DNA of 64,000 nt. Origin: Geothrix edaphica (lineage in GTDB: Bacteria; Acidobacteriota; Holophagae; Holophagales; Holophagaceae). The notes beneath the pieces were generated by a model that made no database searches, was not told the origin of the DNA, and was given only the letters and a program-made list of their open reading frames with translations. Positions 1-64,000 of this stretch are shown in pieces. The translations under genes were made by a program, and so were the position numbers. The stretch spans positions 186,001 to 250,000 of the forward strand of contig NZ_BSDC01000001.1 in NCBI RefSeq assembly GCF_030268045.1, read 5' to 3'. How positions within the stretch are numbered: position 1 is the first letter of the stretch; every line of letters starts with the position of its first letter.

Positions 1-704
1 ATGCCGCGGCGGTTCGCCTCCTCCACGATGGCCTTGAACTCGACCGGGCTGAAGCTGGGGGCGCCGGGATCGTCGTGGTTGGAGAGCACGCCGCCCGTCG
101 CATGGATCTTGATGAGGTCCACGCCGCGCTTGCGCCATTCGCGCACGACGTGCCGGCCCTGGTCCGGAGAATCGACGATGTGCTCATCGCCGGTGTGGAG
201 GTGGGGCGGGAAGCCGTTGAGGTCGCCGTGGCCGCCGGTGATGGACAGGGAGGGCCCCGCCACCAGCATCCGCGGTCCGGGGATGTCGCCCCGGGCGATG
301 GCATCACGCAGGGCCACGTCGCCGAAGCCCGCGGAGGCGCCCACGTCCCGCACGGTGGTGAACCCGGCTTCGAGCACCTTCCGGGCGTTCACCACGCCAT
401 CGAGGAGCAGGGCTCCCTGGCTGCGCTTGAGGTAGCCCAGCTCTCCGAGGCCCGCCGGAAAGAGCAGGTGGGTGTGGCAGTCGATGAGGCCCGGTAGCAG
501 GGTGCGGTCGCCCAGATCGAGGGTCTCGGCATTGGCGGGCGGCGGGCCGGGCTGGATCCGGCCATCCTTCACCCACAGCCGCCCAGGGGTCTCCACCTTC
601 CCGGTGCGGACGTCGAGAAGCCTGGCCGCCTTGAGGAGGAGCGGCCGCTCCTGGCCGCAGAGGGCGAGGCAGAGAAGGCTGGCGAAAAGGCCGCGCAGGA
701 TCAT
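1..704 (-). CDS. Secreted amidohydrolase, 3' end outside window
   Basis: The first 234 codons of an amidohydrolase-superfamily enzyme are visible; the C-terminus lies beyond the left edge. The protein opens with a signal-peptide-like stretch (MILRGLFASLLCLALCG), so it probably acts in the periplasm. The family's metal-binding HxH motif is in DCHTH (His77 and His79), after the usual beta-sandwich start and LPGLID. A later IHATGG segment fits the imidazolonepropionase/prolidase-like branch, where a Lys or His in this strand helps bind metal. Amidohydrolases of this branch hydrolyse cyclic amides or X-Pro dipeptides. The substrate cannot be named from this fragment. It is followed at some distance by der on the same strand, with no sign of an operon. 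Confidence 0.8.
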   Translation of the reverse strand, partial: MILRGLFASLLCLALCGQERPLLLKAARLLDVRTGKVETPGRLWVKDGRIQPGPPPANAETLDLGDRTLLPGLIDCHTHLLFPAGLGELGYLKRSQGALLLDGVVNARKVLEAGFTTVRDVGASAGFGDVALRDAIARGDIPGPRMLVAGPSLSITGGHGDLNGFPPHLHTGDEHIVDSPDQGRHVVREWRKRGVDLIKIHATGGVLSNHDDPGAPSFSPVEFKAIVEEANRRG

Positions 705-771
705 GGGGACTCCGGAGTGTGGCCTACGATAGCCCACCCGCTCGCGGAATTCCTGCAACTTTGGAGTGGGA

Positions 772-2352
772 CTACGGCCGCTTGGTGGACTTCTGCCGGA
801 CCCGCTTAGGCGGTGCGCTCTTGCCCTTCTTCGGGGCCTGCTTGGCGGCGGGCTTGGGGCCTTCCTTCTTCTTGGGGCGGGGCTTGGCCTTGACCTTGTC
901 CACCCGCTGGGCCTGGAGCGATTCGTTGCTGCGGGAGGGCTTGAGGCCTTCGCCAGGATCCAGGATGCGGCGCACGGCGGCGACCTCCGCCTCCTCGCCT
1001 TCGCCCTTCTTCTTTTTCTGGACGCTGAGGCGCAGGGGTACGCCTGCCAGGCCGAACTGCTCGCGCAGGCGGTTCTCCAGGTAGCGGACGTAGCTGAAGT
1101 GCAGCCCGCGGTCGGTGTTGGCCTTCACCACGAAGCTGGGGGGCCGCACGCCCACCTGGGTCATGAAGTAGAGCTTGGGCAGCTTGCCGTCGATGGCGTG
1201 GGGGCTCATGGCGGCGACAGATTCCCGCAGGAAGCGGTTCAACTCGCCCGTGGAGATGCGGCGGCCGTGGGCCTCCGCCAGCTCGTCGATCATGCCGAAC
1301 AGTTTGGACACCCGCTGTCCGGTGAGCGCCGAGAGGAAGATCATGGGGGCGTGGTGCAGGAAGCCCAGGCTCCGGCGCAGGTCTTCCTCGGCGCCGTAGA
1401 TGGTGTGGGTGTCCTTCTCGACGAGGTCCCACTTGTTCACGACGAGGATGACGGCGGCGCCGGCCTCCTGGGCGTAGCCGGCGATGACGGCGTCCTGGTG
1501 GGTGGCGCCCTCCACGGCATCCAGCAGCAGCAGGCTGACATCGGCCCGGGCCATGGCCTGCTTGGCCTTGAGGATGCTGAGCTTCTCGGCGCCCTCGTGG
1601 GTCTTCCCCTTCTTGCGGATGCCGGCCGTATCGATCATCCGGTAGACCTTGTCCTTCACGTGGAAGACCGTGTCCACCGTGTCCCGCGTGGTGCCGGCGA
1701 CCTCGCTGACGAGGCTGCGCTCATAGCCCAGCATGCGGTTGGTGAGGGAGGACTTGCCCACGTTCGGCCGGCCGATGAGGGCGAAGCGGAGCTCGTCCGA
1801 GAGCGAGTGGATTTGGGCTTCTTCCGGTGTCCGGTGGAAGGGCAGGTGGGCGCGGAGGGCCTGGATCAGCTCGGGCACGCCCGCCCCGTGGGCGGCGGAG
1901 ATGGCAAGCACTTCATCGAAGCCCAGGCCGTAGAAGCCGGCGTCGGGGGCGCCGCCCTTCATGCCGTCCAGCTTGTTGATGACGAGGAGGATGGGCTTGC
2001 CCTGGCGGCGCAGGCGCGCGGCGATCTCCTCGTCCCCGGTGGTGAGGCCGTCGTGGCCGTCCACCAGCAGGATGGCGACGTGGGCTTCGCCCAGGGCGGC
2101 CTCGGCCATGCGGGTGATGCCCTGGGTGATGACGTCATCGCCCTCGAAGTCGAGGCCGCCGGTGTCCACCAGCTCGAAGATCTCTTCGGCCTCCCCTTCC
2201 TCGCTGAGGCAGGTGACGCGGCCGTAGCTGCGGTCGCGGGTCATGCCCGGCAGGTCGTGGACCAGGGCCGCCCGGCTGCGCGTTAGCCGGTTGAAGAGGG
2301 TGGACTTGCCCACATTGGGGCGTCCGCAGAGGGCGACGAGCGGCAGTTTCAT
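772..2352 (-). CDS. der: Ribosome biogenesis GTPase Der (EngA)
   Basis: This 526-residue protein has two tandem Era-like GTPase domains, the hallmark of Der, which helps mature the 50S subunit. Domain 1 has GRPNVGKS (10-17), DTGG (63-66) and NKLD (126-129). Domain 2 has GRPNVGKS (194-201), DTAG (241-244) and NKWD (306-309). A KH-like domain follows to about residue 445. The last 80 residues form a Lys/Arg/Pro-rich tail that is longer than in Escherichia coli Der and probably binds rRNA. The start is the ATG before KLPLVALCGRPN, directly ahead of the first P-loop. It appears to be monocistronic, between the amidohydrolase gene downstream and a small divergent gene upstream. Confidence 0.97.
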   Translation of the reverse strand: MKLPLVALCGRPNVGKSTLFNRLTRSRAALVHDLPGMTRDRSYGRVTCLSEEGEAEEIFELVDTGGLDFEGDDVITQGITRMAEAALGEAHVAILLVDGHDGLTTGDEEIAARLRRQGKPILLVINKLDGMKGGAPDAGFYGLGFDEVLAISAAHGAGVPELIQALRAHLPFHRTPEEAQIHSLSDELRFALIGRPNVGKSSLTNRMLGYERSLVSEVAGTTRDTVDTVFHVKDKVYRMIDTAGIRKKGKTHEGAEKLSILKAKQAMARADVSLLLLDAVEGATHQDAVIAGYAQEAGAAVILVVNKWDLVEKDTHTIYGAEEDLRRSLGFLHHAPMIFLSALTGQRVSKLFGMIDELAEAHGRRISTGELNRFLRESVAAMSPHAIDGKLPKLYFMTQVGVRPPSFVVKANTDRGLHFSYVRYLENRLREQFGLAGVPLRLSVQKKKKGEGEEAEVAAVRRILDPGEGLKPSRSNESLQAQRVDKVKAKPRPKKKEGPKPAAKQAPKKGKSAPPKRVRQKSTKRP

Positions 2353-2467
2353 ATCTGTTCCAAGCCTTCCAGTCTATCGGTTCGGGCGGGAAAAGACAGG
2401 GAAGGAATAGAGCCGTTCCACCCAATCCGCTCTAAGCTGGGGTGGAGAAATCCGACGAGGTGCATCC

Positions 2468-2812
2468 ATGAAGAGGATTCTGGCTGTCTTTCTGGTCGTG
2501 GCCGCCTTGTTTACCGCGGGCTACTACCTCTCGACGGGCCGCCTGCCCTGGGTGGCTCTCTCGACGGAAGAGCAGCAGGTGATCGATCTGGGCGAGGAGT
2601 TCGCGCGGGTCCGCGAGCAGTGGCAGGCGGCCGGACGGACCCAGGCGCTGGGCGTGGACGCATCCAGCCAGATCGAGGCGCCGCTGGCCACCCTGGACCG
2701 CATCGACAAGGAGCTGGCGGGTCTGACACCCCAGCTGAAGTCGACCGAAGCCAAGAACCGGGCCACGATCCTGCGGAGGGACATCGCGGCGTTCAAGAGC
2801 GAGATGCGGTAG
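2468..2812 (+). CDS. Small membrane-anchored protein of unknown function
   Basis: The 114-residue product has one N-terminal hydrophobic segment (residues 4-22) that could be a membrane anchor or uncleaved signal. The remainder is charged and helical, with heptad-like spacing in residues 30-110, suggesting a short coiled coil on the outer face of the inner membrane. I do not recognise the family. The ATG is preceded by GACGAGG in a reasonable Shine-Dalgarno position. The gene is divergent from der and stands alone; the tRNA pair downstream is on the opposite strand. Codon use matches its neighbours, which supports it being real. Confidence 0.65.
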   Translation: MKRILAVFLVVAALFTAGYYLSTGRLPWVALSTEEQQVIDLGEEFARVREQWQAAGRTQALGVDASSQIEAPLATLDRIDKELAGLTPQLKSTEAKNRATILRRDIAAFKSEMR

Positions 2813-3008
2813 GAGGGACTTTGACTGGGTCGTTCTCCGCCTTGTGCGCCGACCCATGCTATCGGGGGCTCGAACGCGCCCCCGTCGCCCTTCGGGCTAG
2901 GGCCCGCCGCGTAGCCGGCAGCTACCCCGGCCCTCCACTGGAGGGCCTTCGCTGACGCTGCCGTCTCCGCACTCGACGCTGGATCCCGGTCGCGCATGCG
3001 CGGCCGGG

Positions 3009-3108
3009 GCGGGTTCGAGCCCCATCGGCCCCGCGCTTCAGAACGAAAAAAGGGTCCCGCGTGGGACCCTTTTTTCGTTCTGGCGGGGCTGACGGGGCTC
3101 GAACCCGC
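3009..3108. repeat. Inverted copy of the tRNA-Asp 3' end around a shared terminator
   Basis: The left arm (3009-3058) is a near-perfect inverted copy of the right arm (3063-3108). The right arm is the T-arm and acceptor end of tRNA-Asp plus its terminator stem. The arms differ by two substitutions and a 4-base insertion (GCTT). The left copy has no D arm or anticodon arm, so it is a fragment and not a second tRNA. The preceding stretch 2820-3008 has no convincing gene. It contains another T-arm-like hairpin (2863-2869 pairing with 2878-2884, with TCGAAC in the loop). The block looks like a rearrangement or a relic of insertion at the tRNA 3' end. Confidence 0.75.
3039..3082. terminator. Long bidirectional intrinsic terminator
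   Basis: A 20-bp perfect stem (3039-3058 with 3063-3082) closes on a 4-base loop. The GC-rich top GGGTCCC is flanked by six A on one side and six T on the other, so it can terminate in both directions. Its right base overlaps the CCA end of tRNA-Asp, so it ends the tRNA-Val/tRNA-Asp transcript. Confidence 0.85.
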
Positions 3109-3157
3109 GACCTCCGGCGTGACAGGCCGGCACTCTAACCGACTGAGCTACAACCCC
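3081..3157 (-). tRNA. tRNA-Asp (GTC)
   Basis: The 77-nt cloverleaf has acceptor GGGGTTG pairing with CAGCCCC, discriminator G and an encoded CCA. The anticodon loop CTGTCAC gives anticodon GTC, and the T arm carries GGGTTCGAGCCCC. It lies 30 nt downstream of tRNA-Val on the same strand and is probably cotranscribed with it. Confidence 0.97.
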
Positions 3158-3187
3158 TTGCTGTTCCTACTTTTTCACCAGGCTGGC

Positions 3188-3263
3188 TGGTGGGCGATGA
3201 CGGGCTCGAACCGCCGACATGCTGCGTGTAAGGCAGCTGCTCTACCGACTGAGCTAATCGCCC
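3188..3263 (-). tRNA. tRNA-Val (TAC)
   Basis: The 76-nt cloverleaf has acceptor GGGCGAT pairing with ATCGCCC, discriminator A and an encoded CCA. The anticodon loop CTTACAC gives TAC, which reads GTA and probably other Val codons. It is the first gene of a two-tRNA unit ending at the terminator near 3060. Confidence 0.97.
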
Positions 3264-3279
3264 GAATCGCCGAACCACG

Positions 3280-3308
3280 ATCCTCACATGGGACGCCGGA
3301 AGGGTCAA
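3280..3308 (-). promoter_or_regulatory. Candidate sigma-70 promoter of the tRNA-Val/Asp unit
   Basis: On the minus strand TTGACC (3303-3308) is followed after 17 bp by GAGGAT (3280-3285), about 10 bp upstream of the likely start, and tRNA-Val begins at 3263. The same pattern (TTGAC-N17-xAxxAT) recurs at 12289-12317 and 49098-49126, which supports it as the housekeeping promoter form here. Confidence 0.45.
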
Positions 3309-3323
3309 GGCCAAAGGTCTGCA

Positions 3324-3352
3324 TTGAGGGTTTCCGGCTGATCTGGTAAGGT
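3324..3352 (+). promoter_or_regulatory. Candidate promoter of the atp cluster
   Basis: TTGAGG (3324-3329), a 17-bp spacer and TAAGGT (3347-3352) lie about 105 bp upstream of the first ATP synthase gene. The rest of 3264-3458 shows no gene. The -10 match is weak, so this is tentative. Confidence 0.35.
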
Positions 3353-3458
3353 TTTCAGACTTCCGTGCCAGGGGTTCCCGCGGACCTTTCGCTGGTGTCG
3401 GTGTGACCCTGGCCGATCCATCCGGCCGTGGCCTTGGGACGTTTCTGGAGGGTGGCCT

Positions 3459-3971
3459 GTGGCGCTGCTGGAACTGGCGAATCTGACGCTCCGATCACCG
3501 GAAGGGGACGGCCCCGTCGCGCGCATCCTGGCCCAGATGCCGGATCCCATGCGCCCGGACCTGCCGGCCATCCTGTTCGTGATCGTGCTCCTCGTGGTGC
3601 TCTACATCTACCTCAAGCTGGTGTTCTTCAAGCCCATCACCCAGGTCATGGACGACCGGGAGCGGGACCTGAGCGCCGGCGGGGACGCCAAGGCCCAGGC
3701 CGCGGCCCAGCTGGAGGCCCGCCAGAAGGACTACCAGGGGCGGCTGAAGGACCTCCGCGCCCAGGCCTTCGCCCGCCGCAAGGCCCTGGCGGATGCCGCG
3801 GGCAAGGACAAGCAGCGGATGCTGGACGAGGCCCGCGCCAAGGCCCAGGCCGAGCGCCAGGCCGCGGTGGAATCGCTGAAGGCCCAGCAGGCGGAGGCCA
3901 GGCAGAGTCTCCTGGCCCAGGTGGACGCCCTCTCCGAGTCCATGGCCCAGACCCTTCTGAAGCAGGCCTGA
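3459..3971 (+). CDS. atpF: ATP synthase F0 subunit b (b'-like, first copy)
   Basis: The 170-residue protein has a short N-terminus, one membrane helix (about residues 36-53, ILFVIVLLVVLYIYLKL) and a long charged Ala/Lys/Gln/Glu-rich coiled coil. This is the layout of the F0 peripheral-stalk subunit b. It starts with GTG preceded by GGAGGG at a good distance. The gene is followed after 2 bp by a second b-type gene, so the stalk is probably a b/b' heterodimer, as known in Geobacter, cyanobacteria and other lineages. The helix after the membrane segment carries the usual basic FFKPI. No a or c subunit genes accompany it. Confidence 0.9.
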   Translation: MALLELANLTLRSPEGDGPVARILAQMPDPMRPDLPAILFVIVLLVVLYIYLKLVFFKPITQVMDDRERDLSAGGDAKAQAAAQLEARQKDYQGRLKDLRAQAFARRKALADAAGKDKQRMLDEARAKAQAERQAAVESLKAQQAEARQSLLAQVDALSESMAQTLLKQA

Positions 3972-3973
3972 GC

Positions 3974-4714
3974 ATGAAGACGCTGACCCGACTCTCCCTC
4001 GCCGCCGCCCTGGCCCTCGGCCCCCTCGGGCTCGCGGCCCAGACGCATGAGACCCACCCGGCTCCCGCAGCCGAGAGGCACGAGGCCCCTGCCGCCGGGC
4101 ACGCAGCCCCGCCGGCCGAAGGCCATGCACCTGAAGCGCACGGGACGGAAGCCGCCGGCCACGAAGGGGCCGGTCACGAGGCCAAGGGCGGCGCCCATCA
4201 CGGCCCGGCCATGAAGCTCTTCGGCAAGGAGTACGGCAATGGGGGGGCCTTCCTCGTCCAGCTGCTGAACTTCGCCATCTACGGCGCGGCGCTGTTCTTC
4301 CTGCTGAAGGGCGCGCTGTCCGCCATGTTCAAGTCCCGCAAGGAGGAGCTGGAGACCCTGCTCGCCCAGGCGGAGAAGGACAAGGCCGAGGGCCAGGCCC
4401 AGATGAGGGAGATGGAAGCCAAGATGGCCGGGCTCGAGGGCGAGCTGGCGGGTATCCTCGCCAAGGCCGAGACCGACGCCGAGGCCGAGAAGCAGCGGGT
4501 ACTGGAGGCCGCGAAGGCCGAGGCCACCCAGATCCTCGCCCAGGCCCAGGCCGAGATCGGCTTCCAGAAGCGCCAGGCCGAGCAGGAGCTGCGGGCCCTC
4601 GTGGCCGAGCTGGCCGTGGAAGGTGCCGCCAAGCGCCTGGAAACCAAGCTCCAGGGCCCCGACGCCGCCCAGGCCATCGACCGTGCCATTCAGCAGATTG
4701 GAGGCGTGCAGTGA
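3974..4714 (+). CDS. atpF: ATP synthase F0 subunit b with signal-like N-terminus and His-rich segment
   Basis: This 246-residue protein ends like a normal b subunit: a membrane helix around residues 95-112 (FAIYGAALFFLLKGALSA) and then a long coiled coil reaching the C-terminus. Unusually, it begins with a signal-peptide-like stretch (MKTLTRLSLAAALALG). A low-complexity Ala/Pro/Glu segment follows, with ten histidines within about 55 residues (roughly 24-80). Since the N-terminus of b faces the periplasm, this segment would lie outside the membrane. The ATG follows the stop of the preceding b gene by 2 bp. Its own stop overlaps the next gene in GTGA, indicating translational coupling. Confidence 0.92.
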   Translation: MKTLTRLSLAAALALGPLGLAAQTHETHPAPAAERHEAPAAGHAAPPAEGHAPEAHGTEAAGHEGAGHEAKGGAHHGPAMKLFGKEYGNGGAFLVQLLNFAIYGAALFFLLKGALSAMFKSRKEELETLLAQAEKDKAEGQAQMREMEAKMAGLEGELAGILAKAETDAEAEKQRVLEAAKAEATQILAQAQAEIGFQKRQAEQELRALVAELAVEGAAKRLETKLQGPDAAQAIDRAIQQIGGVQ

Positions 4715-5253
4715 GCAACCGCCTGACCGCCCGGCGCTACGCCAAGGCCCTCCTCCAGATCGGCGACCAGCAGGGCAACGTGCCCCAGCTGCAGGAGGAA
4801 CTCGACACCGTGGCCGCCGCCGTGGCCGCCAACGGCGACCTCGCCCGCCTCGTGGCCTCCCCCCTGGTGCTGCCCACCAAGAAGGCCGAAGTCTTCGAGG
4901 CCATCCTCGCCAGCGCCAAGGTCAGCCCGACGCTGCGCCACTTCTTCCGCGTGGTGGCCGAGGCCGGTCGCCTCAACCTGCTGGCGGACATCCACCGCAC
5001 CTTCGCGGATCAGGTGGACGAGCGCGCGGGCATCGTCGAGGCCAAGGTGGCCAGCGCCCAGCCGCTGAGCGAGGCCCAGACCCGGGCCCTCGTGGCTTCG
5101 CTCACCGCCCGCACGGGCAAGACCATCCGCCTCACCTGGCACCAGGATCCCGCCCTCCTCGGCGGCGTGAAGGTCCAGGTGGGCTCCACGGTCCTGGACG
5201 CCTCGCTCCAGGGCCAGCTCCGCCAGCTCAAGGCCCAGCTTCTCTCGGCTTAA
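4711..5253 (+). CDS. atpH: ATP synthase F1 subunit delta
   Basis: The 180-residue protein matches the OSCP/delta family. It has the N-terminal helical domain (LTARRYAKALLQIG) and the conserved C-terminal GGVKVQVGSTVLDASLQGQL. It links the peripheral stalk to the top of the alpha/beta hexamer. It starts with GTG overlapping the stop of the b gene (GTGA at 4711-4714), so the two are translationally coupled. Length is typical for the family. The alpha subunit gene follows after about 35 bp. Confidence 0.96.
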   Translation: MSNRLTARRYAKALLQIGDQQGNVPQLQEELDTVAAAVAANGDLARLVASPLVLPTKKAEVFEAILASAKVSPTLRHFFRVVAEAGRLNLLADIHRTFADQVDERAGIVEAKVASAQPLSEAQTRALVASLTARTGKTIRLTWHQDPALLGGVKVQVGSTVLDASLQGQLRQLKAQLLSA

Positions 5254-6858
<1,605 letters not shown>

Positions 6859-6862
6859 TCCG

Positions 6863-9198
<2,336 letters not shown>

Positions 9199-9260
9199 TT
9201 CTGTCTTTCTCCAACTCGGAATCCGCGCGAGCGGATTCCGAGCCTTGAAAAGAGCCTGCC

Positions 9261-9683
9261 ATGTCTCAATCCATCAAGCTGGAAGTGGTGACGCCGGAGC
9301 GGCCGGTCTTCTCGGCCGAAGTATCCGAGGTGCAGTTCCCCACGGCCACCCGCGGCTACTACGGCATCCTGCCGGGCCACACGCCCCTGATGACTGCCGT
9401 GGGCGACGGCCTCCTGTACTACGTCCAGGATGGCCAGAAGCACTGGATCACGGTCTTCGGCGGCTTCGCGGAAGTGGGCCCCGACCGGGTGACCATCCTT
9501 GCCCGGGAGAGCGAGACGGTGGACATGATTGACCTGGAGCAGGTCGAGGCCCAGCGCCAGCGGGCCCTCAAGCTCCTGAAGGAGGCCGTCACGGAGCACG
9601 ACCTGGCCGCCGCCCAGGCCGCCCTCGATGCCAGCCTCATCCGCCTCCAGGCGGCCGGGCATCCCGCGGGCCACGGATTCTGA
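9261..9683 (+). CDS. atpC: ATP synthase F1 subunit epsilon
   Basis: The 140-residue protein has the N-terminal beta-sandwich typical of epsilon (KLEVVTPERPVFSAEV, then YYGILPGHTPLMTAVGDG). A C-terminal helical hairpin rich in Ala, Arg and Gln follows. It couples the rotor to the c ring and regulates ATP hydrolysis. It closes the cluster. The 62-bp gap after atpD contains only short inverted sequence (GGAATCCGCGCGAGCGGATTCC, spanning 9219-9240), which may tune relative expression. Confidence 0.96.
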   Translation: MSQSIKLEVVTPERPVFSAEVSEVQFPTATRGYYGILPGHTPLMTAVGDGLLYYVQDGQKHWITVFGGFAEVGPDRVTILARESETVDMIDLEQVEAQRQRALKLLKEAVTEHDLAAAQAALDASLIRLQAAGHPAGHGF

Positions 9684-9714
9684 CCTCACGGCCATCGCCT
9701 CGCCCCGCCTTTCC

Positions 9715-9760
9715 CACCCGACCTCATGGACCCGCCCCGGCTGGCCGATGAGGTCGGGTG
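9715..9760. terminator. Hairpin after the atp cluster
   Basis: A 13-bp perfect stem (9715-9727 with 9748-9760) with a 20-nt loop lies 31 bp after the atpC stop. There is no T tract, so it could be a factor-assisted terminator or an mRNA-stabilising end. Confidence 0.45.
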
Positions 9761-9782
9761 AAGACTGTCTGATGGAGGAACC

Positions 9783-10145
9783 TTGTCAGGCGCTCCACTT
9801 CCCGTGATCGATCCCCGGCCCCTCCAGGACCTCCTGGAGATGGGGGCGGAGCCGGGCCTGGTGGGGGAGCTGATCGGGTTGCTCGAGGGGGACTTCCCCA
9901 CCCGGCTGGCCTCCCTGCGGAAGGCCCTCGAGGCCTCAGACAAGGAGGCGGCCCTGCCGGAGGCCCACCAGCTGAAGGGGGCCCTGGGCACCTTGGGGCT
10001 CCCGCGGTTCGCCGACCTGGTCCGCCAACTGGAGGGGCACCTCCGGGAAGGGCGCTGGGAAGAGGCCCGTCGGCTGCTCGGGACCTTCCCGGCCGCCTAC
10101 CAGGAGGCCGTGACGGCGCTCCGGGCGGCCTTTCCGGAAACGTGA
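9783..10145 (+). CDS. HPt domain phosphotransfer protein
   Basis: The 120-residue protein is a single histidine-phosphotransfer domain. The AHQLKGALGTLGLPRFADL segment carries the conserved HxLKG with the phospho-acceptor His, inside a four-helix bundle pattern. It would pass phosphate between a hybrid sensor kinase and a response regulator, but no such partner is encoded nearby. It starts with TTG, supported by GGAGGA about 5 bp upstream. It is convergent with the phosphodiesterase-like gene, with only 4 bp between the stops. Confidence 0.82.
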   Translation: MSGAPLPVIDPRPLQDLLEMGAEPGLVGELIGLLEGDFPTRLASLRKALEASDKEAALPEAHQLKGALGTLGLPRFADLVRQLEGHLREGRWEEARRLLGTFPAAYQEAVTALRAAFPET

Positions 10146-10149
10146 GGGG

Positions 10150-10911
10150 TCACCAGGACAGCCGCTCGTCCTGGGCCAGCAGGCTGATTCGGGGATCGCC
10201 GAGGGCCTGCAGCTGGGGCAGCATGGTGTCCTTGTCGCCCGGAGTGAGGTGGTAGACCCGCACCGGCACATCCCGGTTGAGCTTCCGCAGCTCCGCGCCG
10301 AGCTTGGCGGGGGTGAGGTGCTTGGAGGCTTCGGCCAGCCAGGCCTGCTCGTTGGGGAAGCTGGCCTCGGTGATGACGAGCCGCAGGTTGGGCGTGGCGT
10401 TGGCCACCTCCCAGATCTGGTCGGTCTCGGCGGTGTCGCTGGTGAAGATGAAGGCGTCCGTCCCGTCGTCCACCTTGTAGCCCACGCAGGGCACCAGGTG
10501 GTTCACGCGGATGGGGGTGATATGCAGGCCGCACACGTGGTAGGTGTGTCCGGGCTCGATCTCGGTGTAGCGGATGGTGGGATCGTTGGGGCTGGGGATC
10601 ACGCTGAAGTCGGGCCAGAGCTCGTCATTGAAGAGGTGGCGGCGCAGGGCGTCCAGGGTCTCGGGCAGGGCGTGGATCTCCACGGCCTCGTGGGTGTGCC
10701 CGAAGATGTTCTTGGTGAAGAAGGGCAGCGTGCAGATGTGGTCCAGGTGCGAGTGGCTGAGGAACACGTGCTGGATCCTCACCTGCTCCTCCACCGCCAG
10801 GGCCGCCGTGATGGAGCCGGCGTCGATGGCCACGCAGCCGTTCACGAGCAGCCCCGTCAGGCGCTCGCCATCGGCCTCCCCGCCGCTGCAGCCCAGGATC
10901 CGGAGTTCCAT
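10150..10911 (-). CDS. Metallo-beta-lactamase-fold phosphodiesterase (class II cAMP-PDE-like)
   Basis: This 253-residue protein has the metal-binding signature HSHLDH at residues 53-58, after FLS. Later metal ligands follow in FTSDTAETD and YHLTPGD. The order and the early GCSGG turn resemble class II cyclic-nucleotide phosphodiesterases and related RNase Z-like hydrolases. Those act on cAMP or other phosphodiesters in the cytoplasm or periplasm. No signal peptide is visible. It stands alone, with a terminator upstream belonging to the next gene. The exact substrate is uncertain. Confidence 0.8.
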   Translation of the reverse strand: MELRILGCSGGEADGERLTGLLVNGCVAIDAGSITAALAVEEQVRIQHVFLSHSHLDHICTLPFFTKNIFGHTHEAVEIHALPETLDALRRHLFNDELWPDFSVIPSPNDPTIRYTEIEPGHTYHVCGLHITPIRVNHLVPCVGYKVDDGTDAFIFTSDTAETDQIWEVANATPNLRLVITEASFPNEQAWLAEASKHLTPAKLGAELRKLNRDVPVRVYHLTPGDKDTMLPQLQALGDPRISLLAQDERLSW

Positions 10912-10940
10912 CGCCCCTCGGTGTAAGTGGACTCATCATA

Positions 10941-10973
10941 CGAAAAAGAGGCGCCGGAGGCGCCCCTTTTTCG
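10941..10973 (-). terminator. Intrinsic terminator
   Basis: GGCGCC/GGCGCC arms around a 3-nt loop are extended by AAAAAG and CTTTTT. It lies just after the stop of the outer-membrane protein gene ending at 10989 (minus strand) and upstream of the phosphodiesterase gene. Confidence 0.8.
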
Positions 10974-10988
10974 CGGAGGGGACAAACC

Positions 10989-11528
10989 CTAGAAGCGGAT
11001 GCCGCCGTAGATGCCCACCTGCAACTTGGGTCCGAGGTCTTCATCGGTGAGGGGAACCGCCACCTCGAGGCCGATGAACGGCTTCACGATGGGCGTGGGG
11101 AAGGCATAGCCTGCGTTCACGCGCGCCCAGGGACGGCTGTAGGTCTCAGAGGAGGAATAGACGTTGGTGATCGTGCGTTTCTCGAAACGGTAATCCACGC
11201 CGGCGCCGACGGCGATCAGGGCCTTGAAGTTGAACATGGCCCCGACGGCCCAGTATTCGTTCCCCAGCTTGGTGGGGACCAGGAAGCCATTGGGCTTGAG
11301 GTCTGTTTCAACCTTGGGCTGGTAGGCGGCCGTGACCTGGAACAGGGCCGGGCCGAAATCCACCAGGGCGTAGCCCAGCCGCGCGGCGACGACCGTCTTG
11401 TCCTCGGCCTCGACCTTGGAGAGGGTGTCCCGGGAGGTGTAGCTCTGCCGGGAGACATTGAGGCCCAGCTCGAAGCTCTGGGCCGCGAGGGGCGCTGCGA
11501 GGAGCAGGGGCAGGACAAGCTTCTTCAT
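10989..11528 (-). CDS. Small outer-membrane beta-barrel protein (paralogue 1)
   Basis: The 179-residue protein has a signal peptide (MKKLVLPLLLAAPLAAQ) and then alternating hydrophobic strands. It ends in GIYGGIRF, a C-terminal aromatic typical of Bam-inserted barrels. It shares the WAVGAM, VGAGV, RPWAR and VGIYGGIRF blocks with the next gene upstream, so the two are paralogues. The ATG before KKLVLP has GGAG upstream; a longer start would put residues before the signal peptide. Function is unknown. A 15-bp palindrome lies just upstream of the start. Confidence 0.78.
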   Translation of the reverse strand: MKKLVLPLLLAAPLAAQSFELGLNVSRQSYTSRDTLSKVEAEDKTVVAARLGYALVDFGPALFQVTAAYQPKVETDLKPNGFLVPTKLGNEYWAVGAMFNFKALIAVGAGVDYRFEKRTITNVYSSSETYSRPWARVNAGYAFPTPIVKPFIGLEVAVPLTDEDLGPKLQVGIYGGIRF

Positions 11529-11551
11529 GAGCGGGCTCCAGAGGGGTGAAT

Positions 11552-11566
11552 GGGTAAACTTTACCC
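11552..11566. promoter_or_regulatory. Perfect palindromic operator candidate
   Basis: GGGTAAA and TTTACCC flank a single C. The site lies 24-38 bp upstream of the start codon of paralogue 1, where a repressor would block transcription start or elongation. No obvious regulator gene adjoins it, and the second paralogue lacks the site. Confidence 0.45.
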
Positions 11567-11610
11567 CATATGGCGCGAATGGAGGCGCCGAAATCCAGCT
11601 TCGCACCGGC

Positions 11611-11638
11611 AAAAGGAAGGGGTCCCATCCGGGACCCC
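11611..11638 (-). terminator. Intrinsic terminator
   Basis: GGGGTCCC (11619-11626) pairs with GGGACCCC (11631-11638) around ATCC. On the minus strand it is followed by TTCCTTTT. It ends the transcript of the outer-membrane paralogue whose stop is at 11665. Confidence 0.75.
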
Positions 11639-11664
11639 TGTGAAGCAGAGACCCCGGCGGGGCC

Positions 11665-12261
11665 TCAGAAGCGGATGCCGCCGTAGATCCCGATCTGCAC
11701 CTGGGGGGCCAGGGCCTCGCTCAGATCCTTGTAGGTGGCGGTGGTGTCCTTCTTGGTGAGGGGTGCGGCCACTTCCAGGGCGAAGAAGGGGCTCACGATG
11801 GGCGTGGGGATGCTGAAGCCCACATTGATCCGGGCCCAGGGCCGGCCCAGGGTGCTGTCGGTGCTGGGGCCGCTGGTGGGGCGCCAGGTGAGGTTCTCAG
11901 AGCGGTACTCCACCCCGGCACCCACATTCACGAGCAGCTTCCAGTTCACCATGGCGCCCACGGCCCAGTACTGGTTCTCCAGCTCGCCGTACTTGGTGCC
12001 GCCATAGGTGAGGTCGCCGGTGGTCTTGTTGTGCCAGGTGGCGTTCAGCTGGAGGGCGGCCACCTTCAGGTCCACCACATCGAAGCCGCCCCGGATGGCG
12101 AAGCCCGTGGGGCTCACAGCGTCGTACTTCTGGCCGGTGCCGAAGGAGGCGGCCTGGGCTTTGCCGACCTGCTTGTCCACAAGCACACCAAGCTCGCCGG
12201 CGGCAGCCGGCAAGGCGGTCAGCGCGGCGAGCGCCGAGAGAAAGAGCAGTTTCCTGCGCAT
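11665..12261 (-). CDS. Small outer-membrane beta-barrel protein (paralogue 2)
   Basis: The 198-residue protein has a signal peptide (MRRKLLFLSALAALTALPAAA) and the same alternating-strand pattern and GIYGGIRF end as its neighbour. The shared blocks YWAVGAM, NVGAGVEYR, RPWARINVGF, TPIV and FFALEVAAPLT show a tandem duplication. The two genes have separate promoters and terminators, so they may be regulated differently. The ATG used has GGGGGA upstream. No specific transport role can be assigned. Confidence 0.78.
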   Translation of the reverse strand: MRRKLLFLSALAALTALPAAAGELGVLVDKQVGKAQAASFGTGQKYDAVSPTGFAIRGGFDVVDLKVAALQLNATWHNKTTGDLTYGGTKYGELENQYWAVGAMVNWKLLVNVGAGVEYRSENLTWRPTSGPSTDSTLGRPWARINVGFSIPTPIVSPFFALEVAAPLTKKDTTATYKDLSEALAPQVQIGIYGGIRF

Positions 12262-12288
12262 GTGGTCCCCCAATTCGGCAGATAGGGC

Positions 12289-12317
12289 ATCATCGTGCCT
12301 GGATTGGGTGCGGTCAA
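12289..12317 (-). promoter_or_regulatory. Candidate sigma-70 promoter of outer-membrane paralogue 2
   Basis: On the minus strand TTGACC (12312-12317), a 17-bp spacer and GATGAT (12289-12294) predict a start near 12282, about 21 nt ahead of the ATG at 12261. The form matches the candidates at 3280 and 49098. Confidence 0.5.
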
Positions 12318-12353
12318 CCTCCAATGGTGCAGTGGTTTTGCTAACCTCAGGTC

Positions 12354-13397
12354 ATGCGGGCCCACCTTCGCTTCCTGATCCTGGACGGCTTCGACCCCGA
12401 CACGGGCGAGCTGGCCCTGCGGGTGGCCTTCCAGTCCGGCCCGGAACCGGGCCTGGACCTGATCCGGCTGCGCCTCCACCTGGGCCGGGCCGGCAACGCC
12501 CTGGAACCCCTCAGCCGCCAGCTGCGCACGCACGTGCAGATGCCTGTGCCGCCCCTGTGGGAGCACGGCCTCCGGACCGTCATCCACGCCATCGAGGAGG
12601 AGCTGGCCGGACCGGAGGGGCGCAATCCCCTCCGCTACCTGTGGGTGAAGACCCAGCTGCTCCACCCCGCCGAAGCGGCGCGCTCCACGCCGAACCACCC
12701 CGTGGCGCGGCAGGTGGAGATCCTGCGGGACTGGGCGAACCGGCTGGACCAGGAGGGCCAGGCCCTCCGTGCCGCCGAGGTGCTGGATCGCCTGCTGCTC
12801 CTCGCGCCCAGGGACGTGGCCAGCCTCGCCTACCTGGCCGGCTTCTTCCGCGCCCAGGGCATGGCCGAGGAGATGGCGGCGGTGGCCGAGCGCTGGACCC
12901 GGGCCGAGCCAGGCCGGATGGAGGCACACCTGCGCCAGGGGGAGGCCCTCCTGCGCCTGGGCCGCGCTCCGGAGGCCCGGGCCGCCTTCGAGGCCGTCCT
13001 CAAGGCCCAGCCGGTGCACCTGCTGGCCCACCTCGGCATGGCCCAGGCCCTGGGGCTGCTGGGAGGGAACCCCTTCCCCCACCTGGATGCGGCCCAGGAG
13101 CTGGATCCCGCGGCCACGGCCTCGGTCCTGCGCGAGACCTTCGACTACCGGCTGCTGACCCCCCCCGCCGGGGACCGGGTCCACACCCTGGAGGCGCTGC
13201 CGCCGCTGCTGGGGGTCTCCGGCGCCGAGGTCCAGGACTACCTCCAGTTCCTGGGCCTGCCCCTCACGGGGCCCGACGGCACCGTGCGCGAGGCCGAACT
13301 GGCCCGCTGGACGGGGGTGATGAACCGCTACGCCCTGCTGCCGGGGGGGCTGAACTGGTCCGCCCCCACGCCCAGGCGCCTGCCGGATCTGGTCTAG
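12354..13397 (+). CDS. TPR-type repeat protein of unknown function
   Basis: The 347-residue protein has no signal peptide. Residues 115-240 contain helical pairs with TPR character (RAAEVLDRLLLLAPRDVASLAYLAGFF, then EAHLRQGEALLRLGRAPEARAAFEAVLKAQP, each quoted region spanning about 30 residues). The N-terminal 100 residues are a mixed alpha/beta region I do not recognise. TPR domains mediate protein contacts. It is divergent from the outer-membrane gene and upstream of purC, from which a repeat separates it. A role in scaffolding is plausible but not shown. Confidence 0.75.
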   Translation: MRAHLRFLILDGFDPDTGELALRVAFQSGPEPGLDLIRLRLHLGRAGNALEPLSRQLRTHVQMPVPPLWEHGLRTVIHAIEEELAGPEGRNPLRYLWVKTQLLHPAEAARSTPNHPVARQVEILRDWANRLDQEGQALRAAEVLDRLLLLAPRDVASLAYLAGFFRAQGMAEEMAAVAERWTRAEPGRMEAHLRQGEALLRLGRAPEARAAFEAVLKAQPVHLLAHLGMAQALGLLGGNPFPHLDAAQELDPAATASVLRETFDYRLLTPPAGDRVHTLEALPPLLGVSGAEVQDYLQFLGLPLTGPDGTVREAELARWTGVMNRYALLPGGLNWSAPTPRRLPDLV

Positions 13398-13398
13398 G

Positions 13399-13440
13399 AG
13401 CTGTCAGCTGTCAGTGACTGACCGGTGACGGGCGACAGCT
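13399..13440. repeat. AGCTGTC-type intergenic repeat
   Basis: AGCTGTCAGCTGTCAG starts at 13399 and GACAGCT ends at 13440, forming a short inverted repeat upstream of purC. A larger relative lies at 19571-19654, so this is probably a dispersed intergenic repeat family. Confidence 0.6.
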
Positions 13441-13465
13441 AAGATGGATCGATTCCGGAGGCCCC

Positions 13466-14344
13466 ATGTCTGTCCTGCTCAGCACCGACCTGCCGTTTCC
13501 CATCTTCCGCCGGGGCAAGGTGCGCGATGTGTACGACCTGGGCAAGCAGCTGCTCATCGTGGCGACGGACCGCATCAGTGCCTTCGACTGCGTGATGCCC
13601 GAGGGCATCCCGGACAAGGGCCGCATCCTCACCGCCGTGGCCGCCTACTGGTTCGCGGCCACCGAGGACCTGGTGCCCAACCATTTCCGCGGCAACCTCG
13701 GCTGGCCCGCCGCCGTGGAACCCTACCGCGAGGCCCTGGCCGGCCGCGCCGTGGTCGTGGAGAAGACCCGTCCCCTGCCGGTGGAGTGCGTGGTGCGCGG
13801 CTACCTGGCGGGCAGCGGCTGGAAGGAATACCAGACCCACGGATCGGTGTGCGGCGTGCCGTTGCCCGCGGGGCTGCGCCTCGCGGACCGGCTGCCCGAG
13901 CCCATCTTCACGCCCTCCACCAAGGCCGAGGAGGGGCATGACGAGAACATCAGCTTCGAGCACATGGCCGGGCTCGTGGGCGCCGACCTGGCGGCCCGGC
14001 TGCGGGACCTGAGCCTGGCCCTCTACCGCCGCGGCGCGGAGCTGGCCGCCCAGCGGGGGATCCTGCTGGCGGACACCAAGTTCGAGTTCGGCCTAAGCGA
14101 TGCCGGAGAGCTGATCCTTATCGACGAAGCCCTCACGCCCGACAGCAGCCGCTACTGGCTGGCGGACAGCTGGGCGCCGGGGAAGAACCCGCCGAGCCTG
14201 GACAAGCAGTTTCTGCGGGATTACCTCGAGACGCTGGCGGACTGGGACAAGCAGCCCCCCGCACCGCACCTGCCGGAGGCCGTCATCCAGGGCATCCGGG
14301 CGCGGTACCTGGACCTGGCGGCCCGGTTCGACATCCAGATCTGA
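13466..14344 (+). CDS. purC: SAICAR synthetase (phosphoribosylaminoimidazole-succinocarboxamide synthase)
   Basis: The 292-residue enzyme joins CAIR and aspartate using ATP in purine synthesis. It has the family's GKVRDVYDLG nucleotide-binding start, ATDRISAFDC, the VECVVRGYLAGSGWKEY signature, and DTKFEFG. The length is that of the longer yeast-like form and not the short 237-residue E. coli form. GGAGG lies just before the ATG. The gene stands apart from other pur genes and is convergent with the M16-like pair. Confidence 0.96.
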   Translation: MSVLLSTDLPFPIFRRGKVRDVYDLGKQLLIVATDRISAFDCVMPEGIPDKGRILTAVAAYWFAATEDLVPNHFRGNLGWPAAVEPYREALAGRAVVVEKTRPLPVECVVRGYLAGSGWKEYQTHGSVCGVPLPAGLRLADRLPEPIFTPSTKAEEGHDENISFEHMAGLVGADLAARLRDLSLALYRRGAELAAQRGILLADTKFEFGLSDAGELILIDEALTPDSSRYWLADSWAPGKNPPSLDKQFLRDYLETLADWDKQPPAPHLPEAVIQGIRARYLDLAARFDIQI

Positions 14345-15565
14345 TCAGGGTTTCGCGGAACCGCCCAGCACACCGGTCCGCAGGCGGGCCGGATCGAGCC
14401 AGCGCCGGAGTCCCGCGTTCAGGGTCTCCACCGTGAGGGCCGCCATGCGGGCCGGGACGACCGCCCGCCCCCGGGTTTCCGCCAGGGCCTCGTCCACCAG
14501 GGCCCCCGGATGGAGGCCCGAGAGGGTCCGGCCGGCGGACCAGGCGGTCCGGGCGCGGCGCAGGTCCGCCTCCGTGAAGCCGCGCTGCCGCAGCGCCTGG
14601 AGGCGCTCCAGCAGGGACGCCTCGATGGCTGGAGCGGAGCCCTGGGCTTCCGCCTCCAGCGTCGCCACCAGGTCCAGCCCCTCCAGCCGGAGCTGGGCGG
14701 GGAACAGGACCGGGTCCCCAGGCAGGAGCAGGGCCAGCAGGGCTTCGACTTCCGGCTCCAGATCCTCCGGCTCCACGGCCACCGCCATGGCCCGCGGAGG
14801 GAGCCCGGGGGCTGGCAGCTCGACCCGCCGGACCGGCGGGGCTGCGGGCGAGGCGGGAGGGGACGGCGGTGTTGGAACGGTCGGGTGCGGCCGGACGGTC
14901 CAGGTCCCGAAACTCAGCAGCACGAGCCGCTTGGCCTGCTCCTGGCCCAGGTCGCCCTGGAGGACCAGCACGGCGCGGTCGGGCCGCATCATGCGGGCGA
15001 AGAAGGTGAGGAGATCCTCGTAGGTGACGGCCGTCAGGCTGTCGAGGGTGGGGGCCTGGAGGGTCCAATCCGGTTCCAGGAGCAGACGCAGCTTGGCTCC
15101 GGGCGTGGCCTCCAGCCGCTCCGTCTCCCGCCAGCAGGCGAGGCGCTCGGCCTCCAGGGTGGTGGGATCGAGGATCGAGCGGAAGGCCCGGTCGGCGAGC
15201 AGGCCCAGGGCCAGGTCCTGGTCGCGGCTGCGGGCCAGCAGGCTCCAGGAGAGGCCGTCGGACCGGAGGGCCGGGGTCAGCTCGATGCCCGCCCCCGCCA
15301 GGAGCTGTTCGAAGTCCCCGATCCGGAAGGCCCCCGCGTCCGAGTGCCCGAGCACGCGCAGGGCCAGGGGCGCCAGTCCGGGATGGGCGGCCGTCTCACG
15401 CTCCAGTGGCACGTGCAGGCGGGCCCGCACCAGGGGGCGCTCGTGGTCCTCCAGCAGGATCACCCGCAGGCCGTTGGGCAGGCTGAAGGTCTGAGTCCGG
15501 ACCGGGGCCTGGGCCAGGCCCTGGACGGCCAGGAGGAACGCGACGAGGGCGGCCCGGGGCTTCAT
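14345..15565 (-). CDS. M16-family protein without the zinc site (copy 1)
   Basis: The 406-residue protein has a signal peptide ([20 protein letters not shown]) and the M16 start LPNGLRVILLEDHERPLVRARLH. Where active M16 peptidases have HxxEH, this protein has LALRVLG in APLALRVLGHSD, so the zinc ligands are missing. M16 proteins often act as pairs of an active and an inactive half. Here the partner gene upstream also lacks the motif. It is probably a periplasmic structural or binding protein. It overlaps the preceding gene by 4 bp (ATGA), indicating coupling. Confidence 0.85.
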   Translation of the reverse strand: MKPRAALVAFLLAVQGLAQAPVRTQTFSLPNGLRVILLEDHERPLVRARLHVPLERETAAHPGLAPLALRVLGHSDAGAFRIGDFEQLLAGAGIELTPALRSDGLSWSLLARSRDQDLALGLLADRAFRSILDPTTLEAERLACWRETERLEATPGAKLRLLLEPDWTLQAPTLDSLTAVTYEDLLTFFARMMRPDRAVLVLQGDLGQEQAKRLVLLSFGTWTVRPHPTVPTPPSPPASPAAPPVRRVELPAPGLPPRAMAVAVEPEDLEPEVEALLALLLPGDPVLFPAQLRLEGLDLVATLEAEAQGSAPAIEASLLERLQALRQRGFTEADLRRARTAWSAGRTLSGLHPGALVDEALAETRGRAVVPARMAALTVETLNAGLRRWLDPARLRTGVLGGSAKP

Positions 15566-17232
15566 CGCTTCCCCGGGGCCAGCTGGGCCTCCAGCAGCTT
15601 GAGGGTGCGGCGGCGCTCCTCGATGCTGAGCATGCGGAGCTGGCGGAGCCCTTCCGAGACCATGTGCTCCCGCTGGGCCAGGTCCTCGATGCGGGTGGCG
15701 GCAAGGGCCTTCAGCACCCGGGCGGTCTCGGCCTCCAGGGGATCCTGGCCTTCGCCCGAATCGCCCTGCAGCCAGAGGGTGGTCCGGTGGCTGGGGTTCA
15801 GCCAGGTCCGGGCCGCGGCCTGCACGGCTTCGGGTCCGAGATTCCTCAGGCGCTGGAGTTCCTGCTCCGCCTGCCGCCAGTCCCCGGCCTCGGCCCAGGC
15901 CAGGCCCAGGGCCCGGGCGAGCGCGGCGGGTTCGTCCTGGACCCGGAGCTGCTCCACATCGATCTGGGTGAGGGCCCGCTGCCAGTCCTCCGCGGCGATG
16001 GGTTCCTGCTGGAGCCGCAGGATCTCCGTGTGGACCGCGCCCTCGACTTCCGCAAGGCTGTGGCCCTCGGCGGGGACCGCGCTGATCACCAGCAGACCCG
16101 GCAGCCGTCCGCCGGGAAGGTCCATCCGGACCTCCACGGACTGGGCGAGGACCTTCTGCCGCACCAGCCGCTGGGCCAGCCGGCCGGAGGGGCCACCCCC
16201 CAGCAGGCGGGCCGCGAGCCGCAGGGCCAGGTGATCGCGATGGGGGCGCGGGGGGATGCGCCAGCCCACCAGCAGCCCGGATCCTCCGCCCAGGGTCGCC
16301 TGGATGCGCCGGTCGCCCAGGTCCGCGGGAATCTCGGGGAGGAGGGGATCTTCAGAGCCGCCGCTGGCGGGCCCCGCGGGCAGGGCGCCGAAGTACCGCT
16401 CGAGCGGGGGCAGGGCCGTCTCCAGGCTGAAGCCGCCCACCAGCACCAGGGTGAGGCGGTCCGGGCGGCAGGCCTGGCGGGCCCAGGCCTGGAGGTCGGA
16501 GCGGCGCATGGCCTCCAGGGCGGGGAGGTGGTCCGCCAAGTCCCGGCCGTAGGGATGGCCGGGCAGGGCCGCGCCCTGGAGCAGCCCCAGGCTCTGGGCC
16601 CCCCGGGTCCGCAGCTCCGCCACCAGGGCGGCCCGGGCCTCGGAGAAGCGGCTGAGCTGGAGGACGGTCAGGCGCTGGGCCTCTGTGCGGCACCAGAACT
16701 CGAAGTCGGCCGTGGGGAGCTCGGTCTCCACCAGCAGGGCGTCCGCGCCGGCGGAGGCCGCCCAGCGCCCGCCCCGGGCGGCGTAGACATCCGTCAGGGG
16801 CGCGTGGGAGAACCGGGCCCGCACGGCCTCGTGCAGGGTCCACAGGTTGGCTCCCAGGGCCGGAAGCTGGCTGCCGCCCGCCGGGTCCTTCCGCTGGCGG
16901 AGCTGCTCCAGCCGCAGGGACTCGAGCAGGCCCTCCTCCTCCCTGAGCAGGGCATCGAGGGAGCCGGCCCCCTTGGCGGCGTCCAGGTCCTCGGGCCAGG
17001 TGGCTCCGTAGAGGGCCCGGGCCAGCAGGTCCGTGGCCCCGGCCAGGGCCGGGGCCTCCTCCGCCCGCCCGCCGCGGAACACCAGGGCCGCGTGGAAGGC
17101 GCCCAGGCCGCGCCGCTCCACCACCAGCACCCGGAGGCCGTTGGCGAGCCGGCGCTCCTGCACCTCGGCCAGGTGGGGCGCCTGGGCCTGCAGGCTCAGG
17201 GCGGCGAGGAGGAGCAGGGCCAGGCGTCGCAT
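15562..17232 (-). CDS. M16-family protein without the zinc site (copy 2)
   Basis: The 556-residue protein has a signal peptide ([18 protein letters not shown]) and M16 features: [15 protein letters not shown] near the start, and a C-terminal half with [17 protein letters not shown] and [19 protein letters not shown]. At the position of HxxEH it reads [11 protein letters not shown], so it cannot bind zinc in the usual way. With the overlapping downstream gene it forms a pair of pseudo-peptidases, like the mitochondrial core-protein paralogues in layout only. The DUF4097 gene lies 26 bp upstream on the same strand, so the three are probably one operon. Confidence 0.85.
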
Positions 17233-17258
17233 GGCCCGTAGAGTACTACTTCGGAGTG

Positions 17259-18158
17259 CTACTTCACCCGGATGCTGCCGTTGGTGGTTTCGAAGCGGAT
17301 CGACTGGGTGCGCCCGGGCACCTTCACGTGGGCGCTGTGCTTGGTGATCTCGATGACCTGGGCGCCGGGCACCTTGATCTCCATGGACCCGTTGCTGTTC
17401 TCGGCCATGAGCTCGCCGGTGGCCTTCCCCAGCTCCGCCTCGATGCTGCCATTGGTGGATTCCAGGTGGATGCCTTCGCCCCAGCCGTCCAGGTTGCGGG
17501 CGCGGATGCTGCCGTTGGTGGTCTCCAGGCGGATGCCGCCTGCCACGTCCTCGAGGACGATGCGGCCGTTGGTGGTGCCGCCCTTGATCCGGGCCATCAG
17601 GTTCCGGGCCTCGATGGGGCCGTTGGTGGTGTCCACCAGGACTTCCCCGCGCACATCGGACACCAGGATGGCGCCGTTGGTGGCTTCGCACCGGGCGTAG
17701 CCCTCGAGGTGGTCCACGGCCACGGTGCCGTTGGTGGTGCGGAAGTGGCCCAGCAGCTTGCGGGGCACCTGGAGCGTCATCTCGCAGCGGGGGCTGATGT
17801 AGAGCCCGAAGCTCCAGGAGGGCTGCTGGAACATCGCCTCGATGTCCAGATCCTGCCCCTTGCGCTGGAGCACCAGCTCCACCCGGCGCTTGTCGCTGTC
17901 GCGGATCTGAGCGGTGAGGAAGACCTCCTCCTTGTCCCAGCCCGTCACCCGGATGCCGCCGTTGCGATTCTTCACCCAGAGCTTGGAGCCGTAGGCCAGC
18001 TTCTCCGTCCGCTGCTCGGTCCGGGAGCTGGAGGGGAGGTCCACCCCGACCATGGGCGCCGGCGGGGCCGGAGGGGCGGGCGGGGGCGGCGGTGGAACCT
18101 GGGCCAGCAGGGCGCTCCCGGCCAGGAACAGGGGAAGGCATCGGCTGGAGACGGTCAT
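17259..18158 (-). CDS. DUF4097 beta-helix protein (copy 1)
   Basis: The 299-residue exported protein has a signal peptide followed by a Pro-rich linker (residues 20-35). It then has a repetitive beta region in which TTNGSI-type motifs recur about every 18-22 residues, giving a right-handed beta-helix or roll as in DUF4097 proteins. The repetition is visible in the DNA as repeated GCCGTTGGTGG on the plus strand. Such proteins often sit next to ECF sigma/anti-sigma genes and envelope stress systems. It heads the operon with the two M16-like genes. A paralogue lies at 28960-29772, and both have the same ECF-like upstream element. Confidence 0.88.
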
Positions 18159-18207
18159 AACAGCTCCCGTGGGAGAAAGAACCAGGGCGGGCCTGGGTGT
18201 AGAGGTC

Positions 18208-18232
18208 ACGATCCGGGGGCGGAAGCGTTTAG
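18208..18232 (-). promoter_or_regulatory. ECF-sigma-like promoter (CTAAAC-N15-TCGT)
   Basis: On the minus strand CTAAAC (18227-18232) and TCGT (18208-18211) are 15 bp apart, with AAC and CGT in the positions that ECF sigma factors usually read. The predicted start is near 18201, 43 nt before the DUF4097 ATG. The same element with identical spacing precedes the other DUF4097 gene (28897-28921). Confidence 0.6.
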
Positions 18233-18392
18233 TCACATTACCCTGGATGCGGCCCGGGAATGCCATATCCCTCAAGGCCTTCCCCCCGATCCCACGGGGC
18301 CGGCGGGGGGCCGGGAGAGGGGTGGCGGGCGCCGCCGGCTCCTGGTGGCCGCGCCTTCGCGATACCCTGGGAGGATCCCTCCGGAGCCCGCC

Positions 18393-19565
18393 ATGTCCGC
18401 CTTTATCCTCTCCGCCACCCGCACCGCCGTCGGCTCCTTCGGAGGTGCGCTCAAGCCTCTGAACGCCGTGCAGATGGGCGCCCTGGCCATCACCGAGGCC
18501 CTGAAGCGGGCCGGCGTGGCGCCCGAGGCCGTGGGCGACGTGGTCATGGGCAACGTGCTCCAGGCCGGCAGCGGCCAGAATGTCGCCCGGCTGGCGGCCC
18601 TCAAGGCGGGCTTGCCCTTCTCGACGCCCGCCCACACGCCGAACCAGGTGTGCGGCTCGGGCCTCAAGGCCATCGCCCTGGGCGCCCAGTCCATCCTGAT
18701 GGGCGATGCCGATCTCGTGGTGGCCGGCGGCACCGAGAGCATGTCCAATGCGCCCTACCTGCTGCCCGCCGCCCGCTGGGGCGCCCGCATGGGCAACGCC
18801 CAGCTCATCGACAGCATGATCCAGGACGGCCTCTGGTGCGGCCACGGCGACACCCACATGGGCATCACCGCCGAGAACGTGGCCGCCAAGCACGGCCTCA
18901 CCCGCGAAGCCCAGGACGCGTTCTCCCTCCAGAGCCAGCAGAAGGCCGCCGCGGCCCAGGCCGCAGGCGCCTTCGACCGCGAGGTGTTCACCGTGACCCT
19001 GGCCGGCAAGAAGGGCGACGTGCTCTTCAACCGCGACGAGTACATCAAGACCGACGCCTCCGCCGAGGGGCTCGCGAAGCTCAAGCCCGCCTTCAAGAAG
19101 GACGGCACCGTGACCGCCGGCAACGCCAGCGGCATCAACGACGGCGCTGGCGCCCTGGTGCTGGCCTCCGAGGCCGCGGCCAAGGCCCACAAGCCCATCG
19201 CCCGCATCCTCGGCTTCGCCCAGGCCGGTGTGGATCCCGCCACCATGGGCCTGGGCCCCGTGCCCGCCATCCAGAAGCTGCTGGCCAAGACCGGCGTGAA
19301 GCTGGCGGACATCGACCTCTTCGAGCTGAACGAGGCCTTCGCCGCCCAGAGCCTGGGCGTGCTGGCGGAGCTGCCGGAGCTCGACCCCGCCAGGGTGAAC
19401 CTGCGGGGCGGCGCCATCGCCATCGGCCACCCCATCGGCGCCAGCGGCACCCGCATCCTCGTCACCCTCCTGCACCTGCTCCAGGACCAGGACAAGAAGC
19501 TCGGCCTCGCCGCCCTCTGCGTCGGCGGCGGCCAGGGCGTGGCCATGCTGGTGGAGCGGCTCTGA
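18393..19565 (+). CDS. Acetyl-CoA acetyltransferase (thiolase)
   Basis: The 390-residue enzyme condenses or cleaves acetoacetyl-CoA. The nucleophilic Cys87 is in NQVCGSG. The second set of active-site residues is in GHPIGASG (His) and CVGGGQG (Cys), all intact. The NEAFAAQ motif is also present. Length and motifs match biosynthetic thiolases (AtoB/PhaA class). GGAG lies about 9 bp upstream of the chosen ATG. The neighbouring genes do not form a beta-oxidation operon, so the pathway is not fixed by context. Confidence 0.95.
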
Positions 19566-19570
19566 AAAGG

Positions 19571-19654
19571 GCTATCAGCTGTCAGCTTTCAGCTGTCAGC
19601 CTGAATATGCCTCGTCCCATCCCTACTGATAGCCGATAGCTGACAGCTGATAGC
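19571..19654. repeat. Hairpin-forming intergenic repeat, 17-bp arms
   Basis: GCTATCAGCTGTCAGCT (19571-19587) has a perfect inverted copy at 19638-19654, with further AGCTGTCAG units between. It fills the gap between thiolase and ftsE and ends 9 bp before the ftsE start. Related units lie near 13399. It resembles a palindromic interspersed repeat. Confidence 0.8.
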
Positions 19655-19663
19655 GTCCAAACC

Positions 19664-20350
<687 letters not shown>

Positions 20351-20385
20351 TTGGCGGTAGGCTGGAGTCTGTTGATCGGATTCCC

Positions 20386-20973
20386 ATGGCCCAGCCCCTC
20401 ACCGATGCCCGTTTCGTCACCTCCGCGGCCGACGCGAAGAAGCTCGGCGTCTGCCATGCGGAGGTGGCTTTCGTGGGGCGGAGCAACGTGGGCAAGTCCT
20501 CGCTGCTGAACGCCCTGGCCAACCAGAAGCAGCTGGCGCGGGTGTCCAAGACGCCGGGCCGGACGCGGCTCATCAACGTGTTCCTCACCGGCCCCGACCG
20601 CTGGATCGTGGACCTTCCCGGCTACGGCTTCGCCACGGGCCCCGCCGCCGAGCGGGCCACCTGGCAGAAGATGGTCGAGGGCTACCTCACGGGCCGCGCC
20701 ACGCTGCGCATGGTCTTCGTGCTGGTGGACGCCGAGGTGGGCCCCACGAAGCTGGATCACCAGATGATCGACTGGCTCCGCTCCGAAAGCCTGCCCCACC
20801 GCATCGTGGCCACCAAGGCCGACCAGGTGAAACCCAGCAAGGCCCTCAAGCAGCGCAAGGACGTGGCGGCGGACCTGGGCCTCCAGGCCAATGACATCGC
20901 CTGGGTGAGTGCCGCGAAAGGCTCGGGCATTCCCGAGTTGCGGCGTGAAGTGGCGGATCTGCTGGACCTTTAA
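20386..20973 (+). CDS. engB: Ribosome-associated GTPase EngB (YihA/YsxC)
   Basis: The 195-residue GTPase has G1 GRSNVGKSS, the switch region TPGRTRLIN, G3 DLPGYGFA and G4 TKAD. These are diagnostic for EngB, which takes part in 50S subunit assembly. The DLPGYG form of G3 separates it from Era and Der. It follows ftsE on the same strand. Its stop overlaps by 4 bp the convergent VanZ-LpxH gene. Confidence 0.95.
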   Translation: MAQPLTDARFVTSAADAKKLGVCHAEVAFVGRSNVGKSSLLNALANQKQLARVSKTPGRTRLINVFLTGPDRWIVDLPGYGFATGPAAERATWQKMVEGYLTGRATLRMVFVLVDAEVGPTKLDHQMIDWLRSESLPHRIVATKADQVKPSKALKQRKDVAADLGLQANDIAWVSAAKGSGIPELRREVADLLDL

Positions 20974-22040
20974 AGTTCCTCCACCTCGCCCATCCGCCAC
21001 ACCATGAACCGCCCCTCGTGGGCCCAGGGCAGGGCGATGCCGTTGGCTTCCACCTCGTGGGTGTGGAAGTGGCCGGTGAGGAAGGTGGTGCCTGCCTGGG
21101 CCTCGGCGGCGGCGCGGAAGGCCTTGCGGGGGAAGGTCAGCTTGTAGGCGGCATTGGTGGTCCGGAGCTTCCGTTCCATCCAGGCGGACACGCGGCGCGC
21201 CATGCCGCCGGGCATGAGCCGGAAGAGCAGCCACACCGCGCCCGAGCGCGAGACCAGGTTCCACAGGCGGTACTGGCGGTCGGCGGTGTTGATGAGGTCG
21301 CCGTGCTCCCAGGTCAGCGCCTCGCCTTCGAGCGACCCGCCGATGCCTTCGCCCATCAGGTCGAAGCGCCCGGCATGGCGATCCAGGAAATATTCCCGAT
21401 TGCCCAGCCACAGGCCCACCCAGCGGCCCGCGGCGCGGCGCCCATCCACCCAGGCGAGGAAGGCGCGCTGCGGGTCCGTCTCCATCCCGGGGAACCCCAC
21501 CCAGACATCGAACACATCGCCGAGGAAGAGCCAGTCGGCATCCGGATGGGCGGTGGTGGCGGCCTCCAGCCCCGTGAGCGTGGCACCCCAGTGGGGATCC
21601 GCCACAAGGATGAGCTCCCGGGAAAGGTCCGGCCGGCGCATCCGGCCGCGCCACCAGGAGAGGGCAGCCAGGCGCCGCGTCACGAGCAGGTGGAGGGAGC
21701 TGGCCGTGAGGGCCAGGGCGCCGCCCAGGGTGTCGGCCACCCAGTCGCCGAACGCGCAGTCCCGCCCCGGGACGAACCGCTGATGCAGCTCATCGGACAC
21801 GCCGTAGAGCGCCACCGCGGCCAGGATAAGAAGATGGCGGCGGTAGAGGGGCAGGCCCGGCTGCGTATGGCGCAGGGCTAGGTCCATGGCCAGGGCCAGC
21901 ACGGCATACACCGCCGCATGGGCGAACTTGTCCAGGGGCGGCGGGAGCTCGATCCCGCCCGGATAGTGCGATTGCGCACTCAGCCAGAAGATCGTCCCGG
22001 CCACGGCCAGGGGAAGGAGCCAGAATCCACGAAAGCGCAT
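20970..22040 (-). CDS. VanZ-like membrane domain fused to LpxH-like phosphoesterase
   Basis: This protein of about 356 residues joins two domains. Residues 1-125 have four hydrophobic helices with the VanZ-family pattern (LDKFAHAAVYAVLALAM, GVSDELHQRFVPGRDCAFGD). Residues 140-356 are a calcineurin-like phosphoesterase: ADPHWG, GDVFDVWVG, GNREYF, EHGD and GHFHTHE. Together with the NTADRQYR segment these resemble LpxH, the UDP-diacylglucosamine pyrophosphohydrolase of lipid A synthesis. The first motif has Pro in place of the usual Leu and the third has Arg for His, as LpxH also does. The start is uncertain: ATG at 22040 or GTG at 22055. It neighbours an apparent insertion. Confidence 0.82.
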   Translation of the reverse strand: MRFRGFWLLPLAVAGTIFWLSAQSHYPGGIELPPPLDKFAHAAVYAVLALAMDLALRHTQPGLPLYRRHLLILAAVALYGVSDELHQRFVPGRDCAFGDWVADTLGGALALTASSLHLLVTRRLAALSWWRGRMRRPDLSRELILVADPHWGATLTGLEAATTAHPDADWLFLGDVFDVWVGFPGMETDPQRAFLAWVDGRRAAGRWVGLWLGNREYFLDRHAGRFDLMGEGIGGSLEGEALTWEHGDLINTADRQYRLWNLVSRSGAVWLLFRLMPGGMARRVSAWMERKLRTTNAAYKLTFPRKAFRAAAEAQAGTTFLTGHFHTHEVEANGIALPWAHEGRFMVWRMGEVEEL

Positions 22041-22112
22041 GATCCATCGAACCACAGGCGGGGGAGAGATGCGAATGCTCGTGATGGCGAAGTGAGGACT
22101 CCCGATCCCGAC

Positions 22113-25025
22113 CTAGAGTAGGGCGATAGGCTCCGGATTTTGAGGGTCGTCGTCTTCAGCGAACGGCTGGGCCTCTCCGACAGGAGATCCAATGCCATGG
22201 TCCGTGAGCCCCGGCTCTCGGGCCATCAACTTGCGCAGAGGGTTGAGATTTGGCATTCCCAGCGCCTTGGAAATGGCTTCGTCAATCTCAGCCCGGACCG
22301 GGTCCTCCTCCAGTTTGGATAGGGCCATCAGTTTCTGGGCGCCGAGTCGGTCGTACGCGCCTGCGAGCGCCATCGCTTGTGCGTCTGAAAGAACGCGAAC
22401 GTCCAGAACTGGCATACCTTCCCAGGCGGGCTGTTTCATCTTCATCCAAGCACCCTGCGTGACTACCCTCCTGCCGTAGAAGAGCAGCAGGGCAAGCGAA
22501 CCATTCAGCCATAACAACATCGCTTTTCTTCGATTGGGGTCAAAGTTCGACCGAAGGGGCCACCAAGTGTTTGCCAGAACCGATTCATCCAATCCAATAG
22601 CCAACACGCGCTGACTGTTGGTCCTAAGACGTTCTACGAGCAGGATGTCGCCAGATCGTTCCCAAAGATGGGCCCCGTAGTTTGGCCCTCGTGGGGAGTC
22701 CTGCTTCACCACGAGGAAAGTATTGGGTTCCTGACGAATGGTCGTAATGGCTTGGGAATCGTGATTCCAGACGCCGCGATAGGGAGAAAACTCCTCTGTC
22801 GAGGGGTAGAACCCATCGTGGATCCGGCGCTGATCCGGTCCGAGATCACCGAGGGCCGCGAGAGGGCACAGAGTGACCGAAATAGGGGTTGCCTGACCAG
22901 GCACCTGCACCAGCCCATTCCCCAGGTGCCAGAACGTCCTTGCAAGTTCGGTCTGGCTAAAGAGGCCTCCCGTCCAGTTTTCGCTGCCCCGCGGTGCGGG
23001 CATGGACATCAGTTCACCCAACTTACCCTGGGGAGTCCGGATGGCCTGAGTGCCGGTTCCCTCCACATTGGCAGGCGGTGTGGCAAGAACGTGGTGGGCG
23101 AGGTCCAGGGCTTCGTAGATGGAGGTGGGATTGCGCCAGAGGTTGAGGTACTGGGTCCGTCCGGGAGTCTCGTAGAGACCATCCTTCTTGCGGGTGATGA
23201 ACATGACTTCGGAGAGGTCCGTGTTCTCCGAGAAATTCGGTCGGCCTGCATCATGGCTGGTGATGACCATCTCCAGGTGGTGGCAGGTGGCGAGAAGTTC
23301 TCGGGTCGCGGCCCAGGCCTCGCCCGAGATCAGGGCGGCAGGGAGCACGAAGGCCATCCGGCCTTTCGGCTTCAAGCGCTTTTCCGCCACGGCTACGAAG
23401 ACGGATCCGAGGCCTGCGGTGATGTTTGCGCTGAGCCTTTTGGACCGCTTCTTCAGTTCCTTCTGGAGGACCTCACGTTCCGCCTGGGGAAGCGACCCGA
23501 ACAGAAGGTTGCCCCCCACGCTGCGGACGAAAGGTGGATTCATCACGCACAGATCCAGGTCTGGAAGGGTGGCTGAGGACGTAGAGACATGAGCGGCGCT
23601 GACCTGCTTGGCATCCATCCGGGCCCCATCAAGGGTCACTTCAGTGGGGATGGTGTTCCGGCCGATGAAATCCAGGCTGCCCAGCCGAATGCCTGACTGG
23701 CCGTCACCTACCCCCATGGGCATGACAAAGAGGTTCATCCGTGTGAAGGCCACCTCGGGAGCGAGGAGGGCCAATGTGGATGCCGTCAGGTGGAGGGCGG
23801 AGGGCAGGACATCATACCCATGGAGGATCCGTTCCATCAGTGCACGATGGAATCCCTGGAGATCCGGTGGATGGATGGGGAGGCCCTGCTCCGCCCTGGC
23901 TCGGATGTGCTTATCAGCCAAGGCCTGGGCTGCGGCCATGAGGAGGGTGCCCGTTCCACAGGTCAAGTCGGCGATGCGCAGATCCTCCAGCACCCGGAGA
24001 TCTGCGTAGTCCCGATCATCCCCTGGGATGTCGGTAGCGAGCTTGAGGAGGAGGGTGGCCGCGGACACAGAGGTGTAGTAGGTCCCCAGAAACTTGGCCT
24101 GGTGCAACAGCCAGTGGTAGATCCGGCCCATGAGGTCGTGCCTCAGGGCGGTCTGCTTTTCGCAGATGCTGGCAGCCTCTTTCAGCAGGGCCTTGAATGC
24201 GACCGACGCATTCCGGGAGTTGGGGACCTCGCGGAGGATTCGTTCGCCAAGCTGGAAAATGGGGACGTAGTTGATGTTTTCCCAGATCCATTGCCAATGG
24301 TCGGCCACATCCTGGATGGGTGTCTTGCTCCGCTGGACCTGCCCGAGCGTCTTGATGCCGGTTCTCGATCCCGCCAGCTGCTCCTCGAAGATCAGGGCAT
24401 TGGAAAGAGCCAAAGCCGCCACCTTGGCGGCTGTCACTCGGCGCCGTTCCCTGTCCTCGGGTTTCTCGTCTTCAGGGGGATGGATGCCGAGGAGGTCGGA
24501 AAGCCGATCACAGACATCGGGTTGCCCGCTCCAGAGCGCAGCAACGCCATCCAGCCGCGCACCGAGAGAGGTGGCCGTCTGTTCCACCAAGTCGTCCTGG
24601 GACAAGGTCTCCTGGGCGCGCCGAAGCGCGGCCATCAACTCTTCCGGGCTCCCCTTGGCCCAGGTCGGCGAGGTGGTTTCCGTGACGATGCAGAATTCGA
24701 GGGAGGCGTCCTGGAGGCGTTTTGCCAGCTGCTGAGTCGGGGCCGTCCGGAGATCGGCCGGGTAGACCGCCGCAGCGGCGATGTGGGCGATGCCATGGCG
24801 CACACGCCCCTTGGCGTCCTGGAACACCAGATCCTTGGCGCCGGGGGTATCCGCGAACTTCCCCTCGATGGCGATGCGCAATCCCCGGAGCGTGAACAGG
24901 ACGTCCGGACGATCTTTCCCCTTGGCCAGGATGACCTCGGCCTCGGCCTGTACGCCGAGTTGGGAGATGGCCTGAGCCAGATAGGTGTTCACCGTTTCTT
25001 CGCGGTGGCGCATGGGGGTGGTCAT
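22113..25025 (-). CDS. Single-chain restriction/N6-adenine methylase-like protein
   Basis: The 970-residue protein combines a nuclease-like start and a DNA methylase. Asp41, Glu54 and Lys56 (RPDV ... IAIEGKF) match the PD-(D/E)xK nuclease pattern. Methylase motif I is DLTCGTGTLL (about 354-363) and motif IV is NPPF (about 496-499), of the gamma type used by type I and IIG enzymes. The last 250 residues could be a target-recognition region. This organisation suggests a type IIG-like restriction-modification enzyme or a phage-defence methylase. Codon and base composition are visibly less GC-rich than the neighbours, a sign of transfer. No specificity subunit is nearby. The XRE gene is divergent with a palindrome between. 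Confidence 0.83.
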   Translation of the reverse strand: MTTPMRHREETVNTYLAQAISQLGVQAEAEVILAKGKDRPDVLFTLRGLRIAIEGKFADTPGAKDLVFQDAKGRVRHGIAHIAAAAVYPADLRTAPTQQLAKRLQDASLEFCIVTETTSPTWAKGSPEELMAALRRAQETLSQDDLVEQTATSLGARLDGVAALWSGQPDVCDRLSDLLGIHPPEDEKPEDRERRRVTAAKVAALALSNALIFEEQLAGSRTGIKTLGQVQRSKTPIQDVADHWQWIWENINYVPIFQLGERILREVPNSRNASVAFKALLKEAASICEKQTALRHDLMGRIYHWLLHQAKFLGTYYTSVSAATLLLKLATDIPGDDRDYADLRVLEDLRIADLTCGTGTLLMAAAQALADKHIRARAEQGLPIHPPDLQGFHRALMERILHGYDVLPSALHLTASTLALLAPEVAFTRMNLFVMPMGVGDGQSGIRLGSLDFIGRNTIPTEVTLDGARMDAKQVSAAHVSTSSATLPDLDLCVMNPPFVRSVGGNLLFGSLPQAEREVLQKELKKRSKRLSANITAGLGSVFVAVAEKRLKPKGRMAFVLPAALISGEAWAATRELLATCHHLEMVITSHDAGRPNFSENTDLSEVMFITRKKDGLYETPGRTQYLNLWRNPTSIYEALDLAHHVLATPPANVEGTGTQAIRTPQGKLGELMSMPAPRGSENWTGGLFSQTELARTFWHLGNGLVQVPGQATPISVTLCPLAALGDLGPDQRRIHDGFYPSTEEFSPYRGVWNHDSQAITTIRQEPNTFLVVKQDSPRGPNYGAHLWERSGDILLVERLRTNSQRVLAIGLDESVLANTWWPLRSNFDPNRRKAMLLWLNGSLALLLFYGRRVVTQGAWMKMKQPAWEGMPVLDVRVLSDAQAMALAGAYDRLGAQKLMALSKLEEDPVRAEIDEAISKALGMPNLNPLRKLMAREPGLTDHGIGSPVGEAQPFAEDDDPQNPEPIALL

Positions 25026-25038
25026 GCCCTGGCTCCGG

Positions 25039-25068
25039 TTGAATTAAAATACGAATAAATCGTATATT
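25039..25068. promoter_or_regulatory. Palindrome inside a candidate promoter between methylase and XRE genes
   Basis: ATACGA (25049-25054) and TCGTAT (25060-25065) are inverted around 5 bp, in the only strongly AT-rich stretch of the area. On the plus strand TTGAAT (25039-25044) and TATATT (25063-25068) bracket it as -35 and -10 with an 18-bp spacer. The XRE protein downstream is the natural candidate to bind here and control both genes. Confidence 0.55.
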
Positions 25069-25134
25069 TGATTCACCCTACCACGCCCAATCCCAACGCT
25101 GGATGAGGAAGGGTTTTCACCCTAAAGTCGTGGC

Positions 25135-25692
25135 ATGGCGCCCCGCCAGCCTTCTCGCCCTGGAACCAAGGGCAGCAAGGCCGGTCGTTCGAAATCAAGA
25201 ATTAACCGTCAATTGGCCAAACGGGGGAAATATAAACCCCGATCAGGGCCTGCGGACCCCAAGACACCCGGAGAACGGATCCGGGCGGCACGCCGGGCCT
25301 TGGGGCTCACACAGCGGGAACTTGGCGAGAAGCTCCGGACGGATCAGACCACTGTCAGCGCCTGGGAGTTGAACAAGCCCGCCAAGCTGGCGGGCCCATC
25401 ACTGGTGGCGCTGGCCAAACTCCTTCAGACAAGTCCGGAAGCGATCCTCACTGGGAAAGGGTGGGCGCTTCCCTCAGCAGAACCCGGCGGTGAAGGCAGC
25501 GACAGGGTGGCAGAGTCTTACGCCGATGATCTGGTCCACCTGCCGCCGTCTCGGGCGAGTGAGGGGCAGGCCATCTGGATTCCGCGCGAAGCGCCTGGTG
25601 ATTTCGAGGAGATGAAGGCAACCCTCATCCTGGCGAAGCTCAAGAAAGCCCTTGCCGAAAAACGGCCAGTTTGGGTGATCGTCGGGCAGTAA
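25135..25692 (+). CDS. XRE-family regulator with basic N-terminal tail
   Basis: The 185-residue protein has a helix-turn-helix domain of the XRE/Cro type at about residues 45-100 (GERIRAARRALGLTQRELG, then TTVSAWE). An unusual Lys/Arg/Gly-rich tail of about 40 residues precedes it. The C-terminal 80 residues are acidic and of unknown function. It is divergent from the methylase-like gene, as controller proteins of restriction systems commonly are, and a palindrome lies between them. I infer that it regulates that gene. The start is the first ATG; a later start would remove the basic tail. Confidence 0.8.
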   Translation: MAPRQPSRPGTKGSKAGRSKSRINRQLAKRGKYKPRSGPADPKTPGERIRAARRALGLTQRELGEKLRTDQTTVSAWELNKPAKLAGPSLVALAKLLQTSPEAILTGKGWALPSAEPGGEGSDRVAESYADDLVHLPPSRASEGQAIWIPREAPGDFEEMKATLILAKLKKALAEKRPVWVIVGQ

Positions 25693-25825
25693 GAGCACGA
25701 TTGGAAATCGTGTAACCACTGGTCAGGGCTGCTTCTTCTGTCTAGTGACCCCTTGCCACGGACCTTGAAGACCCTATCTTCCGAGCGCAGGGCCCTGGCT
25801 TGGCCAAGCAGAAGCCGGAGGTGCC

Positions 25826-26575
25826 ATGACCAAGACCTTCGAATCGCTGATCCCGAGCATCGAGGCGCGGGAATCGGGCTGGATGCGGATCCGGGAGCGC
25901 CTCGCGCACCCCCACCAGGTGCCGTCCCATCCCTCCGTCACCATCTCCAGGCAGTACGGGTGCGAGGGCTACTCCCTGGCCCAGCGCCTGAAGGTGCTCC
26001 TGGAAGAGGCCTCGGGCCAGTCCTGGAACCTGTTCGACAAGGCCCTTGTGGACAAGGTCGCGTCCGACGAGCGCCTCTCCCGCCAGCTCCTGGGGCACCT
26101 GGGGGACGAGAGCCACGCCCAGGATGTCCTCCGGGCCCACTTCGGCCACCTCACCCACGATGACGCCTACGCCAAGCTGGTGGAGCACCTCGTCCAGATC
26201 GCCACGGCCGGTTGCGCGATCATCGTCGGCCGCGGCGGCGCCGTCGTCTGCCAGGACCTGAAGAACTGCTTCCACTTCCGCCTGGAGGGCAGCTTCGACT
26301 TCCGGGTCGCGACCCTCGCCCGCCGCCTCGAGGTGTCTCCGGCCGAGGCGGAGAAGCTGGTGCGCACCCAGTCGAAGCTCCGGGAGAAGTTCATCGGCGA
26401 GTGCCTGCACGCCGACATCACCGCCCCCCACTGGTACGACGCCGTGTTCAACAACGAGCGCCAGAAAGTGGAGACCATCGCCCAAGCCTGCCTGCGCATC
26501 GTGATCTCCGGCTGGCCCGACCAGGACTGCTTCAAGCACGATCCCCTGCGGGCGGTCGTGGCGGCCCGCAGCTGA
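25826..26575 (+). CDS. Cytidylate kinase-like protein (AAA_33/Cytidylate_kin2 type)
   Basis: The 249-residue protein matches the cytidylate-kinase-like family: a SRQYGCEGYSLAQRL start in place of a normal P-loop, WNLFDKALVDKV, and a GRGGAVV strand. These proteins resemble nucleoside monophosphate kinases but mostly lack a defined role. The true cmk is expected elsewhere. GGAGG precedes the ATG at good spacing. Nothing nearby ties it to nucleotide metabolism. The 230 bp after it have no convincing gene. Confidence 0.78.
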   Translation: MTKTFESLIPSIEARESGWMRIRERLAHPHQVPSHPSVTISRQYGCEGYSLAQRLKVLLEEASGQSWNLFDKALVDKVASDERLSRQLLGHLGDESHAQDVLRAHFGHLTHDDAYAKLVEHLVQIATAGCAIIVGRGGAVVCQDLKNCFHFRLEGSFDFRVATLARRLEVSPAEAEKLVRTQSKLREKFIGECLHADITAPHWYDAVFNNERQKVETIAQACLRIVISGWPDQDCFKHDPLRAVVAARS

Positions 26576-26777
26576 TCCGGGCCAGGGTTTGGGCCATGGT
26601 CTGGGCCTGGCACGTCGGGCAGTGGCCCGCGCAGGTCCAGGAGCAGACCGGGCGCGTCGCCTTCGGCGCCGGGGGCGGGGCGGGAACGGTCGCGGCCATG
26701 GCCATACGATAGCGCCGCCTGCCCGGGCTTGGCCCTACCTGCACGCCAGCCGTGATTTCGATTCCCCTCGGGACATG

Positions 26778-26802
26778 AAAAAGGCCCGGCTTGCGCCGGG
26801 CC
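26778..26802 (-). terminator. Intrinsic terminator of the tRNA-Gln/tRNA-Glu unit
   Basis: GGCCCGGC (26783-26790) pairs with GCCGGGCC (26795-26802), and on the minus strand five T follow. It begins 4 bp after the CCA of tRNA-Glu. Confidence 0.85.
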
Positions 26803-26806
26803 GTGT

Positions 26807-26881
26807 TGGTAGTCCCAAGGGGAATCGAACCCCTGTTCCCGCCGTGAGAGGGCGGTGTACTAACCGCTATACGATGGGACC
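26807..26881 (-). tRNA. tRNA-Glu (CTC)
   Basis: The 75-nt cloverleaf, including the encoded CCA, has acceptor GGTCCCA pairing with TGGGACT (one G-U pair). The anticodon loop CTCTCAC gives CTC, and the T arm is AGGGGTTCGATTCCCCT. It lies 17 bp after tRNA-Gln in the same unit. Confidence 0.96.
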
Positions 26882-26898
26882 ATCAAACAAGTTGTGAG

Positions 26899-26973
26899 TG
26901 GTTGGGGAGGAAGGATTTGAACCCTCACCTGACGGTACCAGAAACCGTTGTCCTACCATTAGACCACTCCCCA
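26899..26973 (-). tRNA. tRNA-Gln (CTG)
   Basis: The 75-nt cloverleaf has acceptor TGGGGAG pairing with CTCCCCA, discriminator A and an encoded CCA. The anticodon loop TTCTGGT gives CTG. It is the first gene of a two-tRNA transcript with tRNA-Glu. Confidence 0.95.
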
Positions 26974-26988
26974 ACGAGTGGAAGATTC

Positions 26989-27016
26989 AATGTACCAGAT
27001 GTTGGGCAAAAGACAA
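26989..27016 (-). promoter_or_regulatory. Candidate promoter of the tRNA-Gln/tRNA-Glu unit
   Basis: On the minus strand TTGTCT (27011-27016), 16 bp and TACATT (26989-26994) predict a start near 26982, about 9 nt before tRNA-Gln. Confidence 0.45.
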
Positions 27017-27077
27017 GAGGTGGTTCTGGCGGTGGGGATGTAGTCTTCCGGACAAATGAGGACCTCCTGGAGGATCC

Positions 27078-28007
27078 ATGACGCGCAAACGTCCTGCCTC
27101 GCCTCCCCCCCCGCAGGCACCCGTGACCGCGGACATGCCCACGATCGCGGGGCTCCTGGCGGGGGACGAGGAGCCCACCGCCCCGTCGGAGTGGGCCCTG
27201 GTGGCCTACGCGGGGGCCGCCCTGGGGCGGATCTTCCCCCTGCGCTCCGGGGCCTCGCTCATCGGCCGGGCGCCGGATGTGCAGGTGGCCCTGCTGGATG
27301 GGGAGGTGAGCCGCCACCACGCCCGGATCGCCCTGACCGGCGGTCAGGTGTGGCTGGAGGATCTCGGGTCCACCAACGGGACCCTGGTGAACGGCGAGCG
27401 GGCTGATGGCGTGGTGATGCTCCGGGCCGGGGACCGCCTGACCTTCGGCGGCCACGTGCTCAAGGTGGTGGCCATGGACCCTCTCGAACGCGCCTTCCAC
27501 GAGACCCTGCTCGACCTCAGCACCAAGGATCCGCTCACGGGCCTGGCCAACCGGACCCGCGCCCTGGGGGAGTTCCAGACCCGCTTCGGCCTCAGCGTGC
27601 GCTACCGCCGGCCCCTGTCGGTGCTGATGTGCGATCTGGACCACTTCAAGCAGATCAACGACGCGCACGGCCACGGCGCCGGGGATTTCGTGCTCCAGAT
27701 TTTCGGCGAGCGCCTCCGGGCCACCCTGCGCGAGGCGGATGTGGCCGGCCGCATCGGCGGCGAGGAGTTCCTGGTGATCCTCCCGGAGACGGACCTGAAT
27801 GGCGCCCAGCCCTTCGCCGAGCGGCTCCGGAAGGCCATCGCCGCCGCCCCCGTGCCCCTGCCCGGGTGCGATCTGGAGGTCACGTGCAGCCTCGGCATCG
27901 CCGAGCGTGTCCCCGGGGATCTGGATGCGGGCCACATGCTCGCCCGCGCCGATGCGGGCCTCTACCGGGCCAAGATGGAGGGGCGGAACCGCGTCTGCGT
28001 GGGCTGA
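27078..28007 (+). CDS. FHA-GGDEF diguanylate cyclase
   Basis: The 309-residue cytoplasmic protein has an FHA domain at about residues 45-135 (GRAPDVQV, SRHHARI, GSTNGT). This domain normally reads phosphothreonine. A GGDEF domain follows at about 150-305. The active-site loop is GGEEF, a functional variant, and the upstream RxxD inhibitory site (READ) is present, so it should make cyclic di-GMP and be product-inhibited. The FHA input suggests control by a Ser/Thr kinase, but none is encoded nearby. GGAGG sits before the ATG. It is the first gene after a tRNA unit on the opposite strand. Confidence 0.93.
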   Translation: MTRKRPASPPPPQAPVTADMPTIAGLLAGDEEPTAPSEWALVAYAGAALGRIFPLRSGASLIGRAPDVQVALLDGEVSRHHARIALTGGQVWLEDLGSTNGTLVNGERADGVVMLRAGDRLTFGGHVLKVVAMDPLERAFHETLLDLSTKDPLTGLANRTRALGEFQTRFGLSVRYRRPLSVLMCDLDHFKQINDAHGHGAGDFVLQIFGERLRATLREADVAGRIGGEEFLVILPETDLNGAQPFAERLRKAIAAAPVPLPGCDLEVTCSLGIAERVPGDLDAGHMLARADAGLYRAKMEGRNRVCVG

Positions 28008-28092
28008 GCGCGCCGGCCCGCCCCCCTTCCGGCGCCTGGTGTCGCCGCCGGCCCGCCCGGGCTACCATGGGCGCTTCCCGGTGGAGGCGCGG

Positions 28093-28569
28093 ATGGTCCT
28101 GTTCTTCCTCATCATGGCCTTCGCCATCGGGCTGGCCGTCCCCCTCCAGTCGGCGGTCAACAACGCGCTGAGGGCCTCGCTCCACAGTGGCTCCGGGCTG
28201 GCGGCCCTGGTGTCCTTCGCCGTGGGCACCCTGGCGCTGCTGGGGGCTTCCGCCCTCGCGGGCCAGCCTTTCGCGTCCCTGGCCGGCCTGCCGCGGGTGC
28301 CCTGGTGGCAGTGGCTCGGCGGGTTCCTGGGGGCCTTCTTCGTGTTCGGGACGACCCTCCTGGCCCCCCGCATCGGCCTGGCCGCCATGGTGTCCCTCAT
28401 CGTGGCGGGTCAGGTGTGCTCGTCCCTCGCCTTCGACCACTTCGGCTGGCTCGGCCTCCCGGTGCGCGGCCTGTCCTGGGTGCGCCTCGCCGGCACCGCG
28501 CTCATCCTGGCGGGCGCGGTCCTGGTGAACTTCGGCGACCGCTGGCTGGGGGCCTGGCAGAACCGTTGA
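28093..28569 (+). CDS. DMT-type membrane protein (DUF606/YdcZ-like)
   Basis: The 158-residue protein is predicted to have five hydrophobic helices, starting MVLFFLIMAFAIGLAVPLQ. The QSAVNNALR segment and a final NFGDR-type end match the DUF606 (YdcZ) family, a small branch of the drug/metabolite transporter superfamily. Substrate is unknown. The ATG is favoured over a GTG four codons earlier because GGAGG lies 5 bp upstream of it. It follows the FHA-GGDEF gene by 85 bp and may be cotranscribed. Confidence 0.85.
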   Translation: MVLFFLIMAFAIGLAVPLQSAVNNALRASLHSGSGLAALVSFAVGTLALLGASALAGQPFASLAGLPRVPWWQWLGGFLGAFFVFGTTLLAPRIGLAAMVSLIVAGQVCSSLAFDHFGWLGLPVRGLSWVRLAGTALILAGAVLVNFGDRWLGAWQNR

Positions 28570-28571
28570 AG

Positions 28572-28592
28572 CTTAGAGGTCAGACCTCTTAG
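28572..28592. terminator. Compact hairpin between convergent genes
   Basis: CTTAGAGGTC and GACCTCTTAG pair with one mismatch around a single A. The stop codon of the small Cys-rich gene lies in the stem. It may serve both genes. Confidence 0.5.
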
Positions 28593-28849
28593 TCCTTCCG
28601 CACGCGCTCGGCCACGCGGTCGAGCATGTCCCAAATCTGGTGGCAGTCCTCGCAGGAGGAGCGGGGATCGCCGCAGGGGAAGCCCTCGATGCCGATGCCC
28701 TGGCAGCGGGGGGTGCGGAAGAAGAACAGCAGCTCGCCCAGGGAGGTCTGCATGCGGTCGCGGAGGGCCGCGTCCGGAAGGGAGCGCAGATCCTGGATGA
28801 GCTTCCACTCGGCGGGGCTGAGCTCGGGGCGGTCGATGGTCTGGGACAT
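28589..28849 (-). CDS. Small Cys-rich protein of unknown function
   Basis: The 86-residue protein has no signal peptide. Its C-terminal half holds a cysteine cluster: RCQGI, FPCGD, SSCEDC, four Cys within about 21 residues. This suggests bound zinc or an Fe-S cluster. The N-terminal part (SPAEWKLIQDLRSLPDAALR) is helical. The ATG before SQTIDRPE has GGAG upstream, and the longer in-frame start has no good ribosome site. I do not recognise the family. It is divergent from the DUF4097 gene. Confidence 0.7.
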   Translation of the reverse strand: MSQTIDRPELSPAEWKLIQDLRSLPDAALRDRMQTSLGELLFFFRTPRCQGIGIEGFPCGDPRSSCEDCHQIWDMLDRVAERVRKD

Positions 28850-28896
28850 GGGGGACTCCGCGCGCCCCCAAGTATACGGAGAACCCCAGAGGGTCC

Positions 28897-28921
28897 CTAA
28901 ACTCCCTCCGAAGGCCTTCGT
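28897..28921 (+). promoter_or_regulatory. ECF-sigma-like promoter (CTAAAC-N15-TCGT)
   Basis: CTAAAC (28897-28902) and TCGT (28918-28921) are 15 bp apart, as upstream of the other DUF4097 gene. The predicted start near 28928 leaves a 32-nt leader before the ATG at 28960. Confidence 0.6.
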
Positions 28922-28959
28922 ATCACTGGTCACGATCTCTGACATCGCAGGAGGCTTCC

Positions 28960-29772
28960 ATGTCCCTCATCCGTCCCTTCGCCGCGGCTGTGGCCGCCGT
29001 CCTCCTCTGGGCCCCGCTCGCGGCGCAGACCCAGGTGGTCCAGCCCGCCAAGGCGGAAAAGACCACCGAGACCCGGACCGTGCCCCTGGCGGCCGGCTCG
29101 GCGCTCAAGGTGAAGAACATCAACGGCTTCATCCACGTGGAGGCCTGGGATCGGGAGGAGGTCCAGTTCACGGGCGAGTTCAAGCCCAGCAGCCAGGACG
29201 AGCAGGTGAAGGTGGTGATCGAATCCGGCAAGGGTAGTCTGGAAATCCGCGGCGAGTATCCCAAGCACACCGGGTGGGGCCCGTACCGGGGGCCCTCCTG
29301 CCAGATGACCCTCAAGGTGCCGCGTCGGGTGGCGCCCTCCCTGGAGAGCGTGAACGGCGAGGTGGCCCTCAGCGGTACCCAGGGCGCCGCCAGACTCACC
29401 ACCGTCAACGGCGGCGTGCGCGCCACGGAGCTTGGGGAGGACTTGAAGGCCACTACGGTGAACGGCGCCATCACGCTGACGCAGGTGCGCGGGGAGCTGG
29501 TGCTTGAAACGGTGAACGGGGCCATCAAGGGCACGGGCCTGGACGGCCAGGGCAAGGGGCTCAAGGCTTCGACGGTCAACGGCTCCATCCACCTCCAGGC
29601 CACGGGCCTCAAGGGGCGCCTGCGGGCCAGCACCGTCCATGGCGGCATCACCTTCAAAGCCCAGGGCGCGGAGCAGGTGGAGGTGAAGAAGCACTCCGTC
29701 AGCGCGGTCTTCTCCGGCGGCGGCCAGGGCATCGAGCTGGAGACCGTCAACGGCGCGATCACACTGGACTGA
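28960..29772 (+). CDS. DUF4097 beta-helix protein (copy 2)
   Basis: The 270-residue exported protein has a signal peptide (MSLIRPFAAAVAAVLLWAPLAAQ). A beta-repeat region follows with TVNGAI-type motifs recurring about every 18-20 residues. It is a paralogue of the gene at 17259-18158: both have the KVKNxNG, WDxEEV and CxMTLxVPR blocks. Its repeats read VNG where copy 1 reads TNG. GGAGG precedes the ATG. It is monocistronic and followed by an intrinsic terminator. The shared ECF-like element suggests co-regulation with copy 1. Confidence 0.88.
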   Translation: MSLIRPFAAAVAAVLLWAPLAAQTQVVQPAKAEKTTETRTVPLAAGSALKVKNINGFIHVEAWDREEVQFTGEFKPSSQDEQVKVVIESGKGSLEIRGEYPKHTGWGPYRGPSCQMTLKVPRRVAPSLESVNGEVALSGTQGAARLTTVNGGVRATELGEDLKATTVNGAITLTQVRGELVLETVNGAIKGTGLDGQGKGLKASTVNGSIHLQATGLKGRLRASTVHGGITFKAQGAEQVEVKKHSVSAVFSGGGQGIELETVNGAITLD

Positions 29773-29790
29773 GCCGTACCTGCATCTCGA

Positions 29791-29815
29791 AAAGGGCCGA
29801 CGCCGCCGGCCCTTT
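29791..29815 (+). terminator. Intrinsic terminator
   Basis: AAAGGGCCG pairs with CGGCCCTTT around 7 nt, with TCTGTT following, 19 bp after the DUF4097 stop. Confidence 0.75.
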
Positions 29816-29934
29816 CTGTTGGCAAAAATAAGAGGCGAAGCGCAGGTCATTTGATATCGGATTGACAGGTCTTAATTTTATCGCATCCTGTTCCGGTGGC
29901 GGGGACAGACCCCCGCGCATCGGATGGATACCCT

Positions 29935-30432
29935 GTGAGCGGAAAGCGTCGCCTGATCCTGTTGAGCGTCCTGGCCAGCGTCTTCGCGGGCGTGTTCCTG
30001 GGTTCCGGGGCCTACACCTTCGTGTCGGCGAACGGCACCTCGTACCTGTCGAACAACCCCGAAGTCTGCGTGAACTGCCACATCATGCGCACCGAGTACG
30101 ACAGCTGGCGCCACGGCTCCCACCATGCGGTGGCCGTGTGCAACGACTGCCACCTGCCCCACAGCAATGTCGTGAGCAAGCTCTACGTGAAGGCCAGCAA
30201 CGGGTACCACCACTCCAAGGCCTTCACGCTACTGAATTTCGCGGAGCCCATCCGCATCAAGCCCGGCAACGCCCAGGTCCTGGAGGACAACTGCCTCCGC
30301 TGCCACGGCGAGCTGACGAGCGAGATCACCGCCCACGGCACCCTGGGCGTGCCCACGGACCCGACGCGGAAGGCCGACCTCTACGGCTGCGTGCGCTGCC
30401 ACCAGGAGGTGGGCCATGGGCCCATGGGCTGA
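29935..30432 (+). CDS. nrfH: Tetrahaem c-type cytochrome NrfH
   Basis: The 165-residue NapC/NirT-family protein has one N-terminal membrane helix (LILLSVLASVFAGVFLG). It then has four CxxCH haem sites: CVNCH, CNDCH, CLRCH and CVRCH. It takes electrons from the quinol pool and passes them to NrfA. The GTG before SGKRRL is chosen because it places the helix near the N-terminus; a GTG 39 bp upstream is possible. It is followed after 72 bp by nrfA. The upstream region is AT-rich and contains TTGACA at 29862-29867 but no clear -10. Confidence 0.94.
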   Translation: MSGKRRLILLSVLASVFAGVFLGSGAYTFVSANGTSYLSNNPEVCVNCHIMRTEYDSWRHGSHHAVAVCNDCHLPHSNVVSKLYVKASNGYHHSKAFTLLNFAEPIRIKPGNAQVLEDNCLRCHGELTSEITAHGTLGVPTDPTRKADLYGCVRCHQEVGHGPMG

Positions 30433-30504
30433 TTCCCCGACCATCCATCCAACCCCTGATCTCACCCCTAGGCGCGTGGCCCGCCACGCGGGAGGAACCC
30501 CCCG

Positions 30505-31995
30505 ATGAACGACAACCCCACACCGCTGCTCTCCCGTCCGCTGGTCCGGATGGGCCTCATCGCCGCCGGCGCCGCCCTGGCGACGGTGCTCGTGATGGCC
30601 CTGTACGCCAGCATCTCCAGCCGCAAGGCCGAAGCGAAGCAGACCAGCTTCAAGCTGGTGGACCTCGACGAGAAGACCGTCGATCCCGCCCAGTGGGGGA
30701 AGAACTTCCCCCGCCAGTTCGACGCCTACCTGAAGACCTCGGAGAAGTACAGCACCAAGTACGGCGGCGCCGGCAGCGAGGGCCTGCCCAAGAGCCGCAT
30801 CAAGGAGGATCCGCGCCTGGTGACGATCTTCGATGGCTACGCCTTCGCCATCGACTTCAACCAGCGCCAGGGCCACGCCTACATGCTGGACGACCAGCGC
30901 AACACCAAGCGCGTCACCGAGCGCAAGCAGCCGGGCTCCTGCCTCCACTGCCACGCCTCCAACACCGTGGCCTTCCGCGAGCTCGGCCTGAAGGGCGGAG
31001 CTCCGGGCACCCTCGACGAGGCCTTCAGCAGCCCCAATGCCCAGGCCCAGCTGATGGCGGGCTTCGAGGCCCTCTGCAAGATGCCCTACGCCGACGCCAC
31101 CAAGCTCGTGAAGCATCCCGTCGCCTGCATCGACTGCCACGATCCCAAGAACATGGCCCTGCGTGTCACCAAGCCCGGCTTCATCCGCGGCATCGTGGCC
31201 CTGGCCAACAGCGCCGAGCCCGTGCCGCACCTGCCCTCCATCGAGAAGTGGCGCAAGGGCGACAAGTCCGTGGCCTATGATGCCAACCGCGACGCCTCCC
31301 GCCAGGAGCTGCGGTCCATGGTGTGCGGCCAGTGCCACGTGGAGTACTACTGCGGCCCCAAGGTCACGCTCTTCTTCCCCTGGAACAAGGGCCTGAAGGT
31401 CGAGCAGATCGAGGCCACCTACGACGAGTACAAGTTCCCCGACGGCCACCGCTTCTTCGACTGGCAGCACGCCAAGACCGGCGCCGAGGTCCTCAAGGCC
31501 CAGCACCCCGAGTTCGAGATGTGGAGCCAGGGCATCCACGCCCGCTCCGGCGTCTCCTGCGCCGACTGCCACATGCCCTATGTCCGCGAGGGCGCCCTCA
31601 AGATCAGCGACCACCAGGTGCGCAGCCCGCTGCTCAACATCTCGCGCTCCTGCCAGACCTGCCACCGCTTCCCCGAGGAGGAGCTGAAGGCCCGCGTCAC
31701 CTCCATCCAGGACCGCACCAAGGCCCTCATGGACCGCGCCGAGGACGCCGTGGTGAACCTCATCGACGACATCGCCGCCGCCAAGAAGGCCGGCGTGGAT
31801 GAAGGCAAGCTGAAGCCGATCTACGAGCTCCAGCGCAAGGCCCAGTGGCGCGTGGACTTCGTGAACGCCGAGAACTCCATGGGCTTCCACGCGCCCCAGG
31901 AGGTCGCCCGCATCCTCGGCGAGGCCATCGACTACGGCCGCCAGGGCCAGGTGGCCCTCCGCGACCTGGGCGTGCCGAAGGTGGCGAAGAAGTAG
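30505..31995 (+). CDS. nrfA: Ammonia-forming nitrite reductase NrfA with CxxCH at haem 1
   Basis: The 496-residue pentahaem cytochrome reduces nitrite to ammonium in six electrons. It has a non-cleaved or signal helix at residues 16-37. The five haem motifs in order are CLHCH, CIDCH, CGQCH, CADCH and CQTCH. In most NrfA the first, catalytic, haem is bound by CxxCK. Here the site is CLHCH, a variant known in some epsilonproteobacteria and others that needs no dedicated haem lyase. The catalytic Tyr (CGQCHVEYY) and His (GIHARSG) are present. It is coupled with nrfH and ends in a 13-bp hairpin. Confidence 0.96.
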   Translation: MNDNPTPLLSRPLVRMGLIAAGAALATVLVMALYASISSRKAEAKQTSFKLVDLDEKTVDPAQWGKNFPRQFDAYLKTSEKYSTKYGGAGSEGLPKSRIKEDPRLVTIFDGYAFAIDFNQRQGHAYMLDDQRNTKRVTERKQPGSCLHCHASNTVAFRELGLKGGAPGTLDEAFSSPNAQAQLMAGFEALCKMPYADATKLVKHPVACIDCHDPKNMALRVTKPGFIRGIVALANSAEPVPHLPSIEKWRKGDKSVAYDANRDASRQELRSMVCGQCHVEYYCGPKVTLFFPWNKGLKVEQIEATYDEYKFPDGHRFFDWQHAKTGAEVLKAQHPEFEMWSQGIHARSGVSCADCHMPYVREGALKISDHQVRSPLLNISRSCQTCHRFPEEELKARVTSIQDRTKALMDRAEDAVVNLIDDIAAAKKAGVDEGKLKPIYELQRKAQWRVDFVNAENSMGFHAPQEVARILGEAIDYGRQGQVALRDLGVPKVAKK

Positions 31996-32013
31996 CTCCA
32001 GTCCGGAAGAGGG

Positions 32014-32042
32014 AAGCAGGGCCGGCAGCGCCGGCCCTGCTT
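32014..32042 (+). terminator. Terminator hairpin after nrfA
   Basis: A 13-bp perfect stem (32014-32026 with 32030-32042, AAGCAGGGCCGGC) around AGC lies 19 bp after the nrfA stop. The T tract is weak. Confidence 0.65.
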
Positions 32043-32119
32043 GTCATCTGGAACCGCTTGACGGCAGGGGACGACCTCCCGAGGCTGGAGCCACCCATCC
32101 CAAGCCGTCCGGAGGTCCC

Positions 32120-32710
32120 ATGCCGAAGTTCCTCGTCGTCCCGGCCCTGCTCCGCCTCATCTCCGAGGGCAGCTTCTTCAAGCAGGTCTTCGCCTGGCTG
32201 CTGAGGCTGTGGACCGCCGCCGCCGTCGTCGCGGGGATCTGGCTCTCCATCGAGCTGTGGCGGGGCGGGGGCACGAGCAGCCAGGCGGTCTTCGGGCAGC
32301 TGGTCTTCCAGGTCGCCCTGGTCGTGGCCACCTACCTCGTGGCCCACCTCAGCTGGGTGCGGGCCCAGGATGTGGCGGCCATGCCCCAGATCGCCGGCGA
32401 GGTGATCATCCCCCTCGCGCGCCTGTTGCTGCGGCTGGGTGGGGAGCTCTACGCCAGCCTGCTGGCGGTGATCAGCACGGGTGGGGCCCTCATGATCTGG
32501 ATCAGCGCGGGCGAAGCCCGCCCGTACCTGGCGGAGCTACGCCTCCTGCTGCCCGGAACGGGGGGCGACCCCTTCCCGGCCGGCCTCGCCATGCTGCTCA
32601 TCGGCCTCGCCTCCGCCGCCCTGGGCCTGCTGGGCGGCTACCTCGCCTCCGAGCTGCTGGGGCTGCTCTGCGCCATCGAAAGCAACACCCGGGGCGGGAA
32701 GCAGATCTGA
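32120..32710 (+). CDS. Polytopic membrane protein of unknown function
   Basis: The 196-residue protein has about four hydrophobic helices (around residues 25-43, 62-80, 98-130 and 150-185), with a helical start (LVVPALLRLISEGSFF). I do not recognise the family. GGAGG lies just before the ATG. It follows nrfA but is separated by a terminator, and it is convergent with the WYL regulator, with 3 bp between the stops. Its base composition matches the neighbours. Confidence 0.7.
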   Translation: MPKFLVVPALLRLISEGSFFKQVFAWLLRLWTAAAVVAGIWLSIELWRGGGTSSQAVFGQLVFQVALVVATYLVAHLSWVRAQDVAAMPQIAGEVIIPLARLLLRLGGELYASLLAVISTGGALMIWISAGEARPYLAELRLLLPGTGGDPFPAGLAMLLIGLASAALGLLGGYLASELLGLLCAIESNTRGGKQI

Positions 32711-32713
32711 GCT

Positions 32714-33772
32714 CTACCGGTAGCGCGCCGCCATGGCCTTCAACGTCGTCGCCAGGTGGGCCCGCAGGGCCTTCGGCACCAGCACCTCCGCCTCGGCGCC
32801 CAGCTGGAGGATGTAGCGGGTCGGGCCGTGGAGGTCCGTGGCCAGGAAGCTGAGCAGCACGGTGCCGCCCTTCTCCTTGCGGACTTCGACCCGGGGCAGG
32901 GCGGGGGGGGCGTCCAGCAGGGCCTGGGGCCAGTTGGAGCCGCCGACCCGCACCTGCACCTGGAAGGGCGCCGCGGGGCTGAACCAGCCGCCGATCTGCA
33001 GGTCCCGGGCCTGTTCCAGGGGGCGCTTGTCGGGGATGAGGCCCCGCTTGGGGAGCGCCTTCGCCTCGACGATGCGGGCCAGGCGGAAGTGCCGGGGCTC
33101 CTGCTTGGCGGGGTCCCAGGCCAGGAGGAACGCGCCACCGGAAAACACGTCGTGGGTGAGGGTGAAGGGCACCACCGTGCGGGTGCCGGTGCGGCCCGTG
33201 GAGGCGGCGGCGTAGGTCAGTTCCAGCTCGCGGGGGCCCTCAGGATGGCCCAGGGCCATGAGCACCTGGGAGAGCATCTTCGTGTCGAGGGCCTGCTGGT
33301 CGTCAGCGCCGCCCCGAACGCACACGTGGGCCTGGAGCGCGTCGAAGAGGTTCCGGTCGCGGCTGCTGAGGTGGCTGTCCGCCAGGGCGCGCAGGCCCTC
33401 CAGCTGGTCGTACCACATCTCCGTGGCCGTGCCCTCCAGGGCCATGAGCGCCACCTCCAGGGCCAGGCGGGCGTGGGGCGTGATCTTGCTGTCCCAATCC
33501 GGCGCCTTCTCCAGGGTGAAGTGGATGACGGCGGGCCGGCCCTCGCGTTCCTTGCCGAAGCGGGCGCCCTGCTCCTCCAGCAGCACGATGGCGCGGTCCA
33601 CGGTGCGCATGGCCACCCCGCCCAGCTTCCGGGCCAGGCCGGCCTTGGTGATGCCCCGCTCGCCCGCGTCCCGGATGGCCTCCAGCACCGCCTGGAGCCG
33701 CTCGGGCTTGACCAGGCTGCCGCCGTCGGGGCGGGGTGATTCAGGAGTCTTCCGGAACGAGGAACGGGCCAT
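32714..33772 (-). CDS. WYL-domain transcriptional regulator (large)
   Basis: The 352-residue protein has an N-terminal winged-helix region (LEAIRDAGERGITKAGLARKL, about residues 30-95). A long C-terminal part follows with a WYL-like sensor core (TYAAASTGRTGTRTVVPFTLTHD, then FLLAWD and FRLARI). WYL proteins bind ligands or nucleic acid and often regulate defence or stress genes. The ATG has GGAGG upstream. The gene pssA starts 87 bp away on the opposite strand. No target is evident from position. Confidence 0.8.
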   Translation of the reverse strand: MARSSFRKTPESPRPDGGSLVKPERLQAVLEAIRDAGERGITKAGLARKLGGVAMRTVDRAIVLLEEQGARFGKEREGRPAVIHFTLEKAPDWDSKITPHARLALEVALMALEGTATEMWYDQLEGLRALADSHLSSRDRNLFDALQAHVCVRGGADDQQALDTKMLSQVLMALGHPEGPRELELTYAAASTGRTGTRTVVPFTLTHDVFSGGAFLLAWDPAKQEPRHFRLARIVEAKALPKRGLIPDKRPLEQARDLQIGGWFSPAAPFQVQVRVGGSNWPQALLDAPPALPRVEVRKEKGGTVLLSFLATDLHGPTRYILQLGAEAEVLVPKALRAHLATTLKAMAARYR

Positions 33773-33858
33773 GGCGACCTCCGGGTCCAGGATTGGCCAG
33801 AGACTGTCAAAGGGCAAGGGGAAGCCGGGCTTCGCCCGGACAGCCGCTATGATGGGGC

Positions 33859-35259
33859 ATGGACACGTCGGCAACCCCTGACCCTGGATCTTGGGCGAAC
33901 CTGTTCCGACGAGGCCGGCCCAGGCGGGTGGGCCACTTTCCCATCGATGCCTTTCCAGCGATTCCCGTGAGCGCGCAGGCCGTGCAGGTGCTCTCCGGGC
34001 CTCCGGCGTTCCGGTCGGTGCTGCTGGAGCGCATCGCGGGGGCCCGGCACCGCATCATCCTGGTGTGCCTGTATCTCCAGGACGATCCTTCCGGGCGCGA
34101 GATCATGGAAGCCCTGTATGCCGCCCACCGGACGAACCCGGGGCTGGACATCCAGGTTCTGGTCGACACGCACCGCGCCCAGCGGGGCCTCATCGGGAAG
34201 GCCAAGAGCCCGGGCAATGCCGCCATGTACCGGGATTTCGCCTCCCGGTACGGGCCGGGCGTCCGGATTCTCGGCGTGCCCGTCCAGAGCCGGGAGCTCT
34301 TCGGCGTGCTCCACCTGAAGGGGTTCATCTTCGATGACAGCGTGCTGTACAGCGGCGCGAGCCTCAACGATGTGTATCTCGGCCAGGGCGGGCGCTACCG
34401 GCTGGACCGGTACCACCTGTTCGAATCCAAGATCCTGGCGGATTGCCTGGCGGATTTCGTCCGCGCCACATTCCTGAACCAGGCCGCCGTGACCTCTCTG
34501 AATGATCCAGCCGACGCCGTCGAGGGGGGCTCATCGCACGACCTGAGAACCTTCCGCCGGGGGCTGCGGGCAGCCCAGTACACCTTTGAAGGCGGCCCGG
34601 TCCGCCCCGGCGAGGTGGCCGTCACACCCCTGGCCGGGCTGGGGGCGGGCAACCGGCTCAATGAAACCATCCTGGCCCTGCTGAAATCCACCCAGCGGAA
34701 GCTGGTCATCTACACGCCCTACTTCAATCTGCCGGGGGAAGTCCGCCGGGCCGTGTCCCGCCAGCTGGCCCAGGGCCGGGAAGTCACGATCGTGGTGGGC
34801 GACAAGGCGGCCAATGACTTCTTCATTCCGCCCAGCGAGCCTTTCAAGGTCATCGGCCTGCTGCCTTATCTCTACGAGGCCAACCTGCGACGCTTCACCA
34901 AGGCCCACCGGCAGGCCATGGCCGATGGCCGGTTGAAGGTCTACCTGTGGCACCACGCGGACAACACCTTCCACATGAAGGGCCTGTTCGTGGATGACAA
35001 GATCGCCGTGGTGACCGGGAACAACCTGAACCCCCGGGCCTGGAACCTCGATCTGGAAAACGGTCTGGTGATCCAGGATCCGCGTGGGCTGCTGCGCAGC
35101 CAGCATGCCCGGGAGCGGGCCTCCATCCTGAAGCACGCCACGCGTCTGGCCAGCTTCCAGGATCTGGAGACCCCCAGTGCCTACCCGCCCAAGGTGCAGC
35201 AGGCGCTGAGGCCCATGAACCGCACCCGCATCGACCGGCTGCTCAACCGGTTGCTTTGA
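33859..35259 (+). CDS. pssA: CDP-diacylglycerol-serine O-phosphatidyltransferase, PLD type
   Basis: The 466-residue protein is close in length and layout to the peripheral E. coli PssA, which makes phosphatidylserine for phosphatidylethanolamine. It has two HKD motifs: HLKGFIFDD (His152, Lys154, Asp159) and HMKGLFVDD near residue 370. Each is followed by an SGASLN/TGNNLNPRAW strand, and LDLENGL is present. No signal or membrane helix is visible, as expected for this class. It stands alone between the WYL gene and a truncated adenylate-forming-like gene. Confidence 0.93.
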   Translation: MDTSATPDPGSWANLFRRGRPRRVGHFPIDAFPAIPVSAQAVQVLSGPPAFRSVLLERIAGARHRIILVCLYLQDDPSGREIMEALYAAHRTNPGLDIQVLVDTHRAQRGLIGKAKSPGNAAMYRDFASRYGPGVRILGVPVQSRELFGVLHLKGFIFDDSVLYSGASLNDVYLGQGGRYRLDRYHLFESKILADCLADFVRATFLNQAAVTSLNDPADAVEGGSSHDLRTFRRGLRAAQYTFEGGPVRPGEVAVTPLAGLGAGNRLNETILALLKSTQRKLVIYTPYFNLPGEVRRAVSRQLAQGREVTIVVGDKAANDFFIPPSEPFKVIGLLPYLYEANLRRFTKAHRQAMADGRLKVYLWHHADNTFHMKGLFVDDKIAVVTGNNLNPRAWNLDLENGLVIQDPRGLLRSQHARERASILKHATRLASFQDLETPSAYPPKVQQALRPMNRTRIDRLLNRLL

Positions 35260-35266
35260 CGCACTC

Positions 35267-35881
35267 TCAGGCGGTCCAGAAACGGGAGAAGGGCTCGGGA
35301 TCCCAACAGGCCTCCCGCCGTCGTCGAGCCAGGAACCCAGTGGCAGCAGGTGCCTCGCTGGCCAGCACCGCGTGGGCGCCGGCGTAGAGGGCGCTCCAGA
35401 GGGCGGCGCGCAGGGCGGGCTCGGCCAGGCGGGCCAGGGGAAGCTCCACCCGGGTGTCGTGGTCCCAGCCAAGGACGGTGTTCAGGCGCCGCAGGCGTGC
35501 CATGAGCTCCCCCTGGCTGAGGCCCGCGCCAAAGGGGGTGGCAGTACTGACGACCTGCTCGCGGGCGTGGTAGGCGCCGCGGCCCGCCTCGGCGTTGAAG
35601 CGGGGGCCGCCCAGGGCCTCGGGCGGCACCGGTTGCCCTGTGTCGTCCCAGGCCAGGCCCGAGGCGGCCACCGCCAGCTCGGCGGCCCAGTCCCAGGGCG
35701 TGCCCGTGGCGGAGTGCAGGGCGGGCGGCGTCGGGGCGGCCAGCAGGCCCAGGGCCACGCCCTCGGCGCGGTTGCGTAGCTGGGCATATGTGAGGGTCCC
35801 CCAGTCCGGGGCGGTCAGGGCCGGGCGGTCCTGGAGCCGCGCCGCACGCTGGATGAGGAGGTCCCGGAGGGTGGAGGCCAT
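35267..35881 (-). CDS. Short protein resembling the N-terminus of an adenylate-forming enzyme
   Basis: The 204-residue protein starts like acyl-CoA synthetases (LRDLLIQRAARLQDRPAL, then LTYAQLRNRAEGVALGLL). After about 55 residues it loses the usual pattern. There is no P-loop-like TSGTTG and no C-terminal adenylating domain. A C-terminal part reads GELMARLRRLNTVLGW, vaguely like the later helix of such enzymes, so it may be an internally deleted relic. It could alternatively be a small independent protein. It lies 7 bp from the convergent pssA stop, and its ribosome site is weak. Confidence 0.5.
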   Translation of the reverse strand: MASTLRDLLIQRAARLQDRPALTAPDWGTLTYAQLRNRAEGVALGLLAAPTPPALHSATGTPWDWAAELAVAASGLAWDDTGQPVPPEALGGPRFNAEAGRGAYHAREQVVSTATPFGAGLSQGELMARLRRLNTVLGWDHDTRVELPLARLAEPALRAALWSALYAGAHAVLASEAPAATGFLARRRREACWDPEPFSRFWTA

Positions 35882-36015
35882 GGAGAAGTGTCGCAAGATG
35901 AGGGCGGCCTCCGCAAAATGAAACCCGCCATCAACCCTTTTCCGGAGGCCTGGGTCAGAGGGGTATCCGCTTTCCCATCCCGACCGGAGCCCGGCTCCGT
36001 CCCCTGGAGATTCCC

Positions 36016-37677
36016 ATGCGCCCCGTCCTTCGCACCTTCTCCCTGCTGGCACTGCCTCTGGGCCTCAGCGCCCTGGCCCTCAGCATCGCCTGCAGCGGCA
36101 GCTCCTCCGCCGGCTCCAGTGCCTCCGCCACGCCCATGGGCACGGCTTCCATCATCCTCACCGACGCCCCCTCGGATCAGTGGTCGGCCGTCGAAGTGGT
36201 GGTGACGAAGGTGGCCTTCCTGAACAAGTCCGACCATACCAAGGAGGTCGTGGCCTTCCAGGGCGCCAGCGCCAAGATCAACCTGGTGGACCTGGACAGC
36301 GTGGGCGAGCTGCTGGCCTCGGCCCAGATCCCCGCGGGCACCTACGACGCCCTGCGCATCACCATCGATCCGGCCAGCGTCAACCTCGTGAAGGCCGACG
36401 GCACCACGGTGGCCGCCAACCAGATCCATGTGCTGGGGTCCAGCGTCCTGGTGGGGCTCAGCACCGACCTGGTGGTGACCGCCAACGGCAGCAACGCCGT
36501 GCAGCTCGACTTCGACCTGGCCCATCCCCTCTTCCTCGTGCAGCTGCCCGATGGCAGCTGGGCCATGAACCTGCAGGTGAGGCACCGGCCCAATGCGAAC
36601 GGGATGATGGGCATGGCCCAGCTGATGTTCCGCCACCGCAAGGGCACCGTGGCGTCCGTGGGGGCCTCCAGCTTCGTCCTCCACACCGACAGCGGGAACG
36701 ACCTCACGGTGAACGTGGATGCCGGCAGCTGGTTCTTCGATGCCGACGCGCGGGCCCAGGGCAGCTTCGCGGGGCTCGCGGCCGGCAAGCATGTGCTGAT
36801 CTCCCTGCGCATGCAGCCCGACGGCAGTCTCTGGGCCGTGCGGGTGTGGTACAGCGTCAATGCCCTGCCGACCTGGACGCCGGAGGGCCACCTCTACGGC
36901 GTGGACCGGGTCAACAACCGGCTGCTGGTCAGCACGAGCACGGGCGCCCCCCGCGCCATCGCCATCGACTCCGATACCACCTTCACCTACCGCACCAGCC
37001 TGAGCCTCGGCACCGGGACGGCCACCCTGGCCAACCTGTGGTCCGGCTTCAAGGTGCAGGTCCAGGTGAAGGATCCCCTGGCCACGCCCATGCACGCCCA
37101 GTCCGTGAACATCCAGCGCGCGGTGGACGCCGGCCAGATCAGCGCGGCGGACGCCACCCAGCTCACCTATGCGCACCCCATCGCCGGCGATCGCACCTAC
37201 GCCTACACCAGCCCCTTCTCGTGGTGGTACGTCGGGCTCCCCGGCCTGTCCTCCACCAGCACCAGCGCCTTCGCCAGCGCCGTCACGGGCGCGGGGGACG
37301 TGCGGGTGCAGGGCCTGAGCGACCTGGTGTGGAACGGCGGCACCGGCGCCTGGAACGCCGGCAACGCCATCTTCCTGCCCGTGGCCCTGCCCCAGGGGAC
37401 CATCAGCGGCTCGTACAGCGGCGGCCAGCTGGGCTTCACCTTCACCAATTCCACGGGGGCCAGCCAGTCGATCTCCGTCAGCCTCAACCCCACGGTCGGC
37501 CTGCAGCCCGCGGTGCTGGAGGTGACCAACCAGTCCGGCGTGGTGACCGTGGCGCCCATCCCCGTGACCGACTGGGCCGCGAAGCTCGTTTCCCCCGCCA
37601 GGGCGCGCGTGGCCGTGGTGCCCAAGCCGGATGGCAGCTTCGCCGCCTATGCGGTGGTGGTGTTCAGCGGGTTCTGA
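36016..37677 (+). CDS. Lipoprotein with DUF4382 domain
   Basis: The 553-residue protein has a lipoprotein signal: hydrophobic residues 8-25, then SIAC with Cys26. Residues 42-190 match DUF4382 (ASIILTDAPSDQWSAVEVVVTKV, quoted over about 23 positions, then the INLVDLDSVGELLA and LRITIDP segments). The rest is Gly/Ser/Thr-rich beta sequence with a TVASVGASSF repeat as in DUF5666. The role is unknown; these are cell-surface lipoproteins of diverse bacteria. GGAG precedes the ATG. A long hairpin follows the stop. Confidence 0.85.
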   Translation: MRPVLRTFSLLALPLGLSALALSIACSGSSSAGSSASATPMGTASIILTDAPSDQWSAVEVVVTKVAFLNKSDHTKEVVAFQGASAKINLVDLDSVGELLASAQIPAGTYDALRITIDPASVNLVKADGTTVAANQIHVLGSSVLVGLSTDLVVTANGSNAVQLDFDLAHPLFLVQLPDGSWAMNLQVRHRPNANGMMGMAQLMFRHRKGTVASVGASSFVLHTDSGNDLTVNVDAGSWFFDADARAQGSFAGLAAGKHVLISLRMQPDGSLWAVRVWYSVNALPTWTPEGHLYGVDRVNNRLLVSTSTGAPRAIAIDSDTTFTYRTSLSLGTGTATLANLWSGFKVQVQVKDPLATPMHAQSVNIQRAVDAGQISAADATQLTYAHPIAGDRTYAYTSPFSWWYVGLPGLSSTSTSAFASAVTGAGDVRVQGLSDLVWNGGTGAWNAGNAIFLPVALPQGTISGSYSGGQLGFTFTNSTGASQSISVSLNPTVGLQPAVLEVTNQSGVVTVAPIPVTDWAAKLVSPARARVAVVPKPDGSFAAYAVVVFSGF

Positions 37678-37690
37678 GGCCATTCCCGGC

Positions 37691-37734
37691 TTCAACCAAC
37701 GAAGCGGCGCCGTTGCGCCGCTTCGTTGGTTGAA
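37691..37734. terminator. 20-bp perfect hairpin shared by convergent genes
   Basis: The arms 37691-37710 and 37715-37734 are perfectly complementary around CGTT. The hairpin fills the gap between the two stops (37677 and 37736). There are no strong T tracts, but the stem ends in TTCAACC and GGTTGAA. Confidence 0.7.
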
Positions 37735-37735
37735 G

Positions 37736-38899
37736 TCAGACAAAAGCTGACATGGCGCCCACGGTGAAGCCGGGATGGCGGTCCATGAGCGGGCGGGGCG
37801 GGGGGACGTGCTGGATCTTCGTGTACCCGGCATGGGCCAGGGCCTGGTCCCAGGCTTCGGGGGTGAGGAAGCCGTGGCGGGGCCGCCAGCGGGGGTCGAG
37901 CTTCACGCTGGTGAAGGCCTTGATGAAGTTGAAGAAGAACTCCAGGTAGAGCGGCGCGTCGAGGCTGGGCTTCAGGCATTCGCCGACGACGAGCCGCCCC
38001 CCGGGCTTCAGGTGGCCGCGGAGGTCGCGGAGCGTAGCCTCGAGATCCTGGGCCACATGCAGCACGTTGATGCCCACGATGGCGTCGAGGCTGGCGGGGG
38101 CGATGCCCTGGGCCTCGAGGGGCCGGTTCAGGTCCAGGGCCTGGAAGGCCAGGGGCAGGCCGGGCGCGGCCGCGGCCAGGTTCCGCTGGGCCCGGCGGAG
38201 GAAGGTGGGCGCCACGTCGGTGAACCGGTACTCGGCGATGCGGTCCAGCCATCCCTGCCCGGCGCCCTGCTCCGCCACCAGCTGGGCGAAGGAGCCGGCC
38301 CCGCCCCCCAGCTCCAGCACCCGGGCGCCGGCGGGCAGGCCCTCGCGGAGGGCCAACAGCGTCAACCAGTTGTTGGGGAAATAACCCAGGTTGCCGTTGC
38401 GGAAGTAGGCCAGCCACAGGGGGAACAGGGCCAGGTCGAAGAGCAGGGCATCGCCGTCCTTGCCTTCGGTGAAGAAGGGGCGGATGTGGGAGCGCACGCC
38501 GTCCAGGAGGTCGAAGTTGCTCGCATGGCCCGGCGCCTCGAGTTCCACGGCCTCGCGGATGCCCGCCAGGTCCAGGTCCGGCTGGCCCGTGAGGACGTAC
38601 CTGTCCCCCTGCCGGGCGAGCATCCCCTCGACCGCGAGGAAAGGCAGCATCCAGGCCAGGGGCTTGCGGGCCTGGCCAGGCAGGTCTTCGCAGAGGCCGT
38701 CGAGGGTCACGCCGTCCCTCAGGCGGGCCTCCCAGCCCAGGTCGAAGAGCAGCAGGAGGCAGACGCGGGCGGTATATCGCTCCGCGGCCCGGTGCAGGAC
38801 GAGGAAGGGGCGCGTGAACAGGGGCGCGATCTCCGCTCCCTGGGGCCCCAGCAGGCCAAGGCCCGGGGGCGCCTCGATGGGACCGAGGCGCTCGACCAT
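37736..38899 (-). CDS. Class I SAM-dependent methyltransferase
   Basis: The 387-residue protein has a helical N-terminal half of about 180 residues. A Rossmann methyltransferase domain follows: motif I VLELGGGAGSF, motif II-like YRFTDVAP, then IVGINVLHVAQDL and LKPGGRLVVGE. The arrangement resembles C- or O-methyltransferases of natural-product pathways, in which the N-terminal part holds substrate. The substrate is not known. It overlaps prs by a TGATG, so the two are translationally coupled, although no functional link is obvious. Confidence 0.82.
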   Translation of the reverse strand: MVERLGPIEAPPGLGLLGPQGAEIAPLFTRPFLVLHRAAERYTARVCLLLLFDLGWEARLRDGVTLDGLCEDLPGQARKPLAWMLPFLAVEGMLARQGDRYVLTGQPDLDLAGIREAVELEAPGHASNFDLLDGVRSHIRPFFTEGKDGDALLFDLALFPLWLAYFRNGNLGYFPNNWLTLLALREGLPAGARVLELGGGAGSFAQLVAEQGAGQGWLDRIAEYRFTDVAPTFLRRAQRNLAAAAPGLPLAFQALDLNRPLEAQGIAPASLDAIVGINVLHVAQDLEATLRDLRGHLKPGGRLVVGECLKPSLDAPLYLEFFFNFIKAFTSVKLDPRWRPRHGFLTPEAWDQALAHAGYTKIQHVPPPRPLMDRHPGFTVGAMSAFV

Positions 38900-39846
38900 C
38901 AGTCCATCATCTCGCTGATGCTGCGGCCCCCGTGGATGCGGAGGATGGCGTCGCCGAAGAGGGCGGCCGTGGAGAGCACCCGCAGGTTGGGCAGGGCCTT
39001 GGCGCGGTCGGGTGGGACGGGAATGCTGTCGGTGATCACCAGCTCGTCCAGGTTCGCCGAGTTGAGGGTCTCCACCGCGTTTCCCGAGAGGACGCCGTGG
39101 GTGACGCCCACGCGGACCGTGCGGGCGCCGAACTCGCGGAGGATGCGGGCCGCCTCCTTGATGGAGCCGCCGGTGGCGATCTCGTCATCGTAGATGATGG
39201 CGTCCTTCCCCTTCACGTCGCCGATGAGGGCCACGCTCTGGGCCTTCTCCGTGTCGTCGAAGCGGCGCTTGTCGATGATGGCCATGGGCACGGACAGCCG
39301 CTTGGCGAAGTGCCCCGCGAACTTGGCGGCCCCCGCGTCCGTGGCCACCACCACGGCGTTGGAGAGGTCCTTGGTCTTGAAGTAGTTCGTGAGGGTGGGC
39401 GTGGCCAGCAGCTGGTCCGCGGGCTTGCGGAAGAAGCCCAGGATCTGGGGGGCGTGCAGGGTCATGGTGAGCACGCGGTCGGCGCCGGCAGTCTCCAGCA
39501 GGTCGGCCACCAGGCGGGCCGTGATGGAGATGCGCGCCTCGTCCTTCTTGTCGCTGCGGGCGTAGGGGAAATAGGGCAGCACCGCCGTGATGCGGGCCGC
39601 GGACGCGAACTTCAGGGCGTCGATGAGGATCAGCAGCTCCAGCAGGTTGTCGCTGACGGGCGGGCAGGAGGTCTGGATCACGAAGACGTCCGATTCCCGG
39701 ACGTTCTCCTCGATCTTCACCTTGATGTTCTCGTTGGAAAATCGAGTGATCTTGAGCTTCCCCAGGGGCATGCCCATGTGCGTGGCGATGCCCCTCGCCA
39801 GATCCGGGTGGCTGCTCCCGGAAAACACCTTCATCTCGCCGAACAT
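38899..39846 (-). CDS. prs: Ribose-phosphate pyrophosphokinase
   Basis: The 315-residue enzyme makes PRPP from ribose 5-phosphate and ATP. Conserved segments are MKVFSGSSHPDLA, the flexible-loop region PYFPYARSDKKD, LHAPQILGFF, and the PRPP-binding DDEIATGGSI. I chose the ATG with GGGGGAT upstream, which gives the standard length. It lies upstream of the methyltransferase gene and shares one base with it (TGATG). Confidence 0.97.
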   Translation of the reverse strand: MFGEMKVFSGSSHPDLARGIATHMGMPLGKLKITRFSNENIKVKIEENVRESDVFVIQTSCPPVSDNLLELLILIDALKFASAARITAVLPYFPYARSDKKDEARISITARLVADLLETAGADRVLTMTLHAPQILGFFRKPADQLLATPTLTNYFKTKDLSNAVVVATDAGAAKFAGHFAKRLSVPMAIIDKRRFDDTEKAQSVALIGDVKGKDAIIYDDEIATGGSIKEAARILREFGARTVRVGVTHGVLSGNAVETLNSANLDELVITDSIPVPPDRAKALPNLRVLSTAALFGDAILRIHGGRSISEMMD

Positions 39847-40008
39847 GGATCCCCCGATCTCGCCCCCAGTGTAGCCGAGGGGTCGGGCCGTGGCCGTCAC
39901 AGGGATATCGCCCCGGATAAAACCCGCGGCGCCCCGGGGTGGGAGGCGCCGCGGGGGCGGGCCGGAGGCCCCAGCCTGAAGTGGCCTGGGCTGCGCCAGT
40001 GGGGCGAC

Positions 40009-40512
40009 TCAGCCCTCGTCGGCGCTGGGGCCGTAGATGGAGGGCACCGGGACGTCGAGCAGCCGGAGGTAGACGGCCACCTGAGCCCGGTGGTGGATGA
40101 GGTGGTTCATCACGAAGCCGCGATAGACGGCGATGCGGGGCATGGCGAACAGGACCTGGCCCTGGTTCTTGAGCGTCCAGACCACGTGGAAGTCCTCGTC
40201 CGAGGCGCCGTCCAGGGCCTTCAGGGCCCCTTCCACCCCAGCGTCCAAGGTGCGGAGCAGCCCCTCGGTCGTCGTGCTGGGCTTGGGCTGCCGGGCCTGG
40301 GTTTCGGGCAGGCCGAAATCCAGCTCGGTCTCGGTCATGGTGCTGATGGTCCAGCCGGGGATCGTGGCCAGGTGGTTCGCGAGGTCGCCCAGGGTGAAGG
40401 ACTTGGGATGGGGGCGGTAGTCCATCCGGCCCGCGGGGATGCGCTCGAGCACGCGGCGCAGGGTGGCCATTTCGTGCTCGAACTCGGGGAGGAGGGCTTT
40501 GGCGAGGGCCAT
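40009..40512 (-). CDS. DinB-like helical protein
   Basis: The 167-residue protein has a four-helix bundle pattern typical of DinB/YfiT proteins. Putative metal ligands are His47 in LGDLANHLATIP and the pair in MNHLIHHRAQ. Such proteins often act as thiol-dependent S-transferases (bacillithiol or glutathione) or have unknown function. GGAG precedes the ATG. It is followed by a WYL regulator on the same strand, upstream in coordinate order, with a separate start. Confidence 0.85.
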   Translation of the reverse strand: MALAKALLPEFEHEMATLRRVLERIPAGRMDYRPHPKSFTLGDLANHLATIPGWTISTMTETELDFGLPETQARQPKPSTTTEGLLRTLDAGVEGALKALDGASDEDFHVVWTLKNQGQVLFAMPRIAVYRGFVMNHLIHHRAQVAVYLRLLDVPVPSIYGPSADEG

Positions 40513-40593
40513 GGAGGCTCCTTGGGAAGTGGAAGGACCATGGTGCCCCCGACTCCTGACAACCTGGTGGCAGGAGTGTTTGGACAGGCGCTT

Positions 40594-41283
40594 TTAGATC
40601 TGGTTCTTTTCCGTCCGGATTTTCCCCAGGTAGTCCTCCAGGCCCCGCCCGGGGAGGGCTTCGAAGGGACCGAGCAGCTCCGTGGACTGGATCCGGTCCA
40701 CCCGGAAGGTGCGGAGCGCCTCCCGGAGCTCGCACCAGGCGGCCAGGTGCCACCGGTAGCCCCAGAAGATCACGCCGAGCGGCTGGAGGACCCGGTCCGA
40801 GCAGGTCCCGTCGGCCCGGGCGTAGGTGACCCGCACCCGGCGCTGCTCCCGCAGGCCCTGCCGCAGCTCCCCCAGGAAGCGGGCGGTCTCCGGCGGCACG
40901 TGGAAGTCCGGCACCAGGAAGGGGAGGCCCGACAGGGGCTGTTTCCGGTCGGGCGGAAGGACGGCCTCCACCTTGCGGAGCACGCTTTCCGCCGCCTTCC
41001 GCAGCGAGGGATCGCCCCAGGCCGCCACGACCCGGGCCCCCAGGAGCAGGGCCTCGCCCTCCTCGGCATTGAACATGAACGGCGGCAGGTCGAAGTGGCG
41101 CGGCAGGCTGTAGCCGACGCCGGCCTCGCTCTCGATGGGCACGCCGGAGGCCATGAGGTCGGCGACGTCACGGTAGAGGGTGCGCTCGCTGACGCCGAGC
41201 TCCCTGGCGAGGCGCGCGGCGGTGCTGATGCGGTCCCGCCGCAGCAGCTGCACGATCTGGAACAGGCGGTCGGCGCGGCGCAT
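40594..41283 (-). CDS. HTH-WYL transcriptional regulator (YafY type)
   Basis: The 229-residue protein has an N-terminal HTH_11 domain (MRRADRLFQIVQLLRRDR, ARELGVSERTLYRDV) and a C-terminal WYL domain (LGVIFWGYRWHLAAWCELR). This is the standard small YafY layout. It likely regulates a nearby gene, for instance the DinB-like gene downstream on the same strand; YafY-DinB neighbours are common. It begins 32 bp after murA, which is on the same strand, so read-through from murA is possible. Confidence 0.9.
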   Translation of the reverse strand: MRRADRLFQIVQLLRRDRISTAARLARELGVSERTLYRDVADLMASGVPIESEAGVGYSLPRHFDLPPFMFNAEEGEALLLGARVVAAWGDPSLRKAAESVLRKVEAVLPPDRKQPLSGLPFLVPDFHVPPETARFLGELRQGLREQRRVRVTYARADGTCSDRVLQPLGVIFWGYRWHLAAWCELREALRTFRVDRIQSTELLGPFEALPGRGLEDYLGKIRTEKNQI

Positions 41284-41315
41284 GGGGGTCGGGATCGGGA
41301 CAGGTCGGACGGCGC

Positions 41316-42617
41316 CTAGACCCTGCCGCCGCCCACGCGCTCGATGTGCGCGCCCACGCCCTGGAGCTTCTTCTCCAGGCCGGCGTAGCCGCGGTCGAGG
41401 TGGTAGATTCGGTCCACGATGGTCTCGCCTTTGGCCACGAGGCCGGCGATGACCAGGGCCGCGCTGGCGCGGAGGTCCGTGGCCATCACGGTGCAGCCCG
41501 TCAGATCCGCGGGGCCCGCCACGATGGCCGTGTGGCCGTCCGTGCGCAGGTTGGCGCCCAGGCGCTCCAGTTCCATGGCGTGCTGGAAGCGGTTCTCGAA
41601 GATGCCCTCGTTGATGACGCTGATGCCGCAGGCCTGGGTCATGACCGCCATCACTTGGGCCTGCAGATCGGTGGGAAAGCCGGGGAAGGGCAGGGTGGTG
41701 ACATCCTTCGAGCGCAGCTTCTGACCGCACTCCCGCTGGATGCGCAGCTGGCGGCCGTCCTGACCCTCGCGTTCGGTGATCACGCAGCCCGAGCGCTCCA
41801 GCAGGTCCAGCAGCGACCGCAGGTGCTCGGGCTCGCAGCGGTCCAGCACCACGTCGCCGCAGGCCGCGGCCACGGCGCAGAGGTAGGTGCCCGCCTCGAT
41901 GCGGTCGGGGATGACCGCGTGCTCGCAGCCGTGGAGGCGCTCGACACCCGTGATGGTGAGGGTGCCCGTGCCGATGCCCTCGATCTGCGCGCCCATCTCC
42001 ACCAGGAGGCTGGCCAGGTCGCCGATCTCGGGCTCCAGGGCGGCATTGCGCAGGACCGTGGTGCCCTGCGCCAGGGCCGCGGCCATGAGGATGTTCTCCG
42101 TGGCGCCCACGCTCACCTTCTCGAAGGTGTGGTCGATGCCCTTCAGCCGGCCCTTCACCGAGGCGTGGATGTAGCCGTGGCTGATCTCGATCACGGCCCC
42201 CATGCGTTCCAGGGCCTCCAGGTGCAGGTTCACGGGGCGGGCCCCGATGGCGCAGCCGCCGGGCAGGCTCACGGTGGCCTTCCCGAAGCGGGCGAGGAGG
42301 GGCCCCAGCACCAGGATGGAGGCCCGCATGGTCTTCACCAGGTCGTAGGGCGCCTTGGGGTCGTCGCTGCCGGTACAGGCGAGCTTGGCGACCAGCTCGA
42401 AGCCCTCGCCTTCGGGCTCCAGCGTGGCCTCCGTGCCCAGGGCCTGGAGCACCTTCACCATGGTGCGGATGTCCGCCACCGCGGGCAGGTTGGACAGCAC
42501 GACGGCATCCGGGGTGAGCAGGGCCGCCGCCAGGCAGGGCAGGGCCGCGTTCTTCGCCCCGGACACCCGGATGCGCCCCCGCAGGGGATGTCCACCTTGG
42601 ATCACCAGTCGGTCCAT
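41316..42617 (-). CDS. murA: UDP-N-acetylglucosamine 1-carboxyvinyltransferase
   Basis: The 433-residue enzyme transfers enolpyruvate to UDP-GlcNAc, the first committed step of peptidoglycan synthesis. The conserved start SGAKNAALPCLAAALL and the catalytic loop PGGCAIGARPVNLHL with the reactive Cys are present. So fosfomycin should target it, since the residue is Cys and not Asp. GGAG precedes the ATG. The gene is preceded by the DUF1579 gene and its terminator. Confidence 0.97.
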   Translation of the reverse strand: MDRLVIQGGHPLRGRIRVSGAKNAALPCLAAALLTPDAVVLSNLPAVADIRTMVKVLQALGTEATLEPEGEGFELVAKLACTGSDDPKAPYDLVKTMRASILVLGPLLARFGKATVSLPGGCAIGARPVNLHLEALERMGAVIEISHGYIHASVKGRLKGIDHTFEKVSVGATENILMAAALAQGTTVLRNAALEPEIGDLASLLVEMGAQIEGIGTGTLTITGVERLHGCEHAVIPDRIEAGTYLCAVAAACGDVVLDRCEPEHLRSLLDLLERSGCVITEREGQDGRQLRIQRECGQKLRSKDVTTLPFPGFPTDLQAQVMAVMTQACGISVINEGIFENRFQHAMELERLGANLRTDGHTAIVAGPADLTGCTVMATDLRASAALVIAGLVAKGETIVDRIYHLDRGYAGLEKKLQGVGAHIERVGGGRV

Positions 42618-42662
42618 CGAAACTCCAGCCCTCTAGCGTAGCCCAAGCAGGGCGTTCGAACT

Positions 42663-42690
42663 CCACCCCACGGTGGGAACCGTGGGGTGG
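42663..42690 (-). terminator. Terminator hairpin downstream of the DUF1579 gene
   Basis: CCACCCCACGGT pairs perfectly with ACCGTGGGGTGG around GGGA (12-bp stem). It lies 38 bp after the DUF1579 stop and about 45 bp upstream of murA. Confidence 0.6.
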
Positions 42691-42728
42691 GTCATGCGCC
42701 CGGAGGTGGCCAGATCGGAGCGGACCCC

Positions 42729-43340
42729 CTACTTCTGGCGGGTGTAGGTGATCTCCATGGTCTTGATCTCTTTCCCGCCCCGGGATTCGTACCACTCCAT
42801 GACATGGGAGTCGTCGCTCAGGATCTTCACGGTCTGACGGACTTTGACTTTCGTGCCCGGCTTCATCATGTCGTCCATGTCGCCTTTGTAGGTGAAGGTC
42901 TTGGAGGTGGGGTCGTAGGTTCCCGTCATGAGCATGATGGCGGTGCCCATGTTGTCGGCCCAGGTGGCGGTGAAATGCCTGGCCACGTTGTCATAGCCCG
43001 TGAGCCCGAGCCCCTGGAAGGCCATTCCACCGAATGTGCCCGTGTACTCGCCCTGGATGAAGCGTCCGTCCATCAAGGGGGTGTAGACCGCGGAGCCCGT
43101 GGACATCTCCGGCGGGGCTCCGGGTTCCATCCACATCTTCGTGGCGAAGGTCCACTGGCCGGTGAGCCCGGCGAGAAGCTTGTGGTTCGAGCCCGGCGTG
43201 GCGGCCTTTTGCCAGGCTTCCATCATCGCCTGCTGAGCGGCCGTGGGCTTTTTCTCCTTCGCTTCCTGGGCCAGGAGTGGCAAGGCCATGACCATGCTGG
43301 CGGCGGCCACGATGCGCGTGAAGAGATGCTGCAGGGACAT
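42729..43340 (-). CDS. Exported DUF1579 family protein
   Basis: The 203-residue protein has a signal peptide (residues 1-24, ending LLAQ). A DUF1579-type barrel follows, with HKLLAGLTGQWTFATKMWMEP near residue 53. DGRFIQGEYTG, GLGLTGYDN and EWYESRGGKEIKTMEI are typical of the family. The function of DUF1579 is unknown; a lipid- or ligand-binding beta barrel is likely. It is a separate unit with a hairpin after the stop and a terminator upstream. Confidence 0.82.
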   Translation of the reverse strand: MSLQHLFTRIVAAASMVMALPLLAQEAKEKKPTAAQQAMMEAWQKAATPGSNHKLLAGLTGQWTFATKMWMEPGAPPEMSTGSAVYTPLMDGRFIQGEYTGTFGGMAFQGLGLTGYDNVARHFTATWADNMGTAIMLMTGTYDPTSKTFTYKGDMDDMMKPGTKVKVRQTVKILSDDSHVMEWYESRGGKEIKTMEITYTRQK

Positions 43341-43394
43341 GTGAGCCTCCTACAAGATGCTCGGTACGAGCGGAGGGATACCGTACCACAATCA

Positions 43395-43433
43395 AGAAAA
43401 ATAAAATCCATTTCGATGAAATGGCGTTTTTTT
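43395..43433. terminator. Bidirectional intrinsic terminator
   Basis: CCATTTC (43408-43414) and GAAATGG (43418-43424) flank GAT. Seven T follow on the plus strand and ATTTTATTTTT on the minus strand. It ends the lepB transcript on the minus strand. Confidence 0.75.
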
Positions 43434-43513
43434 CGTCATTCATGGACCCACCCAGGGGCCTGTGCGTGCGAGATCATTCTTCCCTGCCGCGGGCTCGGCG
43501 GTGGGCGTTTGCT

Positions 43514-43948
43514 TTAGAGGATGCGCGCCCGCAGGGCTTTCGCGGGCAGCGGCCCCCAGCTCCGCCCGTCCTGGCTGTCGGGCCGGTTGTCGCCCAGGAC
43601 CAGGTAGCCGTCCCCGCAGCCCGTCCGGCCCCGCCCCTCGCGCTCCGGATGGACAACCCAGGGCTCATCCAGCCGCTGGCTATTGACCCAGAGATCCGGG
43701 CCGGTCCAGGCCACGCTATTGCCGGGAAGCCCCAGCACCCGCTTCACGGTGGGGCCGTGAGGCCCTTCCACCAGCCAGATCTCGCCCCGCCGGGGGGCAT
43801 GGCTGACCCAGGCCCGCAAGGCCAGGCGCAGGCTCCCATCGTGGAGCGCCGGTTCCATGCTGCGTCCGGACACGCGGACGGGATGTACCACGGCCAGGGG
43901 GGCCAGGGCCAGGGCCAAGGCGGCGGGAAGGATCCAGGGTTTCATCAT
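43514..43948 (-). CDS. lepB: Signal peptidase I, short form
   Basis: The 144-residue protein has one N-terminal membrane helix and the S26 motifs. The catalytic Ser is in GRSMEPAL, the catalytic Lys is in TVKRVLGLPG, and the box E motif is GDNRPDSQDGRSWG. It cleaves signal peptides outside the membrane. It is shorter than E. coli LepB and lacks the large second domain, as in many Gram-positive and acidobacterial forms. Several starts are possible (43975, 43963 and 43948); the last has GGTGAG at good distance. A start at 43975 would overlap the preceding stop. Confidence 0.85.
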   Translation of the reverse strand: MMKPWILPAALALALAPLAVVHPVRVSGRSMEPALHDGSLRLALRAWVSHAPRRGEIWLVEGPHGPTVKRVLGLPGNSVAWTGPDLWVNSQRLDEPWVVHPEREGRGRTGCGDGYLVLGDNRPDSQDGRSWGPLPAKALRARIL

Positions 43949-43974
43949 GTGCTCACCAGACATCAGTCCCGCCA

Positions 43975-44328
43975 TCAGCCCCGCACTGCCAGCCGCCGTC
44001 CGCGCCCATCCGTCAGGGCGAGCTCCTTGAGGTGGGCGGGGGCTGGGACGAAGGGGGCCAGGTCCGCCAGCAGGCGCCGGGCCAGGGCCAGGGGGCCGTC
44101 CAGGTCCAGGTCCGAGAGGAGCTTCCCCTGGAGGGGCGCCAGGCGGCGATCCAGGGCGGCCTCCAGGTCGCGGAAGTCCACCACCACATCGAAGCCGTCC
44201 AGGCCCGGGCGCGCGGCCACCACCTCCACCGTGTAGTCGTGGCCCTCCCAGGCCTCGCCGGCGCGAAACACCACCGACAGGGGGCGGGTCACGGCGGCTT
44301 CGAAGATCAGGGGGGATGGGGCGGTCAA
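43975..44328 (-). CDS. 6-carboxytetrahydropterin synthase-like protein, metal site degenerate
   Basis: The 117-residue protein matches the length and fold of QueD/PTPS. GHDYTVEVV sits where the family has GHNY, and VVVDFRDLEAAL is the VxDFxxL signature. The early zinc-binding His near FEAAV and one of the later HxH ligands appear to be missing. The usual catalytic Cys is also not visible. So it may be a divergent homologue without normal QueD activity. It is immediately upstream of lepB and may be coupled with it. Confidence 0.65.
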   Translation of the reverse strand: MTAPSPLIFEAAVTRPLSVVFRAGEAWEGHDYTVEVVAARPGLDGFDVVVDFRDLEAALDRRLAPLQGKLLSDLDLDGPLALARRLLADLAPFVPAPAHLKELALTDGRGRRLAVRG

Positions 44329-44477
44329 GACTGACTCCAGGTCGGGACTTCAGTTTGTCACGGCCATGGCTACACTGTCCCTTCGACCGCATACCTGATA
44401 ACTGGGTGAGACAATGCCAGGGCCCCAAGCCCCGCGCTGTGGCCCACTCTGAACGTCGACTGCTGGGAGGGACCGCC

Positions 44478-46517
44478 ATGAAGGCCCTGGAAATCGCGCT
44501 GTTCTGGATCATGACCCTGGCCGCGGTCGGATTCTTCGCCTGGACCATCCGGCTGCGGATCGCCACCCTGAAGGCGGGCCTGCCTGACAACCGCTTCGAC
44601 CAGCCCTGGGTGCGCCTGAAGGGCGTGTTCACGCTGGCCATCATGCAGAAGCGCATGGTCCGCGACAAGTACGCGGGCTTCTACCACATCCTCATCTTCT
44701 GGGGCTTCTGCGCCCTGGCCCTGCGCTCCGTCGGCCTGGTGCTGGAGGGCCTCTTCCCGGCCTTCCACATGACCGAAGCCCTGGGCGCCTTCGGCCTCGG
44801 CTACCAGACCACCAAGGACGTGTTCGAGGTGCTGGTGCTGCTTGGCCTGGGCCTCGCCACCTTCCGCCGCCTGGCCGCCAAGCCCTGGCGCCTGGAGAAC
44901 TCCTGGGACGCCTGGGCCACCCTGAGCCTCATCGGTGGCCTCATGGTCACCGACCTGCTGGCGGACGGCGCCTACGTGGCCCTACACCATCCCGCCTGGG
45001 CCGCCTGGTCTCCCGCCGGCGTGGCCGTGGCCGGCTGGCTGGGCGGCCTGAGCCAGACCGGCCTCATGGTGCTCTACAAGACCATGTGGTGGCTGCACCT
45101 GGCCACCCTCTACTTCTTCGCCAACTTCCTGCCCTACTCCAAGCACTTCCATGTCTTCACGTCGCTCTTCAACATCTACTTCCGCGAGCTGGAGCCCCAG
45201 AAGAACCTCAAGCCCATGGACATGGAGGCCGAGCACTTCGGCATCAACAAGATCCAGGACTTCACCTGGAAGCAGATGCTGGACTTCTACACCTGCGTGG
45301 AGTGCGGCCGCTGCCTGGAGAACTGCCCCACGACCCTGACCGGCAAGCCGCTGCGTCCCAAGGATTTCGGGACGGACCTGCGCGACTACCTGAAGGCCAC
45401 GCCCCTGGAGCAGATGGGCCAGGACAAGCCCGTGCCCGAGGACCGCAAACTCATCGGCGGCCCCGTCCCCGAGGGCTCGTACTGGAAGCGCGATGACGAG
45501 CACGCCCCCTGGAGCAAGGCCCAGCTCGAGGGCTGGATCAGCCAGGACACCATCTGGGCCTGCACCAGCTGCGGCTACTGCGAATGGGCCTGCCCCCTGC
45601 AGATCAGCTTCGTGGACAAGCTCGTGGGCATGCGGCGCTACCTCACCCTGGAGGAGAGCGACTTCCCCGCCGAGGCCCAGGTGGCCTTCAAGGGCATGGA
45701 ACGCCAGGGCAATCCCTGGAACCTGCCCCAGGCCGACCGCGCCAAGTGGGCCGAGGGCCTCGAAGTCCCCACCTTCGCCGAGCACCCCGAGGCCGAGTAC
45801 CTCTTCTGGGTGGGCTGCGCCGGCAGCTACGACGCGGCTGGACAGAAGGTGTCCAAGTCCCTGGTGAAGCTGCTCAAGGCGGCCAACGTCTCCTTCGCCA
45901 TCCTCGGCACCGAGGAGAGCTGCACCTGCGAGTCCGCCCGACGCCTGGGCAACGAGTACCTCTACCAGTCCGCCACCGAGGCCAACATCGAGACCCTCAA
46001 GGGCCATGGCGTGAAGAAGGTCGTCACCAACTGCCCCCACTGCCTGAACACCCTGAAGAACGAGTACCCGGCCTTCGGCGGGGACTTCGAGGTGGTGCAT
46101 GGCACGGAGCTGGTGGCCAAGCTGATGGCCGAAGGGAAGATCAAGCTCGAGCAGACCGTGGAGGCGGACCTCACCTACCACGACCCCTGCTACCTCAGCC
46201 GCATCAACGGCCAGGTGGAGGCCCCCCGCGCCATCCTCGACGCCATCCCCGGCGTGAAGCTCACGGAGATGGAGAAGCACGGCGAAGCCACCATGTGCTG
46301 CGGCGCCGGCGGCGGCCGCTTCTGGCTGGAGGAGCACCTGGGCAAGCGCGTGAACCACGAGCGCTTCGAGCAGGCCCTCGAAACCAAGGCCACCACCATC
46401 GCCGTGGGCTGCCCCTTCTGCAACGTCATGCTGAACAACGCGGCGGGTGAGACCAACCACGAAGGCGTGGCCACAACGGACGTGCTGGAGCTGGCGGCGA
46501 AGGCGCTGAAGGCGTAG
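44478..46517 (+). CDS. Membrane Fe-S/cytochrome b oxidoreductase, Etf-linked (CCG-domain) type
   Basis: The 679-residue protein has an N-terminal membrane part of about five helices like NarI, with His residues suited to haem b. A cytosolic part follows with two [4Fe-4S] ferredoxin motifs, CVECGRCLENCP and CTSCGYCEWACP. It then has two CCG-type domains: a degenerate first (ESCTCESARRLGNEYLY, TNCPHC) and a full second (DPCYLSR, MCCGAGGGRFW, GCPFC). Such proteins (EtfQO-like, DUF224) pass electrons from electron-transfer flavoprotein to quinone. They are abundant in Geobacter and Syntrophomonas relatives. No etfAB is nearby. GGGAGG precedes the ATG at 44478. A terminator follows. Confidence 0.9.
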   Translation: MKALEIALFWIMTLAAVGFFAWTIRLRIATLKAGLPDNRFDQPWVRLKGVFTLAIMQKRMVRDKYAGFYHILIFWGFCALALRSVGLVLEGLFPAFHMTEALGAFGLGYQTTKDVFEVLVLLGLGLATFRRLAAKPWRLENSWDAWATLSLIGGLMVTDLLADGAYVALHHPAWAAWSPAGVAVAGWLGGLSQTGLMVLYKTMWWLHLATLYFFANFLPYSKHFHVFTSLFNIYFRELEPQKNLKPMDMEAEHFGINKIQDFTWKQMLDFYTCVECGRCLENCPTTLTGKPLRPKDFGTDLRDYLKATPLEQMGQDKPVPEDRKLIGGPVPEGSYWKRDDEHAPWSKAQLEGWISQDTIWACTSCGYCEWACPLQISFVDKLVGMRRYLTLEESDFPAEAQVAFKGMERQGNPWNLPQADRAKWAEGLEVPTFAEHPEAEYLFWVGCAGSYDAAGQKVSKSLVKLLKAANVSFAILGTEESCTCESARRLGNEYLYQSATEANIETLKGHGVKKVVTNCPHCLNTLKNEYPAFGGDFEVVHGTELVAKLMAEGKIKLEQTVEADLTYHDPCYLSRINGQVEAPRAILDAIPGVKLTEMEKHGEATMCCGAGGGRFWLEEHLGKRVNHERFEQALETKATTIAVGCPFCNVMLNNAAGETNHEGVATTDVLELAAKALKA

Positions 46518-46540
46518 GTCGTCCCTTCCTGCGAGACGAG

Positions 46541-46565
46541 GGGGCGCAAACACGCCCCTTTGTTT
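46541..46565 (+). terminator. Intrinsic terminator
   Basis: GGGGCG pairs with CGCCCC around CAAACA, followed by TTTGTTT. It lies 24 bp after the oxidoreductase stop. Confidence 0.75.
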
Positions 46566-46599
46566 CGTTGGAGGGCCCCCACCCCCCGAGGGGCCGCGT

Positions 46600-47772
46600 T
46601 CAGCGGGCAGGGGTGGATCCCTTCTGGCTCCGCAGGTGCTTCCGGATCCTGCGGGCCCAGTCCTTTTCGATGTCCGTGCGCCAGAAGCCCTTGGACACCT
46701 GCATGAGGCCGAGGACCTGGCCGGTGGCGGGATCCCAGAGTCTGACGCGGCAGATGGGTCCGTTTCGGGGCTGGGCCTCGCCTTGGAGGAAGAGGGTGCC
46801 TTCGGTTTCGGACAGGGTGGGCCCGCCCTTCTCGGCCTCCGGTTCGGCGAGCTTCCGGGGCATGCGGTTGGCCTGGAGGCCCCACTTGAGTTCCTTCTCG
46901 CCCAGTTCGGAGTCCAGGGACTGACCGGCGAGCCAGCGCAGGCAGTGGATGCGGGCCTGGCTCAGATCCAGGCCCGAGCTGAACCAGACCTTATCGCCGT
47001 CCGCCTCGTGGAGTTCCCTGGCGGGCCACCAGGTCGCTTCGGCCACCGGTCCGCCCGCCAGCTCCCAGATCGCCGCGGGAAGGCTGGTGGGAGACTGGAG
47101 GCTCTTGAAATCCAGCCGGTCCTGGAGCGCCAGGACGGTGCCTCCGGTGCGGAGATCCACCGCCTTCACCTGGAACAGAACGTCCGTGCGGTAGCCCGAC
47201 ACGCCGCTGATGAAGAGGGGCTGGTTCAGGGCGCCGTTGGAAAGAAGCAGGAGGGCCAGGTTCACGGGGACCAGGGCGATGTTCCCCGCCACCTGGCCGG
47301 CCTTGGCGGCCACCCGGGCCTGGCGATCGAAGGCGAGCACCCGCCCCTGGACCCGATAGACCGGTGGGGCCGCTCCCGGGGGGCTCCACTGCTGGGCCAG
47401 TGCGAAGCCCTCGGCGGCGAGGACCTGGAGGACCTGGGTGACCTGATCCCGCTTGGTCGTCCAGGGACCGCCTGCCTCAGCACCCGGAGGCGGAGCCGCG
47501 GGGACTTCCCAGGGGGCCAGTTCCATCGGCTGGCCCCGCAAGTCGAGACCGGGCCGGGCCCAGGCGAACGGGACGCGACCGAGCGGCGCCGGTCGGACGC
47601 CCTCGCCGAACCAGGCCGGATCCTGCAGGACCGGCTGCTCTTTCGGTCCCTGGGGCAGCGTGGAAGGCGGCGGGTGGCAGGCCGGGAACATCAGCAGGAT
47701 GACCAAGCCGAGATACCACCTGCCCTTCCGGACCGGTGCAGGGGGAGCGGGGAGCGCGGCGCTGGCGGACAT
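46600..47772 (-). CDS. Lipoprotein of unknown function
   Basis: The 390-residue protein has a hydrophobic segment at residues 20-31 ending in FPAC, a lipobox-like site (Cys32). The rest is mixed beta and loop with no motif I recognise. Internal segments such as VLAFDRQARVAAKAGQVAGNIALVPVNLALLLL (over about 33 positions) look like an amphipathic or hydrophobic hairpin. It lies alone on its strand between the oxidoreductase and aroG. The assignment rests on the lipobox and reading-frame composition. Confidence 0.7.
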   Translation of the reverse strand: MSASAALPAPPAPVRKGRWYLGLVILLMFPACHPPPSTLPQGPKEQPVLQDPAWFGEGVRPAPLGRVPFAWARPGLDLRGQPMELAPWEVPAAPPPGAEAGGPWTTKRDQVTQVLQVLAAEGFALAQQWSPPGAAPPVYRVQGRVLAFDRQARVAAKAGQVAGNIALVPVNLALLLLSNGALNQPLFISGVSGYRTDVLFQVKAVDLRTGGTVLALQDRLDFKSLQSPTSLPAAIWELAGGPVAEATWWPARELHEADGDKVWFSSGLDLSQARIHCLRWLAGQSLDSELGEKELKWGLQANRMPRKLAEPEAEKGGPTLSETEGTLFLQGEAQPRNGPICRVRLWDPATGQVLGLMQVSKGFWRTDIEKDWARRIRKHLRSQKGSTPAR

Positions 47773-47845
47773 GGGGCCTCGTGCGGCGATTATCCCACCC
47801 TGGCGGTAGTGCCTGATCCGGGCGGTCTCAGAGAGCGCCGGCCTT

Positions 47846-48925
47846 TCAGGAGGCGTTCCGCCGCTTCGGCAGGTGGTCCTTCAGCAGGGCTCGGGTCTCG
47901 CGCAGCATGGCGGCGGTGTCGTCCCAACCCAGGCAGGCGTCGGTCACGGAGCAGCCGTAGCGCAGGGTGGCGAGGTCTGCCGGGATGGGCTGGCTGCCCT
48001 CCTCCAGGAAGCTCTCCACCATCATGCCGACGATGGAGCGGTTGCCCCGCAGGATCTGGTGGGCGCAGTCCTGGAGGACCAGGGGTTGGAGGCGGGGGTT
48101 CTTGTGGCTGTTGGCGTGGGAGCAGTCCACCACGATGTTCTCGGGCAGGCCCGCCTTGCGCAGGGCGGACTCCGCCAGGGCGATGCTGACGGTGTCGTAG
48201 TTGGGGCGGCCCCCGCCGCCACGCAGCACCAGGTGGCCGTGGGCGTTTCCCTTGGTGCGCACGATGGCCGCGGAGCCCTGGTCGTTCAGCCCCAGGAAGC
48301 TGTGGGGGCGCGAGGCCGAGAGGATGGCGTTCACGGCGGCGGCCAGGTCGCCGTCCGTGGCGTTCTTGAAACCCACGGGCGTGGACAGGCCGCTGGACAT
48401 CTCGCGGTGGGTCTGGGACTCGGACGTGCGGGCGCCGATGGCCGTCCAGCTGATGAGGTCGCCGATGTACTGGGGCGTGTTGGGGTCCAGGGCCTCGGTG
48501 GCCGTGGGCAGGCCGACCTCGCCGATGCGGAGGAGGAACGCCCGGGCCTTCCGCATGCCTTCCTCGATGTGGAAGGAATCATCCATCCGGGGGTCGTTGA
48601 TGAAGCCCTTCCAGCCCGTGGCGGTGCGCGGTTTCTCGAAGTAGACCCGCATCACCAGCAGGAGCGTGTCGGAGACTTCATCCGACAGGGCCTTGAGCCG
48701 TTGCGCGTAGTCGAGACCCGCCACCGGGTCGTGGATGCTGCAGGGCCCCACCACCACCATGAGGCGGGGATCCTCCCGGGTCAGGATGCGCTGGAGGTCC
48801 CGGCGGCCCCCGGCCACGGTCTCGGCCACGGCGTCGGGGACGGGCAGGGCGGCATGGACCTCCGCCGGGGAGGGCATGCGGTCGAACGAATCAATGTTGA
48901 GGTTCTCGAGCGCCTGGTGGGTCAT
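47846..48925 (-). CDS. aroG: 3-deoxy-D-arabino-heptulosonate 7-phosphate synthase, class I
   Basis: The 359-residue enzyme condenses phosphoenolpyruvate and erythrose 4-phosphate, the first step of aromatic amino acid synthesis. Diagnostic motifs are VVVGPCSIHDP with the metal Cys, KPRTATGWKGFINDP, the GARTSESQTHR segment, and VDCSHANSHK. Its length is that of the E. coli AroF/G/H type with feedback regulation. A leader peptide full of Phe, Tyr and Trp and an attenuator precede it (49078 to 48941), so transcription should respond to charged aromatic tRNAs. No other aro genes are linked. Confidence 0.97.
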   Translation of the reverse strand: MTHQALENLNIDSFDRMPSPAEVHAALPVPDAVAETVAGGRRDLQRILTREDPRLMVVVGPCSIHDPVAGLDYAQRLKALSDEVSDTLLLVMRVYFEKPRTATGWKGFINDPRMDDSFHIEEGMRKARAFLLRIGEVGLPTATEALDPNTPQYIGDLISWTAIGARTSESQTHREMSSGLSTPVGFKNATDGDLAAAVNAILSASRPHSFLGLNDQGSAAIVRTKGNAHGHLVLRGGGGRPNYDTVSIALAESALRKAGLPENIVVDCSHANSHKNPRLQPLVLQDCAHQILRGNRSIVGMMVESFLEEGSQPIPADLATLRYGCSVTDACLGWDDTAAMLRETRALLKDHLPKRRNAS

Positions 48926-48940
48926 GGCTGGGCCTTTTGG

Positions 48941-48980
48941 AAGAAAAAGAAAAACCCCGATTCCTGGGGAGGATCGGGGT
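48941..48980 (-). promoter_or_regulatory. Transcription attenuator (terminator) of aroG
   Basis: On the minus strand CCCCGATCCT and AGGAATCGGGG (one bulged A) pair around CCCC. A run of T (TTTTTCTTTTTCTT) follows within 30 nt of the aroG start, so it terminates unless opened. A competing pair is possible: TCCTGG just after the leader stop with CCAGGA in the downstream arm. Confidence 0.8.
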
Positions 48981-49003
48981 GGTCAGTGGGATGTTCCAGG
49001 ATG

Positions 49004-49078
49004 TCAGGCTGGACCCTCGCCGTGCCACGCACGATCCGCGCGCGGGAACCAATAATAGGTGTGGAAGCGGGGCGTCAT
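49004..49078 (-). CDS. Aromatic-rich leader peptide of aroG
   Basis: The 24-codon ORF starts MTPRFHTYYWFPRADRAW and contains two Phe, two Tyr and two Trp, with five of these six clustered at residues 5-11 (FHTYYWF). It ends 24 nt upstream of the attenuator stem. Ribosome stalling at FHTYYWF when aromatic aminoacyl-tRNA is scarce would favour antitermination, as for trp and phe leaders. The candidate promoter ends at 49098, so the mRNA begins near 49091 and this is the first ATG in it. It is too short for most gene finders. Confidence 0.8.
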   Translation of the reverse strand: MTPRFHTYYWFPRADRAWHGEGPA

Positions 49079-49097
49079 GGGCGGTCCAGGGTGTTCC

Positions 49098-49126
49098 ATC
49101 CTGGACCGGGGGGCCGGGACCGTCAA
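49098..49126 (-). promoter_or_regulatory. Candidate sigma-70 promoter of the aroG leader
   Basis: On the minus strand TTGACG (49121-49126), 17 bp and CAGGAT (49098-49103) predict a start near 49091, 13 nt before the leader ATG. Confidence 0.55.
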
Positions 49127-49178
49127 GGTCGGGCGGGCACGGATGGGGGCCCTGGCCGCGGGGCGCTCAGCACGATAA

Positions 49179-49220
49179 TACAAAAATGTCTGCAATCCAT
49201 GGTGATGTTACAATTTTGTA
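49179..49220. promoter_or_regulatory. Paired 12-bp palindromes upstream of the NifA-like gene
   Basis: TACAAAAATGTC (49179-49190) and TACAATTTTGTA (49209-49220) have centres exactly 30 bp apart. They lie 23-64 bp before the NifA-like start. The same motif pair and spacing recur after the gene (50793-50834), so the regulator probably binds both and controls itself. Confidence 0.65.
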
Positions 49221-49242
49221 TAACCACCCCCTTGGAGCCCCC

Positions 49243-50784
<1,542 letters not shown>

Positions 50785-50792
50785 AGGAAACT

Positions 50793-50834
50793 TACAAATT
50801 TGTAGTTTTATTTAAATTTTTGTACATTTTTGTA
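50793..50834. promoter_or_regulatory. Paired 12-bp palindromes upstream of the ammonium operon
   Basis: TACAAATTTGTA (50793-50804) and TACATTTTTGTA (50823-50834) have centres 30 bp apart, as upstream of the NifA-like gene. They lie about 92-148 bp before the -24/-12 element at 50926, a normal distance for an enhancer. Both sites are in AT-rich DNA. Confidence 0.7.
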
Positions 50835-50925
50835 AAATCATTTTGGGTAAAATTCGGCGTTTTATTTTCAGGCATCTCGTTTTATTTCAGCGTTTGAATT
50901 TCACGAGTTGCCGCTTTCCCAAAAC

Positions 50926-50941
50926 CGGCACACTCCCTGCT
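50926..50941 (+). promoter_or_regulatory. Sigma-54 promoter (-24/-12)
   Basis: CGGCACACTCCCTGCT has GG (50927-50928) and GC (50939-50940) separated by 10 bp, and GGCAC and TGCT match the consensus. The predicted start is near 50952. It would transcribe the small ORFs, the porin, amt and glnK. Confidence 0.75.
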
Positions 50942-50991
50942 CTGTCTTAGGGCACAGGTGGCCGATGGTCGGCTCCTGGACTCAGGGAGGA

Positions 50992-51066
50992 ATGGAACCG
51001 ATCGTGGCCTGGACCGTCCTAACGGATTCCCACGGCAAAGGCCACATCGCTCCTCCGGCCCGTTGA
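50992..51066 (+). CDS. Small ORF in the ammonium operon leader
   Basis: A 24-codon ORF begins MEPIVAWTVLTDSHG and has a near-perfect ribosome site (GGGAGGA, 3 bp before the ATG). It ends 13 bp before the next small ORF. It lies just after the predicted sigma-54 start. It could be a translated leader or a real microprotein; no family is recognised. Confidence 0.35.
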   Translation: MEPIVAWTVLTDSHGKGHIAPPAR

Positions 51067-51079
51067 AGGAGGCTCTCCC

Positions 51080-51235
51080 ATGAACCGCCGAACCCTGTCC
51101 AGGGTCCTCGCGGTGGCCGTGGCCCTGGCGGCCATCTCCCCGCTGCTCCTCGATCTCGGCGGCGGCCTCCAGCAGTTCCCCTCCTGCGCCGCGGACCTCC
51201 CGTCGCTGGTCCTGGGCTCCTCCCTCCCGCACTGA
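51080..51235 (+). CDS. Small hydrophobic exported protein (51 residues)
   Basis: The 51-residue ORF begins MNRRTLSRVLAVAVALAAIS with a basic start and a hydrophobic segment to residue 25. A short Gly-rich, Pro-rich end with one Cys (Cys36) follows. GAAGGAGG lies 7 bp upstream of the ATG, a strong ribosome site. It may be a secreted or membrane microprotein expressed with the ammonium operon. The 125 bp after it show nothing else before the porin gene. Confidence 0.5.
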   Translation: MNRRTLSRVLAVAVALAAISPLLLDLGGGLQQFPSCAADLPSLVLGSSLPH

Positions 51236-51360
51236 CGCCCGTCCCCATTCCGATGCCGCCAGGGACCATCCAGGTCCCCTGGGGTCGCTCTAGCCCGGTC
51301 TTCCGGCCCCCATCCCGAGCCCGGGTGCAGACCCGGACCTTCTCCTTCCTGGAGCACGCC

Positions 51361-52278
51361 ATGCACTTTCTCAGGGCCCTTCCCACGCTCGCCACCCTGG
51401 CGGCTTCCCTCGCGGCCCAGAGTCCGGCATCGCCGGCCCCACCTCCTCCCCCGGCCCTCCTGGGGTTCACCCTGGGCGGCTCGGCCACCCTCGGCTCCCA
51501 GTACATCTTCCGCGGGCTCACACAGACTGACGGCAAACCCACGGTCCAGGCGGAGCTGGACCTGGTCCACCCCACGGGTTTCTACCTCAGCACCAGCCTC
51601 AGCAACATCTCCTGGTTCACGGACCAGAACGCGGGCCTGGCCAGCGCGCCCACGTCCCTGGGCTCGCCAGCCGCCGTGGGCGCGCCGCTCTACCGGGCGG
51701 GCAAGGTGAACTCCGCCGGGGTGGAGCTGGATCTGTTCGGCGGCTACAAGTGGGGCTTCGCCAAGGACTGGACCCTGGATGTGGGGCTCTACCGCTACCT
51801 CTACCCGGGCACCTACGAGAACCTCGGCGCCTACCGGAATCCCGCCACCACCGAGGCCTACCTGGGCCTGGGCTATGCCTGGGCGAGTCTGAAGTACTCC
51901 CAGGTCATCAGCGCGAACACCTTCGGGGTCAACAACTCCGGCGGGACGAGCTACGTCGACCTCACCCTGGCGATCCCCCTGGGCGCAAGCGGGTGGACGG
52001 TGCTGGCCCACGGGGGCCACACCACCTACGCCGACAAGGCGAACCCCGGCTACTTCTCCAACGGGAGCACCGTGACGGGCGAGAACTCGCTGTTCAGCTA
52101 CTCGGACTACAAGCTGGGCATCGCGAAGGAGATCAAGGGCTGCACGCTCGCCCTCGCCGGCACCTATGCGGACACGAAGGCCCGCGCCGCCGACGACGAC
52201 GTGACGGTCTACGAGAACGCCATGGGCCGGAACATCGGCAAGGGGCGGCTGACCCTGACGCTCACCAAGGCCTTCTAG
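51361..52278 (+). CDS. TorF-like outer-membrane porin
   Basis: The 305-residue protein has a signal peptide, a Pro-rich stretch (PASPAPPPPPALLG), and a long beta region starting GGSATLGSQYIFRGLTQTDG. It ends in LTLTLTKAF, the aromatic C-terminus used by the BAM machine. It matches the Gcw_chp/TorF family, commonly encoded next to ammonium transporters and PII proteins. It is likely the outer-membrane pore for ammonium or other small nitrogen sources in this operon. The start at 51361 has GGAG upstream. Confidence 0.85.
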   Translation: MHFLRALPTLATLAASLAAQSPASPAPPPPPALLGFTLGGSATLGSQYIFRGLTQTDGKPTVQAELDLVHPTGFYLSTSLSNISWFTDQNAGLASAPTSLGSPAAVGAPLYRAGKVNSAGVELDLFGGYKWGFAKDWTLDVGLYRYLYPGTYENLGAYRNPATTEAYLGLGYAWASLKYSQVISANTFGVNNSGGTSYVDLTLAIPLGASGWTVLAHGGHTTYADKANPGYFSNGSTVTGENSLFSYSDYKLGIAKEIKGCTLALAGTYADTKARAADDDVTVYENAMGRNIGKGRLTLTLTKAF

Positions 52279-52339
52279 GCGGGGCCCCGCCCTGCCGCAT
52301 TCGAACACCCTCACCGCCTCTCTTTTCATGGAGCCCGCC

Positions 52340-54043
52340 ATGGCACGGATCACCCACGAGCGAGACAAGCTCTCTTTTGCCGGGAAGCTGGCCCGGCTGT
52401 CAGCCCGCCTGAGGGACCCGGAGTGGCGCCGCTACGGGTTCGTGCTGGCCTCGGGCAAGCTGCTGGGGCTGGCCACCATCCTCGGCATGATGATCCTCAT
52501 TCCGCTGCTGCTGAACGGCAGCTCGGTCCGGGCGGACGTCCCGCCCGCGAACCCGCCCGCCGCCGTGGCCACGGCCGCGCCCGCCGCAGCGCCGGTGCCT
52601 CCGGCTGCGCCCGCGCCGCCGGTGGTCGTGGCCAAGGACATCGTCAACCCCCTCAACACGGTCTGGACCCTGGTCGCGGCCTTCCTCGTGTTCGGCATGC
52701 AGGTGGGCTTCGTCATGCTGGAGGCCGGCTTCTGCCGCTCGCGGGAGACGGTGAACGTGCTGGTGGAGTGCGTCTTCGACACCTGCCTGTGCGGCATCCT
52801 CTTCTGGGCCTTCGGCTACGCGTTCATGTTCAGCGAGGGCAACGGCTTCATCGGCACTCACTGGTTCTTTCTCAAGGGCGCCCCGGTGACCTACGGAGCC
52901 ACCGGCGTGGCCATCCTGGCCCACTGGCTCTTCCAGTTCGCCTTCGCTGACACCTGCTCCACCATCACCTCCGGCGCCATGATCGGGCGCACGGACTTCA
53001 TCGGCGACATCCTCTACAGCTTCGCGGTTTCGGGCTTCATCTATCCCATCATCGGCCACTGGGTCTGGGGGCCCGACGGCTTCCTCGCCACCATGGGCAG
53101 TGCCGGCAAGTTCCTGCCTTCGCTGGGCATGAACTTCCATGACTTCGCCGGCTCGACGGTGGTGCACACCATCGGCGGTGCGGTGGCCCTTGCGGGTGCC
53201 GTGGTGCTGGGCCCCCGCCTCGGGCGCAAGTTCAAGCGGGACGGCGGCGGGCCCATGACGCCCCACGACCTCACCATCGCCGTGTGCGGCGGCCTGTTGC
53301 TTTGGTTCGGCTGGTACGGCTTCAACCCCGGCAGCACCCTGTCCGCCATGGACTTCGAAGGCATCGGCCGGGTGGCCGCCAACACGACCCTCGCGGCCTG
53401 CGCCGCCGGCCTCACGGCGGTGTCCTACATCTACTTCCGCACGGAGAAGTGGGATCCGGGCTCCATCACCAACGGCTTCCTGGCGGGCCTGGTGGCCATC
53501 ACGGCCCCCTGCTACTGGGTGAGCCCCTTCGGCTCGGTCCTGATCGGGGCCATCGCCGGCGTCATCGTGATCCTGGGCGTGGACCTGCTGGAGTACCTGC
53601 GCATCGACGATCCCATCGGCGCGGTCCCGGTGCACATGATGAACGGCATCTGGGGCACCCTCGCCCTCGGCCTCTTCGCCAGTGGGCAGTATTCCGCCAT
53701 CGGCAGCGATCCCATCTCGCCCGACCTCTCCACCAGGCTCACGGGGCTCTTCTACGGCGGCGGCACCAAGGTCCTGGCCGCCCAGGCCATCGGCAGCGCC
53801 ATCGTCACCTCCGCCACGCTGGCCGTGTCCTTCGCCGTGATGCTCGCCATCGACGCCAAGGGGCTCCTGCGGCTCCATGAGGACGCCGAGCACGATGGCC
53901 TGGACATCCACGAGCACGGCATCTCGGCCTATCCCGAATATGTGATCTCGGCGCTGGCCTCTCCCGCGGGCGCGCCCCTGCGGGTTCCCGTCCACAGCGA
54001 GAAGGCCAGCGGAACGCCCACTCCCGTCCCCCAGTCCCTGTAG
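52340..54043 (+). CDS. amt: Ammonium transporter Amt with N-terminal extension
   Basis: The 567-residue protein has the Amt core starting near residue 95 (NTVWTLVAAFLVFGMQVGFVMLEAGF, quoted over 26 positions). Key residues are the twin-His pair in FHDFAGSTVVHTIGG and HMMNGIWG and the conserved FAFADTCSTITSGAMIGR. Ahead of the core is an extra helix and an Ala/Pro-rich linker (residues 35-95) that may be a signal-anchor. The C-terminus carries the extension that interacts with PII. The ATG at 52340 has GGAG upstream. It is followed by glnK after 12 bp. Confidence 0.95.
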   Translation: MARITHERDKLSFAGKLARLSARLRDPEWRRYGFVLASGKLLGLATILGMMILIPLLLNGSSVRADVPPANPPAAVATAAPAAAPVPPAAPAPPVVVAKDIVNPLNTVWTLVAAFLVFGMQVGFVMLEAGFCRSRETVNVLVECVFDTCLCGILFWAFGYAFMFSEGNGFIGTHWFFLKGAPVTYGATGVAILAHWLFQFAFADTCSTITSGAMIGRTDFIGDILYSFAVSGFIYPIIGHWVWGPDGFLATMGSAGKFLPSLGMNFHDFAGSTVVHTIGGAVALAGAVVLGPRLGRKFKRDGGGPMTPHDLTIAVCGGLLLWFGWYGFNPGSTLSAMDFEGIGRVAANTTLAACAAGLTAVSYIYFRTEKWDPGSITNGFLAGLVAITAPCYWVSPFGSVLIGAIAGVIVILGVDLLEYLRIDDPIGAVPVHMMNGIWGTLALGLFASGQYSAIGSDPISPDLSTRLTGLFYGGGTKVLAAQAIGSAIVTSATLAVSFAVMLAIDAKGLLRLHEDAEHDGLDIHEHGISAYPEYVISALASPAGAPLRVPVHSEKASGTPTPVPQSL

Positions 54044-54055
54044 GAGGAGCCGACC

Positions 54056-54409
54056 ATGAAGATGATTGTCGCCATCATCCGGCCCGACAAGTTCGAGGCC
54101 GTCCAGGCCGCCCTGGTGGCCAAGGACATCTACCTGATGACCGTGTCCGACGTGCGGGGCTGCGGCACCCAGAAGGGCTTCGCGGAGCAGTTCCGGGGCA
54201 GCAAGATCGGCCTCATCCGCCTGCTTCCCAAGGTGAAGCTGGAGATCGCGGTGAACGAGGAGTTCGTCCAGCCCGCGGTGGAGGCCATCATGGCGGCCGC
54301 CAAGTCCGAGCCCAGCCACCTGGGGGACGGGAAGGTCTTCGTCCTGAACCTGGAGGAATGCTACCGGGTGCGGACGGGCGAAACCGGCGGCGCGGCCATC
54401 GGGCCGTGA
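54056..54409 (+). CDS. glnK: PII nitrogen regulator without the uridylylation tyrosine
   Basis: The 117-residue protein has the PII fold: MKMIVAIIRPDKFEAV start, LPKVKLEI, GDGKVFVL (B loop) and the RVRTGE end. In the T loop the sequence is QKGFAEQFRGSKIGLI. The tyrosine normally at position 51 is Ile and that at 46 is Phe, so uridylylation cannot occur, and the loop is one residue longer. Control should rest on ATP/ADP and 2-oxoglutarate binding, and it likely blocks the Amt encoded directly upstream. GGAGG precedes the start. Confidence 0.95.
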   Translation: MKMIVAIIRPDKFEAVQAALVAKDIYLMTVSDVRGCGTQKGFAEQFRGSKIGLIRLLPKVKLEIAVNEEFVQPAVEAIMAAAKSEPSHLGDGKVFVLNLEECYRVRTGETGGAAIGP

Positions 54410-54426
54410 GTGGGGGTGAGTGGTAG

Positions 54427-54463
54427 GGGGGCGCCTGGAGCCGTTTCTGGTCCGGGCGCCCCC
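54427..54463 (+). terminator. Possible terminator hairpin after glnK
   Basis: GGGGGCGCC (54427-54435) pairs with GGCGCCCCC (54455-54463), 9 bp, with a 19-nt loop. There is no T run. It may end the nitrogen operon. Confidence 0.45.
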
Positions 54464-54511
54464 TGACGAGCCACGGCCTCCCGTCGCCCGGGATTCCGAT
54501 AAGCTGGTCCC

Positions 54512-54694
54512 ATGCCGCTCGATCCTCGCCTCCTCGAGATTCTCTGCTGCCCGGCCTGCCACGGGGACCTCGTGGAGAAACCGGAGGGGCTGCACTGCCA
54601 GACCTGCGGGCTGCTCTATCCCATCGAGGACGGCATTCCCGTGATGCTGGTGGACCAGGCCAAGCAGATGGGCGCCAAGAAGGTGCAGCCGTGA
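54512..54694 (+). CDS. Trm112-like small protein
   Basis: The 60-residue protein has the CCPACHG and CQTCGLLYPIEDGIPVML signatures of the Trm112/UPF0434 family, a small zinc-binding methyltransferase activator. In bacteria it is often encoded beside lipopolysaccharide genes. Its stop overlaps the heptose kinase start (GTGA). No methyltransferase partner is adjacent. Confidence 0.9.
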   Translation: MPLDPRLLEILCCPACHGDLVEKPEGLHCQTCGLLYPIEDGIPVMLVDQAKQMGAKKVQP

Positions 54695-55695
54695 GGCTCG
54701 ACCGCGCCCAGGCCGAGTCGCTGCTCCGCCGCATGGAGGGCCGCAAGGTGGCCGTGCTGGGCGACGTGATGCTGGACGAGTACCTGTTCGGCGAGGTCAG
54801 CCGCATCTCGCCCGAGGCGCCCGTGCCCATCGTGCGGGTGGTGCGCGAGCAGGCGGTGCTGGGCGGGGCGGCCAATGTGGCGGCCAACCTCAAGGCGCTG
54901 GGGGCGGAACCGCTGCTCATCGGCACGCTCCAGAAGGATGTGGCCGGCGACCGGCTGCTGGGCCTGCTGGGCCGCCTGGGCATCTCCATCTCGGGGCTGG
55001 TCCTCGATACGTCCCGGCCCACCATCATCAAGACCCGCGTCGTGGGCCAGCAGCAGCAGATGCTCCGCATCGACCGCGAGGAATCCGGGCCGCCGGAGGC
55101 CGCGGTGCTGATGGGCCTGAAGACCCGGCTGGAGCAGGCCCTGGCCGAGGCCTCGGCCCTCATTGTGTCCGACTACGCCAAGGGGGTGGTGAACGCGCCC
55201 GTGATGGAGGCGGTGCGGTCCATCTGTGCCGCCAAGGATCTGCCCTGGATCGTGGATCCGAAGCCCGCGCACAAGGCCCTCTACCAGGGCGCGACGCTCA
55301 TGACGCCCAACACCAAGGAGGCCTCGGAGCTGGCCCAGCGGCCGGCGAAATCCGATGCGGACGTGGCCGACGCCGGCCGGGCCATCCTCGCCGAGCTGGG
55401 CCTGCAGGGCCTGCTGGTGACGCGCAGCGAGCGGGGCATGGCCCTCTTCGCGCCGGACAGCGACCACATGGCGCCGTGGATGGTGCCCACGGAGGCCCGG
55501 GAGGTCTTCGACGTGAGCGGCGCCGGCGATACGGTCATCGCCGCCTTCAGCGCCGCCATCGCCGCGGGGGCCGATTGGCGCGAGGCCGCCATGCTGGCCA
55601 ACGCCGCCGCCGGCGTGGTGGTGGCCAAGGTGGGCACGGCCACCGTCACCCCCGCCGAGCTGCTGGCCCACTACCACGATCAGGAAGCGAATTAG
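54691..55695 (+). CDS. rfaE1: D-glycero-beta-D-manno-heptose-7-phosphate kinase (RfaE domain I)
   Basis: The 334-residue PfkB-family kinase has the GDVMLDEYLFGEVSRISPEAP start, GGAANVAANL and the GAGDTVIAAFSAAIA active-site motif of the ribokinase family. It matches the kinase half of HldE, here without the nucleotidyltransferase half. It makes the 1,7-bisphosphate used for lipopolysaccharide heptose. It starts with GTG overlapping the Trm112-like stop. Its stop overlaps the stop of the convergent gene by 3 bp. Confidence 0.92.
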   Translation: MRLDRAQAESLLRRMEGRKVAVLGDVMLDEYLFGEVSRISPEAPVPIVRVVREQAVLGGAANVAANLKALGAEPLLIGTLQKDVAGDRLLGLLGRLGISISGLVLDTSRPTIIKTRVVGQQQQMLRIDREESGPPEAAVLMGLKTRLEQALAEASALIVSDYAKGVVNAPVMEAVRSICAAKDLPWIVDPKPAHKALYQGATLMTPNTKEASELAQRPAKSDADVADAGRAILAELGLQGLLVTRSERGMALFAPDSDHMAPWMVPTEAREVFDVSGAGDTVIAAFSAAIAAGADWREAAMLANAAAGVVVAKVGTATVTPAELLAHYHDQEAN

Positions 55696-56189
55696 TTCCG
55701 CAGTTCGATGGCCAGCACGAAGCGGTCGCCCTTGGCGAGGCGCTCTTTCACCTGGGTGAAGTTCAGGTCGAAGGCCTCGGTCTCGCCGGGCTTGATGGTG
55801 CCGACCTTGGTGCCGCCGGAGGCCACGCCGAGCAGCCTGCCGTCCCTGTCCAGCACCGCCACGGCGAAGCCCGGGATCTTCGGGTACTTGGCGGTGTTCG
55901 TGACCTCCACCTGGGCCCGGGTCCCGAATTCGGCGCCTTTGAGGAGGTTGAAGAAGCCGGGCTCGATGACGCGCCGGTTGAAGAAGATGCTGGTGACCTT
56001 CAGGCCGTCCAGGTTCACGGTCAGGGGGATCGTGCGATCCCAGGCGAAGGGGAAGCTCTCGGAATAGTAGGAGAGTGAGGTCTCGGCGGCGGGGGCGGCC
56101 GCGGGAGCCTGGACCGGCGCGGTCGGGGCCGGCGCGGGGGTCGGAGTCTGGGCCAGGCAGAGGAGGGCGGCGAGGGCGAGGGTCTGCAT
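55692..56189 (-). CDS. Exported protein of unknown function
   Basis: The 165-residue protein has a signal peptide (MQTLALAALLCLAQ), a long Ala/Pro linker to about residue 37, and a beta-sandwich-like region. Segments such as VEVTNTAKYPKIPGFAVAV and GTIKPGETEAFDLNF resemble immunoglobulin-like or FxLYD folds. Function is unknown. The ATG lies 1 bp from the stop of the zinc-ribbon gene, suggesting one transcript with it. Confidence 0.75.
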   Translation of the reverse strand: MQTLALAALLCLAQTPTPAPAPTAPVQAPAAAPAAETSLSYYSESFPFAWDRTIPLTVNLDGLKVTSIFFNRRVIEPGFFNLLKGAEFGTRAQVEVTNTAKYPKIPGFAVAVLDRDGRLLGVASGGTKVGTIKPGETEAFDLNFTQVKERLAKGDRFVLAIELRN

Positions 56190-56190
56190 G

Positions 56191-57321
56191 TCAGTTCTTC
56201 CCGAAGAGGCCACCGAAGAGGCTCTTCTTCGGAGCGATCTCCAGGATGGGGGAATCGAAGGCGGGAGCCGAGCCGCTGCGGTCGCGCCGCAGGCGCTCGA
56301 AGACCGGGCGCAGGCCGGGCACCTTGTGGGCCTCCAACCAGTTCTCGCTGTGCTGCCGCGCGACCAGATGGTGCTCCAGGATGCGGCCTTCTTCGATCCA
56401 GGCGGTCAGCTGGGCCATGGTGAGGCCCGGGTAGATCTCCTCGCCGATCTTCAGGCGCAGCCGCTCGGCTCCCGCGTCCTCGAGCGGGGCCGTGGGCTCC
56501 ATGACCGGGCTGGCCGCAGCCTGCTGCTCCGGCAGGGGAGCCAGCAGGTCCGAGGGCCGCAGGGCCTCGGTGGGCTGCTCCGGGGCTCCGGCCCGAAGGG
56601 CGGCCCGGAGGTCCTCCTGGGTCAGGCGCAGCGTGGTGGTGGAAGGGGCATGGAGGTCCTCGGGGTGCAGGCCGGAGGAGGTGGGCTCATCGCCCTCGGG
56701 TGCGGCGGAGCCGCCCGGAGTCGCGCCGCCCTTGCCCAGGGTGGCCTCCAGGGCCGACAGCGTGGCCTCCATGTCCATGGAGGAGGGCTCCTTGGGGGCC
56801 TTCGGCGCCTGGGGGAGCTCCGGCATGCCGGCGAACAGCTTGCTGATGGCATCCCGGGCGGAGCTGTACGTGCCGGTCAGGGTATCCTCGCCGGCCTCCG
56901 GTGGCAGGGGCTTGGCCGCGCCGATGGCGGCGGCGGGGGGCGCCTCGACCGGGGCTTCGGGCATGGGGACTTCAGGCAGGGAGGCTTCGGGCACGGGATG
57001 GCCCAGGCCCGAGAGGGTCTTTTCCAGGATTTCCGCGTCGGTGCCCTCCAGATCGCCCAGGGTCAGCGAGGAGGGGACGGCCGGGGCGGGATCGAGGGGA
57101 GCGGCCGGCATCTGTTCCAGCGCCGCCGCGACTTCCGTCAGGTCGAAGCGGCCGGTGGCGGCCGCGGCCTCCTCTACTGGCGGAGCGATCGGCGCGAGGC
57201 GGCCCAGGGGGAACACCTCACCGCAGGAGAAGCACCGGGCCCGCCGGATGGAGGGCTTCAACCGCTCGGGACGCAGGCGGTAGCGGGTGGAGCAGCTGGG
57301 GCAATGGATCGCTTCGGCCAC
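56191..57321 (-). CDS. MJ0042-type zinc-ribbon protein with GYF-like C-terminus
   Basis: The 376-residue protein opens with a zinc ribbon (CPSCSTRYRL ... RRARCFSCGEVF), the MJ0042 type. A long low-complexity region rich in Pro, Ala and Glu follows (residues 45-300). A final domain reads EIYPGLTMAQLTAWIEEGRI and then RQHSENW, resembling the GYF_2/DUF4339 fold that binds protein partners. The GTG start is inferred from GGAG upstream and the position of the first zinc Cys. The role is probably regulatory or scaffolding. Confidence 0.8.
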   Translation of the reverse strand: MAEAIHCPSCSTRYRLRPERLKPSIRRARCFSCGEVFPLGRLAPIAPPVEEAAAATGRFDLTEVAAALEQMPAAPLDPAPAVPSSLTLGDLEGTDAEILEKTLSGLGHPVPEASLPEVPMPEAPVEAPPAAAIGAAKPLPPEAGEDTLTGTYSSARDAISKLFAGMPELPQAPKAPKEPSSMDMEATLSALEATLGKGGATPGGSAAPEGDEPTSSGLHPEDLHAPSTTTLRLTQEDLRAALRAGAPEQPTEALRPSDLLAPLPEQQAAASPVMEPTAPLEDAGAERLRLKIGEEIYPGLTMAQLTAWIEEGRILEHHLVARQHSENWLEAHKVPGLRPVFERLRRDRSGSAPAFDSPILEIAPKKSLFGGLFGKN

Positions 57322-57420
57322 CTGGAACTCCTGGAGTTTCAAGCAGGATAGCACTGCCGCGGGAGGCGGCCAAACCGCAGGGGCCCGGCCCCCGGGTATC
57401 CTCATCGGACGGAGGTCGGT

Positions 57421-58086
57421 TTGCGGGGCGTGTTCATCACCATCGAGGGTGTGGAGGGTTCGGGGAAGTCCACCCAGCTGCTGCGGCTTTCCGAGCGGCT
57501 GCGCCACCTCGGCCTGCCCCTGGTGGTCTCCAAGGAGCCCGGTGGCACGGCCCTGGGCCGGGAGCTCCGCCGCCTCCTCCTGGAGCGCCACAGCAGCGGC
57601 GAGACCTGGTGCGCGGACGCCGAGCTGCTGCTCTTCTACGCCGACCGGGCCCAGCACCTGGAGACGGTCATCCGGCCCGCCCTGGCCGAGCGGAAGGTGG
57701 TGCTGGTGGACCGCTTCGAGGACTCCACGCGCGCCTATCAGGGCGCCAGCGGTGTGTCGGAGGCCACCCTGGACCGCCTCAGCGAGCTGGTGCTGCGGGG
57801 GCTGCGCCCGAACCTGACGGTGCTGCTGGACATGGATCCCGAGGTGTCGCTCCAGCGGGTGGAGGTCCGCAACCTGTCCCTGGGGGCCGAGTTCGCCGAG
57901 ACCCGGTTCGATCAGGCCGCCCTGGAGTTCCACCGCAAGGTGCGAAACCGCTTCCTGGTCCTCGCCCAGACCCATCCCACCCGCGTCGCCATGGTGCCGG
58001 CGCGGGATCCGGTGGACCAGGTGGAGGTGGCCATCTGGGCCCGGGTGGCGCCGCTCCTGCGCAGCGCCGGATTCGTGGTGGACTGA
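57421..58086 (+). CDS. tmk: Thymidylate kinase
   Basis: The 221-residue kinase phosphorylates dTMP. It has the P-loop EGVEGSGKSTQ, the DRFEDSTRAYQG (DR(Y/F)) motif, and the SKEPGGT region. The TTG start is supported by GGAGG upstream. It overlaps holB by TGATG, a common pairing, since both serve DNA replication. Confidence 0.95.
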   Translation: MRGVFITIEGVEGSGKSTQLLRLSERLRHLGLPLVVSKEPGGTALGRELRRLLLERHSSGETWCADAELLLFYADRAQHLETVIRPALAERKVVLVDRFEDSTRAYQGASGVSEATLDRLSELVLRGLRPNLTVLLDMDPEVSLQRVEVRNLSLGAEFAETRFDQAALEFHRKVRNRFLVLAQTHPTRVAMVPARDPVDQVEVAIWARVAPLLRSAGFVVD

Positions 58087-59099
58087 TGTTCGCCCCGGAC
58101 CTGGCCGGCCATCACGCCATCCGCCAGCGCCTCCTGGCCCGCCTCCAGGCAGGGCAGATCCGCGGCTCGCTGCTCTTCACGGGGCCCGAGGGCATCGGCA
58201 AGCGCCGGGTGGCCCTGGAGCTGGCGCGGCGCGAGCTCTGCTTCCGCCGCAATGCCTGCGGGCAGTGCGAGGGCTGCCGCATGGTGATGGGCGACGACCT
58301 GCCCTTCGAGCTGCCCAACCTGCTGCGCATCGTCCCCGAGGGCAAGGCGGGCGTCATCCGCATCGACCAGGTCCGCGAGGGCCTCGATTCAGACCACCAG
58401 CCGCGCTTCAGCCGGGGCGTCATCGAGTGGGCCTCCCTGTCACCCCCCGTGGGCTGCCACCGCTGGATCCTGGTGGAGGAGGCCCACCGCCTCCATGAGA
58501 ACAGCGCCAACCTCCTGCTGAAGACCCTCGAGGAACCGCCCCCGGACACCCACTTCATCCTGGTGACCCATCGCCCCGAGGCCCTGCTCCAGACCATCCG
58601 CAGCCGCTGCGAGCGCATCCCCTTCGCGCCCCTCGGGCCGGAGGAGGCCTGGGCCGTCGCCGTCCAGAACGGCTGGACCGAGGCCGACCGCCCCCGCTGG
58701 ACCGCCCTGGGCGAGGGGGGCCTGCGCTTCCTGGACGAGGCCGCCTTCCGCCGCGCCGAGGCCCAGGTTGAGGCCTGGCTTGCCTTGCTGCAGGGACGCC
58801 CCTTCAGCGAAGCGGGCCAGGCCCTGCTGCCCGAGAAGGATTCCCCGCTGGCCCAGAGCGAGCAGCTGCGGCAGCCCCTGGAGCTGCTCCTGCGCCTGCT
58901 GGCGGACCTGGCGCGGATCCGCGCGGGCGAGGCCCCGGGCCTGGACCCCTGGCGGGCGGCCCTGGAAGACCTCGCCGCCCAGCCCCGGGACCTGAGGCCG
59001 CCCCAGGAAGCCGCCCTGGAGTCCCTGCGCCACCTGCCCCGGAACCTCAGCCCCGAACCCTTGCTGCGGGAAGTGGGGCTGTCCCTTCAGGGCGCGTGA
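58086..59099 (+). CDS. holB: DNA polymerase III subunit delta'
   Basis: The 337-residue protein has the AAA+ clamp-loader form: GPEGIGKRRVALELA P-loop, a zinc-type cluster (CFRRNACGQCEGC), and the sensor region LLLKTLEEPPPDTHFILVTH (delta' type). P-loop function is often lost in delta', and here the Lys is intact. The start overlaps tmk (TGATG). Length fits a delta' without the C-terminal extra domain of tau/gamma. Confidence 0.93.
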   Translation: MFAPDLAGHHAIRQRLLARLQAGQIRGSLLFTGPEGIGKRRVALELARRELCFRRNACGQCEGCRMVMGDDLPFELPNLLRIVPEGKAGVIRIDQVREGLDSDHQPRFSRGVIEWASLSPPVGCHRWILVEEAHRLHENSANLLLKTLEEPPPDTHFILVTHRPEALLQTIRSRCERIPFAPLGPEEAWAVAVQNGWTEADRPRWTALGEGGLRFLDEAAFRRAEAQVEAWLALLQGRPFSEAGQALLPEKDSPLAQSEQLRQPLELLLRLLADLARIRAGEAPGLDPWRAALEDLAAQPRDLRPPQEAALESLRHLPRNLSPEPLLREVGLSLQGA

Positions 59100-59164
59100 C
59101 CCCCGTCACGAACGACCCAGGTAGACTTGGTTCAGGAGCCACGACTCCTGAACTGGAGCCCGCC

Positions 59165-59407
59165 ATGTCCGAACCCCTCTACGGCCACGACCTGCTGTCC
59201 CTGCTGGTGGAGAAGGGCGGGAGCTGCCGCCTGGAGGAGCTGCGCGCCGCCTCCGTCGCCGCCCACGGCCCCGCGGCCACCTACTGCAACTGCCATGGGG
59301 ACACCTTCGACTTCGATGGCGTCCTGGCCTTCCTGGGCAGCAAGGGCAAGATCCAGGTGGCTGGGGGTACGGTGACGCTGGGGATGGCCCCCGCTTGCCA
59401 GCACTGA
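59165..59407 (+). CDS. YecH-like metal-binding protein (DUF2492)
   Basis: The 80-residue protein matches the DUF2492 family. YGHDLLSLLVEKG is near the start and YCNCHGDTFDFDGVLAFLGSKGKI follows, with Cys and His residues that could bind metal. GGAG precedes the start. Function is unknown; it may be a small metal-binding or maturation factor. It follows holB and has its own short leader. Confidence 0.8.
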   Translation: MSEPLYGHDLLSLLVEKGGSCRLEELRAASVAAHGPAATYCNCHGDTFDFDGVLAFLGSKGKIQVAGGTVTLGMAPACQH

Positions 59408-59474
59408 CCGGCCGGCCGGAGAGGGGCGGTCCCCCCTCGGGAGGGTGGTTGCCCCGGGTTGCTAGGATCTCCCT

Positions 59475-60701
59475 TTGACCTCTCCCGCGGATCCCATGGA
59501 ACCTTTCCAGGACGCTCCCATCCAGACCTTCGCTCCCAAGCGCTTCCTGCTGGGGCTGCAGGCCGGGGTCCTGATCCTCAACCTCTTCGTCATCCTCATG
59601 GCGGGGATTTCCGTCTACAAGGGCCTCCAGAGCCGCCGGGACCTGGCCATCGCCACGGCCCAGAACCTGAGCCTGGTCCTCGACCGCTATGTGGCGGAGA
59701 CCTTCAGCAAGGCCGACCTCGCCGTGCTGGCGGTGAAGGAGGAGGTCGAGCGGGTGGGCATGGATTCCGCCCGGGGACGGCAGGACCTGGATGCCTTCAT
59801 CCGCCGCCAGCATGAGCGGGCTCCGGAGCTGCTGGCCATCCGGACCACCAATGCCGAGGGCGTGGTGGACCACGGGAGCGGCGTGGGGTCGAATGCCAGC
59901 GTCAACCTGTCGGATCGCGAGCACTTCATCCGCCTCCGGGACGTTCCCGGGGCCGGCCTGGTGATCTCCAGGCCATTGATGGGGCGGCTCACGGGCACCT
60001 GGGTGATCATCCTGGCCCGGCGCATCGAGCGCCCCGATCACAGCTTCGCGGGGATGGCGCATGCGGTCATCCCCCTGGACCAGTTCACCCGGGCCTTTTC
60101 GGCCCTGGATGTGGGGCCCCACGGCTCCGTGGCCCTCCGGGACCTGGACATGGGCCTGATCGCCCGCCACCCGGAGCCCGTGAGCGCCGGGACCGCCATC
60201 GGCCAGCGGGTCGTCTCCCCGGAGTTCGTGGCCTTCGCCCAGTCCGGCCGGGGTGCCGGCACCTACCGGGCCGTCACGCCCTTCGATCACGTCGAGCGCA
60301 CCTTCGCCATCCGCCGGGTGTCCGGGCAGCCCTTCTTCATCCTGGTGGGCCTGGCCGACCGGGACTACCTGGCGGACTGGCGGCGGGACGTCGCCCAGGA
60401 GGTCATGGAGGTGCTCCTCTTCACCTGCCTGACGCTGGTCGCCTCCTGGATGGTGCACCGGGCCTGGGTCCGGCAGCAGGCGGTCCATGCGCGCCTGGAA
60501 GCCCTGCTGGCCGAGGTGAAGACCCTCGGCGGCATGCTCCCCATCTGCAGCCACTGCAAGAAGATCCGGGACGACAAGGGCTACTGGAACCAGATCGAGG
60601 CCTACCTGAACGAGCACACCGACGCCGAGTTCACCCACGGCATCTGCCCCGACTGCGCGAAGGAGGTCTTCCCCAGATCCGGGAAGCACACGGCCATCTA
60701 G
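59475..60701 (+). CDS. Membrane sensor with periplasmic Cache-like domain and C-terminal Cys motif
   Basis: The 408-residue protein has a membrane helix at about residues 27-45 and a second near 308-325. Between them is a dCache-type sensor (residues 50-300) with DREHFIRLRDVPGAGLVISRP and IRRVSGQPFFILVGL. After the second helix comes a short coiled coil and a CxxC pair motif, PICSHCKKIRDDKGYWNQIEAY and HGICPDC. This C-terminal motif is common in bacterial signalling proteins but has no known role. There is no kinase or GGDEF output domain. The TTG start has AGGAT upstream; ATG at 59496 is an alternative. Confidence 0.82.
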   Translation: MTSPADPMEPFQDAPIQTFAPKRFLLGLQAGVLILNLFVILMAGISVYKGLQSRRDLAIATAQNLSLVLDRYVAETFSKADLAVLAVKEEVERVGMDSARGRQDLDAFIRRQHERAPELLAIRTTNAEGVVDHGSGVGSNASVNLSDREHFIRLRDVPGAGLVISRPLMGRLTGTWVIILARRIERPDHSFAGMAHAVIPLDQFTRAFSALDVGPHGSVALRDLDMGLIARHPEPVSAGTAIGQRVVSPEFVAFAQSGRGAGTYRAVTPFDHVERTFAIRRVSGQPFFILVGLADRDYLADWRRDVAQEVMEVLLFTCLTLVASWMVHRAWVRQQAVHARLEALLAEVKTLGGMLPICSHCKKIRDDKGYWNQIEAYLNEHTDAEFTHGICPDCAKEVFPRSGKHTAI

Positions 60702-60806
60702 CTCCGCCCTACACTGGTTCCGGGAGCCCCTTATGAGCACGCAGCTGGAGCGGAGTGCCACTTTGGCGAAGCCGAAGCCCGCAGGGCGCGGCACGGGAGG
60801 TGCCGC

Positions 60807-61211
60807 GTGAAGCTGCTGCGCATCAACCACCTGGGCATCGCGACGCCGGGCCTGGACGAGGCCATGGCGCGCATGGCGCGCCTCTTCGACATGGGCTCCG
60901 ACCACACCGAGGCCGTGCCCGAGCAGAAGGTGGCGACCGCCTTCTTTCCGGTGGGCGAGAGCACCCTGGAGTTCCTGGAGAGCACCGATCCCGAAGGCCC
61001 CATCGGCAAGTTCCTGGCGAAGCGCGGCCCCGGCATCCACCACGTCTGCTTCGAAGTGGACGACATCGACGCCGCCGTGGCCGGGCTCCTGGCCAAGGGC
61101 GTGCGCATGATCGACCAGGCCCCGAGGAACGGCGCCCACGGCTGCCGCGTGGCCTTCATCCATCCCGCGGAGACCGGCGGGGTGCTGATGGAGCTGAGCC
61201 AGCAGGGCTGA
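60807..61211 (+). CDS. mce: Methylmalonyl-CoA epimerase
   Basis: The 134-residue protein belongs to the glyoxalase/VOC superfamily. Metal ligands are in INHLGIA (His), LEFLES (Glu), GIHHVCFEV (His) and LMELSQ (Glu), the set expected of methylmalonyl-CoA epimerase. It interconverts the R and S forms between propionyl-CoA carboxylation and the mutase. The GTG start has GGGAGG upstream. A small upstream ORF overlaps it by GTGA. Its last 56 bases overlap the 3' end of the Kir gene on the other strand. Confidence 0.93.
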   Translation: MKLLRINHLGIATPGLDEAMARMARLFDMGSDHTEAVPEQKVATAFFPVGESTLEFLESTDPEGPIGKFLAKRGPGIHHVCFEVDDIDAAVAGLLAKGVRMIDQAPRNGAHGCRVAFIHPAETGGVLMELSQQG

Positions 61212-62136
61212 GCGTCTCTTCCAGGGCATCCAGGCGTCCCACATCCAGTTCAGTCATGCCGTCTGTCGCCGCGAAGATCATGGGTTGGAACCGGGTACCC
61301 CACTGGACCTCATCGGCGGTGTAGGAGGTCCGGGCGTAGATGGTCTGCGAGAAAGTGTCGTCGAAGGCCTTGATGAGGACGATGAACTCGGCCTTGGCGC
61401 GGCGCAGATCCTCGGCGGTCATGCCATGCAGGGGGCTCCCCTCGTCGATGGGGTGCACCACGGTCCAGTTGGATGGGAAGAGGTGGATCTTCGAGCGCTC
61501 GAGCGGCAGCAGGGTGTACCGGCGCATGCTGGAGCCCGGATCCTCGAAGGACAGGCTCACCGTGGCCTCCACTTCGATGAGCTGGTTGCTGCGCATGTTG
61601 ACGAGGCGGAACATGAAGCCCGTGATCTGCCGATAGGGGGCCACCACGGCCCTGGTGCTGAAGCGCAGGCAGGCCTGAGGTCGGGAGAATCGCCCATACA
61701 GGAGGCCGGTGGCCAGGGCGAAGCTGAGGAGCCCGAGGAGGGACTCCAGGGCCGCCGCGGAGCTGGCGAGGGTCCCCCTGGGGCTGATGTGCCCGTAGCC
61801 CACGGTGGTGAGCGTCTGGGCGCTGAAGAAAAACGCATCTTCCAGCCGGCCCGGGAGCGTCTCGCCGCCCGGCCGGGTGAAGTGTTCCATCCCGATGCCG
61901 AGGTAGAGCAGGGCGAATACGGCGTTGGTCAGGAGGAAGGCCAGGAACAGGAGCCCCAGGAAGGGGCCCCAGCCCATGGTGATGAGGTGGTGGTAGAGGT
62001 CGTAGGCCCGGAAGCGGGGAAGGCCCAGGCGGCGCACGTTGAAGGAGCCGTCCTTGTTGACCCCTCGACCGGCCCTCCCCTGTAGGCCCAGGCCGAGGTC
62101 GTCAGGGAGAGAGGGTCCGCGGAAGGGGGAGGCCAT
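61156..62136 (-). CDS. Inward-rectifier-type potassium channel (Kir)
   Basis: The 326-residue protein has two membrane helices around a pore with the TLTTVGYGH selectivity filter. A C-terminal cytoplasmic beta-sandwich of the Kir/KirBac type follows (FRLVNMRSNQLIEVEATVS, then FPSNWTVVHPIDEGSPLHGM). The N-terminal slide helix region is DLYHHLITMGWGPF. Such channels conduct potassium; physiological roles in bacteria are unclear. The last residues, a Ser/Pro/Arg tail, are encoded antisense to the 3' end of mce. Confidence 0.93.
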   Translation of the reverse strand: MASPFRGPSLPDDLGLGLQGRAGRGVNKDGSFNVRRLGLPRFRAYDLYHHLITMGWGPFLGLLFLAFLLTNAVFALLYLGIGMEHFTRPGGETLPGRLEDAFFFSAQTLTTVGYGHISPRGTLASSAAALESLLGLLSFALATGLLYGRFSRPQACLRFSTRAVVAPYRQITGFMFRLVNMRSNQLIEVEATVSLSFEDPGSSMRRYTLLPLERSKIHLFPSNWTVVHPIDEGSPLHGMTAEDLRRAKAEFIVLIKAFDDTFSQTIYARTSYTADEVQWGTRFQPMIFAATDGMTELDVGRLDALEETLSPAGSAPSAPRRSPRDG

Positions 62137-62238
62137 GGCGTCCTGCGAAGGAAGGGAAAGCCCAGATTGTAGCGACGGGGGGCCAGACTGCCAGAGGCAG
62201 GCCGCGTCTCCTTCTCTCGCGGTCGGCGGGAAGCCGGA

Positions 62239-63153
62239 TCAGCCCACCACGCCCAGGTACCCCAGCCACAGCGCCCGCCCGAAGAACACCACCATGGGCG
62301 TGGCCAGGGCCAGGAAGCAGCCGAAGGGCAGCATGGTCTGGCCCCCGGAGCGGCGGGTGAGCATCAGGGGCAGCCCCACGGCGGCGCCCAGGCCCGCGCC
62401 CAGGAAGAGGACCCCCAGCATGGGGGCCCAGCCCCAGAAGGCGCCAAGCCAGGCGAGCATCTTGAAGTCGCCCATGCCCAGGCCGTCGGTCTTGCGGATG
62501 GCCTTGTAGACCAGGTTCAGCAGGGCTGGCGCCCCATAGCCGATGGCCAGGCCCAGGAGGCTGGCCTGCCAGGTGACCGTGGGTTCGAAGCCGTGGTAGG
62601 CCGGGGCGGGCTGGAGGCCGTTGTGGAAGGCCAGGGCCTGGATGAGCGTGTCCCCCCGTCCCCAGGCCTTCACCAGGGTCTCGGGCCAGGCCAGCTGGGG
62701 CAGGGCGCAGAGGACGCCCAGGACCATCAGGGGGAACTGGATCGCATCCGGCAGGATCATCTCGGTGAAGTCCGTGAAGAAGAGCACCAGCAGGGCGTAG
62801 GCGCAGATCACGGCCTTGAGCCAGATGAGCGTGCCGAAGGGGAAGAGCCAGTGCGCGCCGCCCAGGATCAGGCCGCCCAGCAGCTCCACCAGCGGGTAGC
62901 GGAAGGGGATGCGCCAGCCGCAGGCCGCGCACTTCCCCCGCAGCCACAGCCAGCCGAAGAGGGGCACGTTGTGCCAGGGCTTGATCTTCGCCTTGCAGGA
63001 CGGGCAGTGGCTGGCCTTCGTCACCACGTTGCGATCCTCCGGCGCCTCCTGGGGCAGCCGGTGGATGAGCACGTTGGAGAACGAGCCCAGGAGCAGCCCG
63101 AAGGGCGTCAGGAAGAGGCTCAGGATCCAGGGCGGGAGGTCGAGGAACGGCAT
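62239..63153 (-). CDS. pilD: Prepilin peptidase / N-methyltransferase
   Basis: The 304-residue membrane aspartic protease cleaves and methylates type IV prepilins and pseudopilins. It has the N-terminal [12 protein letters not shown], a four-Cys zinc ribbon ([16 protein letters not shown]) and the two catalytic aspartates in [10 protein letters not shown] and GMGDFKM. About eight membrane helices are predicted. No pilin or secretion genes are adjacent. It is divergent from the cyclophilin gene. Confidence 0.95.
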
Positions 63154-63222
63154 GGGACAACGATACCGGGGACTTCTTCCGCGTTCGCGGCAGAATGGAA
63201 GGGAACGCCCCCAGGAGTCCCC

Positions 63223-63864
63223 GTGTCCCGTTTGCTGCCCAGCCTCGTCCTCGCTGTCTCCCTGTCCGCCCAGGCGCCCGTCCCGGCGCCCACGCCAGCG
63301 GCCACGCCGGTGCCTGTTCCTGCGCCCCTTCCCGCGCCCCTGGCCAAGCCGCGGGTGCAGCTGCTCACCAGCTACGGTCCCATCGTGGTGGAGCTGGAGC
63401 CGGAGCTGGCCCCGAAGACCGTGGAGAACTTCCTTCAGTACGTGAAGGATGGCCACTACAAGGGCACCATCTTCCACCGCGTCATCGAGGGGTTCATGGT
63501 TCAGGGCGGCGGCCTGCTGGAGAACCTGGAGGAGAAGCCCATGCGGGCGCCCATCCTCAACGAGGCCCCCCAGACCTTCCGGGCCGGCTTGAAGAACACC
63601 CGCGGCACCATCGCCATGGCCCGCACGGGGTCGCCCCACAGCGCCACGGCCCAGTTCTACATCAACACCGTGGACAACAAGGCCCTCGACCACCGGGACC
63701 TGAGCGAGGAGGGCTACGGCTACTGCGTCTTCGGCCGGGTGGTGGCGGGCATGGACGTGGTGGACAAGATCGAGAAGGTGCGGACCGAATGGCGCAAGGG
63801 CCAGTCCGGGGTGCCCCAGTACCCCGTGCGGCTCAAGGACGCCGTACTGCTGCCGCCGCAGTAG
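63223..63864 (+). CDS. Exported cyclophilin-type peptidyl-prolyl isomerase
   Basis: The 213-residue protein has a signal-like start ([18 protein letters not shown]) and a Pro/Ala linker. The cyclophilin domain follows with [31 protein letters not shown] and [17 protein letters not shown]. The catalytic Arg (FHR) and the Phe of MVQ/QFYIN are present. It catalyses proline isomerisation in the periplasm. The GTG start has AGGAG upstream. A further gene starts 5 bp after the stop. Confidence 0.93.
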
Positions 63865-63869
63865 GGGCG

Positions 63870-64000
63870 ATGGCGGGCCGTCCTCTCCTCCGTCCCCTTC
63901 TGGTCTGGATCTTCGGCGCCCTGGCGCTGGCGCTCTCTGTGTGCCTCTGCTTTCTGCTGGCGCCCTTCCTCGGCGGCCCGGGGGCCTTCTGGCTCGTGGC
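63870..64000 (+). CDS. Membrane protein, 5' part only
   Basis: Only 43 codons are visible. The sequence begins MAGRPLLRPLLVWIFGALAL and continues as a hydrophobic helix to about residue 37. It starts 5 bp after the cyclophilin stop with AGGGG upstream, so they may be coupled. The family cannot be determined. Confidence 0.6.
   Translation, partial: MAGRPLLRPLLVWIFGALALALSVCLCFLLAPFLGGPGAFWLV

What the first reader, a model, noticed from the sequence alone, without database searches (positions are those of the whole stretch)
22113..25692. Low-GC restriction/methylase-like gene with divergent XRE regulator
Seen: D41, E54 and K56 in a nuclease-like start, gamma-type methylase motifs, about 970 residues, a divergent XRE gene, AT-rich intergenic DNA with an ATACGA-N5-TCGTAT palindrome inside a promoter, and GC below the surroundings. 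Inference: a recently acquired type IIG-like system with a controller protein. No specificity subunit or other defence genes are visible, so it may be a simplified or new arrangement.
Basis: partly seen in the sequence, partly recalled or inferred. Interest (0 to 1): 0.55.

Follow-up and report, generated by a model that had tools for sequence, protein, structure and literature searches.

The report
Restriction enzyme under a lineage-specific controller
A probably mobile one-gene DNA-cutting and DNA-marking defence enzyme sits beside a switch protein from a family that this bacterial lineage places next to many different restriction systems, often behind a tiny conserved leader peptide.

Summary
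Window 22113-25025(-) encodes 970 aa; 25135-25692(+) is a divergent XRE gene. D41/E54/K56, CGTGT and NPPF are invariant in 11 of 11 relatives. The enzyme is most likely a single-chain Type IIG restriction-methylase with in-chain target recognition, so no specificity subunit is missing. Relatives are solitary genes on plasmids, viral contigs and unrelated chromosomes; none of 13 checked has this XRE. The gene is absent from 46 congeners; six have the empty site.

The XRE has a separate history. It belongs to a 58-member family confined, in the class search, to one bacterial family, standing divergent to Type III Mod, Mrr-type, PDDEXK or kinase genes. In 12 of 12 other restriction-linked members a 28-37-codon leader ORF overlaps the XRE start, against 0 of 9 kinase-linked and 6% background. 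In the window and its sister L090 the leader is fused in frame. The palindrome recurs at another member's promoter and at only three places in 47 genomes. Cutting, repression and leader function are inferred.

The parts
22113..25025 (-). 970-aa single-chain restriction-methylase-like gene
   Evidence: translation; Pfam N6_Mtase 6.6e-7; 50-58% identity to 10 relatives over nearly the full length
24576..25025 (-). N-terminal nuclease-like domain, residues 1-150; D41 codon 24903-24905, E54 to K56 codons 24858-24866
   Evidence: triad invariant in 11 of 11; AF2 model of residues 1-303 pLDDT 80.9; many PD-(D/E)XK-type chains among the VIA rows, Z 4.4-6.8, under 8
23121..24155 (-). gamma-class N6-adenine methyltransferase domain, residues 291-635 (CGTGT 356-360, NPPF 496-499)
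   Evidence: best fold match of the whole model BpuSI 3s1s, Z 12.2, rmsd 14.9, 479 aligned
22536..23120 (-). probable target-recognition region, residues 636-830: least conserved of the main regions
   Evidence: mean pairwise identity 0.45 against 0.66 methylase, 0.58 C-terminal, 0.55 nuclease, 0.54 helical; HsdS 1ydx matches residues 713-924, Z 7.7
25049..25065 (.). operator-like palindrome ATACGA-ATAAA-TCGTAT
   Evidence: same half-sites upstream of the XRE of L045; spacer plus right half kept in sister L090
25039..25068 (+). sigma70-like promoter match for the XRE, palindrome inside it
   Evidence: consensus match only
25135..25212 (+). leader segment fused in frame to the XRE (residues 1-26, MAPRQPSRPG...)
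   Evidence: resembles the separate overlapping leader ORFs of the family; same fused form in L090
25156..25174 (+). leader RNA hairpin position (5 of 6 pairs kept in the window)
   Evidence: covariation in 21 leaders: 87.3% of cells paired, covariation score reached by 1 of 500 shuffles
25213..25692 (+). XRE-type HTH with conserved C-terminal tail (LKKALAEKRPVWVIVG)
   Evidence: HTH_3 3.4e-10; family alignment; 58 members
22075..25750 (.). whole inserted segment; six congeners have 49-78 bp here instead

Best explanation
The 970-aa protein is a Type IIG-like restriction-modification enzyme: an N-terminal PD-(D/E)XK nuclease, a gamma-class N6-adenine methyltransferase and a C-terminal target-recognition region in one chain. 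The recognition region reads a site, the methylase marks it in host DNA, and the nuclease cuts unmarked incoming DNA. The enzyme gene travels alone. In this lineage it has been joined to a local XRE controller, which probably dimerises on the palindrome between the two genes and represses its own promoter and the enzyme's. That would hold the enzyme at a low level, where it methylates before it pairs up to cut. Shown: gene structure, conserved motifs, scattered distribution of the enzyme gene, absence from congeners, independent histories of the two genes, the family-wide leader and the recurring operator-like repeat. Inferred: cutting, methylation, repression and the timing role.
For: Triad and methylase motifs are invariant in 11 of 11. 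Pfam N6_Mtase scores over its cut-off. The best VIA fold match is the Type IIG enzyme BpuSI, Z 12.2, rmsd 14.9, 479 aligned. PD-(D/E)XK-type folds appear among the N-terminal matches. Residues 636-830 are less conserved than the other main regions. Full-length relatives lie on two plasmids, two viral contigs and unrelated chromosomes. There are 0 hits in 46 congeners, and empty sites in the six compared. The controller family sits divergent to Mod, Mrr-type, PDDEXK_4 and kinase genes. The operator-like repeat recurs, and subgroups with alike recognition helices have alike palindromes. The review PMC12707154 (section 14) proposes that single-chain enzymes are methylase-only at low concentration.
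Against: No activity, methylation or phage data. The full-length model is weak (pLDDT 61.5). N-terminal fold matches stay under Z 8, and flavoprotein-like folds rank among them. Foldseek alone gave no N-terminal match at E 0.001. The window palindrome alone is not beyond chance. No promoter-like match was found for the enzyme itself. A third copy of the palindrome in the same genome lies inside a small ORF away from any XRE.
Confidence: 0.72

Rival explanations
1. The enzyme is a methylase with a degenerate or non-cutting N-terminal domain, acting as an epigenetic regulator or as an anti-restriction marker carried by plasmids and phages.
For: It is carried by plasmids and viral contigs, where protective methylation would help the carrier; N-terminal fold matches are under Z 8.
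Against: D41, E54 and K56, with R39 and P40, are invariant in 11 of 11 sequences that are only 50-58% identical to the window protein, so the site looks maintained.
Confidence: 0.17
2. The XRE controls only itself or some other gene, and its position beside the enzyme is accidental.
For: No XRE of this family near any of 13 relatives of the enzyme; only one clear palindrome, inside the XRE promoter match.
Against: The palindrome ends 23 bp before the enzyme's start codon; the family is repeatedly divergent to restriction or kinase genes; in Mod loci operator-like repeats lie near both promoters; enzyme and XRE lie in one insert.
Confidence: 0.2
3. The XRE is an activator-repressor like classical C proteins rather than a simple repressor.
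For: Autogenous HTH controllers of restriction systems commonly activate at low and repress at high level (PMC12707154, passages).
Against: [quoted passage not shown] here the two genes diverge, and the palindrome lacks the GACT C-box core.
Confidence: 0.25
4. The protein is a lone member of a multi-gene system (BREX PglX, DISARM DrmMI or MADS MAD2).
For: mad2, DrmMI and BrxX appear as weak sequence or fold matches.
Against: The MAD2 model matches only part of the protein, 22.8 bits against a cut-off of 720; the segment holds two genes, and relatives stand among differing neighbours.
Confidence: 0.03

Closest known systems
Type IIG restriction-modification enzymes (RM.BpuSI, Eco57I, MmeI group)
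   Same: One chain of about 1000 aa: N-terminal PD-(D/E)XK-like part, gamma methylase with NPPF, C-terminal recognition part; BpuSI is the top VIA fold match
   Different: No significant sequence match to any solved chain, no MmeI Pfam hits although those models do find L051, no accompanying second methylase in the segment, no known site
C (controller) proteins of restriction systems
   Same: HTH regulator with operator-like repeats, placed at a restriction gene
   Different: 185 aa with a conserved tail, divergent rather than co-transcribed with the nuclease, other operator sequences, preceded by or fused to a leader
HsdC-type controllers of Mollicutes (PMC5282649; abstract and one section read)
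   Same: A lineage-wide HTH family attached to different restriction types with several operator motifs
   Different: Mostly within operons or fused to methylases; the section read describes no overlapping leader ORF and no kinase-linked members
pvuIIC/pvuIIR gene overlap (PMC2997769; abstract read)
   Same: Overlap of reading frames and hairpins in a controller operon
   Different: There the overlap is between C and R and was found not to couple translation; here a short leader overlaps the controller's own start

Membership tests
Type IIG restriction-modification enzyme | gamma-class N6-adenine methyltransferase motifs (I before IV, NPPF) | tested here: met
   CGTGT 356-360 and NPPF 496-499 invariant in 11 of 11; Pfam N6_Mtase over cut-off
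Type IIG restriction-modification enzyme | N-terminal PD-(D/E)XK nuclease residues | tested here: met
   RPD41...E54-G-K56 invariant in 11 of 11
Type IIG restriction-modification enzyme | N-terminal PD-(D/E)XK fold | tested here: inconclusive
   model pLDDT 80.9; PD-(D/E)XK-type chains Z 4.4-6.8, tied with unrelated folds
Type IIG restriction-modification enzyme | target-recognition part in the same chain | tested here: inconclusive
   HsdS 1ydx match at 713-924, Z 7.7; BpuSI match 148-944, Z 12.2; low conservation 636-830
Type IIG restriction-modification enzyme | cuts at a fixed distance and methylates the same site | not testable with these tools
   needs purified enzyme or a methylome
MmeI subfamily | MmeI_N, MmeI_hel, MmeI_Mtase, MmeI_TRD Pfam domains | tested here: not met
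   none at E 1; the same models hit L051
BREX PglX / DISARM DrmMI / MADS MAD2 | partner genes of the system adjacent | tested here: not met
   two-gene insert between flanks that are adjacent in congeners; partial low-scoring hits only
Classical C protein | C gene ahead of and co-transcribed with the nuclease gene | tested here: not met
   divergent genes
Classical C protein | C-box operator with GACT core | tested here: not met
   operator-like repeat is ATACGA-N5-TCGTAT; C-box definition from PMC5282649
Classical C protein | controls its own and the restriction gene's transcription | not testable with these tools
   needs reporter or footprint assays

The most novel reading that the evidence does not exclude
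One bacterial family keeps its own all-purpose controller for incoming restriction genes. An XRE repressor, with a translated leader peptide and RNA hairpin at its start, is placed divergent to Type III, Mrr-type, PDDEXK and Type IIG genes, and the leader times or limits controller synthesis so that a new restriction system can be tolerated. The window shows a rarer form with leader and controller fused, newly joined to a wandering Type IIG gene.
Probability: 0.35. Interest if true: 0.72.

Novelty: new variant of a known kind. Interest (0 to 1): 0.52.

Why it matters
How a cell survives the arrival of a restriction enzyme is an old question, answered mainly for Type II systems with C proteins. 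Here one controller family appears to serve several restriction types in one lineage, with subgroup-specific operator-like repeats and a conserved leader that separates restriction-linked from kinase-linked members. Each step can be tested with reporters. The enzyme is also a full-length, widely scattered Type IIG-like group for which I found no solved or named relative in the collections searched.

Tried and rejected
Searches that gave little: phmmer and profile search of solved structures, no significant match. NCBIfam: no model over its cut-off for the enzyme. The third palindrome copy, G000:C2:652389, lies inside a 130-aa ORF in a low-GC stretch without an XRE, so I do not count it as an operator. 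XRE on plasmids: three partial, HTH-region matches.

Rejected: a dedicated, co-evolving controller of this enzyme (0 of 13). Rejected: a missing specificity subunit as a novelty. Corrected: I first thought the XRE starts at TTG 25213, because homologues align from there; sister L090 keeps the N-terminal extension, so ATG 25135 is the likelier start.

Limits: the first start-codon rule missed the overlap at L049, so a wider rule (start within 45 nt of the model start) was used for every locus. That wider rule raises the chance rate slightly; the empirical rate in kinase-linked and other-genus members together is 2 of 35. Partner classes were assigned only where Pfam, PADLOC or clear likeness spoke. 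L048's partner is cut by the contig end and was classed by its HARE-HTH domain and likeness to L038; L119's Mod gene is cut by the contig end and was classed by likeness to L088 and L112, L112 by likeness to L088, L052 by likeness to L053, L034 by likeness to L039; kinase partners of L040, L050 and L086 were classed by likeness to Pfam-tested ones. Likeness was judged by eye on the listed N-termini. Partners of the 26 other-genus members were not classified one by one, and part of that listing was cut from view. Members share descent, so 12 of 12 is not 12 independent events (tree). L122 (44% identical viral relative) was left out of alignments because its match does not translate in one frame. 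Phage-like neighbours of L013, L014 and L017 were judged by eye only. Target-site duplication at the insert ends was not tested.
Full report
What is there. ORF 22113-25025(-) encodes 970 aa and ORF 25135-25692(+) 185 aa; they diverge from 109 bp of intergenic DNA. GC is 0.59-0.63 here against mostly 0.65-0.75 around. The large protein hits Pfam N6_Mtase at 6.6e-7, over its cut-off, with weaker Eco57I and CoiA_nuc signals. PADLOC gives mad2, Type I, Type II and Type IIG methylase models at low score. The small protein is an HTH_3/XRE protein.

The enzyme. Seven full-length relatives came from a collection of 84,980 species genomes, 50-57% identical over nearly the whole length. Two came from viral contigs (L018 appears to be the same sequence as L014) and two from plasmids, Aminobacter pUSP4 and Sulfuricystis pSTJ1. 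A later scan gave one more viral relative at 44%, and a sample of 396 genomes of the phylum gave two more full-length ones, G378 and G275. In the 11-sequence alignment D41, E54, K56, CGTGT and NPPF are invariant. Mean pairwise identity is 0.55 for residues 1-150, 0.54 for 151-290, 0.66 for 291-635, 0.45 for 636-830 and 0.58 for 831-945, the pattern expected of a recognition region. AlphaFold2 of the whole chain is weak (pLDDT 61.5). Still, the best VIA match is the Type IIG enzyme BpuSI 3s1s, Z 12.2, rmsd 14.9, 479 aligned; CamA, M.BseCI and M.TaqI follow, MmeI is at 7.4, and an HsdS subunit matches residues 713-924 at 7.7. The N-terminal 303 residues fold better (pLDDT 80.9). Their VIA rows include TT1808, Holliday-junction resolvases, RecU, SPARDA, NhoI and DrdV at Z 4.4-6.8, but unrelated folds score alike, and Foldseek alone gave no match at E 0.001, so the fold test is inconclusive; which of these chains are PD-(D/E)XK nucleases I partly recall. 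A review describes Type IIG enzymes as gamma methylases with an N-terminal DNA-cleavage domain, mostly PD-(D/E)XK, the monomeric ones with R, M and S parts joined in about 1000 aa (PMC3874165, passages). That fits, and makes the absent S subunit ordinary.

Mobility. The gene was not found in 46 other genomes of the genus. Its flanking genes (VanZ/phosphoesterase-like and cytidylate-kinase-like) are adjacent with 49-78 bp of unaligned DNA between the matching ends in six congeners I compared (G024, G041, G017, G006, G025, G008). Window homology stops near 22074 and resumes near 25751, so the insert of about 3.68 kb holds just these two genes. A seventh congener, G007, has a different gene, a 996-aa VIT-domain protein, in the same site. 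Relatives of the enzyme have different neighbours from locus to locus.

The controller. None of 13 loci with a relative of the enzyme holds an XRE of this family nearby; L010 has one weak HTH hit about 2 kb away. By contrast 22 of 47 genomes of the genus have a match to the XRE. A profile of 21 members finds 58 full-length members (E at or below 1.9e-20, counted from the listing) in 93 genomes of the class, all of them in the window's own family; in a sample of 297 genomes of the phylum, 15 genomes of that family and one of another family have such a match. The tail LxxAxxEGRPVWxVVG is conserved along with the HTH. I fetched all 58. Where the divergent neighbour could be classed it is a Type III Mod (7), an Mrr-type restriction gene (4, one cut and classed by its HARE-HTH domain), a PDDEXK_4+RAMA protein (1), this Type IIG gene (1) or a large Ser/Thr kinase (9; in L042 a gene that looks PIN-type by eye lies between). 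In addition HsdM genes converge on three members (L034, L037, L038), and L051 has an MmeI-type gene two genes away. Ten others have unknown or unrelated neighbours, and 26 members in other genera were not classed.

Leader. In 12 of 12 restriction-linked members other than the window, an ATG-started ORF of 28-37 codons ends in a TGA that overlaps the XRE start (ATGA or GTGA). The figures are 9 of 10 for members with unclassed neighbours, 0 of 9 for kinase-linked, 2 of 26 for the rest, and 440 of 6948 (6.3%) for all ATGA/GTGA sites in the same DNA. Seventeen of 22 leaders, the window included, fit M[AVP]x4-6R[SP], against 12 of 419 background ORFs; that pattern was chosen after seeing the leaders. 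A hairpin within the leader is supported by covariation in 21 leaders (L051 left out): 87.3% of cells paired, covariation score reached by 1 of 500 shuffles, lower for every slid version. In the window the leader runs in frame into the XRE. Its nearest relative L090 (support 0.99), from another genus of the family, has the same fused form and keeps 13 of 13 bases, GAATAAATCGTAT, of the operator region. There the divergent gene is a small zinc-ribbon, membrane-like protein and a phage-type integrase lies next door. So the controller module changes cargo.

Operators. The window palindrome alone is within chance (101 of 300 shuffles). Yet ATACGA-N5-TCGTAT is found at only three places in 47 genomes, one being the promoter region of another member, L045, whose recognition helix is nearly the same (DQTAVSAWE against DQTTVSAWE). 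Other helix subgroups have their own repeats: CAACACAA...TTGTGTTG in L047, L049, L052 and L053, near both promoters; CAAAATCAA-N5-TTGATTTTG in L037 and L038; ATATCGG-N3-CCGATAT in L035 and L036. In all, 7 of 13 restriction-linked regions have a palindrome reached by 11 or fewer of 300 shuffles, against 0 of 9 kinase-linked, 1 of 10 unclassed and 3 of 26 others. The window is among the 6 of 13 that do not.

How it probably works. The XRE is likely an autorepressor that also limits the enzyme: its palindrome lies inside its own promoter match and ends 23 bp before the enzyme's start codon. A review argues that single-chain enzymes may methylate as monomers and cut only when they assemble, so a low level is methylase-only (PMC12707154, section 14). 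A repressor would keep an arriving enzyme in that range. This is inference.

Known and new. Lineage-wide controllers serving several restriction types are known from Mollicutes (PMC5282649, abstract and one section), and gene overlap and hairpins in a controller operon have been tested and found not to matter for PvuII (PMC2997769, abstract). My paper searches for a leader peptide or upstream frame at a restriction controller (listings and abstract starts) listed nothing that I recognised as the same; the search for Geothrix with restriction-modification found no paper. I judge the enzyme a new subgroup of a known kind, and the controller with its leader a new variant of a known kind.

Noticed in passing
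L026 1601-4588 (G007:C3, same intergenic site as the window insert): A congener carries a 996-aa VIT/DUF2135 gene in the very site where the window has enzyme plus XRE: a possible insertion hotspot.
   Followed up: partly
L040, L041, L042, L045, L050, L085, L086, L087, L115: Nine members of the XRE family are linked to very large Ser/Thr kinases, several with TPR repeats and kinase domains resembling PADLOC PD-T4-6 models; all nine lack the leader.
   Followed up: partly
L054 5990-6006 (G000:C2:652389-652405): Third genus-wide copy of the palindrome, inside a 130-aa ORF in a low-GC stretch of the window's own genome.
   Followed up: partly
L117, L118, L119, L120: A separate subgroup with leaders starting MPR, MSR or MRL and ACAACT-N-AGTTGT-type repeats in three of the four; partners of L117, L118 and L120 unknown.
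   Followed up: partly
L103 and L111: Members in another genus with palindromes AATTCCGTT-N5-AACGGAATT and AATTCCGCT-N5-AGCGGAATT, each reached by 1 of 300 shuffles.
   Followed up: no
L051 8477-11851: An MmeI-type Type IIG gene two genes away from an XRE of this family.
   Followed up: partly
window 26807-26973: tRNA-Glu and tRNA-Gln genes about 1.1 kb from the insert; no integrase among the two genes of the insert.
   Followed up: no
G000:C1:387330 and G000:C3:538018: Two further N6_Mtase matches in the window's own genome.
   Followed up: no
G192 (another family of the phylum, 4% contamination): Only genome outside the window's family with strong matches to the XRE family in the phylum sample: transfer or contamination.
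   Followed up: no
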